Positions 1-41,142 of a stretch of DNA of 41,142 bases are shown in pieces. Both the position numbers and the translations under genes were made by a program. The DNA comes from Deltaproteobacteria bacterium (GTDB lineage: Bacteria; Desulfobacterota; Desulfobulbia; Desulfobulbales; Desulfocapsaceae): assembly GCA_019306075.1 (NCBI GenBank), contig JAFDME010000014.1, forward strand, positions 1-41,142. Reading direction: 5' to 3'. The number at the start of each line of letters is the position of its first letter. Within the stretch, counting starts at the first letter, position 1. Under the pieces are notes generated by a model. It was not told the origin of the DNA and did not search any database. It saw nothing but the letters and a program-made list of their open reading frames with translations.

Positions 1-1806
1 AAACCGCACTTCACGGGCAGTGTAACCCTTGGCAATTAGATCTTTCAGCGTGACCCTGTTTCCCGCCTCTCTGGACATCTTTTTGGAATCAACCATGACA
101 AGCTCGGAATGGAGCCAGTAGTTGGCAAGAGGTTTGCCGGTGAGAGCTTCGGCAGCCGCAATCTCATTTTCGTGGTGAGGAAAGATAAGGTCCCTGCTCG
201 AAGTGTGGATGTCCATGGTTGCACCAAGGTTTTCCGTAGCCATCGCCGAACACTCCACGTGCCAGCTCGGCCTCACATTACCCCAGTCCGTTTCAAAAAA
301 TATTCCCTTTTTCAACTCTCCCAGAGTTGACCGTTTAAGCAGGGTAAAATCCCGGGGGTTGTCCTTTTCATAGTTATCCAGATCAACGGTCCTGCCAAGT
401 TGAATCTTTCCAAGATCAATACCGGAAAGTCTGCCGTATTTCTTGAATTTTGAGATATCAAAATAGATAGATCCATGCTTTTCATAGGCATAGCCTTTAT
501 GGATGAGTTCATGCGTCATCTCAATCATTTGCGGAATATATTCCGATGCCCGGGGATATCCCTTTGCCCGCTTGACACCCAGGGCGTCGATATCCTCCAT
601 AAAACTGTCAATATATTTCGCGGTAAATTCATCCAGATCCTGACCCGCCTCAGCCGCCCCCGCAATGGTTCGGTCATCAATATCAGTCACATTCATATAT
701 GAATCGACCTGAATCCCCTTTGCCTCAAGACTGCGGGCAATGAGATCAGAAACAACAAACCTGCGACAGAGCTGGAGGTCTGCAAACTCATAGGCAGTCG
801 GACCACAGGAATAAAAGGTTGCCTTTCCCTCCTCCCGGGGTACAAACAATTCCTTTTTTTTGCTCAGGGTATTGTAGAAAAAAAGCTGATTCTTCTTCTC
901 TTCCCGCGGGGGAGGCGTAAAAAGCGGGGTACTCAGATAACGTTCCCCGCTGTCAGGCAGCATCACCACCACCAGGCCGTGATCAAGCCTCCCGCTGTAG
1001 TCAATGGCAGCGGACATGGCAGCACCACTGCTCATTCCCACCAGTATACCCTCACTTCTGGCAAGGCTTCTGGCCATCTCAAAAGACGGCTCATCATCAA
1101 TTTTCAAAATTAAATCAGGAACATTTTTGTCAAAAATCTCAGGCTTATACGACTCCTTCATATTTTTCAGCCCCTGGATCTTATGTCCCAAATGGGGCTC
1201 GACAGCAATAATCTTCACATGGGGCTGGAACTCGGCAAACCAGCGACATAAACCCATAACAGTCCCCGAAGTGCCCAGTGTGGCAATCAGGTGGGTGACT
1301 TTGCCTTCAGACTGCTCCCATATTTCCGGTGCGGTGCTGTTATAATGCGCCCTCCAGTTGGCTTCGTTATTAAACTGGTCAGCCAGGAAATAACGATCGG
1401 GGAACTCCCTTGCCAGAGCGTATACCTTTTCAATGGCCCCGTCTGTTGCCCGTTTGGCTGGAGTCAGAAGGATTTCAGCGCCATAGGCCTGCATGATTTT
1501 GCGCCGTTCAATGGATGCCGACTCAGGCATTACCAGAAGACAGCGATACCCCTTGGCGGCACAGACCATAGCCAGCCCTATACCGGTGTTTCCACTGGTT
1601 GCCTCAAGGACAATTTTATCCGGAGTCAAATCCCCCTTTGCCTCGCCATCTTCAATCATGGAGAGAGAAATTCTTTCTTTGACCGAACCACCGGGATTAC
1701 AGGACTCAAGCTTACCGTATATTTCAACGTTTTTGCCTGTAAACAACCGGTTAATACGTATAAGCGGGGTCTGTCCAATGGCGCTGAGAATATTTTGATG
1801 TAACAT
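1..1806 (-). CDS. Fusion protein: cysteine synthase (CysK/CysM, PLP-dependent) + cysteinyl-tRNA synthetase-like domain; C-terminus truncated by window edge
   Basis: Manual reverse-strand translation from ATG 1806: 602 codons with no stop. N-terminal half MLHQNILSAIGQTPLIRINRL...KLESCNPGGSVKERISLSMI...LEATSGNTGIGLAM...GILVGMSSGAA...LPDSGERYLSTPLF (cysteine synthase). From about residue 308 LFFYNTLSKKKELFVP...YSCGPTAYEFADLQLCRRFVV...NVTDIDDRTIA...RPSWHVECSAMA...FPHHENEIAAAEALTG...KKMSREAGN (CysRS-like). Not in the ORF track because it is open at the edge. Confidence 0.93.
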   Translation of the reverse strand, partial: MLHQNILSAIGQTPLIRINRLFTGKNVEIYGKLESCNPGGSVKERISLSMIEDGEAKGDLTPDKIVLEATSGNTGIGLAMVCAAKGYRCLLVMPESASIERRKIMQAYGAEILLTPAKRATDGAIEKVYALAREFPDRYFLADQFNNEANWRAHYNSTAPEIWEQSEGKVTHLIATLGTSGTVMGLCRWFAEFQPHVKIIAVEPHLGHKIQGLKNMKESYKPEIFDKNVPDLILKIDDEPSFEMARSLARSEGILVGMSSGAAMSAAIDYSGRLDHGLVVVMLPDSGERYLSTPLFTPPPREEKKNQLFFYNTLSKKKELFVPREEGKATFYSCGPTAYEFADLQLCRRFVVSDLIARSLEAKGIQVDSYMNVTDIDDRTIAGAAEAGQDLDEFTAKYIDSFMEDIDALGVKRAKGYPRASEYIPQMIEMTHELIHKGYAYEKHGSIYFDISKFKKYGRLSGIDLGKIQLGRTVDLDNYEKDNPRDFTLLKRSTLGELKKGIFFETDWGNVRPSWHVECSAMATENLGATMDIHTSSRDLIFPHHENEIAAAEALTGKPLANYWLHSELVMVDSKKMSREAGNRVTLKDLIAKGYTAREVRF

Positions 1807-1835
1807 TGTTTTCTTCTAACTAACGAACCAGCTGA

Positions 1836-2333
1836 TTAATCTGAAGTCGATCCTTTACCCTGGTTAATCCTGCAGGCATGAGAAAGGTACCAGAGTTGCA
1901 ACAGAGCTTCACGGCACTTTTCATCGGCGATACAGCCTACCTGCCGTTCAAAGGCGGCCAGCTTTTCTTTATCAGGCTTGACAAAACTCACGGTGCGAGC
2001 CACAACTTTCCTGGATTTCTTAACGCCAACAGGCAAAACCAGTTTTATATCGGTAATTCTGCTCAACCTGAGAGACTGATTGAGGATATCGAGCAACTCA
2101 AACTTCCGGTATTGCAGCTGCTGCATCCAGGAAGAATTTTCAACCTCCAGCCACAGGATGCCGCGAACAATTTTCAGAGGCTGCGCGTGATCACTTATTT
2201 CGACATCCACAAGCTCCCTCCAGCGAGGAAAAATGGTGTGAAGATCCAGCTGTTTCTCCCATCCTTTTTCCCGCAGAAGATCCGGCAGTACAGCCGCTGC
2301 AGCCTTCGGTTTTTTCTTTTTAGACCAGACCAT
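1836..2333 (-). CDS. DUF721 / DciA-like protein (putative replicative helicase operator)
   Basis: 165 aa; LPDLLREKGWEKQLDLHTIFPRWRELVDVEISDHAQPLKIVRGILWLEVENSSWMQQLQYRKFELLDILN matches the DUF721/DciA pattern. Confidence 0.8.
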   Translation of the reverse strand: MVWSKKKKPKAAAAVLPDLLREKGWEKQLDLHTIFPRWRELVDVEISDHAQPLKIVRGILWLEVENSSWMQQLQYRKFELLDILNQSLRLSRITDIKLVLPVGVKKSRKVVARTVSFVKPDKEKLAAFERQVGCIADEKCREALLQLWYLSHACRINQGKGSTSD

Positions 2334-2423
2334 TTATCAGGGACTCAACACCTCGGTTTTTCGACACTGTAGCGGATAAAAAACAGAAAGGAGAATACCT
2401 GTAAAATGCGGACTTGGCAAGTG

Positions 2424-2591
2424 TGATGGCGTCGTAAAAAGTCCGATCTCCTTCGTTGCAGGTTTTTCCCAGAACCTCAACATACCATATGTATGGTTGA
2501 GGGCCTGAAAAAAACACTGCGCCTCGTATATCGAACTTTTCGAAGTCTGCGCTTATCTATGGATGCAGTCGACCTTTTTACGAATTTATCA
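2424..2591. repeat. MITE-like element with imperfect terminal inverted repeats and an internal palindrome
   Basis: TGATGGCGTCGTAAAAAGTC (2424-2443) is inverted relative to GACCTTTTTACGAATTTATCA (2571-2591); internal near-palindrome CCTCAACATACCATATGTATGGTTGAGG (2475-2502). Confidence 0.6.
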
Positions 2592-2623
2592 AGTGTTGTT
2601 GTATTTGCCTCGGAAACAACAAA

Positions 2624-2650
2624 CCCGCACACCTTATGCAGATGTGCGGG
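2624..2650 (-). terminator. Candidate intrinsic terminator downstream of glnA
   Basis: CCCGCACA-N11-TGTGCGGG hairpin followed on the minus strand by TTTGTTGTTT, about 35 nt past the glnA stop. Confidence 0.65.
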
Positions 2651-2683
2651 CAAACAGCAATACCAGTTTATTTTGTTCTCGGT

Positions 2684-4012
2684 CTAATAAACCGTGAGAT
2701 ACTCTTTAATCTCCCAATCAGTAACTGCAGTCCTGAAACTGTCCCACTCTTTTTCTTTTGCTTCAATATATTTGGTAAAGATATGATTTCCCAGGGTATC
2801 TCGAGCTATAGGACTTGCCTTCAACTCGTCAATTGCCTCCCGTAGACTTCCCGGCATAACCGTAATACCCTCCGCTTCCATTTCGGCGGCGGTCATTTTG
2901 AAAATATCCTGAGCCACTTCCGCCGGAGGAGTAAGTCCGTTCCTCACCCCGTCCAGGCCGGAATTCAACATCATTGCCAGGGCCAGATAGGGGTTGGCTG
3001 CCGGATCAGGGCAGCGTACTTCAGTCCGGGTGGAAAGACCCCTGGCGGCAGGTATCCTGATCAGTGCCGACCTGTTTGAAGCGGACCACGCAGCATAGAC
3101 AGGCGCCTCATAGCCGGGAACAAGACGTTTATAGGAGTTCACCAGCGGATTGGTAACAGCCGCAAAACCACGTGCGTTCTTCAAAGAACCCGCAATATAA
3201 GCATAGGCCACTTGGGTAAGCTGCAATCCGTCGTTCTCGTCAAAAAACGCATTGGTTCCATCAAGGTTAAAGAGAGACTGATTTGTATGCATGCCCGATC
3301 CATTTACACCAAAAATGGGTTTTGGCATAAAGGTGGCGTGAAGATTATATTTTGCAGCAACCGATTTCACTACCCATTTAAAAGTGACGGTATTATCTGC
3401 GGCAGCAAGTGCATCAGCGTATTTAAAGTTAATCTCATGCTGACCCTCTGCAACCTCATGATGAGACGCCTCAATCTCAAATCCCATCTTTTCAAGAACC
3501 TCGATGATCTCACGACGGCAATCGTTGGCCATATCTTCAGGATCAAGAGAAAAATAGCCGGCCACATCGTTGGTAATTGTTGTAGGCAAGCCTTTTTCGT
3601 CCCGTTCAAAGAGAAAGAATTCAGCTTCAGTTCCCACATTCATGGTATAGCCAAGCTCTTTTGCCTCAGCCAGAACACGCTTGAGATTCACCCGCGGGCA
3701 TCCCTCAAAAGGAGTTCCATCTGCCTTGTAGACATCACAGATTATACGGGCAGCCGCTATGCCGTCTTTGTTCCTCCAGGGCAGGACTGTAAAAGTGTCA
3801 TAGTCCGGCTTCAGATACATATCGGATTCATCAATTCGCACAAAACCATCAATAGATGAACCGTCAAACATCATATCCCCGTCCAGGGCCTTGCCTATCT
3901 GGCTCTGAGGAATGGCAACGTTTTTCATAAATCCGAAGATATCGACAAACTGCAGGCGGAAAAACTGAATGTTCTCTTCCTCGATTGTCTTCATTATCTG
4001 TTCTCTGGTCAT
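2684..4012 (-). CDS. glnA: Glutamine synthetase type I (alpha-like, probably not adenylylated)
   Basis: [35 protein letters not shown]...; start 4012 preferred over 4051 because AAGGAG precedes it. Length and C-terminus resemble Bacillus-type GSI-alpha. Confidence 0.95.
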
Positions 4013-4233
4013 TTTTACAGTCTCCTTTTTTTCAATACGATTGTCTTGCAACCAGTTCTTTTTATCTTAACCCAAATAAGTAAGGTACTAAAAAACCAAT
4101 CGCCCTTTAATAACATTTCTGACATGTTTTGCAACTGCCTAATGGATTTCCATTACATGTTTGTCATTTTTATACCGCTCAATCTCTTTTCCTGCTCTTT
4201 TGCTTTTCCTGACAACCTTCATCCCGGGACGGG

Positions 4234-6819
4234 CTAACTAACGGAATAATCAACAGAATGAAGCAAGCCGTGAATTATCTCCTGCTGAAATTCAGCATCA
4301 TCCACTTTTTCGCCCCGATCATCCAGCACATAAAAAACATCAATAAGCTGACCCACTTCCGTGGCGACATATGCCTTATGGATATCCATACCAAAATCCG
4401 CAAGCATCTGGGCAATATGATACAGCTGGCCAGGCAGATCCGCTGAATAGACCTCAATAATCGAATAAACCTCTGAACTTTTATTATCAATCAGCACCTT
4501 GGTCGCCACTTCACCTGTCAACTCACGCCGTCTGGTATATGCTGAGGCCAGCTTCCTGTGCAGCCGATGTCCCAGACCCAGCCTGTGACTGATTGCCTTA
4601 TCCAGATCGTTGTTCAACATCTGCCAGTCTTTTTCATCACAGCCAAGGCCGTCAACAGGTTTTACATCCAGCACATCAACAGCAGTACCGTCCGCCCAGG
4701 TGAAAATCTGTGCTCTGACTACAGCCAGGTTATTAAGCGCCATGACACCGCAGATTTTTGCCAGCAGGCCGGGCTTGTCAACAGCCATAACAAGCAGAGA
4801 CCAGCATTCACCATCCTCTTCCACCCTGATCAATGATTTCTGCCGCAGGAGCTGATAATGATCTCTGTGGATGCAAAGATGACGGGCGGCAATCTCGGGC
4901 GAAAAGGAGAGCAGGTAATCGGCTGAAAGATCGGCTGTGCACATCCTGACATCTCTTTCACCAGCCAGAATTTCATCCACCTGGCTGCGCAGCCACTCAA
5001 CGCCCTGCCCCACATGTTCTTCATCGGACACACTACCTCCCGCCTCTCCCCTGTGATCCAGATCGAGACGGGCATACACCTTATAATAAAGTTCCTCCAT
5101 CAGAGCGGCCTTCCACTCGCTCCAGGCGGATGGCCCGGTTGCCCTGGAGTCAGCCACAGAAATCAGATAAAGCATGGACAGCCTGTCCAGACTGCCGATA
5201 GTTTCGGCACATCTTTGAATAAAAAGTGTATCACTGAGATCCCTTCGCAATGCATTCTCGGGGATAAAGAGGTGATACCTGACAAGAAATTCCAGAGAAT
5301 CACACTCCGCACCACTTAATCCAAACCGTTTTCCGGCAGCGACAGCAAGTCCCGCACCTTCAACAGAATGATCCCTGCCCGCCCCTTTACCAATATCATG
5401 TAGAAGAGCTGCAAGGTAGAGCACCTGCTGCGACTTCACATCAAGCAGCACTCTCTCCATCTCCCCGGCCTGCACCTTTAATTCCGCCACGGTCTGCAGT
5501 GAATGCCTGTCAACGGTGTAGATATGATACACGTCGTACTGGACCAGGGTAATAATCCGGGCAAATTCAGGAATAGATACCGGCAGCAGTCCGGTCTCCA
5601 GCATCATCTCCAGCACCGCAAAAATATCCACGGCTTCAGATAATATGGAAAAAAAAGTTTTAGCAAAGCGGGAAGAGGAACGAACTTTATCATCGATAAG
5701 ATAAAGATAACCGGAAATCATCTTACGGGTTCCATGATGAAGAGGCAGCCCTGTTCTGGCCATAACCAGAAACAGACGGATAAGAATATTCGGTTTTTCC
5801 TGCAGCTGAGCAGAACGGGCAGTCAGATGAACTTTCCCCTTACGAATTTCAATCCCTTTTTCCACAACCTTATCAGGTACAATCGGCCCGCCGCCAAGAA
5901 GTCCGAGCACCTCGTCAACATGATCAAAAAAAAGATCTGTTATCACTGAAACTGTCTGCAGGCAGCTGTACACATCGCGCATAAAATCTTCAACAGCAAG
6001 AACACCATCACCTGCCCGATAACCAAAGGCAACCGCTACCTCTTCCTGCTGCTCAAAATAAAGCTGATCATTTTTTCGTTTGCTGAGAAAATGGAGGAAG
6101 ATGCGAAGACGAATCAGCATTTCCAGAGCAGCCTTGAAATCCCTCCACTCCTCATCAAGCAGCAGACCGGACCTGCACATATCCTCAAATCCGTTCAGAC
6201 CGAAAACAACCTGCGCAGTCCAGAGCATGGCCTGAATATCTCTCATCCCCCCGCGACCCTCTTTGATATTTGGTTCAAGAAGATAACTATGGGTTCCAAA
6301 TCTGGCGCGGCGGGAGAGACGATGCTTCTTCATCTCAGTTACAAATTCCTCTCTGCGGCCGTCAACAAAGGTGGTGGCGTAAAGGCGATTCAACTCTTCA
6401 AAAAGATCTTTCGATCCACAAACCAGCCGGGCGTCAAGCAGGGCCACCCTGAAGTAATACTCCTCCGTCGCATGATCGATCGACTCGGCAACACTTCGCA
6501 CCCCATGTCCAACTTCAAGACCGGCATCCCAGAGTGGATAAAGGACTCCATCAGCAACCCTGCCGACCTCCTCATATCCCGCCCGATAGAGAATCATCAA
6601 ATCGATATCAGAGCCGGGATAAAGTTCCTGTCGACCGTATCCGCCAATGGCAACAAGAGCAACAGAACCGCCATCCACCTCCGGCTGAACGGAGCGCAGA
6701 CAATCGCCGAGAAACCTGTCCACCAGCAGGCTGTACTCGCGAACAAAATCTACCCCCTCAGGCTCGTCCCGCCAGCGCTTTTCCAGCTGCTGATATTCAC
6801 TGCTGAATTTTGAAATCAT
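4234..6819 (-). CDS. glnD: [Protein-PII] uridylyltransferase / uridylyl-removing enzyme
   Basis: 861 aa; nucleotidyltransferase motif AIGGYGRQELYPGSDIDLMIL, HD motif LLHDIGKG, two C-terminal ACT-like regions. Confidence 0.95.
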   Translation of the reverse strand: MISKFSSEYQQLEKRWRDEPEGVDFVREYSLLVDRFLGDCLRSVQPEVDGGSVALVAIGGYGRQELYPGSDIDLMILYRAGYEEVGRVADGVLYPLWDAGLEVGHGVRSVAESIDHATEEYYFRVALLDARLVCGSKDLFEELNRLYATTFVDGRREEFVTEMKKHRLSRRARFGTHSYLLEPNIKEGRGGMRDIQAMLWTAQVVFGLNGFEDMCRSGLLLDEEWRDFKAALEMLIRLRIFLHFLSKRKNDQLYFEQQEEVAVAFGYRAGDGVLAVEDFMRDVYSCLQTVSVITDLFFDHVDEVLGLLGGGPIVPDKVVEKGIEIRKGKVHLTARSAQLQEKPNILIRLFLVMARTGLPLHHGTRKMISGYLYLIDDKVRSSSRFAKTFFSILSEAVDIFAVLEMMLETGLLPVSIPEFARIITLVQYDVYHIYTVDRHSLQTVAELKVQAGEMERVLLDVKSQQVLYLAALLHDIGKGAGRDHSVEGAGLAVAAGKRFGLSGAECDSLEFLVRYHLFIPENALRRDLSDTLFIQRCAETIGSLDRLSMLYLISVADSRATGPSAWSEWKAALMEELYYKVYARLDLDHRGEAGGSVSDEEHVGQGVEWLRSQVDEILAGERDVRMCTADLSADYLLSFSPEIAARHLCIHRDHYQLLRQKSLIRVEEDGECWSLLVMAVDKPGLLAKICGVMALNNLAVVRAQIFTWADGTAVDVLDVKPVDGLGCDEKDWQMLNNDLDKAISHRLGLGHRLHRKLASAYTRRRELTGEVATKVLIDNKSSEVYSIIEVYSADLPGQLYHIAQMLADFGMDIHKAYVATEVGQLIDVFYVLDDRGEKVDDAEFQQEIIHGLLHSVDYSVS

Positions 6820-6822
6820 GCA

Positions 6823-7170
<348 letters not shown>

Positions 7171-7225
7171 CTAACGCCTTACTCCATAAAGATTGTCAAA
7201 AAACAGATAAACATAGACTCGGGAA

Positions 7226-7311
7226 AACCTTAAATCACAGAGAGCACAAAGGCCACAGAGAAAGAATAAATTTTGCCTTCTCTGTGCTCTCTGTGTCCTC
7301 TGTGGTAAGAG
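7226..7311. repeat. Dispersed CTCTGTG-nonamer palindromic repeat, copy 1
   Basis: AACCTTAAATCACAGAGAGCACAAAGGCCACAGAGAA...TTCTCTGTGCTCTCTGTGTCCTCTGTGGTAAGAG; imperfect palindrome with related copies at about 25567 and 30190. Confidence 0.8.
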
Positions 7312-7428
7312 AATGGGGCTAACGCAGACAAGCTGCAAGTAAGTACCTTGGAGGTATATACCTATTTTTACGGCTGACTACTTCCCTCATTTCCTTGCTT
7401 TTTATTACCGCTTTTGCGGAGTAAGGTA

Positions 7429-8649
7429 TTAATTGTTGTATGCAGTCTCAGAATGCTCTGTAGAGTCCATACCTTCGATCTCAGCATCTTCAGGAAGACG
7501 CATTCCCATAACTCCGTGAACCACCTTGAAAAGTATCCAGCTGACAACAAAAGCGTAGGCAACAACAGCGACAATTCCTACAATTTGATAATATAACTGA
7601 ATCGGGTTTCCTGCAAGAAGCCCGTCAACCCCACCGGGATTCACCTTTTTTGAAGCAAAGATTCCCAGACAGATCGTACCAACAATACCGCCGACTCCAT
7701 GAATACCAACGACATCCAGGGAATCATCAAATTTAAACCTTGCCTTTGCACTGACTGCGAGAAAACAGCAGACACCGGCAAGGCAACCGATAACAATCGC
7801 CGCATTCGGGCCGACAAAACCCGCAGTGGGAGTAATAGTGGCCAGACCGCTGATGGCACCTGACGCTGCGCCGAGAGTCGTCGCCTTCCCCAGGGTCAGC
7901 CACTCCATCACTACCCACATAAGCATACCGGCCATACCGCCCATATGCGTTGCAACAAAGGCTGTTGCCGCAACCTCGTCGGCGGCCAGAGCAGAACCTC
8001 CATTAAAACCAAACCAGCCAAACCAGAGCAGCCCCGTACCAAGCATGGTCATTGGCAGGTTATGGGGCATAAAACTGGTCTTCCCGTACCCTCTTCGCTT
8101 CCCTATTACCAACACACCTGCCAGCGCCGCTGCCCCGCAGGTCGCATGAACCACCAGTCCCCCGGCAAAATCAACGACACCGAATTCCGCCAGCCATCCA
8201 CCCTTCCCCCATACCCAGTGACAGACAGGATTATAGACCAGAATTGTCCACGCCAGGGAAAAAACAAGGAACGGCACAAACCGCACCCGCTCGGCAAAGG
8301 CCCCGGTGATAAGTGCAGGTGTTATCACAGCGAACATACACTGGTACACCATAAATACCGTCTGGGGAATAGTCGGCGCGTAGTCGGCGCTGGGTGCACC
8401 GCTCACTCCCCTCAATCCGAACCATGACAGATCTCCGACAAAACCGCCTATATCAGGCCCGAAAGACATGGAATAGCCGATATACACCCACTCTATGGAG
8501 ATGAGAGATATCATAAAAAGGCTCTGCATTATGGTTCCGAGTACATTCTTTTTTCGTACCATCCCACCATAAAAAAGGGCAAGCCCGGGTGTCATCAGCA
8601 ACACCAGGCCTGCAGAAGCCAGGATAAATGCAGTGTCCGCCTTATTCAT
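7429..8649 (-). CDS. amtB: Ammonium transporter
   Basis: MNKADTAFILASAGLVLLMTPGLALFYGGMVRKKNVL...; internal start 8649 preceded by AGGAG; classic Amt motifs. Confidence 0.95.
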   Translation of the reverse strand: MNKADTAFILASAGLVLLMTPGLALFYGGMVRKKNVLGTIMQSLFMISLISIEWVYIGYSMSFGPDIGGFVGDLSWFGLRGVSGAPSADYAPTIPQTVFMVYQCMFAVITPALITGAFAERVRFVPFLVFSLAWTILVYNPVCHWVWGKGGWLAEFGVVDFAGGLVVHATCGAAALAGVLVIGKRRGYGKTSFMPHNLPMTMLGTGLLWFGWFGFNGGSALAADEVAATAFVATHMGGMAGMLMWVVMEWLTLGKATTLGAASGAISGLATITPTAGFVGPNAAIVIGCLAGVCCFLAVSAKARFKFDDSLDVVGIHGVGGIVGTICLGIFASKKVNPGGVDGLLAGNPIQLYYQIVGIVAVVAYAFVVSWILFKVVHGVMGMRLPEDAEIEGMDSTEHSETAYNN

Positions 8650-8830
8650 TCTTATCTCCTCATAATTTATTTTCACAATAAACAAAGGGGAAAACCACTC
8701 TACCCATTGATCCATTTCCAGATGAGCGAGACGTTACAATATACATACCAGGGAGATAAATTTTAAAGTTTAATCTGATATTACAAATAATTAGGGACTA
8801 TTTTAGTAGAAGGCCCACCCCGATAATAAT

Positions 8831-8875
8831 AACATATATGTAATTTACAGTTAATTATGTAACATATATGTAATT
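8831..8875. promoter_or_regulatory. Pair of 15-bp direct repeats with palindromic cores; candidate regulator-binding site
   Basis: AACATATATGTAATT at 8831-8845 and 8861-8875, exactly 30 bp apart; core ACATATATGT is a perfect palindrome; lies between divergent amtB and the mtnA-like gene. Confidence 0.5.
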
Positions 8876-8999
8876 ATTGTGCCAGCTCAACAGACCAGGA
8901 AATACCTTTCCAATGAGTTTACATTTTAAAATGAGAAGAGTATGTTAGCACTCCGAAAGAATACTTGGTTTAAAACAGATGCTGCGGCAATGAGAGACA

Positions 9000-10115
9000 A
9001 TGAATATAAATGGAAAACGATACAGAACTATCTGGCCGGATCCCGGAAACAGTAGTGCTGTCTTCATTATTGACCAGCGCAGACTTCCCCACGAGTTCAT
9101 AATTGAACAGCTCAGCAGCCTTGAACAGAGTATTGCCGCAATAAAAGATATGCATGTCCGAGGTGCCGGGCTCATCGGGGCCACCGCCGCTTTTGGTATG
9201 TACCTCGCCTCTCTGCAGGCGCCTGATCATAATTTCTCCGATTTTATGATGAAAAGTGCGGACAGACTCAATCGCTGCAGGCCCACCGCCAGAAATCTCA
9301 AGTGGGCCACGGAGAGAATCCTCAGGGCTATGGCAAAAGCTGACCAGCCTGAAGAAAAAAGAACCATTGCCTTTTTAACAGCCTGTGCCATAGCCGACGA
9401 AGACGCGGAATTCTGCAGAAGACTTGGCGATTTCGGCCTTGAAATCATCAGAGAAATAAGCAAAAAGAAAGGCGGGAAAACCGTCAACATTCTCACCCAC
9501 TGTAACGCAGGGTGGCTTGCCTTTGTTGATTACGGCAGCGCAACGGCGCCAATCTATGCGGCAAGAGATGCCGGCATTGATATCCATGTCTGGGTTGACG
9601 AGACACGTCCCTGGAACCAGGGTGCCAAACTCACGGCATGGGAACTGCAGCAGGAAAATATCGCCAGCACCCTTATAACCGACAACGCGGGAGGACACCT
9701 GATGCAGCACGATTTGGTGGATCTTGTCCTCGTTGGCACCGATCGCACGACCCATACCGGCGATGTGGCAAACAAGATAGGCACCTACCTGAAAGCACTG
9801 GCTGCCCGTGACAATAACATTCCCTTTTATGTTGCTCTGCCATCATCAACTTTTGACTGGACACTTGACAAGGGGGTAGAAATTCCGATAGAACAAAGGT
9901 CAGGGGAAGAAGTTACTTCAATCTCCGGTGCAGATGAGAAAGGCAGGATTGTTACTATACAATTAACAGCTCCCGGAACCCGGGCAGCCAACTACAGCTT
10001 TGATGTAACTCCGGCGCGACTGGTTACAGGCCTTATCACTGAACGGGGAATTGTGAAAGCGGAGCGGGAGGAGATCCATAGACTCTTCCCTGAATGCGGC
10101 GTATTGTTAGAATAA
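9000..10115 (+). CDS. MtnA-like S-methyl-5-thioribose-1-phosphate isomerase family protein
   Basis: 371 aa; HVRGAGLIGATAAFG, THCNAGWLA, HVWVDETRPWNQGAKLTAWEL, ITDNAGGHLMQ, VGTDRTTHTGDVANKIGTY match MtnA. Confidence 0.88.
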   Translation: MNINGKRYRTIWPDPGNSSAVFIIDQRRLPHEFIIEQLSSLEQSIAAIKDMHVRGAGLIGATAAFGMYLASLQAPDHNFSDFMMKSADRLNRCRPTARNLKWATERILRAMAKADQPEEKRTIAFLTACAIADEDAEFCRRLGDFGLEIIREISKKKGGKTVNILTHCNAGWLAFVDYGSATAPIYAARDAGIDIHVWVDETRPWNQGAKLTAWELQQENIASTLITDNAGGHLMQHDLVDLVLVGTDRTTHTGDVANKIGTYLKALAARDNNIPFYVALPSSTFDWTLDKGVEIPIEQRSGEEVTSISGADEKGRIVTIQLTAPGTRAANYSFDVTPARLVTGLITERGIVKAEREEIHRLFPECGVLLE

Positions 10116-10130
10116 CTACAGGAAAAAAAT

Positions 10131-10511
10131 ATGACTACACAAGAACAGAGAAAATTCATCCGCTACGACGCATTGCATCTTCTTGATTACACAGTTCTGG
10201 ATGAAAATGGAGACGGCGGCGACTATTCCATGGGAAGGACCATCGATGTGAGTGTTGATGGCATCAAACTTGAAACAAGCATTCATATCCCGATGGACAG
10301 CAAACTCCTTATAACAATCGGTCTGGAGGACGACCTGGTGGATCTGAAAGGAATGGTCACCCATGAATCCCCCCACAATGGCCGTTTTCTCTCAGGAGTA
10401 GTCTTTCTCAAGGTCTCAAAAAACGGCAGACGTGTCTTTGCAAAATATGTGGAAGCTTTCCAGCGCAGAAAGGCTGAACTGAAAAAGCAGCAGGATAAGG
10501 CCGGACAGTAG
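10131..10511 (+). CDS. PilZ-domain protein (putative c-di-GMP binding)
   Basis: 126 aa; RKFIRYD ... DVSVDGIKLE fits RxxxR and DxSxxG PilZ signatures. Confidence 0.8.
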   Translation: MTTQEQRKFIRYDALHLLDYTVLDENGDGGDYSMGRTIDVSVDGIKLETSIHIPMDSKLLITIGLEDDLVDLKGMVTHESPHNGRFLSGVVFLKVSKNGRRVFAKYVEAFQRRKAELKKQQDKAGQ

Positions 10512-10520
10512 TCATCCTGC

Positions 10521-11933
10521 TCAGCTCTCATCCTGCCTGCCATACGCATCCTCGTAGCGAACGATATCATCTTCACCGAGGTAACTGCCAATCTGAACCT
10601 CGATCAGTTCCAGAGGGATCACACCGGGATTTTCCAGTCTGTGTCGGGTTCCTGCGGGAATATACGTCGACTGATTTTCATAGAGGAAGACTTTATCGTC
10701 ACCGTTGATTACCACGGCTGTACCGGCAACCACCACCCAATGCTCATAACGGTGGTGATGCTTCTGCAGCGATAATTTGGCTCCGGGATTCACCGTAATC
10801 CGCTTAATCTGAAAGCGCGGCTGTTCTTCCAGGACTGTATAACTCCCCCACGGTCTGTAGACAGTGCGATGCACACTGAACTCTCTTCTTTTTTCCTTTT
10901 TCAGACGGGTGACGATTTTTTTAACATCCTCCGATCGTGACAGGGGGGCAACCAGCACGGCGTCAGTAGTTTCAACAATCAGCGTATCTTCCATCCCCAC
11001 CGTTGCCACCAGCATCTCTTCCGCCCTGATCAGACAATTGCGGGTATCTTCTATTATTGTATTTCCAAGAGCCACATTCCCCATGTCATCTTTATCAAAG
11101 ACTTCCCACAGTGCACGCCAGGAACCAATATCGCTCCACCCAAGATCGGCGGATATGACTGCAGCATTAGCGGTCCTCTCCAGCAGGGCATAATCTATCG
11201 AGTCACTGGGACAGTTCTGCATGGCAGACTTTTCTAGCCTGAAAAAACGATCATCGACCTCGCCTTCTCTCACCGCCTCCGCCATGCTGGCGGCTATTTC
11301 CGGGGAAAATTTCTCCATTTCAGCCTTAAAGGTCTTTATGGAAAATGCAAACATGCCGCTGTTCCAGCAGTAGTTGCCGTCCTCAAAATATTGGAGGGCC
11401 AACTCAGCGTCAGGTTTCTCCTTAAAGGATGCAACCCTGACCCCCTCCCCGCACTCAATATATCCATACCCTGTCTCGGGGCGTGTGGGCTGTATACCAA
11501 AGGTGACAATAAAACCATCCGCGGCGAGAACCGCCGCCCGCAGAACAGCCTCGATAAATTTACTCTCATGGGCAACGACATGGTCCGCCGGCAAAACCAG
11601 GAGTACAGTCTCTTCATCCATCCCCCCGCAATATTCAGCGGCCGCACAAATTGCCGGCGCAGTATTTCTGCTCACGGGTTCCAGAAGAACAGTATAGTCA
11701 TTAAAGAGACCGAGCTCATCGATCTGCGATCTGGTTATAAATCTATGCTCTTCACCGACTACCACAACTGGAGAATGAGCGCCGGGAAGACTGCTCACAC
11801 GCCGCATGGTGGCCTGCAGCAATGAAAAATCACCGGTCAGCTGCAGAAGCTGCTTGGGATAGAGTTCACGAGACAGAGGCCACAATCTCGACCCGGTCCC
11901 CCCCGCCAGTATCACTGGTTGTATTTTTTCCAC
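10521..11933 (-). CDS. manC: Mannose-1-phosphate guanylyltransferase / mannose-6-phosphate isomerase
   Basis: 470 aa; VILAGGTGSRLWPLSRELYPKQ, FKEKPD, C-terminal cupin RPWGSYTVLEEQPRFQIKRITVNPGAKLSLQKHHHRYEHWVVV. Confidence 0.95.
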   Translation of the reverse strand: MEKIQPVILAGGTGSRLWPLSRELYPKQLLQLTGDFSLLQATMRRVSSLPGAHSPVVVVGEEHRFITRSQIDELGLFNDYTVLLEPVSRNTAPAICAAAEYCGGMDEETVLLVLPADHVVAHESKFIEAVLRAAVLAADGFIVTFGIQPTRPETGYGYIECGEGVRVASFKEKPDAELALQYFEDGNYCWNSGMFAFSIKTFKAEMEKFSPEIAASMAEAVREGEVDDRFFRLEKSAMQNCPSDSIDYALLERTANAAVISADLGWSDIGSWRALWEVFDKDDMGNVALGNTIIEDTRNCLIRAEEMLVATVGMEDTLIVETTDAVLVAPLSRSEDVKKIVTRLKKEKRREFSVHRTVYRPWGSYTVLEEQPRFQIKRITVNPGAKLSLQKHHHRYEHWVVVAGTAVVINGDDKVFLYENQSTYIPAGTRHRLENPGVIPLELIEVQIGSYLGEDDIVRYEDAYGRQDES

Positions 11934-12015
11934 TCTCTTCCTCTCTTTTTTAAACTCTATGAAAAGTCAATTACCACTCAAACTGAGCTATCAGTGGGTA
12001 CCTTTCTTTTAAATT

Positions 12016-12110
12016 AGCTGACAACAAGAGTTACAGGTACAGGCAAACAATCCCGCAGCGAGACACAAGCGTGGACGTTTGCCTGTACCATACTGTAACT
12101 CTGCGGGAAA
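12016..12110 (+). repeat. Structured dispersed repeat family, copy A (full length)
   Basis: AGCTGACAACAAGAGTTACAGGTACAGGCAAACAATCCCGCAGCGAGACACAAGCGTGGACGTTTGCCTGTACCATACTGTAACTCTGCGGGA; arms 12030-12048 / 12077-12099. Confidence 0.85.
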
Positions 12111-12119
12111 CATGATCTT

Positions 12120-13487
12120 TTACATTTTCCGCTTTATTAACTTCAGAATCTCCCCCGTCTTCTCTTTCATCAGTTCCACATCCCCCCGACTCTCAACATT
12201 AAGACGCAGCAGCGGTTCTGTATTTGATTTACGGATATTAAAGCGGAAGTTCTCGTAGGCAACAGATAAACCATCGGTATAATCTTTAATTCCATCATCA
12301 TACTTCTCTTCCACCGCACTGATAATTCCATCCGGATCATTAACCCTGTTATTAATCTCTCCTGAAACAGGAAATGCTGCAATTCTGTCGCGGATCAGCT
12401 CAGAAAGAGGAGCATCACTCCTGCTTAAAAGTGAGGCAACCAGAAGCCAGGGGATCATGCCCGAATCACAGTAACCAAAGTCCCTGAAGTAGTGATGGGC
12501 AGACATCTCACCCCCGTAAATTGCATCCTCCTTACGCATTCGCTCCTTAATAAAAGCATGACCTGTCCGGGTCATTATCGGAACTCCTCCAGCCTCCCTG
12601 ACCAGCTCTTCAGTATTCCATATCAGCCTGGGATCAAAAAGAATTTTCGCCCCTTTCTCTTTTTTCAGCATCTCAACAGCAAGGAGGCCGACGATATAAT
12701 ATCCCTCAATAAAATTCCCCTTCTCATCCCAAAAAAAACAGCGGTCAAAATCACCATCCCAGCCGATGCCCATATCCGCACCATGCTGCCGAACCATATC
12801 CGCGGTCTCGGCCCTGTTCTGCGGAAGAAGCGGATTCGGCACTCCGTGGGGGAAAGTGCCATCCGGATCATGATGCATCTTAATAAAGGTAAATGGCAGG
12901 AAGGGTTCCAGAAGATCGACGATGGCGCCTGCACAGCCATTACCACTGTTTACCACAACGGTAAGAGGCTTCAGCCTCTTCGTATCAACGTAAGTCAGCA
13001 GATGCTCAACATATTTTTTCTTATTGTCAAGATCCTCTTTGCTGCCGCTCTTTTCTGCCTCCACCGGCAGAGAATCCGTTACAATCATTTCTGCCATATC
13101 CTGCAAACCTGACTCACCGGTCACCGGCCGGGCTCCCCGGACAACAAATTTCATACCGTTGTAATCGGCGGGATTGTGGCTGGCGGTGACAATCACTCCC
13201 CCGTCAACACCGGACTCTTCCATACTGAACGCTGCATGATATATTTCCTCGGTACCACAGAGACCAAGATCAATCACCTCAACACCCATACTCTGAAGAC
13301 CGGCTGTAAGTGCATCGGCAATCTCCATGCTGCTGAGCCGGATATCATGTCCGACAACCACTTTTCTCAGCTTGAAAACGGCGGCATAGGCCCTGCCGAT
13401 CTTTTCTGCGAGTTCAGCGTTCAGTTCTTCAGGGACCTTACCCCTTATATCGTAGGCTTTAAAACAGGGAGGCAGAGTCAGTTCCAT
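12120..13487 (-). CDS. manB: Phosphomannomutase / phosphoglucomutase
   Basis: 455 aa; FKAYDIRGKVPEELN, VTASHNPADYNGMK, GDFDRCFFWDEKG. Confidence 0.93.
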   Translation of the reverse strand: MELTLPPCFKAYDIRGKVPEELNAELAEKIGRAYAAVFKLRKVVVGHDIRLSSMEIADALTAGLQSMGVEVIDLGLCGTEEIYHAAFSMEESGVDGGVIVTASHNPADYNGMKFVVRGARPVTGESGLQDMAEMIVTDSLPVEAEKSGSKEDLDNKKKYVEHLLTYVDTKRLKPLTVVVNSGNGCAGAIVDLLEPFLPFTFIKMHHDPDGTFPHGVPNPLLPQNRAETADMVRQHGADMGIGWDGDFDRCFFWDEKGNFIEGYYIVGLLAVEMLKKEKGAKILFDPRLIWNTEELVREAGGVPIMTRTGHAFIKERMRKEDAIYGGEMSAHHYFRDFGYCDSGMIPWLLVASLLSRSDAPLSELIRDRIAAFPVSGEINNRVNDPDGIISAVEEKYDDGIKDYTDGLSVAYENFRFNIRKSNTEPLLRLNVESRGDVELMKEKTGEILKLIKRKM

Positions 13488-13742
13488 TTTTTTCTTCCCT
13501 TTTAATTACGCCTGATTATATTCACTGTCAGTTAGTGCCTTACTGGCAAACTTCTGTAACAAAAAACAAGAACTTGAGGCGTGTATTTTGAAATTATATG
13601 CCGATGTAAATCACCATGGTACTTATCCAGGCTTTTCAAAACTCCAATTTCTTCGGGTTGGAAACCACATTTAAATAAAACCACGTTTTACTGCAATAAT
13701 CAACCGAATCAGACAAACAATAATGACACAACTAGAGAGAAT

Positions 13743-14621
13743 ATGAAGGGAATTATACTTGCCGGGGGATCAGGCACCAGACTCTACCCTCTGACCAAAG
13801 TTATCTCAAAGCAGATGATCCCGGTGTATGACAAGCCGATGATTTTTTATCCCCTGTCAGTACTGATGCTTGCCGGTATCAGGGAAATCCTTATCATCTC
13901 AACCCCAAAAGATCTACCCGGCTTCAGGGAACTGTTTCAGGACGGCTCCCATCTCGGGCTCTCACTCAGTTATGCCGAGCAGCCCCGGCCCGAGGGACTG
14001 GCACAGGCCTTTCTCATAGGAGAGGAATTTATCGGCAATGACCCGGTCTGCCTTATCCTGGGGGACAATATCTTTTTTGGCCCCGGTTTCTCCTCAATCC
14101 TGCAGGAGTGTTCCCGGCTGACCAGTGGCGGACTCATCTTCGGTTACCTGGTTAAGGATCCGGAACGCTACGGAGTTGTTGAGTTTGATGAAAAAAACAG
14201 GGCCATTGGTATCGAAGAAAAACCGGAGATACCAAAGTCAAAATACGCGGTCCCCGGCCTCTACTTTTATGACAATGATGTAGTCTCCATTGCCCGGCAG
14301 GTTAAGCCCTCCCACAGAGGAGAGCTGGAGATAACAGATATCAACAATGAATATCTCCACCGTGGATCACTTCAGGTCCAGCCCCTCGGCAGAGGCTTCT
14401 GCTGGCTTGACACAGGTACCCACGAATCCCTCCAGCAGGCATCCAGTTATGTACAGGCCGTTCAAGACAGACAGGGCCTTAAAATTGCCTGTATAGAGGA
14501 GATCGCCTATCAGCTCGGCTATATCACCATTGACCAGATGGAGGCTCTCGCAACCGATATGCTGAAAAATCAGTATGGCCAGTATATCACCGATATAGTC
14601 GCCGAAGAAAAACTTAAATAG
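13743..14621 (+). CDS. rmlA: Glucose-1-phosphate thymidylyltransferase
   Basis: [54 protein letters not shown]...; start moved from 13581 to 13743 by homology. Confidence 0.95.
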
Positions 14622-14640
14622 TACAATTACAGGGAATTAT

Positions 14641-15522
14641 ATGAAAATAGTGATTATTGGGAAAAATGGCCAGCTTGGCACTGATTGCCTCACCCTGCTC
14701 TCCAAAGACCATCAGACGGCAGGTTGCGATATTCCGGAAATCAATATTGGTGATAGAGAGAATGTTGACCGGTTTATGGAGAAAAATCAGCCCGATGTTA
14801 TAATCAACTGCGCCGCATACACGGCAGTGGATAATTGTGAAAAAGAAGTTGATCTGACATGGCAGGTCAATGCCCAGGGACCCAAATATCTGGCCCAGGC
14901 TGCTGCGCGGTTAAACAGCAGACTGATCCATATCTCGACAGACTATGTCTTTGATGGTTACAGGGAAGTACCTGATCCCTACCTGGAGACCGACACGCCT
15001 AATCCGCTGTCCCAGTACGGTAAAAGCAAACTGGCTGGCGAGGAGATGGTAACCGGATATGCTCCGGATCATGCTATCCTGCGCACCGCCTGGCTCTACT
15101 CAGCCTTTGGCGGAAACTTTCTCAAGACAATGCTCAAACTTGCGCTGAGCGACCCGGAGAGGGAGCTGAAAGTGGTCGACGACCAGTATGGCTCTCTCAC
15201 ATGGTCCTATACCCTCGCCCTGCAGATACAAAAACTGGTGCAATCCGATCTCCAGGGTATCATGCACACCACGGCGGAGGGATATTCCTCCTGGTATGGA
15301 GCAGCATGTTATTTCCTCGACGGCATGGACGTACCGTACAATATTCGTCCCTGTACCACTGCCGAATACCCCACCCCCGCACACAGGCCTGCAAATTCAA
15401 TCCTTGCCAACAAGGTACTGCTGGACGCGGGACTATCCACCTTTGTCAGCTGGCAGGAGGATATTGATACATTTATTGCCAGATACAGGGAGCAGCTCCT
15501 TGCGGAGGCTCTGGGGAATTAA
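14641..15522 (+). CDS. rmlD: dTDP-4-dehydrorhamnose reductase
   Basis: 293 aa; GKNGQLG, INCAAYTAVDNCE, ISTDYVFDG, PLSQYGKSKLAGE. Confidence 0.93.
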   Translation: MKIVIIGKNGQLGTDCLTLLSKDHQTAGCDIPEINIGDRENVDRFMEKNQPDVIINCAAYTAVDNCEKEVDLTWQVNAQGPKYLAQAAARLNSRLIHISTDYVFDGYREVPDPYLETDTPNPLSQYGKSKLAGEEMVTGYAPDHAILRTAWLYSAFGGNFLKTMLKLALSDPERELKVVDDQYGSLTWSYTLALQIQKLVQSDLQGIMHTTAEGYSSWYGAACYFLDGMDVPYNIRPCTTAEYPTPAHRPANSILANKVLLDAGLSTFVSWQEDIDTFIARYREQLLAEALGN

Positions 15523-16307
15523 CCCTCTCGCGGAGGATGGGCAGCAAATTTTATCAGCTCAACCTCCCCGGCAGCCCCCATCAGCTCATTACAGATAACC
15601 ACCACGCCTCTGACCCCTTCAATCCCCCGGCCGATTTCAAGGGCCTTTTTTACCCCCCCGTCACCGCCTGCAGTCTTGCCAACTTCATTGCCAAGACGCG
15701 TGGCCACAGCATCGGCAAGAGCAGTGGAACCGGCAATCACTGTCACCGAATCGGCCTTTCCAAAACTCAGGGAATGACCGACGGTCCCGGAAGATGTACA
15801 GACCCCGACAGGCATTTGCGCGGCCCTGAGACAAACGCCGACCCGGTTACTTAAAGGAGACTCTCCGGCAAAAATCGCCACCCGGCAATCAGAAGTTCGC
15901 TGAAGAAAAATATCCCCGCCATTTTCCACCATCACCTCCCGGCACCCTTTTTTTATAAGAGCCCTGCCCACATACTCAGCAATTGTACCGGCTACCGCAG
16001 CCATCGGCCCCACCCCTGCCTGCAGTGTCGCATCAAGCATCTCTTTTATAAGAGGAGGTGCCTGGCCGTCAGAAGGGAGGGGAACCAGAGAGTGGAGAAA
16101 CTGAGGATTTTTCCCAATATAGTCTTCCACCTGCAGCCTGTACTGCAGAGCCAGATCCTTGCCGCAACCACTCACATCCCGATCTGCAAGAATATGAAGA
16201 TCTGTATCCGTTACCCGTGCATAGGAGGAAACAAGGTCTCCTGCTGCAACCTGGCTGCGGTACCCTCGATCAACATAGGAACCCGGTTCCCTTCGCCTCT
16301 CAGCCAT
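15519..16307 (-). CDS. UPF0280 family protein (ApbE-like fold)
   Basis: 262 aa; GVGPMAAVAGTIAEYVGRALI...VMVENGGDIFL...GVCTSSGTVGHSLSFGKADSVTVIA. Confidence 0.85.
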   Translation of the reverse strand: MAERRREPGSYVDRGYRSQVAAGDLVSSYARVTDTDLHILADRDVSGCGKDLALQYRLQVEDYIGKNPQFLHSLVPLPSDGQAPPLIKEMLDATLQAGVGPMAAVAGTIAEYVGRALIKKGCREVMVENGGDIFLQRTSDCRVAIFAGESPLSNRVGVCLRAAQMPVGVCTSSGTVGHSLSFGKADSVTVIAGSTALADAVATRLGNEVGKTAGGDGGVKKALEIGRGIEGVRGVVVICNELMGAAGEVELIKFAAHPPREG

Positions 16308-16310
16308 GGA

Positions 16311-16964
16311 CTAATTACTCTTCGGAGGTGCTGCAGGAGGTGATGTCGGACGACTGACAGCGGGTGGGGAAACCGTCCCCCCTCCACTCTCTGCAGATTT
16401 TTTAGGGGCAGGCTGAAGGTATTCTTTTACCGCATCAAGAGAGATTGCCGGCTTGTGTTGAATAAGGGCTTTGCGGACATTTTCATTACGTATCAGTTCC
16501 CTGGCAACGTCTGTGGCATCACCCAGGACACCACAGGTGAGACAGTTGCGCAGCATCTGATTTTCAGGGGCAAGAAATGCTCCAAGCCCCATATGCAGAA
16601 GAATCACCAGAATAACCGCTTTGGCAAAACCGACAACGGCCCCCAGCAGACGGTCAAACCAGCTGGTAAAGGTAAGCTGAACAATATGGCGAAGAACCTT
16701 GCCCAGGAGTAAAACCACAACATATGTGACCAGGAACAGAACGAGGTAACTTGCAAGGAATACTACCTTGGGGTTATCCGATATACCTCGCAATAGCGGC
16801 AGGATTCTGTCATGATACTGACTGGCAGCAAAATAACCAAAATAGAGCGCAAAAAGCCCGGTAATCTGCCTGAGGAAACCAAGCCATATACCGCGACCGA
16901 TCAATAAACCAAACAGGGCAATTACAATAAGATCATAAACTGTCATTCCGGCTATGATATCCAT
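16311..16964 (-). CDS. CvpA family membrane protein
   Basis: 217 aa; MTVYDLIVIALFGLLIGRGIWLGFLRQITGLFALYFGYFAA..., multiple TM segments, LTFTSWFDRLLGAVVGFAKAVI. Confidence 0.82.
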   Translation of the reverse strand: MDIIAGMTVYDLIVIALFGLLIGRGIWLGFLRQITGLFALYFGYFAASQYHDRILPLLRGISDNPKVVFLASYLVLFLVTYVVVLLLGKVLRHIVQLTFTSWFDRLLGAVVGFAKAVILVILLHMGLGAFLAPENQMLRNCLTCGVLGDATDVARELIRNENVRKALIQHKPAISLDAVKEYLQPAPKKSAESGGGTVSPPAVSRPTSPPAAPPKSN

Positions 16965-17141
16965 GATACTCCTCTACTCAAACTGTTAAAAAATTCAGAT
17001 AAACCGGGATTATACTACATATGCAGATTTCAGCAGATGCACTCCGGACCACACCCTGCCCCGAAAAGTAGCAAGAACTGTTGAAACTGCAAGCTTTTTC
17101 AGTAACTGCAAACAGACACCCGGAAAAAGTACAGCAGCGCC

Positions 17142-17900
17142 ATGCCAACAGATTTCTTTCCTCCTCAACTGAGCGAAACTCTCAGAGAAATTTTCGCTTC
17201 CGTTCCCTTTTCACCGGCCATCATCAAAATGATTGGTGCAGAAGAGAACATTACCCCCGCTTTTCTCTGCCCCGGGGAGCAGACTCAGCTGCAGAGCTAT
17301 AAATTTCCCAAAAGACGCTCTGAATTTCTGAGCGGCAGGATCTGTGCCAAACTGGCAGCATCGCACTACTTGCAGGAGCATCTTCATAACCTGCCTGAAA
17401 TGGAACAGATAGAAATATGTAACAGTGAAAGCGGACGCCCTTTCCTCTCACTTCATCCGCCCCGGCCATTCATTCCTCCCGAAATCTCAATCTCTCACAG
17501 CAGCGGATACGCGGCGGCAATAGCAGCACAACACCGCTGCGGTATCGATATTCAAAAACAGGCAAAAAGTCTGATAAAAGTGAAGGAAAGATATTGCGGC
17601 GCGAGGGAATATGCTCTTCTTACCCAAATCATAAAAAAAGAAGATGAACTCGCGCGGCTGGCCCTCCTGTGGGCGGCGAAAGAGGCAATACAGAAAACCT
17701 TCAGCACAAAAAGCGGCGTCGTTGCCTTTTCCGGTATACGGTTGCAGGCGGGTGAGGAAATTAATGGCGGATGTCTGGTCTTTTCTTTCTCACTGCCACC
17801 CGGAAATAAACAGTATGGACAAAAAAATATCAGGGTTGCCGCTGTAACTTTTGCAGACTATGGTGTAGCTGTGTCCATATCCGAAAAGGGGACAAACTGA
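17142..17900 (+). CDS. 4'-phosphopantetheinyl transferase superfamily protein
   Basis: 252 aa; SISHSSGYAAAIAA, GIDIQ, WAAKEAIQKTF motifs. Confidence 0.87.
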   Translation: MPTDFFPPQLSETLREIFASVPFSPAIIKMIGAEENITPAFLCPGEQTQLQSYKFPKRRSEFLSGRICAKLAASHYLQEHLHNLPEMEQIEICNSESGRPFLSLHPPRPFIPPEISISHSSGYAAAIAAQHRCGIDIQKQAKSLIKVKERYCGAREYALLTQIIKKEDELARLALLWAAKEAIQKTFSTKSGVVAFSGIRLQAGEEINGGCLVFSFSLPPGNKQYGQKNIRVAAVTFADYGVAVSISEKGTN

Positions 17901-18730
17901 TGCCTGAACTGCCCGAGGTGGAGGTGATCTGTCGGGGAATTCGCCCCTTTCTGCTGAACCGGACAATCAGGGAAATCCATCACAGCGGGAAAAAGCTGCG
18001 ACGGGACGTTCCAGTAACAGCACTCAATGAAGAACTGATTAACAGCCGGGTTGCAGCTGTTGAACGGAGAGCAAAATACCTGCTGATCCGCTTTGATACC
18101 TCCGCCCTGCTGATCTTCCATTTTGGTATGACGGGCAATCTGGGTATCTTCTCCCCGCACAGTCCGACGGCAAAACATGACCACCTTCGTCTGCGGCTTG
18201 ACAATGAAACGGAGTTGCGTTTCAACGACACCAGAAGGTTCGGATCGATCTCCCTTATCCGTCCCGGTGAACAGGGCACAGTCGAACGTGATTTTTTCAA
18301 AAACAGCGGCCCTGAACCATTTACAGATAAATTCAGCGGCAAATATCTGCAACAGCTTGCCAAAGGTAAACAACAGCCGGTGAAAGTGTTTATCATGACC
18401 AGCCGGACCGTAGCAGGAATTGGTAATATCTACGCCAGCGAGAGTCTCTTTGCTGCAGGCATCCGCCCTTCCCGCAAAATAAAACAGATCTCCCTGCAGA
18501 GCTGGAACAGGCTCGCAGCTGAAATCCGCAAGGTGCTGAAAGAGGCTATTTCCTGCGGCGGTTCAACCATCAGTGACTTTGTCAATGCCAGCCAGGAAAA
18601 AGGGTATTTCCAGATGAACTTCAAGGTCTATGGCCGGTCAGGGGAAAGCTGCCTGAAATGTTCCTCCTCCATCAAAAAACAGACTATTGGAGGGCGGGCC
18701 AGCTACTACTGTCCAAAATGCCAGAAATAA
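17900..18730 (+). CDS. mutM: Formamidopyrimidine-DNA glycosylase
   Basis: MPELPEVEVICRGI N-terminus; C-terminal zinc finger CLKCSSSIKKQTIGGRASYYCPKCQ; start overlaps the PPTase stop. Confidence 0.96.
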   Translation: MPELPEVEVICRGIRPFLLNRTIREIHHSGKKLRRDVPVTALNEELINSRVAAVERRAKYLLIRFDTSALLIFHFGMTGNLGIFSPHSPTAKHDHLRLRLDNETELRFNDTRRFGSISLIRPGEQGTVERDFFKNSGPEPFTDKFSGKYLQQLAKGKQQPVKVFIMTSRTVAGIGNIYASESLFAAGIRPSRKIKQISLQSWNRLAAEIRKVLKEAISCGGSTISDFVNASQEKGYFQMNFKVYGRSGESCLKCSSSIKKQTIGGRASYYCPKCQK

Positions 18731-18754
18731 GGGTGTCATCAGCGTAGCCGGAAA

Positions 18755-19960
18755 TCATACCAGGGCGTTGGCGTACTGCAGAGAACGAAGATATATATCG
18801 GGAACCGGACCTGAATCAACACCTGTCAGCAGCAGGGCTTTATTAAACTTGTGTATCTGCCCTCTTTCATAGGCAATCGCGGCTTCCAGAAAAGGTATAT
18901 ATTTACCGCTCTGCGTCGATAGTGCCTGCTTAATCTCCTCGGCTACAGGGAGTTTATCCATAAGAACATTTATATCTGTATCAAGCATTGAATCTATCAA
19001 AGAAAAGAGGCCGAGAAGAAACAGCTCCATAGCGACATTTTTTAACCGGCTCTGCCGTGCCAGCAGTTCACAAAACTTGGCACGAACCAGACACAAGCGC
19101 ACAAGTTCCCCGGGTTTATCCACCGACAGCTCCGACACAATCACCAGAATAAGGAACCTCCTCAGCTGGTTCTCTCCAAGATAGGCTATACCCTGCTTCA
19201 CGGTCTTTACCTTCTGCAGACGATAAAAATAGGCGGAATTAATAAAACGAAGAAGCTTATAACTGATTGCTACATCAGTTGAGATAATATCGTGCAGTCT
19301 TTCAATAGTTGTCTTTTTCCCGGTGACTTCCGCCAAAAGATTGTAAAGAGTGATTTTTGATACAGCAAGTTCTTTGATCAGAATCTTTTCCGGTTTACAG
19401 AAGAAATATCCCTGAAAATAGGTAAATCCAAACTCAGCTGCTCTGTCAAATTCATACCGTGACTCAACTTTCTCCGCCAGCAGCTTCACATCATGTTTTG
19501 ACAATCTCTGCAGAGTTTTACGAATCGTATCAACAGGAGTTAACCTGAAATCAATCTTGATAATATCAGCGATCCGGACAAGTGGTTCAAATTTTTCATG
19601 GTAAATAAAATCATCAAGAGCAATTTTATAGCCGGCTGCGGAAAATTTTTGACACGCGGCAATAATCTTCGTGGTAGGCTCGACATCTTCCAGAATCTCT
19701 ATAACGAGTCGCCCCGGGGGAAAAGAGGCAGGAATGTTGCGCAACAGCAACTCTTCTGTAAAATTAACGAAACATGGTTTTGAATTTGATACTGTTTCGA
19801 CCCCTTCTGTCAGAAATGTACTGGTCAGAAGGCTGGTGGTCGCCCGCTCACCTGACACACTGTCCAGGGGAAACTCTTCTGTTCCCCTGTAAAGGAGTTC
19901 ATAGGCAAACAATCTCTCTTTAACATTGAAAATTGGTTGCCTGGCGATATAAAAATCCAT
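18755..19960 (-). CDS. EAL-HDOD signalling protein (YuxH-like)
   Basis: 401 aa; MDFYIARQPIFNVKERLFAYELLYRG ... IALDDF ... HDOD region AISYKLLRFINSAYFYRLQKVKTVKQGIAYLGENQLRRFL. Confidence 0.88.
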   Translation of the reverse strand: MDFYIARQPIFNVKERLFAYELLYRGTEEFPLDSVSGERATTSLLTSTFLTEGVETVSNSKPCFVNFTEELLLRNIPASFPPGRLVIEILEDVEPTTKIIAACQKFSAAGYKIALDDFIYHEKFEPLVRIADIIKIDFRLTPVDTIRKTLQRLSKHDVKLLAEKVESRYEFDRAAEFGFTYFQGYFFCKPEKILIKELAVSKITLYNLLAEVTGKKTTIERLHDIISTDVAISYKLLRFINSAYFYRLQKVKTVKQGIAYLGENQLRRFLILVIVSELSVDKPGELVRLCLVRAKFCELLARQSRLKNVAMELFLLGLFSLIDSMLDTDINVLMDKLPVAEEIKQALSTQSGKYIPFLEAAIAYERGQIHKFNKALLLTGVDSGPVPDIYLRSLQYANALV

Positions 19961-20148
19961 TGCCTTCTTTGTCTTCAGATAAAGATATGTTAAGAAAAAA
20001 TAGTTCCAACTTATTTAATTTAATAAAAATTCTATAAAAACTGTAGCACCTGCGAGATGTAATGGCAAATTTTTTCTATACACAACTTGTATTTCCACGA
20101 TACTTGAGTCAACCTACACTGGAAGGATAAAGAAGAAAGATTCCCATT

Positions 20149-20982
20149 ATGCAATCACAATCAACCATGCTGTTACCCGATACCATCCTTCACATCTATT
20201 ATCTGCAAGGTATTTTGCCCTCACATCCCCCGGTCTCAGCAGATTATTTCATCGGCAACTGGGTTGAAGATGATTTCTCCTTTCTCTTTTTCCGACAATC
20301 ATCCTCCGAGGCTGTTGATGCCATACTTTCGAACAATCCACAGCTCACCCTCCTGGATAAATATGAGATGAGCTATCAGCAGTGGCAGGGAGGTTCTGTA
20401 GAGCCTGTCCGCGTTGGCCGGTTTCTCCTTAATCCACCATGGATAAAGGCCCTGGCAGAAGAAGGTGAAATAGCCCTCACCCTGGACTCCGGGGTTGTTT
20501 TTGGAAATGGTGCGCACCAGACAACCCAGGCCTGCCTGGAGGCCATTGATATTGCCTGCGCCGGAAAAAAAGTGCAGACCGTGCTTGACCTCGGATCCGG
20601 TACAGGTGTTCTTGCCCTGGCAGCAGCAAAACTGGGATGCGAGAGAGTTCTGGCTGTTGATTACAATTTTCTTGCCTGCCGGACAACAAGGATAAATGCC
20701 CGACTGAATGATCTGGATGATCATATTCTGACTATTAATGGAAAGGCTGAAGAACATACAAATGTTGCCGCAGATCTGCTGATTGCCAATATCCACTATG
20801 ACGTGATGAAGGAGCTGGTACGAACGGAAGGGTTCCTTAAACAGAAGTGGTTTATACTCTCAGGTATGTTGCGCAGTGAGGCTGAAAAAATATCTGCATT
20901 CCTTTCAACTCAGCCGGTTCTCATCCTGAAACGATGGAACAGGGACAATATCTGGCATACTTTGCTTGGTATCACCAGGTAA
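20149..20982 (+). CDS. PrmA-like (ribosomal protein L11 methyltransferase family) SAM-dependent methyltransferase
   Basis: 277 aa; LDSGVVFGNGAHQTTQACLEA, VLDLGSGTGVLALAAAKLG, DLLIANI. Confidence 0.8.
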   Translation: MQSQSTMLLPDTILHIYYLQGILPSHPPVSADYFIGNWVEDDFSFLFFRQSSSEAVDAILSNNPQLTLLDKYEMSYQQWQGGSVEPVRVGRFLLNPPWIKALAEEGEIALTLDSGVVFGNGAHQTTQACLEAIDIACAGKKVQTVLDLGSGTGVLALAAAKLGCERVLAVDYNFLACRTTRINARLNDLDDHILTINGKAEEHTNVAADLLIANIHYDVMKELVRTEGFLKQKWFILSGMLRSEAEKISAFLSTQPVLILKRWNRDNIWHTLLGITR

Positions 20983-21172
20983 AACAATAGAACAGCTGCA
21001 CGGGAAAAGCTGAGCCGGGAGCTTGTCCATAAATGGCCTATTTCTAATTATTCTATTTGAGATGGTAACCAAAGCACACTATTATCGCTATTGTCGGTTC
21101 CATAAATTTGTAAACCGATCTACCATACGATCTCTTTTGAATTCAGTTATCGGCAGACACCCTTCTTCTGAC

Positions 21173-21216
21173 TTAGCTGACAGCAAGGGTTACAGTGCGG
21201 TTCCAGGAAGCTAGCA
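21173..21216 (+). repeat. Structured dispersed repeat family, copy B (short form lacking the central hairpin)
   Basis: TTAGCTGACAGCAAGGGTTACAGTGCGGTTCCAGGAAGCTAGC: 5' end joined almost directly to the family 3' end. Confidence 0.7.
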
Positions 21217-21257
21217 AAGGAATCAAAACCTTTAAACAACATAAACAACAAAAAATT

Positions 21258-21917
21258 ATGCCACTCTTACCCGCAGTTGAACAGGAAACAGGACCAGACC
21301 CGGATGCTTCAATAATATGGCTGCATGGTCTTGGTGCTGACGGCAACGACTTTGCACCCATAGTACCCGAATTGAAATTGCCGAAATCTCTGGCGATCAG
21401 ATTTATTTTCCCTCATGCCCCCTCTATTCCTGTAACAGTCAACGGCGGTTTTGTCATGCCTGCCTGGTATGATATCCTGGAGATGGAAATTGACAGGAAG
21501 GTAGATATGGTGCAGCTGATGAAATCCGCTGCAGAAATTGACAGCTTTATCGACAGAGAACTGGAAAGAAATATCAGCGGTAAACGTATAATTATAGCCG
21601 GTTTCTCCCAGGGGGGTGCAGTTGCCTACCAGGTTGCTCTGAGCAGAAAGGTACAGCTTGGCGGACTCCTTGCCATGTCCACCTATTTTGCCACCGCCGA
21701 CTCCATCGAACTGAGTGAGGAAAATAAAACTCTCCCCATAAAGATCCAGCATGGTATCCATGACCCGGTTGTTCCAGAATCCCTGGGACAGAAGGCAACC
21801 ACCCGGCTGGTCAAACTTGGCTACAGCGTAAACTATCAGAGCTATCCGATGGAGCATGCGGTCTGCCCTCAGCAGATCGCTGATATTTCCAGATGGATAA
21901 AGGACATCCTCGGTTAA
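21258..21917 (+). CDS. Carboxylesterase/phospholipase family alpha/beta hydrolase
   Basis: MPLLPAVEQETGPDPDASIIWLHGLGADGNDFAPIVPELKLP...GFSQGGAVAYQ...HGIHDPVVP...MEHAVCPQQI. Confidence 0.9.
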   Translation: MPLLPAVEQETGPDPDASIIWLHGLGADGNDFAPIVPELKLPKSLAIRFIFPHAPSIPVTVNGGFVMPAWYDILEMEIDRKVDMVQLMKSAAEIDSFIDRELERNISGKRIIIAGFSQGGAVAYQVALSRKVQLGGLLAMSTYFATADSIELSEENKTLPIKIQHGIHDPVVPESLGQKATTRLVKLGYSVNYQSYPMEHAVCPQQIADISRWIKDILG

Positions 21918-21942
21918 GGATATCTATTTCCCCATATAATCA

Positions 21943-22713
21943 ATGAAAATTATAGATAAAGACAACGAGAAACACCTAAACGAAGCGGCAAAACATTTCA
22001 ACAGTGCCTCCTGCGCCCTTGCCCTCACAGGAGCCGGCATCTCCGTCGGCAGCGGCATAGCTGATTTCAGGAGTCCCGGCGGTCTCTGGAGCCGTTTTTC
22101 CCCGGAGGAATATGCGACCCTTGAAGTTTTCCTGCACAACCCTGTAAAAGCATGGCAGCTCTACCGAAAACTCGGCAGGGAACTCCAGGGAAAAAGCCCT
22201 AACAGGGGACATCGTGTGCTCGCCGACCTTGAAACCAGGGGAATTCTTAAAGGAATTATAACGCAGAATGTCGATAACCTGCATCAGGCAGCGGGCAGCA
22301 GATATGTACTGGAAATTCACGGCGACCACCAACACCTTCGCTGCCTGCAGTGCGGCAGCAGTATCCCTGTTGCTGACAGCCATTACAGTATGGAGGATGT
22401 GCCGGAGTGCGGATTGTGCAGCTATCCGCTGAAACCGGATATTGTCCTCTTTGGCGAGGCGGTCAAAAACCTCGATGAGATTCAGATGCTGGTATCATCC
22501 TGCGACCTTCTCCTTGTGATCGGTACCTCGGCGAAGGTCTATCCGGCTGCAGGAATACCGGAAATGGTCAGACAGCAGGGAGGGAAAATCTACGAATTCA
22601 ACCAGGAACAGACTCTTTCATCCTCCGGATTCTCAGGTCATACTCCGCTCTCCGACTATTTTTTCAAGGGGGATCTCGGAGACACCCTGCCGCTGTTCAG
22701 CGAGGCTGTCTGA
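21943..22713 (+). CDS. cobB: Sir2-family NAD-dependent protein deacylase
   Basis: 256 aa; LTGAGISVGSGIADFRSPGGLW, ITQNVDNLHQAAG, EIHGD, CLQCGSS...CGLCSYPLKPDIVLFGE. Confidence 0.94.
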   Translation: MKIIDKDNEKHLNEAAKHFNSASCALALTGAGISVGSGIADFRSPGGLWSRFSPEEYATLEVFLHNPVKAWQLYRKLGRELQGKSPNRGHRVLADLETRGILKGIITQNVDNLHQAAGSRYVLEIHGDHQHLRCLQCGSSIPVADSHYSMEDVPECGLCSYPLKPDIVLFGEAVKNLDEIQMLVSSCDLLLVIGTSAKVYPAAGIPEMVRQQGGKIYEFNQEQTLSSSGFSGHTPLSDYFFKGDLGDTLPLFSEAV

Positions 22714-22736
22714 GAGAGATACTCCTGACAAAAGAG

Positions 22737-23444
22737 CTATCCCTGCCTGCTGTCCCAGGTAGTTTTCAGCAGAAATATACCAACAGGAATATAGGACGAA
22801 AGCGCCAGTGCCGGAAGATGCGGATAAACCTGCATCGCGTCAGGAGAATAGACAAGCAGATAGGCGACAAGGGCAGGCATTTTGTCGAGCTGAAAAAATG
22901 CAAAAACGGCAAGAACAAACCGTCTCATCAGGTCCGGACGCTCCTCCGAACTCCCCCTCGAGGCACGATAAAGGAGATAAAGCGAGACTGAGAGTCCGGC
23001 AATAAAAAAACATGTCCCTGCCAGCGCCTCTGCTGCAAGGCGGGATTCTCCGACCGTTAAGGCCCTGGCGTCTGAGGGGAACCAGAATAACGATGAGAGG
23101 AAGAGTGTTGAGATATATCCCGCAAGTCCCGCCAGCAGATATTTAAAATGTGTCCCGGAAACCTGCTCAACAACCTCAAACTTCGGCCTGGCCAGAAAAA
23201 GAACAATCACCATCAGGACAAGCAGCAGAGCAAGCAGAAAAAATGGGTAGGACGGGGCCGGGCTGTATACAGGAAACCAGAGATGTTCCTTATCCGGAGG
23301 CAGAAGAAACAACAGACCGAACAGGAGAGAAAACAGAACACCGAATCCGAGCAGGAGTGCGGTTGTAATTCTGGTCAAGCCTGTAAGGTAGCTTATACTT
23401 GCAACGGATGAAGCAAATCCTGCAATAAGAACGCGTATAATCAT
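22737..23444 (-). CDS. Hypothetical multi-pass membrane protein
   Basis: 235 aa with several hydrophobic helices; no family recognised by eye. Confidence 0.7.
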   Translation of the reverse strand: MIIRVLIAGFASSVASISYLTGLTRITTALLLGFGVLFSLLFGLLFLLPPDKEHLWFPVYSPAPSYPFFLLALLLVLMVIVLFLARPKFEVVEQVSGTHFKYLLAGLAGYISTLFLSSLFWFPSDARALTVGESRLAAEALAGTCFFIAGLSVSLYLLYRASRGSSEERPDLMRRFVLAVFAFFQLDKMPALVAYLLVYSPDAMQVYPHLPALALSSYIPVGIFLLKTTWDSRQG

Positions 23445-23568
23445 ATCGATGCAATCTCAGTTTTTATTTTTTTAACGTTTTTTTCATTTATCAATGTAAA
23501 ATGATAACTGCTACCAGGACAGGTAACAACCCTTTTTGAAAACTATTGTGATTTAACCTCTCCAGCTT

Positions 23569-23808
23569 ATGGAAAAATATACTGTTCAGCAATGCAAAAA
23601 ATGTGGCCAAAAACTTCGATTCCCCCATAAAATCGGGGGAATGCTTATGGCCTGCCCAAACTGCGGCCAGAAATTTCAATCTGACTTCAAGCTGAAAGGA
23701 TCCACTAAAACACCTTTATTTCTGAGCTGTGAAGAACATGCCACCGGTCTCCTCCCCCGCCTGAAAAATATCTTGAATGCTGTTTTTTTCTGCTGGTTTA
23801 AAAAATAG
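23569..23808 (+). CDS. Small zinc-ribbon protein
   Basis: 79 aa; CKKCGQKLRFPHKIGGMLMACPNCGQKF (CxxC...CxxC). Confidence 0.65.
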   Translation: MEKYTVQQCKKCGQKLRFPHKIGGMLMACPNCGQKFQSDFKLKGSTKTPLFLSCEEHATGLLPRLKNILNAVFFCWFKK

Positions 23809-23911
23809 CCCATCCGCAGCAGTTCTCTGTCCATAAAACCTTGCAGCCACATTGTGGCATGCTTAAAGTGAAAGACCACCCATCTGAACACCTCTATCTT
23901 AAGGAAAGATA

Positions 23912-25522
23912 ATGAACAGCCCTTTTCATCCCGGAACTCTGGATTCCCTGCCATTTGACAACAGGTTTGTAAATGATTTGCCCGGAGATCCCGTACGCGA
24001 AAACAGGAGACGCCAGGTAACAGAGGCATGCTATTCCAGAGTTTATCCACAAAAAGTTTCCTCCCCGGACCTTCTTGCATTCAGTCCCGAGGTTGCAGAG
24101 ATAATCGGAATCTCATCTGAGACCTGCAAAACCAGCCGCTTCACGAATCTTTTTTCCGGGAACAAACTGATCCCGGGGATGGATCCCTATGCCATGTGTT
24201 ATGGCGGCCACCAGTTCGGCAGCTGGGCAGGACAGCTTGGCGACGGGCGTGCCATCAATCTAGGCGAAATAGTCAACAACAGGGATGAACACTGGACCCT
24301 GCAGCTCAAAGGTGCCGGTTCCACCCCCTACTCACGCAGTGCTGATGGCCTTGCCGTCCTCCGCTCCTCTGTGCGGGAGTTTCTCTGCAGTGAGGCAATG
24401 CACCATCTCGGCATTCCTACCACCCGTGCCCTCAGCCTTGTTACAACCGGGGAACAGGTTGTAAGGGATATGTTTTACGATGGCAATCCGAAAGAGGAAC
24501 CCGGGGCCGTAGTCTGCCGGGTATCCCCCTCTTTTATCCGCTTCGGAAACTTTGAGATTCTTACAGCAAGGGGAGAGACAGATCTCCTGCAGCAGCTCAT
24601 CGATTTTACCATCCGCTCTGATTTCCCCCATCTGGGAAAGCCGTCAACAGCCACCTACCTGCAATGGTTCAACGAAATCTGTCGCACAACGGCTGAAATG
24701 ATTATCCACTGGATGCGCGTCGGCTTTGTCCATGGAGTGATGAATACTGATAATATGTCCATCCTGGGCCTCACCATCGATTATGGTCCATATGGCTGGC
24801 TGGAAAATTTTGATCCCGGCTGGACCCCGAACACCACTGACAGCCACGGGAAACGCTACTGTTTCAAGAATCAGCCCCATATAGGACAATGGAATCTCCT
24901 GCAGCTGGCCAACAGTATCTACCCTGTCATCAACGATGCAGTTCCGCTCAAGGAGAGTCTTGCCCTCTATAATGATATTTTCCAGAACGGCTGGAATGAA
25001 ATGATGGCAAAAAAACTTGGGTTTACCGGATTTAAACCTGAATCGGACAATAACCTGATCAGTGAACTGACCACCATCCTGCCCCTGGTGGAAACGGATA
25101 TGACCATCTTCTTCAGAAACCTGGCAGAGCTTGACATTCACTCCGAACCGCAGAACAGAGAAGATCTTCCTGCGCCCCTCACCGAGTCCTATTACCGTCC
25201 CGAACAGCTGACAGAGGAATATAAGAACCGTATCGGCAGATGGATTGAGAGCTATAAACAACGCTCCCGGCAGGAGAAACTGTCAAGAGAGGAACGGCAC
25301 AGAAAAATGAACAGGATTAATCCGAAATATGTTTTAAGAAACTATATGGCCCAACTGGCCATTGACGAAGCTGAGAAAGGCAATGGTGCAGTGATTGACG
25401 AGCTGCTTGAACTTGTCCGCCACCCCTATGATGAACAGCCTGAAAACAAAAAATACGCGGCCAGACGTCCCGACTGGGCACGTAACCGTCCCGGCTGTTC
25501 GATGCTCTCCTGCAGCTCCTGA
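23912..25522 (+). CDS. selO: SelO/YdiU (UPF0061) pseudokinase-fold protein AMPylator
   Basis: 536 aa; GDGRAINLGE, LKGAGSTPYSRSADGLAVLRSSVREFLCSEAMHHLGIPTTRALSLV, VGFVHGVMNTDNMSILGLTIDYGPYGWLENFDP; ends ...SCSS. Confidence 0.95.
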   Translation: MNSPFHPGTLDSLPFDNRFVNDLPGDPVRENRRRQVTEACYSRVYPQKVSSPDLLAFSPEVAEIIGISSETCKTSRFTNLFSGNKLIPGMDPYAMCYGGHQFGSWAGQLGDGRAINLGEIVNNRDEHWTLQLKGAGSTPYSRSADGLAVLRSSVREFLCSEAMHHLGIPTTRALSLVTTGEQVVRDMFYDGNPKEEPGAVVCRVSPSFIRFGNFEILTARGETDLLQQLIDFTIRSDFPHLGKPSTATYLQWFNEICRTTAEMIIHWMRVGFVHGVMNTDNMSILGLTIDYGPYGWLENFDPGWTPNTTDSHGKRYCFKNQPHIGQWNLLQLANSIYPVINDAVPLKESLALYNDIFQNGWNEMMAKKLGFTGFKPESDNNLISELTTILPLVETDMTIFFRNLAELDIHSEPQNREDLPAPLTESYYRPEQLTEEYKNRIGRWIESYKQRSRQEKLSREERHRKMNRINPKYVLRNYMAQLAIDEAEKGNGAVIDELLELVRHPYDEQPENKKYAARRPDWARNRPGCSMLSCSS

Positions 25523-25564
25523 TCAACCCGTATTGCTTCCTGAATATCTATCATAAAAACTGGA

Positions 25565-25628
25565 GAACCTTAAATACAGAGGACACAGAGAAGGCAAAAA
25601 AATTCTCTGTGCTCTTTGTGGTGAGAGA
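25565..25628. repeat. Dispersed CTCTGTG-nonamer palindromic repeat, copy 2
   Basis: GAACCTTAAATACAGAGGACACAGAGAAGG...AATTCTCTGTGCTCTTTGTGGTGAGAG, related to copy 1 (AACCTTAAAT shared). Confidence 0.78.
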
Positions 25629-25659
25629 TGTTGTTTTTGGTTTGCGGCCATCGCCCGAA

Positions 25660-26889
25660 TCAGAGCATACTTCTTCTTAAATCCTCAATATGGTTTGCCA
25701 GGGTCCTGCAGAACCTGGCCGCCTCCGCACCATCGATAACCCTGTGATCGTAGGAGAGGGAAAACGGCAGAGTCAGACGGGGCACAAATCTCTCTTTATT
25801 CCAGACCGGTTTTCGATAACTGCGGGAAAGCCCGAGAATCGCAACCTGGGGGCGGTTGACAATAGGCGTAAACCCGGTTCCTCCGATCCCGCCCAGACTC
25901 GATATGGTAAACGTTGCCCCCTGGATATCCGGGATTGCCAGCTTCCCCTTCCTGGCACTGGAACTGAGCCTGTTCAGCTCTGCACCAATCTCCCTTATAC
26001 CCTTTCGTTCAACATCTTTTACTACCGGCACAACCAGTCCCTGATCTGTATCCACAGCGATGCCAATATGATAATAATGTTTCAGAATAACCTTCTCACC
26101 GCCCGGAACCAGTGAGGAGTTAAACAGGGGGAACTCCTTCAGTACAGCGGCAACTGCCTTGGTGATAAAGACAAGAAGAGAGAAACGTATTTCCCCCTCC
26201 TGCAGTTCCCCGTTCAACTCTTTGCGGAAACTTTCAAGATCAGTTATATCGGCCTCATCAAAATGGGTCACATGGGGAATCGTCACCCAGCTTCCATGGA
26301 GATGAGCGGCGGAGATTCTCTGGATGCGACCAAGAGCAACCTCTTCTATGTCTCCATATTTGCTGAAATCTTCAAGGGGCGGTGTCTCCGGTGACAGCGC
26401 TGCCTGTGATTTACCCTTCTCTCTTACAGGTGCCTCAATTTTATGCAGATCCTCCATCAGAATACGACCATTTGGACCTGTTGGGGTAACGGCCGCGAGA
26501 TCAAGGCCGTGCTCCCTTGCATAAGCACGCACAGAGGGTGTCGCATGAAAAATCTTTTTCTCCCCCCCTGCCACATTCCCCCTGGCCGGAGAAGAATCGC
26601 CCACAACAGGATCCACTGATGGTTTATCATCAATACCGACATCCCCTGCCCCCTCGACCTCGATCATGGCAATCAGGTCACCACTGGAGATAGTGTCATT
26701 CTCTTTTATCAGCACCTCCCGGATAACACCTGCAAAAGGTGAGGGAATATCCATCACCGCCTTTTCACTCTCAAGAGCAATAAGGGAGTCATCAACTTCG
26801 ACCCCGTCACCTGTTGAAACAAAAACGTCAACCACTGTAATTGTCTGAACATCCCCGAAATCAGGCACCACTATTTTTTCCACTGCCAT
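25660..26889 (-). CDS. aceF: Pyruvate dehydrogenase E2 (dihydrolipoamide acetyltransferase)
   Basis: 409 aa; lipoyl domain LIALESEKAVMDIPSP, E3-binding domain ATPSVRAYAREHGLDLAAVTPTGPNGRI, catalytic SYDHRVIDGAEAARF. Confidence 0.93.
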   Translation of the reverse strand: MAVEKIVVPDFGDVQTITVVDVFVSTGDGVEVDDSLIALESEKAVMDIPSPFAGVIREVLIKENDTISSGDLIAMIEVEGAGDVGIDDKPSVDPVVGDSSPARGNVAGGEKKIFHATPSVRAYAREHGLDLAAVTPTGPNGRILMEDLHKIEAPVREKGKSQAALSPETPPLEDFSKYGDIEEVALGRIQRISAAHLHGSWVTIPHVTHFDEADITDLESFRKELNGELQEGEIRFSLLVFITKAVAAVLKEFPLFNSSLVPGGEKVILKHYYHIGIAVDTDQGLVVPVVKDVERKGIREIGAELNRLSSSARKGKLAIPDIQGATFTISSLGGIGGTGFTPIVNRPQVAILGLSRSYRKPVWNKERFVPRLTLPFSLSYDHRVIDGAEAARFCRTLANHIEDLRRSML

Positions 26890-26900
26890 AGAACTCTCCC

Positions 26901-29558
26901 TTACCGGTTAACTGCATGGGGTGCTTCAGGATTAATATCATACTTTGCAATTGCCCTGCTCACCACCTCGGCAGGCAGACTTCCCTGGGCAGCAAGTCCC
27001 TGCAGGGCGGCAACAGCAATATGAAATCTATCCACTTTGAAAAAGCGGCGCAACACATCACGCATATCACTGCGCCCATACCCGTCTGTTCCAAGAACCG
27101 TCAGCGGATTTGAGATAAATCTCCGCAGCTGTTCGCCATATGCCTGAACATAGTCTGTTGAAATAACAGCCGGCCCATCAAAGCCCTGCATCAACTCTTC
27201 AATATATGTTTTCCGGGGAAGTTGCTCAGGGTGCATGCGATTCCAGTCTTCAGTGACCATTCCTTCCCGGTGCAGCTGATTTATACCAAGGACAGACCAG
27301 ACATCAGAGCAGACATCAAAGTCCTTTTCAAGAAGGTCTGCTGCAGCGATCACCTCTCTAAAAATAGCACCGCTTCCCATCAACTGTACCCGCTGTTTCC
27401 CGGGATTACCCTTTTTAAAGAGATACATGCCCCGGTTGATTCCCTCTTCAATACCTTCAACCATCTGCGGATGTGTATAATTTTCATTAAGAAGAGTGAT
27501 ATAGTAGAAGATATCTTCTCCCCTGCCATACATCCGTTCCATTCCCGTCTGCAGCAGAACCGCAACCTCATAGGCAAAGGTCGGATCGTAGGCCTGGCAG
27601 GATGGAAAAGTAGAGGCAAAGAGCAGTGCCTGTCCATCCTGATGCTGAAGACCCTCCCCGTTCAAAGTCGTCCTTCCGGCAGTAGCACCCATGAGAAACC
27701 CTCTGGCCCTGCTGTCACCGGCGGCCCAGAGCTGATCCCCTATCCGCTGAAAACCGAACATCGAATAAAAAGTATAAAAGGGGATCATCGCCACCCCGTA
27801 ATTTGCATGGGCGGTTGCCGCCGCAAGCCATGATGATATGGCCCCCGCTTCAGTTATCCCCTCCTCAAGAATCTGTCCCCGGGGATCTTCCCTGTACCAG
27901 GCCAGTGTTTCCGAATCCTGAGGTTCATAAAGCTGTCCGGTCGGAGCATAGATACCAAGCTGCCGAAAAAACCCCTCCATGCCGAAGGTTCTCGCCTCAT
28001 CGGGAATAATCGGCACAATATTTTTTCCAATTTCCCGGTCTTTAACCACTATTCCCAGCAGTCGAACAAAGGCCATGGTTGTGGAAAATTCTCTCTCCCG
28101 GGAGGACTCAAGAAGTCGTGAAAAAGCGGAAAGCGGAGGTGTTTTAAGAGGAGTATACACAGTTTCCCGGGAGGGAACCGGACCACCAAGCGCTTTGCTT
28201 CTTTTCTTAATAAAAAGATCTTCGGGACTTCCTTCAGGAGGCCGGATAAAGGGAAGGGCAGCCAACTGTTCATCTTCCAGAGGCACATGAAAACGGTCAC
28301 GAAACTCTCTGAGAGAATCAAGGTCCATTTTTTTCACATTATGGGCGACCATAACCGATTCGCCGGACTGACCCATGCCGAAACCCTTGATGGTTTTCAC
28401 CAGGATAACCGTTGGTTTTCCGCGATAGTGAGTGGCCGCTGAAAATGCAGCATAAACCTTGCGGGGATCATGACCTCCGCGACTCATCTGCCAGAGTTCA
28501 TCATCACTTATATCCTCAACCAGTGCCATCAGCCGGGGGTCGTCTCCAAAGACCTTCTCTCGCAGGTAGTCGGGGCCTCTTGCCCGAATAGTCTGAAAAT
28601 CACCATCCACCATGGCGCCAAATTTTTTTATCAGCAGACCCTCCCCGTCCCGCTGAAGAATTTTGTCCCACTCACTGCCCCAGATAAGCTTGATTACATG
28701 CCACCCTGCCCCCCGGAATCTCCCTTCAAGTTCCTGGATAATTTTGCCGTTACCTCTTACCGGGCCATCAAGCCGCTGCAAGTTACAGTTCACCACAAAA
28801 ATAAGATTATCCAGATTTTCCCGTGCTCCCAGGGAGAGGGCCCCCAGGGACTCCGGTTCATCCGACTCGCCATCCCCCATAAAGACCCATACCTTGCGGT
28901 CCCCCGCCTTTTTCAAACCCCGGCTGTCCATATACTTCATAAACCGGGCCTGGTATATTGCCGCCATCGGACCAAGCCCCATAGATACTGTGGGAAACTG
29001 CCAGAAGTCAGGCATCAGCCAGGGATGGGGATAGGAGGAAAGTCCGTGTCCACCCACCTCACGGCGGAAATTTTCCAGATGCTCATCATCCAGTCTCCCC
29101 TCCACATAGGCCCTGGCATAGACCCCGGGAGAACTGTGACCCTGGAAATAGATCATATCAGCTCCGGACTCCGCCTGCGGTCCCCGAAAAAACCAGTTAA
29201 AGCCCACCTCATAAATGGCCGAGACAGAAGTATATGTGGCGATATGACCGCCAAGACTTTTGCCGTCCCTGTTGGCCCTTGCAACCATCGCCATACCATT
29301 CCAGCGAACATAGGCAGCGACATTTCTGGCAATAAGAGAATCACCGGGTATCTTCTCCTCGTCTGCCGGTGCTATGGTGTTGGTATAGGGGGTGAGTACC
29401 CCCGGCGAGGTGGAAATACCAAGAGAACGGGCCCGATCAGTCAGCTGCCGAAGCAGGTAGTCAGCCTTTTCACCGCCTTCCCTTGCTATCACTGCCGTAA
29501 GAGACTCAAGCCAGTCCCCGGTTTCCTCCGGATCAGAATCTTTAAAGTATGAACTCAT
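26901..29558 (-). CDS. aceE: Pyruvate dehydrogenase E1 component, homodimeric type
   Basis: 885 aa; DADMIYFQGHSSPGVYARAYVEGRL, GDGESDEPESLGAL, NCNLQRLDGPVRGNGKIIQELEG, HANYGVAMIPFYTFYSMFGFQRIGD. Confidence 0.96.
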   Translation of the reverse strand: MSSYFKDSDPEETGDWLESLTAVIAREGGEKADYLLRQLTDRARSLGISTSPGVLTPYTNTIAPADEEKIPGDSLIARNVAAYVRWNGMAMVARANRDGKSLGGHIATYTSVSAIYEVGFNWFFRGPQAESGADMIYFQGHSSPGVYARAYVEGRLDDEHLENFRREVGGHGLSSYPHPWLMPDFWQFPTVSMGLGPMAAIYQARFMKYMDSRGLKKAGDRKVWVFMGDGESDEPESLGALSLGARENLDNLIFVVNCNLQRLDGPVRGNGKIIQELEGRFRGAGWHVIKLIWGSEWDKILQRDGEGLLIKKFGAMVDGDFQTIRARGPDYLREKVFGDDPRLMALVEDISDDELWQMSRGGHDPRKVYAAFSAATHYRGKPTVILVKTIKGFGMGQSGESVMVAHNVKKMDLDSLREFRDRFHVPLEDEQLAALPFIRPPEGSPEDLFIKKRSKALGGPVPSRETVYTPLKTPPLSAFSRLLESSREREFSTTMAFVRLLGIVVKDREIGKNIVPIIPDEARTFGMEGFFRQLGIYAPTGQLYEPQDSETLAWYREDPRGQILEEGITEAGAISSWLAAATAHANYGVAMIPFYTFYSMFGFQRIGDQLWAAGDSRARGFLMGATAGRTTLNGEGLQHQDGQALLFASTFPSCQAYDPTFAYEVAVLLQTGMERMYGRGEDIFYYITLLNENYTHPQMVEGIEEGINRGMYLFKKGNPGKQRVQLMGSGAIFREVIAAADLLEKDFDVCSDVWSVLGINQLHREGMVTEDWNRMHPEQLPRKTYIEELMQGFDGPAVISTDYVQAYGEQLRRFISNPLTVLGTDGYGRSDMRDVLRRFFKVDRFHIAVAALQGLAAQGSLPAEVVSRAIAKYDINPEAPHAVNR

Positions 29559-29576
29559 AGACAGCCCCCTTCAGTA

Positions 29577-30110
29577 TTATTTCTTCCGTCCATAGCGGTT
29601 ATAGCTTACATTCCCGTACAGAAGTGAAGATTTCGGATGTTCACTTTTGTCCTCTTCGGGGTAGCCGATTGCAACGATTGCCTCAACCACCATATCCTCC
29701 CTGAGATTCAGCAGTTTTTTCACATATCCTTCTGCTGACTGTTTGCCGTTGTGTTGTCGTCTGCGAATCTGCACCCAGCAGCTGCCCAGGCCAAGATCGG
29801 CAGCCTGAAGGTGAAGCAGAAGCGTTGCTATGGAACAGTCCTCTATCCAAACGTCACTTTTCTCCGGATCTGCGCACACCACCACAGCCAGGGGCGCGTT
29901 CTTCATAAATGAGGCCCCGTGAGGTTTAGACGTGGACAACTCAGCAATCGTCTGCTGATCTGTAACGACCACAAACTCCCAGGGATTGAGACTTCTCGAT
30001 GAGGGTGATCGCAGCGCTGCCTCAACAAGAGTATCTATTTTATCCTGTTCAACCGGTTTATTTTTAAATTGTCTGATACTCCGCCGCTTTTTTAACAGTT
30101 CCATTAACAT
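29577..30110 (-). CDS. Nitroreductase family protein
   Basis: 177 aa; LLKKRRSIRQFKNKPVEQDKIDTLVEAALRSPSSRSLNPWEFVVVTD. Confidence 0.9.
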   Translation of the reverse strand: MLMELLKKRRSIRQFKNKPVEQDKIDTLVEAALRSPSSRSLNPWEFVVVTDQQTIAELSTSKPHGASFMKNAPLAVVVCADPEKSDVWIEDCSIATLLLHLQAADLGLGSCWVQIRRRQHNGKQSAEGYVKKLLNLREDMVVEAIVAIGYPEEDKSEHPKSSLLYGNVSYNRYGRKK

Positions 30111-30189
30111 TGTCAGTTTTCCGTGTCAGTGCCTTGCTCTATCAAGACTTTCATAAAAACAGCTCCATCAGCCAGGTTCAGAGGAAGAC

Positions 30190-30272
30190 AGTAATCACAA
30201 GATCACAAAATAGCAGAAAGAAATTCTTTTCTCTGTGTCCTCTGTGCTCTCTGTGGTAAAAGAAAACTTCCA
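30190..30272. repeat. Dispersed CTCTGTG-nonamer palindromic repeat, copy 3
   Basis: Right arm TTCTCTGTGTCCTCTGTGCTCTCTGTGGTAAAAG; left arm degenerate (TCACAAGATCACAAAATAGCAGAAAG). Confidence 0.7.
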
Positions 30273-30350
30273 GAAAAAAGTAATCACCGTCCTCTCCCGT
30301 TTCTCTGCAGTGCAGCGAGACGAAACACAAGCCGGACCCGGAGGAATTAA

Positions 30351-30998
30351 TTGGAAGCTCACACCTTTATCACCTGCCTTATTGCCGTAACCCTGCTCAC
30401 CCTTACTCCCGGTCTGGATACCATACTGGTTATACGCAACAGCGGCCGTGGAGGCTGGCGTGATGGCGCGGCAAGCTCCCTTGGCATATGTTCAGGACTC
30501 TTTGTCCATGCCACCGTTTCCGCCCTGGGAATTTCCCTGATTCTGCTGAAAACAGCATGGGCTTTTAATGGACTGAAATTTGCCGGTGCCGCATATCTTA
30601 TCTGGCTCGGGGTAACAAGCTGGAAACATGCTGTCCATAGTACCAGATGCATCTTTCCCGATGCCCTGACCGGCTCGGAAAGTGAGTTCAGATTTATGCG
30701 GTCGCTACGGGAAGGATTCCTCTCAAACGTTCTCAATCCGAAGACAATCATCTTTTATATGGCCTTTCTTCCTCAGTTTATAGACCCTGCAGGGTCACCG
30801 CTGATGCAGTCTCTTCTGGTCGCCGGCCTGCACTTCTCTGTTGCCATGATCTACCAGTGCCTGCTTGCCTCCATGGTTGACAGGTCGAGAAACTGGCTGC
30901 AGAAACCCGGGATAAACCGTATTTTCCATGGACTTACCGGGTCGGTTATGATCATGATCGGGCTGAAACTCGTAATAGGGGAACTTGACCACCGCTGA
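30351..30998 (+). CDS. LysE/RhtB family amino-acid exporter (TTG start)
   Basis: 215 aa; ITCLIAVTLLTLTPGLDTILVIRNSGRGGWRDGAASSLGICSGLFVHATVSALGIS...; GGAGG upstream of TTG. Confidence 0.88.
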   Translation: MEAHTFITCLIAVTLLTLTPGLDTILVIRNSGRGGWRDGAASSLGICSGLFVHATVSALGISLILLKTAWAFNGLKFAGAAYLIWLGVTSWKHAVHSTRCIFPDALTGSESEFRFMRSLREGFLSNVLNPKTIIFYMAFLPQFIDPAGSPLMQSLLVAGLHFSVAMIYQCLLASMVDRSRNWLQKPGINRIFHGLTGSVMIMIGLKLVIGELDHR

Positions 30999-31016
30999 AC
31001 CGCAGTGCCATTATCC

Positions 31017-31128
31017 GGTAGTTTCCTTGAACCGCAGTGTTTCTGCGGAATACCAGCAAACGTCCACGCTCGTGCCTCGCTGCGGGATTGTTTGCCGGTA
31101 CCCCGCTGAAACCCTTGCTGCCAGCTAT
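31017..31128 (-). repeat. Structured dispersed repeat family, copy C (full length, opposite orientation)
   Basis: Reverse complement: ATAGCTGGCAGCAAGGGTTTCAGCGGGGTACCGGCAAACAATCCCGCAGCGAGGCACGAGCGTGGACGTTTGCTGGTATTCCGCAGAAACACTGCGGTTCAAGGAAACTACC. Confidence 0.85.
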
Positions 31129-31136
31129 ATATTTAA

Positions 31137-32072
31137 ATGGCAATGAAAAAGACAGATAGCAATAAACGGTTTGGCGTACTGACGGCCCACCTGGGAGTCG
31201 CAGTGGAGGTGCGTTTTGACGGCAGTGACCAGAGTGAAGTAATCCGGGTGAAACGAAACTCGGGTCATGTTGTGGGGGACAGGGTCTCTGTCAAAGGAGA
31301 AATACTTACCCGCCTGAAACGAAAATCCTTATTAAGCCGGATGGATGCCAGGGGGGTAGAGCATTTAGTCGGAGCCAACCTGGATACTCTCTGTATCGTT
31401 GTTGCCTGTGAACCTGTACTGCCTCCAGGTTTTATTGATCGGGCGATAGTTGCCGCCAGAACTGCCAGCCTGCAGCCGGTTCTCCTTGTCAATAAATGCG
31501 ACTTACCCGAATCAGGGGAATATGAGACTAAAATTCAGACTGTCTATGGTGATTCCCTTCCAGTTTACACTGTCAGCGCCGTAGACAATTCCGGGCTTAA
31601 ACGCTTTAAAGACTACCTCAAACAGGGGCTGCGGGGAATCTTTGTCGGCCCCACCGGAGTCGGAAAAAGTTCCCTCCTGAACAGTCTCTGTCCGTCCATT
31701 AATCTGCAGACCAGCCCACTCAATGAATCGAAAAAAAGAGGTCGGCACACAACAACCGTATCCACACTGCACTCTCTCGAAGGTGGCGGGGAACTTATCG
31801 ATTCTCCCGGATTTATCGATTTTGGGCTGGTGGATATAACCGTCCTTGATCTTGCCTTTCATTTCCCCTGTTTTGAAGCAGTACAGGAAGAAAATTGCGG
31901 ATTCCGCAACTGTCTTCACCGTTCTGAACCGGATTGTGTAATCACCGGACTGGTAGCGGAGGGGAAAATCAGCCAGGAACGTTATGCAATCTATGCCGGC
32001 ATCCTCCATGAATTGGAGGCCCTGAAGACAGAACTGCGTTACCGGGAAAAAAACAAGCGAAGAAAGAAGTAA
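31137..32072 (+). CDS. rsgA: Ribosome small-subunit-dependent GTPase A
   Basis: 311 aa; circularly permuted GTPase motifs NKCDL, GPTGVGKSSLLNSL, DSPGF; zinc motif CGFRNCLHRSEPDC. Confidence 0.93.
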   Translation: MAMKKTDSNKRFGVLTAHLGVAVEVRFDGSDQSEVIRVKRNSGHVVGDRVSVKGEILTRLKRKSLLSRMDARGVEHLVGANLDTLCIVVACEPVLPPGFIDRAIVAARTASLQPVLLVNKCDLPESGEYETKIQTVYGDSLPVYTVSAVDNSGLKRFKDYLKQGLRGIFVGPTGVGKSSLLNSLCPSINLQTSPLNESKKRGRHTTTVSTLHSLEGGGELIDSPGFIDFGLVDITVLDLAFHFPCFEAVQEENCGFRNCLHRSEPDCVITGLVAEGKISQERYAIYAGILHELEALKTELRYREKNKRRKK

Positions 32073-32111
32073 CAGCCACATTGGCAGGAGTAAGAACCTG
32101 ATCTGATTTTT

Positions 32112-33131
32112 ATGCTGAGACAAATTCAACATTTTTTACAGTTCCTGCACCGGGAGAACTATTTCAGGCTGCTTTTTGTCATCCTGATTATTATCTTTGC
32201 AAGCGGGCTCGCCCTTTCCCTGCTTGAACCTGGAATGAGTTTTATCAATGGACTCTGGTGGAGTGTTGTCACCCTGACCACCGTTGGATATGGAGATATT
32301 TCTCCGGCAACCGCAGGAGGACGAGTTGTTGCTATCATCATTATGTTCTTTGGTATCGGTCTGTTGGGCATGCTCAGTGGTAATCTGGCAACAATAATGA
32401 TAAGCAAACGAATAAGAGAGAATAAAGGTATGGAAACAATTACTCCACAGGACCACATAATCCTCTGCGAATGGAACCATCGAAGCCGCGCTGTATTGAA
32501 AGAGATGCGGGCTGATCCTCAAACAGAGGACACAGCCATTGTCCTTATTGCCGACATAGATGAAATACCGGAAGATGATTCGAACCTCTTTTTTGTTGGC
32601 GGACCGGTAAACGAGGAAACACTGCAGAAGGCCAACCTGGAAAAGGCGGCAACCATTATTGTACTGGGCGATGACACCCTTGAACCGACTGCAAGAGATG
32701 CAAAGGTGGTGCTCACCACACTGACCATAGAGACCCTCTGCCCTGCAGTCTATTCAGTGGTTGAACTGGTCGACCAGGCCAATGAGCAGCACTGCAGGCG
32801 GGCAAACGCTGACGAAATAATCATAGGAAGTGAGCTCAGCAGCCATCTGCTTGCCAGTGCAGCCAGGGATCACGGTATAAGTACCATTGTCTCGGAACTG
32901 CTCAGTTCCAGATACGGCAACGATCTGTTCCTTATTCCGCTGCCGGAGAAACTGGCCGGAAAAACATTTCTGGATGGCCTCATTGCCATAAAAAAAGAAC
33001 ATGATGCGACACTGCTTGGCGTGCAGAAAAGGTCGAAGGGAAGACTCATCACTAATCCTGATGCGGAGTATGTTCTGGCAGCAGATGACTGTCTCATAAT
33101 AATATCAGCAACCCGGATTCAGGAGTCATAA
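32112..33131 (+). CDS. Two-TM potassium channel with RCK/TrkA-N domain
   Basis: 339 aa; selectivity filter TTVGYGDISP followed by IILCEWNHRSRAVLKEM and a TrkA-C-like end. Confidence 0.92.
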   Translation: MLRQIQHFLQFLHRENYFRLLFVILIIIFASGLALSLLEPGMSFINGLWWSVVTLTTVGYGDISPATAGGRVVAIIIMFFGIGLLGMLSGNLATIMISKRIRENKGMETITPQDHIILCEWNHRSRAVLKEMRADPQTEDTAIVLIADIDEIPEDDSNLFFVGGPVNEETLQKANLEKAATIIVLGDDTLEPTARDAKVVLTTLTIETLCPAVYSVVELVDQANEQHCRRANADEIIIGSELSSHLLASAARDHGISTIVSELLSSRYGNDLFLIPLPEKLAGKTFLDGLIAIKKEHDATLLGVQKRSKGRLITNPDAEYVLAADDCLIIISATRIQES

Positions 33132-33646
33132 TGCAGCCCGGGAAAAGGAAGAATATCATTCTTACCGGGTTCATGGGAACGGGAAAATCCACGGTGGGTA
33201 CGCTGCTTGCTGAACAGCTTGGATATAAATTTGTTGACACCGACCAGTTTATTGAAAAAATGGAAGGTATGTCCGTTACAGACATTTTCCAAAAAAGGGG
33301 TGAAACCGCCTTTCGCGCCCTGGAGCGTCTGGTGGCAAAAGAACTTGGAGAGAAAAACTCACTTGTCATCGCCACGGGGGGCGGATTAATGCTCGATCAT
33401 GAAAATGCTGAATCCCTGGGAGGGAGAGGAAAAGTCTTCTGTCTGGTCGCATCTCCTGATGAGATACTCAAACGTATTTCAGCAGATGATGATCGCCCCC
33501 TGCTGCAGGTGAAAAACCCCGGTGAACGCATCAGCGAACTGCTGCAAAAACGGCAGAAGGGATATGGCAGGTTCACGCAGATCATAACTACCGGCAAAAC
33601 AGTTCTGCAGGTTGTAGATGAACTTTTGGATACCTTGCAAAATTAG
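33131..33646 (+). CDS. aroK: Shikimate kinase
   Basis: 171 aa; NIILTGFMGTGKSTVGTLLAEQLGYKFVDTDQFIE, FRALE, ATGGGLM; start overlaps the stop of the channel gene (TAATG). Confidence 0.94.
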   Translation: MQPGKRKNIILTGFMGTGKSTVGTLLAEQLGYKFVDTDQFIEKMEGMSVTDIFQKRGETAFRALERLVAKELGEKNSLVIATGGGLMLDHENAESLGGRGKVFCLVASPDEILKRISADDDRPLLQVKNPGERISELLQKRQKGYGRFTQIITTGKTVLQVVDELLDTLQN

Positions 33647-34440
33647 TCCAGGATATCCATAACCTTTCTTACATCACCAATGGGAAGCTGACCGGGGGCT
33701 GTGGCGTCAATTCCCGTGGCAAAAGTGATATCAGAACCAAAAACACCCCCTCCAAGACGGCTTATCGCTCCGACAGCTCCCATTGACATGGTTATCATCG
33801 GGATCTTCACCAGACCTGTTCTGGCCCGGCAGGTTGCACTCAGCAGGGTCAGAACATCTCCACTGTTCTGCGGCATAACCGCCACTTTAGCGATATCACC
33901 TCCCATCTCTTCAGCCTGAACAAGTTTTTCAACGACAAACTCCTCAGCCGGTGTCCGATCAAAATTATGGTAGGAAAGGATCAATTTACACAGGCTCTCC
34001 TCTCCGACCTCTTTGACTCGATCGATAAACCCGGCTCCGCTGGACATTTCAATATCAGCAATATCGACATCCCCGGTGGATATTGCCCCGGTAACAAGTT
34101 CCAGCCTCTCTGGCCCGGACATTGTATTTTGACCGCCTTCCAGCTCCGATCTGCAGGTAAAAATAAGGGGTATTGATCCGATCTTTTTCCTTAGCTCCCT
34201 GAGAACCAAAAGACATTTATCCATCTCCCGTGCATGCTCAAAGCAGTCAACCCGCCACTCAATAAGATCCGGCCCTAATTTTATTATCTCACCGGCCCGG
34301 GCCAGAAGTTCACTTTTCCGTTTTGCCGAAAGAGGTAGACAGATCAGCACTTTTTCCGCACCAATAACCGTATCCCTGATAACAACCTGCCTGCTGCTCT
34401 GCTTCCTCATCGGGTTTATCTCCATATTTTGATCTGACAA
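33643..34440 (-). CDS. aroD: 3-dehydroquinate dehydratase, type I
   Basis: 265 aa; DLIEWRVDCFEHA, LIFTCRSELEGG, KLILSYHNFDRTP, DIAKVAVMPQN. Confidence 0.9.
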   Translation of the reverse strand: MSDQNMEINPMRKQSSRQVVIRDTVIGAEKVLICLPLSAKRKSELLARAGEIIKLGPDLIEWRVDCFEHAREMDKCLLVLRELRKKIGSIPLIFTCRSELEGGQNTMSGPERLELVTGAISTGDVDIADIEMSSGAGFIDRVKEVGEESLCKLILSYHNFDRTPAEEFVVEKLVQAEEMGGDIAKVAVMPQNSGDVLTLLSATCRARTGLVKIPMITMSMGAVGAISRLGGGVFGSDITFATGIDATAPGQLPIGDVRKVMDILD

Positions 34441-34490
34441 CAGAGTTGCCGGTATCCTGCTGCAACACTGCAGTTCAGGAAGCTTACCAG
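34433..34490 (+). repeat. Structured dispersed repeat family, copy D (intermediate form)
   Basis: CTGACAACAGAGTTGCCGGTATCCTGCTGCAACACTGCAGTTCAGGAAGCTTACCAG; GTTGC...GCAAC mini-hairpin between conserved ends. Confidence 0.7.
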
Positions 34491-34631
34491 AAAATGAAGC
34501 TGAAGGTCAGCGGTAATCAAAGAAATTTATTGTTATACCCAGCTGAACCTGTCAAGGTGGGCAATATAGTCAAAATCAAAAACAAAAGCTCATCACATCA
34601 GTAACAACAGAGAGAAAGGCGAGGAGAAACA

Positions 34632-35501
34632 ATGCAATCCCCCACTGTCAACACAAAACTTGTGGTGCTGCTGGGTTTGCCTCTTGGCCACTCAGTGTCA
34701 CCCGCCATGCATAATTATGCATTTGAAAAACTGGAGATGGATTGCTGCTATATACCGGTGGAGGTAATCCCTGAAAACCTTGCGACTGTTTTCGCAGGAC
34801 TGACAAAAATGAATGTTGCCGGTTTTAATGTCACAATCCCCTATAAGATTGAGATAATGAATTATCTTGACGAGTTAGATCCGCTGGCCAGGGTAATCGG
34901 AGCGGTAAATACAATCTGCATGGAAGATGGCAGGACAAAGGGATATAATACCGACGGAGAAGGTTTTGTCCGATCTCTGGAGGAAAAGGCTGGTATCCGG
35001 GTTAAGGGAAAGCGATTTTTCATTCTCGGCTGCGGCGGTGCCGTCCGCGCCATCGCCATGACCCTTGCCTCGAAAGGCGCTGCAGCTATCTATATCAGTA
35101 ATCGCACCTTATCAAGAGCAACAAATCTGGCAACGGAAATCAATGAAAGAATCAGCCACTGCGCGAAAGCGGTGGAACAAAAAACTGAGGCAATAAAGCC
35201 GTATCTCCAACAATGCGATATTCTTGTCAACGGAACCCGGCTGGGAATGTATCCCGATGAGGATATCAGTCCAATTGAGACATCATTACTCTCAGCAGAC
35301 CTCATCGTCACGGATATCGTCTACAACCCGTTGATGACAAAACTCCTGAAAGAAGCGCGGCAGCTGGGCTGTACCGTTGTAGATGGCCTCGGTATGCTTA
35401 TCTACCAGGGCGCGGCCGCCTTTCAGCTCTGGACAGGAGTTGAGCCGCCCGTTGAAGAAATGACTGAACTCACCTATAAACTGATGACAGAAAGGACGTA
35501 A
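34632..35501 (+). CDS. aroE: Shikimate dehydrogenase
   Basis: 289 aa; LGLPLGHSVSPAMHNYAFEKL, GFNVTIPYK, GAVNTI, LGCGGAVRAIA. Confidence 0.95.
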   Translation: MQSPTVNTKLVVLLGLPLGHSVSPAMHNYAFEKLEMDCCYIPVEVIPENLATVFAGLTKMNVAGFNVTIPYKIEIMNYLDELDPLARVIGAVNTICMEDGRTKGYNTDGEGFVRSLEEKAGIRVKGKRFFILGCGGAVRAIAMTLASKGAAAIYISNRTLSRATNLATEINERISHCAKAVEQKTEAIKPYLQQCDILVNGTRLGMYPDEDISPIETSLLSADLIVTDIVYNPLMTKLLKEARQLGCTVVDGLGMLIYQGAAAFQLWTGVEPPVEEMTELTYKLMTERT

Positions 35502-35505
35502 AGAG

Positions 35506-35721
35506 TTGAAATCAATTTCGCTGCAGTTCCTGCTGATAGCCTGCCTGACCCTCGGCCTTGCCCCGTTTACCCCGGAGCCCCATATCTGGCAGAAACTGAA
35601 AATGCTCAGCTCGGGTACCTTATCAAAGCCTGTTGATATCTTTGATTTTATAATGCATGGTCTGCCATTTATCCTGCTTACTGTCAAACTGATTTCCCAG
35701 GCAAGAGAAAAAGCTTCATGA
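35506..35721 (+). CDS. Small membrane protein, 71 aa (TTG start)
   Basis: MKSISLQFLLIACLTLGLAPFTPEPHIWQKLKMLSSGTLSKPVDIFDFIMHGLPFILLTVKLI; tightly spaced between aroE and the EamA gene (ATGA overlap). Resembles short proteins sometimes labelled RND transporter. Confidence 0.65.
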   Translation: MKSISLQFLLIACLTLGLAPFTPEPHIWQKLKMLSSGTLSKPVDIFDFIMHGLPFILLTVKLISQAREKAS

Positions 35722-36605
35722 AGAACCTTCTTTTTTATCTCCTTGTCGTACTTATCTGGGGCTCAAGCTGGATCGGCATCAAGCTGCAGCTCGGCACTGT
35801 TGAACCGATGGCTTCTGTTACCTACCGGTTTGGCCTCGCCTCCGTTATTCTGCTGATCTGGTGCCGTATCCGGGGGCTGAATATGCGATTCAGTCTGCAG
35901 GAACATGGTTTTATGCTCCTGCAGGGAGTACTTCTTTTTTGTCTTAACTATATCCTGTTCTATATTGCAGAACTCCACGTTACCAGCGGTCTGGCTGCAG
36001 TTATTTTCTCCACGATTCTACTGATGAACATGGTTAACGGGGCAATTTTTCTTGGCTCTGCCATTGATCGTATGGTGGTGATCGGAGGCCTGCTCGGACT
36101 GGTGGGAATAGCCCTGGTTTTCCGCCAGGAAATAACCTCCTTCTCACTGGAAAACAGAGGTGCACTGGGTGCTGTTTTATGTGTGACAGCAACACTGTTT
36201 GCCTCTTTTGGCAATATCACCTCAGCCCGCAATCAGAAACATGGCCTGCCGATTGTTCAGACAAATGCTTATGGCATGGGCTACGGGGCCCTGGTAATGC
36301 TTTTGATGACCGTCGCCCTGGGGAAATCTCTTAATTTTGACCCGTCTCCAGTCTATATCGGCTCGCTCCTCTATCTCTCTCTTTTTGCTTCAGTGATCGC
36401 CTTTGGCTGCTATCTCACTCTTATAGGCAATATAGGAGCCGATCGTGCGGCCTATGTCACCCTTCTTTTTCCTATTGTCGCCCTGCTGATCTCAACCATA
36501 TGGGAGGATTACCGGTGGACGGTGAGTTCCGCCGCCGGCGTGGGACTCATTCTCCTTGGAAATCTCTGGATGTTGAAAAGAAAAACCTCAAAGAGCCATC
36601 ACTAA
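35718..36605 (+). CDS. EamA/DMT family transporter
   Basis: 295 aa; LVVLIWGSSWIGIKLQLGTVEPMASVTYRFGLAS..., about 10 TM helices. Confidence 0.9.
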   Translation: MKNLLFYLLVVLIWGSSWIGIKLQLGTVEPMASVTYRFGLASVILLIWCRIRGLNMRFSLQEHGFMLLQGVLLFCLNYILFYIAELHVTSGLAAVIFSTILLMNMVNGAIFLGSAIDRMVVIGGLLGLVGIALVFRQEITSFSLENRGALGAVLCVTATLFASFGNITSARNQKHGLPIVQTNAYGMGYGALVMLLMTVALGKSLNFDPSPVYIGSLLYLSLFASVIAFGCYLTLIGNIGADRAAYVTLLFPIVALLISTIWEDYRWTVSSAAGVGLILLGNLWMLKRKTSKSHH

Positions 36606-36667
36606 ACAGCTGTTGAGTCTAACGCCCATGAAATGCATTCCACAACGAAGCATGAAAGTTATGTAGT

Positions 36668-36697
36668 CGGGAAGAAGCGAAGTGCCTTCCCGGTTTT
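36668..36697 (+). terminator. Candidate intrinsic terminator after the EamA gene
   Basis: CGGGAAG-N11-CTTCCCG followed by GTTTTATC. Confidence 0.5.
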
Positions 36698-36785
36698 ATC
36701 GTATCATTTCAAAAGATTTTTTGTTATATAAGAAATATTCTCAACAAATATTTAATGCCAATTCCTATCGTAAAGGAGCGTGAAA

Positions 36786-36965
36786 ATGGTGGAACCCAAA
36801 GATATGTGGCAGTGCCAGACGACTAATTGCGGCTATATTTATAACCCGGAGAAAGGAGACAGGAAGGGAAAAATCAAAAAGGGCGTGAAATTTGAAGAGT
36901 TGCCGGAGGACTGGAAATGTCCCATCTGCGGAGCCAGTACCAAAGCGTTTAACTGCCTTGGCTGA
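36786..36965 (+). CDS. Rubredoxin with an atypical CX4C first metal motif
   Basis: MVEPKDMWQCQTTNCGYIYNPEKGDRKGKIKKGVKFEELPEDWKCPICGASTKAFNCLG; AAAGGAG upstream. Confidence 0.93.
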   Translation: MVEPKDMWQCQTTNCGYIYNPEKGDRKGKIKKGVKFEELPEDWKCPICGASTKAFNCLG

Positions 36966-37027
36966 GGGAGTATTTTCTCAACACCACTTCATCAGCAAAA
37001 ATCTTGATTACCACCCAAACGCTAATT

Positions 37028-37070
37028 CAACTGACAGCAAGGGTTGCCAGCGGGGTGCCGGCAAACAAAA
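37028..37070 (+). repeat. Structured dispersed repeat family, copy E (5' half only)
   Basis: AACTGACAGCAAGGGTTGCCAGCGGGGTGCCGGCAAACAAAAC, matching the 5' arm of copy C. Confidence 0.7.
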
Positions 37071-37074
37071 CTTC

Positions 37075-38340
37075 TTATTCTTCTGTAAGTCCAAGCGCTT
37101 CAGAAATCAGATCAAGGATATGAACCGCCTTTACCTGCAGGCCTGCATGGTTTATCACATCCTGCAGCTGCATAATGCAGCCGGGGCAGGCGGTAGCTAT
37201 CATTTCAGCACCGCTCTCCTTTAGTCCCGCAATCTTGCGTGCCCCTATTGCCTTGCTGATTTCATAGTGGTAGACGGAAAATGTACCACCAAGACCGCAG
37301 CAGGAAGACGCCCCCTCCATCTCCACAAATTCCACATTGGGCAGGGCCCTGAGGAGTGCCCGGGGTTCTTTGGTAATCCCCTGGGTTTTAAGGTGACATG
37401 GGTCATGATACGTTACCCTGGTTCTGGCCTGCCATTTTGGCAGCTCCGCCATCTCCTCAATAAACCCCTGCTCGGCGAGAAACAGATTAAAGTCAATAAC
37501 CTTGCCGGTAAAATCACCGTAGTCAGCTTTCATGGTGCTGTAGTACTCCCTGACTCCGCCATTACAGGAGGCACAGCAGGTGATGATGTGCTCTATATCA
37601 TATTTCTGAAAACTTCTGACATTGTCTTCTGCAAGTTTTTCGACCAACCTGCCATCCCCCGAAGAGAGGGCAGGAATGCCGCAGCACTTCTGGGATCCCG
37701 GTAAAAAGACAGAATAACCCATCTTCTGCAGCAACCGAATCATCGAAGCACCAATTTCAGGATAGATAAAGGAAATCGAACAACCGGCAAAAAAACCGAC
37801 GGTGGGTTTATCGCCATCCCCCCTGATAAACTCAGGGAAGAGATCAAAGAGATTTTTTGCAGGGATAACAGGCAGGCTGCGATCCTTCATCAGCGGCACA
37901 GGAAAGCGCAGACGAAGGCCACTTGAAGCAGGGATTTCTTTCAAAAGCAATGGAGAAAGAGCGGCGCCGGTCTTTATCGCCGCCTTCATCAGCGGTTTAT
38001 GACCGATAACAGTGGACACCCCCCTGCCGAGAAGAGAAAGACCACGATTATCAGTTATCTCTCTTCGAATGGCTCCCACTATTTTATCGGTGGGTACACT
38101 GTTTGGACATGTGTTGACACAGGAGCCACACATCAGACACATGGAGATATCCTGCCTCAATCTCTTCTCAAGAACACCCGTTTTATCGAGAAGAGCTGCG
38201 GCAAGAGCAATTTTCCCGCGGGCAACATCGCCTTCCCTGCGATTTTCCAGATAAACAGGGCAGTGAGCCTGGCAGGCCCCGCATTTCACACACTCGCGAA
38301 TCTGCACCTCATAATCTTTCAGCGTTTTATTCTTATCCAT
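37075..38340 (-). CDS. GlcF-like iron-sulfur subunit (two 4Fe-4S motifs, two CCG domains)
   Basis: 421 aa; CVKCGACQAHCPVY, CLMCGSCVNTCPN, GFFAGCSISFIYPE...KCCGIP, DPCHL...CCGLGG. Confidence 0.92.
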   Translation of the reverse strand: MDKNKTLKDYEVQIRECVKCGACQAHCPVYLENRREGDVARGKIALAAALLDKTGVLEKRLRQDISMCLMCGSCVNTCPNSVPTDKIVGAIRREITDNRGLSLLGRGVSTVIGHKPLMKAAIKTGAALSPLLLKEIPASSGLRLRFPVPLMKDRSLPVIPAKNLFDLFPEFIRGDGDKPTVGFFAGCSISFIYPEIGASMIRLLQKMGYSVFLPGSQKCCGIPALSSGDGRLVEKLAEDNVRSFQKYDIEHIITCCASCNGGVREYYSTMKADYGDFTGKVIDFNLFLAEQGFIEEMAELPKWQARTRVTYHDPCHLKTQGITKEPRALLRALPNVEFVEMEGASSCCGLGGTFSVYHYEISKAIGARKIAGLKESGAEMIATACPGCIMQLQDVINHAGLQVKAVHILDLISEALGLTEE

Positions 38341-38342
38341 TT

Positions 38343-39734
38343 TCAGCCAGACACATCACTCTCGAAAATTTTTCCGGGATTAAGGGTATTATTGGGATCA
38401 AGGGCCCTTTTAATGCGCCGCATATAGTCGAGAGTTGAGTTGTCAATTTCCATCCCCAGATAGTCCATTTTCGAGATACCGATACCATGTTCACCGCTGA
38501 TGGATCCTTCAAGGGCCACTGCTGCATGGAAAATTTCTTTCATGACCATGTCTACTTTCTCCTGCATTCCATCTTCTGCAAGATCAACCATCACATTAAC
38601 ATGGATATTGCCATCACCGGCATGGCCGAAATTAACTATCGGCACATCATATTTTTCAGATAAGTGCTCCAGAGCAGTTATCATATCCGGAACTTTTGAA
38701 CGGGGTACAACAATATCCTCATTAAACTTATCGGGATTCACCTTGCGCAGACTCGGGCTGACTTTACGTCTTACCTCCCAGATCTCTTCGGATTCCGCAT
38801 CAGTTTCCGCTATGCGGGTATCAAGAACACCAAGGGGCCGGATAATATCCAGTATCCTGGCTGCCTGTTTTTCGATAACATCACTGTCACCGTCGACCTC
38901 AATTATCAGCAGCGCCCTGCACTCATCCGGTAGGGGAATCGGCGAAATATCCCGGATGCAGCCAATGGTAGCTGCATCAAGGAACTCCAGCGTAGTCGGA
39001 ATGATCTTTGCCCGGATAATATCAGCGACTGCCCGGGCAGCACCGTCAATAGTTTCAAACTGCACCAGCATGGTCTTTTTTGCCTCCGGTTTCGGCAGCA
39101 GCTTAAGCACAATTTCAGTTACTATGCCAAGGGTGCCCTCGGAGCCGACAAAAAGCTTCGTCAGATCGTAACCGACAACATTTTTCAGCGTCTTACCGCC
39201 GGTTCTGATTATTTCACCGCTGGCAGTAACCACCTGAAGACCGAGAATATAATCCTTGGTAACGCCATATTTGACACATCTGGGGCCTCCGGCGCATTCC
39301 GCCACATTTCCGCCCAGAGTACAGAAATCCTTTGAGGCCGGATCCGGAGGGTAAAAAAGACCGAGTTTTTCCACTTCCCTCTGCAGCTCCGAGGTTACCA
39401 CTCCAGGCTCAACCACGGCGATCAGATTATCAGTGTCAATGCTGAGAATCCGGTTCATCCGGGTGAGTACCAGAACAATGCCGCCCTGCACAGGAAGAGT
39501 CCCCCCGGTAAAACCTGAACCGGCCCCCCTGGGCAGAAGGGGGATAGAGAGACTGTCTGCAATTTTCACAACCTCGCTTACCTGCTCGGCAGAGTGTGCA
39601 TAGACGACAACATCGGGCAGGTAACTCTTCTGCGTTGCATCATAGGAATGGGTAATTCTATCGCTGTTTTCGGTATAGACATTCTCTTTGCCTACGATAT
39701 CCCTGAGGCTGCGGATGATTTTTTTTTCCATCAT
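38343..39734 (-). CDS. GlcD-like FAD-binding 2-hydroxyacid (glycolate/D-lactate) oxidoreductase subunit
   Basis: Start at ATGATG 39734 (GGGAG upstream); PRGAGSGFTGGTLPVQGGIVLVLTRMNRIL, YPPDPASKDFCTLGGNVAECAGGPRCVKYGVTKDYILGLQVV, NFGHAGDGNIHVNV, GEHGIG. Confidence 0.93.
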   Translation of the reverse strand: MMEKKIIRSLRDIVGKENVYTENSDRITHSYDATQKSYLPDVVVYAHSAEQVSEVVKIADSLSIPLLPRGAGSGFTGGTLPVQGGIVLVLTRMNRILSIDTDNLIAVVEPGVVTSELQREVEKLGLFYPPDPASKDFCTLGGNVAECAGGPRCVKYGVTKDYILGLQVVTASGEIIRTGGKTLKNVVGYDLTKLFVGSEGTLGIVTEIVLKLLPKPEAKKTMLVQFETIDGAARAVADIIRAKIIPTTLEFLDAATIGCIRDISPIPLPDECRALLIIEVDGDSDVIEKQAARILDIIRPLGVLDTRIAETDAESEEIWEVRRKVSPSLRKVNPDKFNEDIVVPRSKVPDMITALEHLSEKYDVPIVNFGHAGDGNIHVNVMVDLAEDGMQEKVDMVMKEIFHAAVALEGSISGEHGIGISKMDYLGMEIDNSTLDYMRRIKRALDPNNTLNPGKIFESDVSG

Positions 39735-41142
39735 GCTGTCATCTCCCACAGCAGCATTAAACGAACATCAAAGATATCACTCCGCCGGGGTTTAATGGCA
39801 AAAGTCTCAGCTTCATGAGTATCAATGTCGAAACTCTCAGTCATTGTATTTATTTTCTCCTCAATTTCCATGCTCAGCTCATCAAGTTCCTGCTGCAGAA
39901 CCTGTACCTTCTCCTCCGCCCGAGTCACATCACTCTGTTCCTTGGCAACACGACTGACACCACGGACTCCGGTTACCGCTTTTCCGATATTGGAGGCGGA
40001 GAAGGCCTTTCTGCCGAAAAATGCCCCGACCACTGCGGCACCAAAAGAGATGAGAGAATCAGTAGTCCTGGTTTTCACATCAACTTTTTCCTTTTCCAGC
40101 CTGTTAAAAGCTGTCTGCAGTTTCTTCTCAATCCGCTCCTGCCGAAGTTTATATTTCCCCCTCAGTTTTTCAACCGCCTCATCCTTCTGTTCGCGCAGGA
40201 AATCACTGAACCGGACCTTAAAATCCGCTGAACTCTCTCCGGGAGTCGACTCAAACTTTGTCTCCCGGATGCGGAAAAGCTCCTGACGTTCATTCTGGTA
40301 GAGATATTCGGAGAAGCCTTTTTTCAATCCGTTAAGATTTTTCATCTTTGAAAAAGCTGCAGGCAGAGGGAAAAAAGATGCACTGTCCGGTCCATTTAAA
40401 ACGCAGTCGTCAACAGAGTACTCTCCTGCTTCCGCCTCCGGCCAGTCCGGATGGTGAAATCTTTCATCCAGATAGAGACGCAGGGAAACTTCCTTTACAA
40501 TATCTATATTTCGGCGGCTGTTATAAAATCTGACAGAAGCAGTCGCCCAGAGCCACGGTGCAAAAGATATCTCCTCCCTCAACACATTATGCAGAAAATA
40601 GAGCTGATCGATCCCCCGTGCAAGCATGGGAGGGTTGGCAAGCGGTTCCGAAGAGTTGGAAGAAACAGCTTGGGTCCTGTTTTCATCACTGCTGTCCGTA
40701 CCGGCCATTCCCCTCTTTTTCTCCATCAGTTTTTTAATATCACTTTTTGATATGGGACCTTTAAGATAAGACATCACCCATCTGGTCTCAAAGAGCAACG
40801 GTTCATCGAGATGGACGGAGTTAAGCAGGAACTGTCTCCCCTTCATATCGGAGAGCAGATTTTTTACCAGCCTTACATCCAGCTTGCCGTCACTGGCCCC
40901 GACAATACCCTCTACCACATGGTCCTGATCCTGACGGGTCTGCAGCCGCCCCACAAACCAGCTGCCGATATTTGAAAGACCCTTGTAATCAAGATCAACC
41001 GGATTCTGTGTGGCCAGCACAATCCCCACACCATAGGCTCGGGCCTGCTTAAGAAGGAGGAGCATCGGTTTTTTTGAAGGGGGGTTTGCAGTTGGAGGAA
41101 AGTACCCGAAAATCTCATCCATATAGAGTAATGTCTTAAGAG
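39731..41142 (-). CDS. HerA/DUF87-like P-loop ATPase with coiled-coil C-terminus (5' part outside window)
   Basis: Open to the edge: LKTLLYMDEIFGYFPPTANPPSKKPMLLLLKQARAYGVGIVLATQNPVDLDYKGLSNIGSWFVGRLQTRQDQDHVVEG (Walker B and sensor-like); ends in an ATGA overlap with the glcD-like gene. Confidence 0.8.
   Translation of the reverse strand, partial: LKTLLYMDEIFGYFPPTANPPSKKPMLLLLKQARAYGVGIVLATQNPVDLDYKGLSNIGSWFVGRLQTRQDQDHVVEGIVGASDGKLDVRLVKNLLSDMKGRQFLLNSVHLDEPLLFETRWVMSYLKGPISKSDIKKLMEKKRGMAGTDSSDENRTQAVSSNSSEPLANPPMLARGIDQLYFLHNVLREEISFAPWLWATASVRFYNSRRNIDIVKEVSLRLYLDERFHHPDWPEAEAGEYSVDDCVLNGPDSASFFPLPAAFSKMKNLNGLKKGFSEYLYQNERQELFRIRETKFESTPGESSADFKVRFSDFLREQKDEAVEKLRGKYKLRQERIEKKLQTAFNRLEKEKVDVKTRTTDSLISFGAAVVGAFFGRKAFSASNIGKAVTGVRGVSRVAKEQSDVTRAEEKVQVLQQELDELSMEIEEKINTMTESFDIDTHEAETFAIKPRRSDIFDVRLMLLWEMTA

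Follow-up and report, generated by a model that had tools for sequence, protein, structure and literature searches.

Dispersed repeats of a Desulfocapsaceae genome as probable copies of an IS1595-end MITE that carries a conserved hairpin

The repeats scattered over the window (the whole stretch of 41,142 nucleotides analysed here, which is contig 160 of a 3.07-Mb MAG of 307 contigs and 85% completeness) are best explained, with a probability of about 0.7, as copies, many of them truncated, of a MITE of approximately 189 bp that has IS1595-type ends and bears a distinct conserved hairpin as cargo, perhaps working as RNA of the + strand. This type of element is already known, and the carrier is an ordinary one from a known transposon family. 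The hairpin cargo is hard to explain, since its core remains almost the same as the surrounding mobile element degenerates. This hairpin is held by compensatory change where loci are orthologous, occurs in several genera and apparently reaches Geobacter-like relatives. Tiny non-autonomous elements appear to spread an almost unchanging structure through sulfur-cycling bacteria.

The carrier element and its probable transposase

In an alignment of thirty copies with their flanks, complete elements measure 185–189 bp, start with TGATTACCACTnAAnCTCAGCT and end in the inverted repeat of TGATTACCACTnAAnCTCAGCT, with TIRs of 22–24 bp at both ends. The similarity among copies extends past the shared ends AGCTGACAGC and AAGCTTACC, which a sequence-only reading of the window had taken for the termini; these are internal, and the true ends are the TIRs lying farther out, as seen in copies A, D and E. 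Shorter size classes of 82, 100, 110, 115, 118, 136, 158 and 175 bp are also found, and throughout the main classes (82–189 bp) the elements code for nothing and contain no transposase. A profile built from the full-length copies matches each of the five window copies (Table 1). All five had been recognized in the earlier reading at or near these coordinates, as confirmed by sequence and profile search, and their intergenic location in both orientations had been described correctly; copies B, D and E, which had been set apart by their different cores, turn out to be internal-deletion or truncated derivatives of one 189-bp element.

Table 1. Position and anatomy of the five window copies and of the two complete hairpins among them (CM, covariance model)
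Feature	Position	Strand	Profile match	E value	Anatomy
Copy A	11968–12108	+	11970–12107	2e-34	Left TIR (11968–~11989), then 5' flank and whole hairpin; lacks the right third and the right TIR
Copy A hairpin	12028–12105	+		8e-17 (CM)	Near-invariant apical core, two differences from consensus
Copy B	21138–21221	+	21138–21209	5e-11	5' flank plus a portion of the 3' flank, with deletion of the hairpin and erosion of both TIRs
Copy C	30987–31131	−	30987–31131	5e-42	Complete hairpin and right TIR remnant; left TIR absent
Copy C hairpin	31033–31114	−		4e-22 (CM)	Exact consensus 37-nt core
Copy D	34433–34519	+	34446–34519	4e-12	3' half: hairpin 3' arm, 3' flank and right TIR (34496–34519, also matched by the TIR pattern); 5' arm and loop deleted
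Copy E	37005–37068	+	37022–37068	6e-7	Left TIR (37005–~37026), internal deletion, then hairpin 5' arm

The genes adjoining the copies (window positions 10521–38340) are ordinary ones. Copy A lies beside mannose-1-phosphate guanylyltransferase-like and phosphomannomutase-like genes, copy B beside genes for a PrmA-like methyltransferase and a carboxylesterase-like hydrolase, copy C beside an RsgA GTPase gene, copy D beside 3-dehydroquinase and shikimate dehydrogenase genes, and copy E beside the gene of a CCG/4Fe-4S protein. The end of copy E abuts the stop codon of its neighbouring gene (37075–38340, minus strand).

A high copy number in the genome had been anticipated from the window and is borne out: a BLAST search with copy C alone locates about 40 more sites in the MAG (best E ~1e-36), the sequences examined contain 60 distinct copies, whole or fragmentary, and the right-end pattern, at up to three mismatches, occurs 47 times in this genome, whereas its reversed form, used as a control, is never found. 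When no more than one mismatch is allowed, the TIR pattern is found in 23 of 93 Desulfocapsaceae genomes, belonging to 8 of the 18 genera, and its reversed control again gives zero. Insertion has left its trace in the flanks. Among 78 distinct elements, in which MITEs and IS were pooled, flank identity is 0.63–0.71 over precisely eight positions, at a distance of two bases from the element ends, compared with 0.35–0.37 on either side, and 33 of the 78 match at no fewer than seven of these eight positions, against an expected 0.0099 from shuffled pairings. The target duplications (TSDs) are exactly 8 bp long and AT-rich; in many old copies they have been erased, which is to be expected.

Autonomous relatives with such ends have been found in the same bacterial family. 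One of them, in genome G025, is an element of 1060 bp around a 315-aa transposase (locus L095) that matches PF12762 (DDE, E 4e-31), PF12760 (zinc ribbon, E 2e-16) and the NCBIfam IS1595 model NF033547 (183 bits). Relatives of this transposase are present in 68 of the 93 family genomes, and most of the best-scoring ones examined sit in elements of 1024–1061 bp with TGATTAC...GTAATCA ends and 8-bp direct repeats (for example, AATATTTA, AATTTATT and AAAATATT). The marks of IS1595 membership, namely a zinc-ribbon and DDE transposase together with 8-bp repeats, are found in these autonomous relatives and not in the MITE itself. The window elements share with them similar TGATTAC...GTAATCA termini and 8-bp AT-rich duplications, but are at most 189 bp long, non-coding and provided with the conserved hairpin. 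From the TIRs, the 8-bp TSDs and the similar ends of related IS1595 elements, the window family is therefore a MITE with IS1595-type ends that is presumably moved in trans, in agreement with the earlier proposal of a non-autonomous family. An IS1595 (DDE) transposase would bind the TIRs and mediate insertion of the MITE at AT-rich sites between genes. The window's own MAG, which is 85% complete and in 307 contigs, yielded no intact IS1595 element with matching ends; its traces of the family are a 58-aa fragment that scores under the Pfam cut-off and a 299-aa ORF that is divergent, so that the partner may have been lost, left unassembled or diverged. The 299-aa IS1595-like protein (L051 1812–2711, on contig C256 of the window's own genome, G000) adjoins a truncated MITE and is possibly a domesticated or decaying transposase; as the partner of the MITE it was discarded, because it has no flanking TIR pair and scores below the NCBIfam cut-off.

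Two further observations concern the neighbourhood and contents of such elements. Some MITEs of the same genome have a repeat of the form GTAAGTACCTTGGAGGTATATACC ... GTTACAG.AGTTCTGGAGT.A inserted within or next to them (L017 115–582, L022 1454–1707 and the left flank of L218). Other MITEs with the same IS1595-type ends bear other palindromes, either GTCATTCCGGACTTGATCCGGAAT-like or TGTAGGAGCTCGCCCCTGCGAGCG (L033 313–461, L080 673–773, L082 1352–1522 and L103 1372–1522), as if this type of MITE commonly acquired REP-like hairpins.

Structure, conservation and folding strand of the hairpin

Inside the MITE sits a hairpin of about 75 nt, formed by a stem of approximately 23 bp and a structured tip (predicted fold z −6.5), and a covariance-model search gives about 44 such hairpins in the window's own genome. 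Among 35 core-bearing copies, the pairwise divergence of the 37-nt apical core is 0.07, versus 0.21–0.27 for the TIRs, 0.22–0.24 for the stem and 0.28–0.32 for the flanks, and the core shows mostly no change or one change in copies whose flanks differ by 8–29%. Since copies found by BLAST might favour intact cores, the core was re-examined in copies found only by their TIRs. Within 200 bp of 15 of the 33 TIR ends there is an intact core (13 perfect and two with one change, in 11 distinct elements), the remaining 18 have no core, and there are no intermediates; nine of these 11 MITEs have a core of 37/37 and two of 36/37, while the rest of the element has diverged by approximately 10–20%. The core is predicted to comprise an AA/C internal loop, a UCC:GGA helix, an RCA/G[AU] internal loop, GC:GC plus tandem G.A pairs and a small loop. 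In two hairpins (L265 and L268) the tandem G.A mismatches of the tip are replaced by Watson-Crick pairs, which supports the G35-C47/C36-G46/G39-C43 arrangement over that of minimum energy. The foot of the hairpin is mostly GGCAGCAA or GACAGCAA in the copies of the window's own genome, and GTAGCAA is seen only in some relatives.

The sequence of the ~23-bp stem is free and its pairing is held. In 27 diverse hairpins of three genera, 90% of cells pair and 22 pairs have changed on both sides, with 150 double-change cells versus 35 in shuffled data and a score of 0.538 versus 0.166, slid controls reaching at most 0.123. Further copies and covariation, the two things whose absence had been named as counting against the sequence-only reading, are both present. 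The same behaviour is seen between orthologous loci. Genomes G066 and G062 have a hairpin flanked by the same pair of genes, the products of which are ~94% identical; the two hairpins differ at ten positions, nine in the stem and one in the loop. Three pairs have changed on both sides, three one-sided changes keep pairing (two A-U to G-U and one U-G to C-G), and no pair is broken. Another example is the orthologous pair of G015 and G030, where pairing is kept in most of the stem. Two other candidates, L218/L277 and L243/L253, were rejected as orthologous hairpins; their flanking genes match, but the intergenic DNA is unalignable, and these are therefore probably independent insertions.

The folded strand has been approached through the mispairs. 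G.U cells outnumber A.C cells by 50 to 11 in the diverse set and by 93 to 32 in the copies of the window's own genome, counts made on cells that are not independent, and this excess favours the + strand as the one that folds, be it as RNA or as single-stranded DNA; it is support for that strand and not proof. The + strand of the hairpin coincides with the C-rich strand in 17 of the 21 copies of this genome that were judged on stretches of 12–41 kb, and, with flanks of ~3 kb or less, in 24 of 30 copies of this genome (p 0.0014) and 23 of 33 other copies (p 0.035), a bias in which gene orientation and replication direction are confounded. In the window's own genome (L218–L247) this bias is unexplained by the composition of the hairpin itself. 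The hairpins show no enrichment upstream or downstream of co-oriented genes, and this, together with the C-rich-strand tendency, argues against the hairpins serving in general as cis-acting elements of mRNAs made from the + strand. Two other readings were rejected by inspection, that of an intrinsic terminator, as there is no T-run 3' of the stem, and that of an attC-like site, because the conserved bases are apical and not at R boxes. In Rfam 15, no family matched the hairpin at any gathering score, and relaxed thresholds gave only low-scoring noise from microRNA models.

Function of the hairpin and competing explanations

The hairpin would be a distinct, older and partly independent motif that the MITE disperses. 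A structured RNA is our best guess for its function: there is about an even chance that it works as such from the + strand, most likely as a binding or processing site that a putative partner would recognize through the conserved apical core. The earlier suggestion of a dispersed structured RNA is supported in part, by the strong covariation, the invariant core, the strand bias in pairing and the hairpins outside the MITE. If it is RNA, mobile elements have supplied the genomes of sulfur- and metal-cycling bacteria with dozens of nearly identical binding sites each, and a family reported in 2009, with no function attached to it, gains a defined and testable consensus.

The same reading had also proposed a REP/BIME-like family, possibly mobilized by a RAYT. 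In that case the hairpin would be a single-stranded DNA element mobilized by a Y1 HUH (RAYT/TnpA-REP) transposase and the IS1595 MITE would merely have captured it, which is unlikely. The window family does share with REP/RAYT systems and BIMEs the many intergenic palindromes per genome, and hairpins outside MITEs in several genomes, discrete ~120-bp units (several of them 92–100% alike) in a more distant genome (G314, see below), Y1_Tnp genes in 11 of 12 hairpin genomes and the biased orientation of the hairpins relative to GC skew are all in its favour. On the other hand, the carrier has TIRs and TSDs of DDE type, and the 30 Y1 loci of hairpin-bearing genomes are all free of hairpins within ~1.5 kb; the window's own genome, the richest in hairpins, has only two Y1 genes (141–143 aa) with no hairpin near them, and no Y1 gene was detected in G066. 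Moreover, the stem sequence is free to vary, unlike that of REPs, which is copied along with the element, and the 20–40-bp palindrome with a conserved GTAG/CGTC tag at its foot that characterizes REPs is not seen in the window copies. It is likewise improbable that the hairpin is needed for mobility of the MITE, for instance in transposase assembly or as a protein-binding site, in which case the conservation of the core would reflect which copies move and not a host function. Diverse IS1595-type MITEs of three genera do carry the hairpin centrally, and cores are either intact or wholly deleted. Such a role is weakened by the TIRs, which are necessarily needed and yet far less conserved than the core (0.21–0.27 versus 0.07), and by hairpin-less derivatives of 82–136 bp that have both TIRs, one of them with a perfect TSD; in addition, immobile truncated or stand-alone copies retain the core, and the hairpin is absent from the autonomous IS1595 elements searched.

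Two explanations dispense with selection on the hairpin. Quasi-palindrome correction is an established mutational mechanism, and template switching between the arms during replication could keep the palindrome, the core looking conserved because the copies are young. The abundance of deletion derivatives fits this mechanism, and compensatory change could in part stem from it. As a full account it is quite improbable, given that the core is nearly unchanged in copies whose flanks differ by 8–29% and recurs within the wholly different stem sequences of other genera, and that correction between arms leaves unexplained the invariant loops and the excess of G.U over A.C. The other explanation, in which the MITE is ordinary, its palindrome arose by chance and nothing more than selfish spread is involved, is very improbable. 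The MITE anatomy is indeed complete, and stable stem-loops are said to be general for transcripts of prokaryotic MITEs (PMC10969869), but this would not account for covariation across genera, for hairpins outside the MITE, or for a related multicopy family in another family of Desulfobacterota.

Distribution and relation to known families

In a scan of named genomes, the exact core pattern was found only in MAGs labelled Desulfocapsa sp. A core model (R1) detects hairpins in 10 of the 93 family genomes, and a broader one (R2), applied to 258 genomes of the order, in 12, which all belong to the window's own family and represent three genera. Several of these hairpins lie outside recognizable MITEs; their stems, though unrelated in sequence, still pair, and their apical core is the same. 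No match was obtained in plasmids, phages or viral contigs. Like the window family, Correia/NEMIS elements of Neisseria are non-autonomous and have TIRs, and their transcripts fold and can undergo processing or yield small RNAs. QMITE of Coxiella (PMC10969869) is a structured MITE of the same kind, with folding transcripts that may likewise be processed or become small RNAs. Neither is known to belong to the IS1595 family, and the core motif of the window family differs from both in being conserved far beyond the MITE and across genera. A literature search brought up no publication that describes hairpins of this kind in IS1595 MITEs, nor any that deals with repeats of Desulfocapsa.

A link with Geobacter is suggested by a more distant genome. 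A phylum-wide scan of 395 genomes gave one match in another family of Desulfobacterota (G314, E 2e-4), and about nine related sequences, several of them 92–100% alike over 120 bp, are present in the 370 kb of it examined. These copies have AATCCCGCAGCGA and GAGCGAGGAC at mirrored positions, as in the window family, and a longer tip with GTAGCAGCGCTAC, which is the reverse complement, over 13 bases, of the centre of the Geobacter palindrome GRCGTAGCGCTGCTACGCC. The latter is described for 24 'predicted short RNA elements' (Gmet_R1005 family) reported in 2009 in Geobacter metallireducens; one of these elements is located between dapAB and dapL, and similar sequences were also seen in G. sulfurreducens, G. 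uraniireducens and Desulfotalea psychrophila (PMC2700814). Both families, as far as that description goes, are multicopy and intergenic with a central palindrome; the window copies differ in having a shorter apical part, in lying inside an IS1595-type MITE and in the absence from them of GRCGTAGCGCTGCTACGCC itself. The hairpin is thus apparently related to the Geobacter family, through an indirect link made by the sequences of G314 and the palindrome as described. The Desulfotalea-1 candidate RNA motif of Weinberg et al. (2010; PMC2864571), whose status as RNA is given there as '?' and whose entry has no Rfam accession, may be identical with the hairpin; this is a lead only, suggested by the naming of the motif after a relative of this lineage. 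Tentatively, and with rather less confidence than would be needed to expect it, the hairpins may represent an uncharacterised class of structured RNA (or folded single-stranded DNA) of Desulfobacterota, with stems that are free in sequence but strict in pairing, a lineage-specific and conserved apical core for a putative partner, and dispersal as cargo of IS1595-type MITEs and other repeats that it outlives.

Finally, a different dispersed repeat, TTATATGAAAGTCCTGTACTATTCGGGAGGAAA-[hairpin]-...CTTTCAT, has been observed in congeneric species (L261, L277, L281, L275 and L278, in genomes G002, G001 and G005). Its hairpin is shorter and follows the same core logic, CAATCCACAGC..GCGAGGACG. In the window's own genome, L233 resembles the left flank of this repeat, but the core of L233 is of the type of that genome.
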